From positions 1 to 6,419 of the forward strand of contig JBFLYA010000215.1 in the NCBI GenBank assembly GCA_040757115.1: DNA of 6,419 bases. Direction: 5' to 3'. Shown here one piece after another: positions 1 through 6,419 of this stretch (positions are counted from its first letter, which is position 1; each line of letters opens with the position of its first letter). Position numbers and translations under genes: made by a program. This stretch comes from a bacterium. Lineage in GTDB: Bacteria > UBA9089 > CG2-30-40-21 > SBAY01. Below the pieces are notes generated by a model. It saw nothing but the letters and a program-made list of their open reading frames with translations, did no database searches and was not told the DNA's origin.

Positions 1-126
1 AGAGTCATTGGATGCGCTATAGCGGTGCATCGAACTCTTGGACCAGGTTTGCTTGACACCGTGAAGAGTGATAATTCACAATTCACAATTGACAATTCAC
101 CATTCACCATTATTAAGGAAATTTAG
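1..126 (+). pseudogene. N-terminal remnant of a GxxExxY-family gene (5' end outside window)
   Basis: Reading frame 1 starts with IGCAIAVHRTLGPGLLDTV (positions 7-63). This matches the conserved N-terminal block of GxxExxY-family proteins, roughly IGxAIEVHxxLGPGLLESVY. Right after this block, where the family continues YEECL, the frame enters the heptamer repeat array. It then encodes only repeat-derived residues until a TAG at 124-126. The family is about 120-130 residues long, so roughly the first quarter is represented, and its start lies left of the window. GxxExxY proteins are small, of uncertain biochemical function, and often found inside dispersed repeats. A complementary C-terminal piece, same strand, lies at 3611-3820. 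The remnant is broken and presumably non-functional. Confidence 0.75.
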
Positions 127-163
127 GAAAGAAATTGTGAATGGTGAATTGTGAATGGTGAAT
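74..163. repeat. Inverted array of 7-bp tandem repeats (ATTCACM)
   Basis: Positions 74-108 hold five consecutive heptamers: ATTCACA, ATTCACA, ATTGACA, ATTCACC and ATTCACC, followed by ATT. Positions 136-163 hold four heptamers in the opposite orientation: TGTGAAT, GGTGAAT, TGTGAAT and GGTGAAT. About 24 bp of A/G-rich sequence separate the two halves, so a single strand can fold into a long imperfect hairpin. The last heptamer (157-163) is also the start of GGTGAATAGTTAC, the exact terminal 13 bp of the inverted repeats at 3570-3861. This suggests the array grew from that element end. Confidence 0.85.
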
Positions 164-218
164 AGTTACCTCTGCGAACTCTTGCGTCTCTGCGGTAAAG
201 GACTACCTGAACGGTTAC
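157..218. repeat. Degenerate copy of the GCAGAGACGCAGAG-type element end
   Basis: GGTGAATAGTTAC (157-169) is identical to the outer end of the terminal inverted repeat at 3849-3861. It is followed by CTCTGCG (170-176) and GCGTCTCTGCGGT (184-196). These match the inner part of that same repeat in the same orientation. A second TGAACGGTTAC-like end lies at 208-218. The order is scrambled relative to the intact element, so this looks like nested or rearranged ends. It lies directly upstream of the epimerase gene and has replaced any native leader. Confidence 0.7.
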
Positions 219-236
219 CGTTCTTAATAAAATAAT

Positions 237-1376
237 ATGCGAAAGATTTGTGTGGTTACAGGTTCAAGAGCAGAATATGGCTTACTTTCCCCGGTGATGC
301 AGGCTATTCAACAACATCCGGAATTAAAGCTTTGTGTTGTGGCTTGCGGCATGCATCTTCTGGAAAAATTTGGGCTTACTGTAAAGGAAATAGAAAAAGA
401 CGGATTTACCATTTCAGAAAAGGTATTTATTCCAGAGCAAGAGGATATTTCAGTCGCATTCGGACAGACAGTAATTGGCATTTCCTATGCAATTGACCGG
501 ATTAATCCTGATTTTATATTAGTTCTGGGAGATAGATTTGACGCATTAGCCGGGGCGATAGCCGGGGCAAATAAAAATATCCCGGTTGCCCATATCCATG
601 GTGGAGACAAAACAACAAGCGGACATATCGACGAATCGATACGGTTTGCGATAACTAAATTTGCTCATTTACATTTTGCCGCAACTTCACAAAGTAAAAC
701 CCGTCTAATTCAATCAGGAGAAGAGCCCTTTAGAATTTATCAAGTTGGTTCCCCAGCAATTGATGTTATCCTTTCTAAAAAAGCAACATCTTCATCCCAA
801 ACGGCAAAATTTCTTAATCTTACTATGAATAAACCAATCTTAGTCGTTTTACAGCATCCGGTTAATGTGGAAAAAGATGACTCGGCAAATCAGATAAACC
901 AGACACTACTTGCGGTTAAAAAATTAAAGTATCAAACAATTATTATCTATCCTAATTCTGATTCAGGCTCTTGCGAGATGATTAAAAAAATAGAAGAATA
1001 TAGAAAACTACCTCATATCCAGATTTATAAAAATATAGACCACACCCTTTACTTAGGATTATTGAGATTAGCCTCAGTTTTAATTGGCAACTCAAGTAGT
1101 GGAATAATCGAAGCCCCTTGCTTTAAACTTCCGGTAGTCAATGTCGGCACAAGAAATAAAGGTAGAGAACATGCAGAAAATGTTATATTTGTTGATTATG
1201 ACAAACACAAAATTATAGACGGAATTAAAAAGGCTTTATTTGATAAAGAATTCAAGAAAATAGTAAATAATTGTACCAATCCTTATGGTGATGGAAAATC
1301 ATCCTCACGAATTGTGGAAATATTAGCCACCATTTCTCTCGACCGCAAATTACTAACAAAACAAATTATATATTGA
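237..1376 (+). CDS. neuC: UDP-N-acetylglucosamine 2-epimerase, hydrolysing (NeuC/LegG type)
   Basis: This cytoplasmic enzyme has the two-domain GT-B-like fold of the UDP-GlcNAc 2-epimerase family. The NeuC branch converts UDP-GlcNAc to ManNAc plus UDP, the first step towards sialic acid. Close relatives act on N,N'-diacetylbacillosamine nucleotides for legionaminic acid, and sequence alone does not separate them safely. At 379 residues it has the usual full length. Visible motifs are TGSRAEYGLL (8-17), GDRFD (98-102), AHIHGGDK (118-125) with IDESIR (131-136), QHP (206-208), and the C-terminal nucleotide-binding block GNSSSGIIEAP (284-294) followed by PVVNVGTRNKGR (299-310). Candidate catalytic residues are D99, D124, D132 or E133, R136 and H207. 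The ATG is fixed by MRKICVVTGSRAEYG, the normal family N-terminus, but no Shine-Dalgarno sequence precedes it. The partner genes neuB and neuA are not in the window. Repeat debris abuts the 5' side, so the gene looks detached from its pathway cluster. Confidence 0.9.
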   Translation: MRKICVVTGSRAEYGLLSPVMQAIQQHPELKLCVVACGMHLLEKFGLTVKEIEKDGFTISEKVFIPEQEDISVAFGQTVIGISYAIDRINPDFILVLGDRFDALAGAIAGANKNIPVAHIHGGDKTTSGHIDESIRFAITKFAHLHFAATSQSKTRLIQSGEEPFRIYQVGSPAIDVILSKKATSSSQTAKFLNLTMNKPILVVLQHPVNVEKDDSANQINQTLLAVKKLKYQTIIIYPNSDSGSCEMIKKIEEYRKLPHIQIYKNIDHTLYLGLLRLASVLIGNSSSGIIEAPCFKLPVVNVGTRNKGREHAENVIFVDYDKHKIIDGIKKALFDKEFKKIVNNCTNPYGDGKSSSRIVEILATISLDRKLLTKQIIY

Positions 1377-1444
1377 TTTTACATTTTATTATGTATCTCC
1401 ATCCAATAAGTTACCAAATTTTTCATTTGCCTACAAAATTTCAA

Positions 1445-1473
1445 TTGACATTTATACCATTATCCTATATACT
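1445..1473 (+). promoter_or_regulatory. Near-consensus sigma70 promoter for the mutase gene
   Basis: TTGACA (1445-1450) matches the -35 consensus perfectly. It is followed by a 17-bp spacer and TATACT (1468-1473), 5 of 6 matches to the -10 consensus. Transcription would start near 1480, giving an untranslated leader of only about 10 bases before the ATG at 1491. The 114-bp gap after neuC shows no clear terminator hairpin, so read-through from neuC is also possible. Confidence 0.75.
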
Positions 1474-1490
1474 TTTGAAAGAGAGACAAT

Positions 1491-3551
1491 ATGAGTTTAA
1501 AAAAAATCAAGCATAAAGTCCTAAAGATAATCTTTGACGGTTATGGGTTTGACCCTGTAAAGGAAGAGAATATTTTAAAAACCGTCTGGAAAGAATTACC
1601 TGATGTTATAAAGCAAAAGTTTATCGAAGGATTAAACAAGGCATTTGGTAAAGAGATAGATATTGAACGGAATAAGGAAAATCTATTCTTACAAATATTT
1701 TCAAAGACATTTATTACTACACCACAATATCCTTCTCTAAAGAAATTAGATTATCATCTGGATAAACACCGTGCCCTGAATTTTAAAAAAGTTTTAAACG
1801 AGTTTAATTATAAGAGAAAGAATTATACTGAATTTATTGATGATTTAATAGGAGAAATTTCTAAAAAAGAGAACTATGTTATTTGGACAGTTAATACTCC
1901 ATTCATTTTTTCTCTCCGAAATGAATTCCCTTCTATTGTTACAAAAACAACTGGTAAAGAAATTGGTTATGAAGATTTATCTCCTGAGGTGCAGGGTAGC
2001 TCGGAAACAGGTCATCAACAATTGGGTAATTTAATAGTTGGGCTTCAGCCACCTTTTGAAGTAACAGCAGGAATTGAAGACGGCTCTTTTTTTGAAAATC
2101 CGGTGCTTCAAGAATGCCTGAATGGGGTCAAAGGTTATGAACGGAATCTTAATTTAACCTTTCTTTTGTCAGGAGAAAAAGGAGATGACGGCCGAGTTCA
2201 TAGCTGTTGGAATCACTTAGAAGCCTTTTTTAAAATGTTCTTTGAAAATTATGGTATTAGCCCTGATAAACTCAGAATGCAAGTAATCCTGGATGGACGA
2301 GATTCACCACCGTATTCTTCTATTAAAAATGAAAATGGGAAATATAATTTTATGAATAAATTGATAACACTATTGTCACAGTATAATGCGACAGAATCTA
2401 TTACCTGGATAATAGGTCGGGGAATCGGCATGGATAGAGATTATGATGAAATAAAAGGCAAGGCTGACTATGAATTGATGGTAAAAGGGAAAGGGACTAT
2501 TGTTAAAGATGTTTCAGAAGCACTTAAAGAGATAGAAAATTTACATAAAAATGGCTATATGGATTCGAATATCCCTCCTATAATTATTAGAGATAAGAAT
2601 GGAAGTATTAGAAAAATAGAAACAAATGATTATTTTTTAGACCTTAATTTTAGAGCAGATAGACAGCGGGCAAAAATAGCCTCACTCCTTGGGGCGAAGG
2701 AATTTTTGGTTAGGGAGTCTTCGATTAAAGGAAGGCAATGGAAGGTTGATTGGACAAAAGATGATTTAAAACTACAGGTTTATACTTTGACCGAATATCA
2801 CCCTGATTTTGAAAATAAGTATGGGGTAAAAATTTTGTTCCCATCAAAACCTTTTGAACATAATTACTTATCTATTTTAGCAAAGGCGAGTGAGGAACTC
2901 AATTTTAAATTTAATTATCTCTTGTTAGCTGAAAGCACTAAGGCTTTACATGTTGGTTTTTTCATTCGAGGGAAAAGAGAAAAAATTGAAATTCCAGAAC
3001 ATGAAACAAGAATAATAATTCCATCATACGGAGTTGAATTAGATATTAAAAATGATGACGATTATTTTAAGACACCTCAAATGAAGGCGTATTCTATTAT
3101 GGGAACTCTTTTAAATGAATTATATAGAGAAGACTTCGAGCTTGTAATTGTAAATTTTTCAAACTGTGATATGTTAGGGCATTTAATAGTAAATCATTTC
3201 ACCGCCTGTGTTAAAGCGGTGGAGGTTATGGAAGAAATATCAAAGATTATTATTCCTTTTGCATTAAAAATGGGCTATTATATAATATTGACCTCTGACC
3301 ATGGTTGCATTGATGATTCATCTCCAGGACATGGATTAAATGATATCCTGACAACCTTTATTTCACCTGATGACGATATAGATTTAACCGTGGATTATAA
3401 AGAAAAGGCTAAATTATTTGATATCCCCTGGTGTGTCCTGGAGATTATGGGTGTAAAGGAATTGATAAAACCTTTCATTCCTGATATTCCTATGACACTT
3501 AAAACAAGAGGGTTAATAGGTAAATCCCTGATTTCATTAAAACGGTACTAA
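1491..3551 (+). CDS. gpmI: Phosphoglycerate mutase, 2,3-bisphosphoglycerate-independent type, with enlarged N-terminal region
   Basis: This protein belongs to the alkaline phosphatase superfamily. Its iPGM members interconvert 3- and 2-phosphoglycerate in the cytoplasm using two Mn/Mg ions and a phosphoserine. All seven expected metal-site residues are visible: D16 (FDGYG), S171 (GSSETGH, 169-175, the nucleophile), D560 and H564 (NCDMLGH), D603 and H604 (TSDHG), and H614 (PGHGLN). Substrate-site blocks are also present: FFENP (200-204), GRVHS (234-238), DGRDSPP (268-274), GRGIGMDRD (309-317), NFRADR (386-391) and K484 in KALHVGFF. At 686 residues it is far longer than the usual roughly 510. 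About 100 extra, highly charged residues (roughly 25-130) lie between the first metal aspartate and the nucleophile motif, and there is smaller enlargement elsewhere. The ATG is preceded by only a weak GAGAG (1481-1485). Glycolytic mutase activity is the simplest reading, and a paralogue with another phospho-substrate cannot be excluded. Confidence 0.85.
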   Translation: MSLKKIKHKVLKIIFDGYGFDPVKEENILKTVWKELPDVIKQKFIEGLNKAFGKEIDIERNKENLFLQIFSKTFITTPQYPSLKKLDYHLDKHRALNFKKVLNEFNYKRKNYTEFIDDLIGEISKKENYVIWTVNTPFIFSLRNEFPSIVTKTTGKEIGYEDLSPEVQGSSETGHQQLGNLIVGLQPPFEVTAGIEDGSFFENPVLQECLNGVKGYERNLNLTFLLSGEKGDDGRVHSCWNHLEAFFKMFFENYGISPDKLRMQVILDGRDSPPYSSIKNENGKYNFMNKLITLLSQYNATESITWIIGRGIGMDRDYDEIKGKADYELMVKGKGTIVKDVSEALKEIENLHKNGYMDSNIPPIIIRDKNGSIRKIETNDYFLDLNFRADRQRAKIASLLGAKEFLVRESSIKGRQWKVDWTKDDLKLQVYTLTEYHPDFENKYGVKILFPSKPFEHNYLSILAKASEELNFKFNYLLLAESTKALHVGFFIRGKREKIEIPEHETRIIIPSYGVELDIKNDDDYFKTPQMKAYSIMGTLLNELYREDFELVIVNFSNCDMLGHLIVNHFTACVKAVEVMEEISKIIIPFALKMGYYIILTSDHGCIDDSSPGHGLNDILTTFISPDDDIDLTVDYKEKAKLFDIPWCVLEIMGVKELIKPFIPDIPMTLKTRGLIGKSLISLKRY

Positions 3552-3569
3552 AATGCTTTTAAGTATTTG

Positions 3570-3610
3570 GTAACTATTCACCGCAGAGACGCAGAGGAAC
3601 AGAGAAAAAA
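3570..3610 (+). repeat. Left terminal inverted repeat of the GxxExxY element
   Basis: This is the 41-bp left arm, pairing with 3821-3861 with three mismatches. It contains the ATTCACC heptamer (3576-3582) that is tandemly repeated near the left edge of the window, followed by GCAGAGACGCAGAGG (3583-3597). Confidence 0.85.
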
Positions 3611-3820
3611 GGATTTAAATTAGATTGTGGATACCGGATAGATCTTTTAGTTGAAGAAAAAGTTATCGTAGAATTAAAAGCAGTCGAGCAACTACTTCCG
3701 ATTCACGAAGCTCAACTTTTAACCTATCTAAAAATGATGAATAAAAGGATAGGTTTATTGATCAACTTTAATGTTTCTGTTCTAAGAGATGGAATTAAAC
3801 GTATAGCCAATAGATTTTAA
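3611..3820 (+). pseudogene. C-terminal remnant of a GxxExxY-family gene
   Basis: Sixty-nine codons run from the end of the left inverted repeat to a TAA at 3818-3820, which abuts the right inverted repeat. The translation contains GYRIDLLVEEKVIVELKAVE, then LLPIHEAQLLTYLKMMNKRI, then GLLINFNVSVLRDGIKRIAN. These are the diagnostic C-terminal blocks of the GxxExxY family, including the nuclease-like D..VE.K arrangement. The frame stays open leftwards to 3563 but has no start codon before the conserved core, and the family's first half is missing. The N-terminal block at 1-63 would supply part of it, though about 30 residues would still be absent between the two pieces. Confidence 0.85.
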
Positions 3821-3861
3821 TTTTTTCTCTGTGTCTCCGCGTCTCTGCGGTGAATAGTTAC
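3821..3861 (-). repeat. Right terminal inverted repeat of the GxxExxY element
   Basis: This is the 41-bp right arm, beginning with six T directly after the remnant's stop codon and ending GGTGAATAGTTAC (3849-3861). The last 13 bp recur exactly at 157-169. Confidence 0.85.
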
Positions 3862-3882
3862 TTTTTAGGTAACGCTTACGAA

Positions 3883-4599
3883 TTAATAATAATACCCCTT
3901 ATAATGATAAAGTTTCTCATAAACATATTGAGGCAGAATATGTTCCTTTTTATTTAATACCACACCTAATATTTTAGTTTGAGTAGATTCTATTGATAAT
4001 TGAGCTCGCTGTATCATTTCTCGTTGAGTCTTATCTGCCTCAACAACAAGAATTACACCATCCACATAAGGACATAAAACTAATGGGTCACTACTTGATA
4101 AGACAGGTGCAGAATCCAATAAAATAATATCGGATGCCCCTTTTAAGACTTGAATAATTTCATTCATCTTATTTGAGCCTAATAACATTGATGTGCTTGA
4201 TGATGATTTACCACTTGGAATTACACATAAATTTTTAATATTTAATTTAGTTACCACATCATTAAGTTGGCAACTATTGATTAATACATCAGATAATCCC
4301 GGGTCTTTGTTTAAATTAAATAGATGATGTATAGTTGGATGATACAAATCACTATCTATAAGTATTGTTTTCATTTCATTCACTTTGGCAAAACCTAAAG
4401 CCAGATTTGCCGCAACCACAGTTTTTCCTTCTCCGCCAAAGGTACTGGTGATTAATATTGTCTTTAATGAGCCTTCTTTTACCAATAGATATATTTTACC
4501 GAGCAGATTGTAAAAAGCCGCTCCAAATGAAGACCTTAAATCAAAATCAAAAAGTATATTTGTCTTGTAATCTTCAAAACTTTTTCTATGTTTTTTCAT
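3883..4599 (-). CDS. BY-kinase of the CpsD/CapB type (stand-alone polysaccharide tyrosine autokinase)
   Basis: This cytoplasmic P-loop ATPase would autophosphorylate on tyrosines and cycle with its membrane partner to control polysaccharide polymerisation and export. Motifs are Walker A STFGGEGKT (52-60), Walker A' ILIDSD (79-84), and Walker B IILLDSAPVL (158-167). A C-terminal tyrosine cluster has Y225, Y227, Y231, Y233 and Y236-238, seven of the last 14 residues. Its 238 residues are normal for a kinase encoded separately from its membrane activator, the CpsC/CpsD arrangement, rather than a fused Wzc. The EX2RX2R oligomerisation motif (E-A-Y/F-R-x-L-R) is missing: the aligned segment is AAFYNLLGK (27-35), with A27, Y30 and L33 at the three key positions. 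The gene is second in an operon, 15 bp behind the co-polymerase gene, and has a strong Shine-Dalgarno sequence. Confidence 0.9.
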   Translation of the reverse strand: MKKHRKSFEDYKTNILFDFDLRSSFGAAFYNLLGKIYLLVKEGSLKTILITSTFGGEGKTVVAANLALGFAKVNEMKTILIDSDLYHPTIHHLFNLNKDPGLSDVLINSCQLNDVVTKLNIKNLCVIPSGKSSSSTSMLLGSNKMNEIIQVLKGASDIILLDSAPVLSSSDPLVLCPYVDGVILVVEADKTQREMIQRAQLSIESTQTKILGVVLNKKEHILPQYVYEKLYHYKGYYY

Positions 4600-4610
4600 T
4601 TTCGTTTTAG

Positions 4611-4616
4611 CTCCTT
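4611..4616 (-). promoter_or_regulatory. Shine-Dalgarno of the kinase gene, overlapping the upstream stop codon
   Basis: On the minus strand the sequence reads TAAGGAG. The TAA (4617-4615) ends the co-polymerase gene, and AAGGAG (4616-4611) is a strong ribosome-binding site 11 bases before the kinase ATG at 4599-4597. This favours translational coupling of the two products. Confidence 0.85.
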
Positions 4617-6123
4617 ACTTTTTCATCGGGATTAGTCCTAATACAGGTAATTTTAAATACCCTTCTGCATCTTCAGGTGTTTTAAAAGAATGGTTAATGT
4701 ATTCAAGTATAAAGGCTAATGTAATTCCTACCATAATTGAGCATAGAGCACCAATAAGTAAATTTCGTGTTTTGGTTGGCTTTATTGGTAGTAATGGGAC
4801 CAATGCAGGTTCTATAATCCTGATATTTCCAATCTTTATTGCCTCAGAAATCATAGATTCTTGTTGCTTTTCTAGAAGGATATTATACATCTTTTCAGTG
4901 GATTCCACTTCACGGGTAAGCATGGCTAAGACCATCTCCTTTTCTGCTAAACCCTCAAGTTTTGATTTATATTCATTGATGGTTGTAATTAATGCGTTTC
5001 CTTTTGACTCTAAAGCATTTATCTCAGTTTCAAACATTATTATTTTTTCTTTTATATTTTCATGAATAGGATTTAATGTTGAAACCTCCTGACTAATAAC
5101 CTTTTCTACTTCACTCTTTATTCTTGCGGTAACCTCCTTAATCTCAGATTCTACTTCTCTAACCTTTGGATGGGTTTTACCATATTTTTTTAATAAAGTT
5201 GGTAACTTAATCTCTAAAGATGTCAATTCTGCCTTGAGGTCTTTAACGATAGGATTTTCACTAATAGTTGTCGAGGAGATTATTTTTTCATCCTGAAGTT
5301 TAAATTTCTCTTTTAAATTCCTGTAATTTTCATTTAATTCCTTTTTATTTGCCTGTAATTTATAATACTCTGCCTCAAAATTTGCGATGCTTGCTACTTT
5401 ACTTTGCACCTCAGTAGGTAGTGACATAATTCCTTCCTGCTCTTTAAATTGCTTAAGGTTATCTTCATACTTTTTTAATTTAGATTCCATAGTTTTTAAT
5501 TGTTCTGTAATGAAATAATACGCGTTTCTGGCTTCACTACTTTTAATATCAAGTGATTGGTCGATATAAACCTGAACTATGGTATTGGCAATTTTTGCGG
5601 ACATCTTAGCATTATGGTCTGTAACTCCGACCATGATAATATCTGTCGTTTTAATAGGAACAATTTGAACACTCTCTTTTACCTTATTTACAACTATTCG
5701 AAAATGCGAAAGTCCTTCTCCTCTATCTTTTTCAGGTAAAAGATGTCCTGGAATTATCTTTTTGATAGAAGATTTGATAGAATTGATACATTTTTCACTA
5801 AAGGTGGGGGTTATTCTTCTTTTATCCAAATTTAATCTTCTAACTGTTTCCTCAATTATCGGATTACTTTTTATTATTTCACTTTGTGTCTTCAGGACAT
5901 CACTTCCTCGTGCAAGTGATACTTCACTCAACTCTTCGGAAAATGGAACTTCCACACCTTTAGGTCCTTCTATTAAAACCTTTACGATTGACAGATAGGT
6001 TGGTCTTTGAAGATTATTTCCAATAATGACCATAATGATGGTGAATAGGAAGATAAGAATTATCATCCATTTCCTTTTATATAATATTTCGATGTAATTA
6101 ATACTACTGGTGTAGTGAATCAA
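4615..6123 (-). CDS. Wzz/GumC-family polysaccharide co-polymerase (chain-length determinant)
   Basis: This inner-membrane protein should set polymer length and, through its cytoplasmic tail, activate the adjacent kinase. It has a short cytoplasmic N-terminus and a first membrane helix at about 19-36 (MIILIFLFTIIMVIIG). A large periplasmic domain follows, with coiled-coil-prone, Lys/Glu-rich stretches at about 200-285 and 320-425. The proline-rich approach EPALVPLLPIKPTK (438-451) precedes the second membrane helix (about 454-475). The C-terminal tail TPEDAEGYLKLPVLGLIP (482-499) is typical of proteins that couple to BY-kinases. At 502 residues it is full length. The start is TTG (6123-6121), supported by AGGAG six bases upstream. 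The next in-frame Met is residue 20, inside the first membrane helix, so the TTG is preferred. It is co-transcribed with the kinase. Confidence 0.9.
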   Translation of the reverse strand: MIHYTSSINYIEILYKRKWMIILIFLFTIIMVIIGNNLQRPTYLSIVKVLIEGPKGVEVPFSEELSEVSLARGSDVLKTQSEIIKSNPIIEETVRRLNLDKRRITPTFSEKCINSIKSSIKKIIPGHLLPEKDRGEGLSHFRIVVNKVKESVQIVPIKTTDIIMVGVTDHNAKMSAKIANTIVQVYIDQSLDIKSSEARNAYYFITEQLKTMESKLKKYEDNLKQFKEQEGIMSLPTEVQSKVASIANFEAEYYKLQANKKELNENYRNLKEKFKLQDEKIISSTTISENPIVKDLKAELTSLEIKLPTLLKKYGKTHPKVREVESEIKEVTARIKSEVEKVISQEVSTLNPIHENIKEKIIMFETEINALESKGNALITTINEYKSKLEGLAEKEMVLAMLTREVESTEKMYNILLEKQQESMISEAIKIGNIRIIEPALVPLLPIKPTKTRNLLIGALCSIMVGITLAFILEYINHSFKTPEDAEGYLKLPVLGLIPMKK

Positions 6124-6127
6124 TTTA

Positions 6128-6140
6128 TTCTCCTGAAAAT
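6128..6140. repeat. 13-bp direct repeat, left copy (flanks the insertion at 6141-6295)
   Basis: TTCTCCTGAAAAT here is identical to 6296-6308. The bases just outside differ on both sides. Exact short direct repeats bordering a repeat-rich segment look like a target-site duplication. This copy carries the working ribosome-binding site of the co-polymerase gene. Confidence 0.65.
6130..6134 (-). promoter_or_regulatory. Shine-Dalgarno that fixes the TTG start of the co-polymerase gene
   Basis: AGGAG on the minus strand ends 6 bases before TTG (6123-6121), an ideal spacing. It lies inside TTCTCCTGAAAAT (6128-6140), which recurs exactly at 6296-6308. Confidence 0.8.
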
Positions 6141-6295
6141 AGCGAATTAGTGAATTAGAGATTAGCGAATTAGTATAGTATCCACAGACTCGTATCCTCT
6201 GGTGTAGAACAGATATTCCCCCTTAATAAAGGGGGTTAGGGGGTTGTTCTTCCATTATTTTCATCCCCCTTTGTGAGTCGCAGACTCATGACCGT
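6141..6295. mobile_element. 155-bp repeat-rich insertion without coding capacity
   Basis: The segment lies between two exact 13-bp direct repeats. It contains TAGCGAATTAGT twice (6140-6151 and 6163-6174, the first sharing one base with the direct repeat). It also contains a C5/G5 hairpin (6218-6235), a further G5 run (6239-6243) and a C5 run (6265-6269). Two related 15-mers, CACAGACTCGTATCC (6183-6197) and CGCAGACTCATGACC (6279-6293), lie near its two sides in direct orientation. GAGTCGCAGACTC (6275-6287) can form a small hairpin. No transposase and no clear terminal inverted repeats are visible, so a non-autonomous or composite repeat is the best description. Confidence 0.55.
6218..6235. repeat. 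C5/G5 hairpin within the insertion
   Basis: CCCCCTT and AAGGGGG form a perfect 7-bp stem around a 4-base loop. Neither strand has a convincing U-tract after it, so I do not call it a terminator. The extra G5 at 6239-6243 and C5 at 6265-6269 offer alternative pairings. Confidence 0.6.
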
Positions 6296-6419
6296 TTCTC
6301 CTGAAAATGTTTGTAAGTTGTTGTAATTACTAATGTTTTGTAATAAAGATGAGAGATTTAAACTACCTTTTCTCTTAAAAACACACAATATTCCCTTCTT
6401 GCCATCGTCTCGAAAAAAA
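6236..6419 (-). CDS. Possible C-terminal tail of an upstream gene, running off the right edge
   Basis: A minus-strand frame is open from the window edge (first complete codon at 6418) through 60 codons to a TAA at 6238-6236. The product is not recognised; it includes GILCVFKRKGSLNLSS and then QTFSGE. The last 19 residues, TVMSLRLTKGDENNGRTTP, come from the inserted repeat. If the insertion and one 13-bp repeat are removed, the same frame would end QTFSGE-stop, with the stop codon one base before the co-polymerase TTG. That is the tight spacing expected inside an operon and is the main support for coding. Against it, the stretch is short, has no family match I can name, and another frame holds a short MARREYCVFL-like peptide. 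Confidence 0.35.
   Translation of the reverse strand, partial: FFRDDGKKGILCVFKRKGSLNLSSLLQNISNYNNLQTFSGETVMSLRLTKGDENNGRTTP
6296..6308. repeat. 13-bp direct repeat, right copy
   Basis: This is an exact copy of 6128-6140. On the minus strand it includes AGGAG (6302-6298) eight bases before an ATG (6289-6287). That ATG would encode only 17 codons, so the match is more likely a leftover of the duplicated site than a working start. Confidence 0.65.

Follow-up and report, generated by a model that had tools for sequence, protein, structure and literature searches.

A Wzz/GNVR polysaccharide co-polymerase gene (PF02706 and PF13807; its TIGR03007 match is under the cut-off) lies at 4615..6123 on the minus strand of the stretch of DNA analysed here (6,419 nucleotides, hereafter the window), and its leader has received a segment bounded by an exact repeat. 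What is this segment, and how did it come to sit at a ribosome-binding site? The two copies of the 13-bp repeat TTCTCCTGAAAAT (minus strand ATTTTCAGGAGAA), at 6128-6140 and 6296-6308, are identical, with 168 bp from start to start and 155 bp between them. On the minus strand, to which the parts of the segment and the stretch beyond it are also assigned, the gene is preceded by ATTTTCAGGAGAA, 155 bp, a second ATTTTCAGGAGAA and TAAATTG, where TTG is the start codon (at 6123); its AGGAG ribosome-binding site lies within 6128..6140. We found that the 181-bp stretch as a whole has matches in dozens of places across its own genome, at 83-98% identity and with ends that correspond to window positions 6128 and 6308, and that it also matches many places in a second genome of the genus. 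Because the stretch is dispersed with these same ends, the arrangement of the 13-bp repeat is not a product of chance.

Judged by these comparisons, 6128-6308 is one unit of a dispersed, genus-restricted, non-coding modular repeat family. The 13-mer ATTTTCAGGRGAA occurs 215 times in the window's genome and 171 times in the congener, as against 0-7 times in 17 other relatives, and its reversed control pattern is absent from the window's genome and the congener and occurs 0-1 times across the genomes counted. A scan for the head motif in 84,980 named species genomes gave 17 scattered single matches in unrelated taxa, which we took as chance; the motif also matched two viral contigs, and no match was found in the phage and plasmid collections. 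Units are about 90-215 bp long and have the short, non-coding, multicopy character expected of MITEs.

Each unit consists of a head with a covarying hairpin (GAAACGNTCA[hairpin]CACAAA..GATGAAAAT), a filler and the end ATTTTCAGG, the full order being AAACGNTCA-[hairpin]-CACAAA-N-GATGAAAAT-[filler]-ATTTTCAGG; in arrays the head appears as GAAACGNTCA-[TG hairpin CA]-CAAANGANGATGAAAAT. Copies split at the 13-mer resolve into modular, head-to-tail arrays with several filler types, the majority of them palindromic and all unrelated to one another. The window unit carries one of these types: a 52-nt head module at 6257..6308, recognised from the module list and hairpin covariation (ATTTTCAGGAGAAACGGTCA, the hairpin TGAGTCTGCGACTCA at 6274-6288, and CAAAGGGGGATGAAAAT), is followed by a filler of the CCCCCTAACCCCCTTTATTAAGGGGG ... 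CTAATTCGCT type at 6141..6256, delimited by splitting arrays at the 13-mer and containing a terminator-like stem (6218-6235), and by the right-end 13-mer at 6128..6140, the exact repeat, which is the element end ATTTTCAGG plus AGAA. Among 45 distinct head hairpins, 251 of 270 cells were paired (shuffle maximum, 202), and the hairpin varies even before identical copies of a multicopy element. Variation that keeps the pairing may have either of two causes, selection that acts on a folded strand or correction of the palindrome in the DNA. We found no terminal inverted repeats: the left end AAACGNTCATG and the right end ATTTTCAGG are not inverted repeats of each other, and the only partner with which a unit end pairs is the subterminal TGAAAAT in the head.

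The junctions indicate which letters belong to the element and which to the target. In 41 heads that are not preceded by ATTTTCAGG, AGGAG stands just before AAACG (A30 G34 G39 A34 G35), and nothing further upstream is conserved. As these fresh left ends carry AGGAG only, the ATTTTC found at array-internal heads is the end of the preceding unit, and we rejected the whole 13-mer as a duplicated target. For the left 13-mer copy of the window (6296..6308), comparison with fresh left ends, which abut native AGGAG without ATTTTC, suggests that ATTTTC most likely constitutes the 3' end of a preceding element, with AGGAGAAA a part of the target, and that this half most likely did not come from a duplicated wzz leader. 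Right ends read ATTTTCAGG and then native AGA(A). Sister-locus comparisons assign the 3' ATTTTCAGG to the element and AGA(A) to the target, and where one sister site is occupied and the other empty, the difference consists of units at AGGAG/GAGAAA. In the clean empty/occupied pair L216/L176, ACCTTGAGAAACACCC corresponds to ACCTTGAGAAAC-GCTCATG...ATTTTCAGGAGAAACACCC, and the left-hand variant TTGAG is native. GAGAAA(C) is present on both sides in this pair, but the right-hand AGG is element-borne, and a shared recombination core fits equally well as target duplication. The pairs L148/L115 and L150/L122 and the right junction of L189/L223 showed the same right-end pattern, with an additional partial copy at the left end in L122; the pairs L110/L145 and L010/L140 were not clean. 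At wzz only the right junction is visible, the left one lying beyond the contig end, and the leaders of sister and window differ by more than the insert (AAGGAGAGACAAATTG vs CAGGAGAATAAATTG). The initial annotation had spoken of a duplicated ribosome-binding site. This was right in essence, since ATTTTCAGG and the retained AGA recreate AGGAGA at a native AGGAG, so that the unit's end rebuilds the site and AGGAG stands on both sides; the ATTTTC that was counted as part of the duplication is most likely element-borne and not wzz leader.

Units across the genome as a rule sit at ribosome-binding sites as this one does, which bears out the proposal of a mobile repeat inserted there, and it is a genome-wide rule for the family that the downstream gene keeps a usable site. 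An open reading frame of at least 100 aa starts 1-18 nt downstream of 37 of 63 array right ends, as against 5 of 63 in an offset control at 31-48 nt, in a set of which most members were fetched for their resemblance to the window's unit and some orthologous loci were counted in both genomes. Plain AGGRGA sites in 790 kb lay before open reading frame starts in 13% of cases, and an earlier count by stricter rules, made in these 790 kb without selection of loci, placed 3 of 9 array ends at genes. Units in front of genes share one orientation. Part of the association with start codons could stem from selection against other insertions and not from targeting.

Taken to its limit, this becomes an account in which a transposase inserts units widely and untargeted, at a loose purine-rich target, selection leaves mainly those that keep a ribosome-binding site, and the left AGGAG is partly element-borne. 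Some units do lie away from gene starts (26 of the 63 array ends), and other small bacterial repeats have been explained as tolerated parasites (PMC3049150). Against it, AGGAG precedes most fresh left ends even at sites distant from start codons, and the left-hand TTGAG of L216/L176 is native. We therefore regard untargeted insertion as rather unlikely, and consider it reasonably probable, on the junctions and counts above, that the units are small modular mobile repeats, specific to the genus and non-autonomous, with Shine-Dalgarno sequences as their insertion sites.

Under insertion at Shine-Dalgarno sequences, the element junction ATTTTCAGG|RGAAACG would recombine with a target of the form ..AGG|AGA.., by site-specific recombination or by RNA-guided IS110-type transposition, and integration would leave AGG on both sides of the unit. 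With AGG on both sides, the target gene would keep a working ribosome-binding site and further units could insert, so that arrays build; a site rebuilt by the unit's own end would also allow the unit to sit directly before genes. No transposase or recombinase tied to the units was identified in our analysis of the two genomes. Candidate mobilisers are an RNA-guided IS110-type transposase, for which IS1111/IS110 insertion sequences with a guide RNA provide a mechanistic model (PMC11187229), or another site-specific recombinase. In contig C18, an element end and then ATTTTCAGG follow downstream of a PF01548/PF02371 fragment, in a copy for which no complete two-ended counterpart was found. The region downstream of an IS110-type transposase also holds a 10-nt match, CAGGAGAAAT, which was chosen post hoc and reached in 1% of shuffles. 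A separate candidate, mobilisation by RAYT, was rejected: the two genomes gave 11 Y1 matches, and the fetched flanks of these contained no unit. As a tentative possibility, the Shine-Dalgarno sequence itself might be the target, perhaps through an IS110-type guide RNA, with the unit end regenerating it; start sites would then form a self-healing landing pad on which non-coding cassettes gather and are exchanged.

The units might alternatively be regulatory elements of leaders, structured 5' untranslated RNAs under selection that spread mainly by recombination and are not parasites. The covarying hairpin and the single orientation before genes would suit such a role, as would the folding of the leader: the strong transcript hairpin of the initial annotation is real, although it proved only moderate (RNA -55.7 kcal/mol, z -2.9). 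Several results speak against it. No Rfam covariance model matched the window at gathering score, the unrelated fillers are exchanged at the same gene between sister genomes, and units are present or absent at orthologous genes of the two sisters, with downstream genes of unrelated function. A regulatory role as the explanation of the family is thus quite improbable, and we return to mobile repeats that insert at Shine-Dalgarno sequences.

At wzz the unit adjoins 6309..6419, one end of a different multicopy mobile element that is truncated where the contig stops. The initial annotation had read this stretch as the end of an upstream gene whose frame gained 19 repeat-encoded residues, a claim that does not hold for an element end that lacks coding constraint. 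Positions 6309-6419 are identical to the start of contig C34, copies at about 82% identity (81-83%) lie at the ends of four congener contigs, and an 83% copy in C18 is located about 230 bp downstream of the IS110-type transposase frame fragment (PF01548/PF02371). The frame in 6309-6419 differs from a congener copy by 13 nonsynonymous and 5 synonymous codons, with changes distributed 6/6/9 over the codon positions. Asked what the upstream sequence is, the contigs of both genomes answer with a repeat at several of their ends and no gene. The sequence most likely represents the right-hand, non-coding end of an IS110-type element, an assignment made from one copy (C18) whose left end is lost. By the same comparisons, the unit encodes nothing and has altered no real upstream gene. 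Multicopy element ends were also seen elsewhere. The end GTCTTATGGTGAAATGTCAAG... follows a head hairpin at L020:1393-1490 and at no fewer than 15 contig ends of G000, and its copies have identical body sequence and different hairpins; no fewer than 15 contigs break off about 116 nt into the element behind the end GTCTTATGGTG....

Such contig ends bear on whether a repeat-mediated misjoin during assembly set the unit before wzz. Numerous contigs break off about 110-125 nt past a unit or a mobile-element end, and the 111 nt beyond the window's unit are common to another contig start. The contig nevertheless runs through the junction between unit and wzz, and units stand before genes in the same arrangement at dozens of loci in two genomes that were assembled separately, which makes an artefact very unlikely.

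The orthologous junction is available in the congener, whose flank is 98.6% identical from the wzz start onward. There wzz has no array, no joined frame and no tight junction. Instead, TTGACA-N18-TATAAT (12/12, a perfect sigma-70 promoter) lies about 20-30 nt before the AAGGAG of wzz, and the next gene upstream is uppP (L077:2118-2936), which ends 327 nt away. Neither the uppP DNA nor the uppP junction of the congener was found in the window's genome (99.87% complete). In window positions 6100-6419 we found no promoter-like site, and terminator-like stems are present. The unit has probably separated wzz from a promoter of the sister type or lengthened its leader. The initial annotation had named two outcomes beforehand that would speak against an upstream gene, a relative with no joined frame and upstream sequence that is non-coding, and both are what we observed. 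Its wider account, a single insertion that duplicated 13 bp of the wzz site as target, split a tight operon and added residues upstream, is hardly credible: the two 13-mers do match exactly and the splice works out as described, in that removing the segment and one repeat gives ...TCA GGA GAA TAA A TTG with the frame closing one base before TTG, yet ATTTTC is element-borne, in the sister there is a promoter but no joined frame, and 6309-6419 is a multicopy element end free of coding constraint.

Mobile repeats that insert at Shine-Dalgarno sequences resemble several known systems in part. Like BOX of Streptococcus (boxA-boxB(n)-boxC; PMC3049150), the units are small, modular, folded, dispersed, non-coding, found before genes and variable in the number of internal modules, and their spread is likely parasitic, as far as architecture can be compared from that paper's description. 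In BOX the outer modules are fixed and terminal inverted repeats have been reported (PMC3049150), whereas the units have interchangeable fillers, showed no terminal inverted repeats, and would target a Shine-Dalgarno motif that the element end rebuilds. Prokaryotic MITEs are likewise short, non-autonomous, multicopy, folding and near genes (PMC10969869); the units differ in the lack of detected terminal inverted repeats, the sequence-specific target and the growth of tandem arrays, and ribosome-binding sites as targets are not mentioned in that review (PMC10969869). In contrast to IS1111/IS110 elements (PMC11187229), the units carry no transposase, and their link to an IS110-type transposase is circumstantial, an IS110-type gene fragment in the window's genome adjoining a similar element end. 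REP/BIME sequences with RAYT are also high-copy extragenic palindromes in composite arrays (PMC2817692). REPs alternate in orientation within BIMEs, whereas the units are head-to-tail and tied to AGGAG, and the Y1 transposase genes present in these genomes are not next to units. In outline, integron cassette arrays are similar, being head-to-tail, with a site that folds and a content that turns over between sister genomes; the units differ in containing no genes and forming many dispersed arrays, and no attC core sequence was seen. Within open-access papers, we found no account of repeats that take Shine-Dalgarno sequences as insertion sites and rebuild them.

The usual explanation of small bacterial repeats is that they land at any place where insertion is tolerated. 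What is unusual in these small repeats is the Shine-Dalgarno target together with a self-restoring end. Target motif and element end jointly restore the ribosome-binding site, and this would account for the tolerance of many insertions immediately before start codons. If targeting is active, through an RNA-guided or site-specific recombinase, the family would represent a natural system that addresses translation start sites. The units would in addition make leaders vary fast, as orthologous genes in genomes that are about 98% identical carry different fillers.

Three other features of the window were recorded. A 686-aa protein with phosphoglycerate mutase domains (iPGM_N and metalloenzyme) is encoded at 1491-3551; it is longer than the usual enzyme and falls under the NCBI cut-off for it. 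At 3570-3861, a 70-aa C-terminal GxxExxY fragment (TIGR04256, E 7e-24) is enclosed by an inverted repeat of 41 bp (93% complementary, CGCAGAGACGCAGAGG type). Finally, direct and inverted AATTCAC/GTGAAT repeats at 73-166, upstream of a NeuC-type epimerase gene, belong to another dispersed palindromic repeat type.
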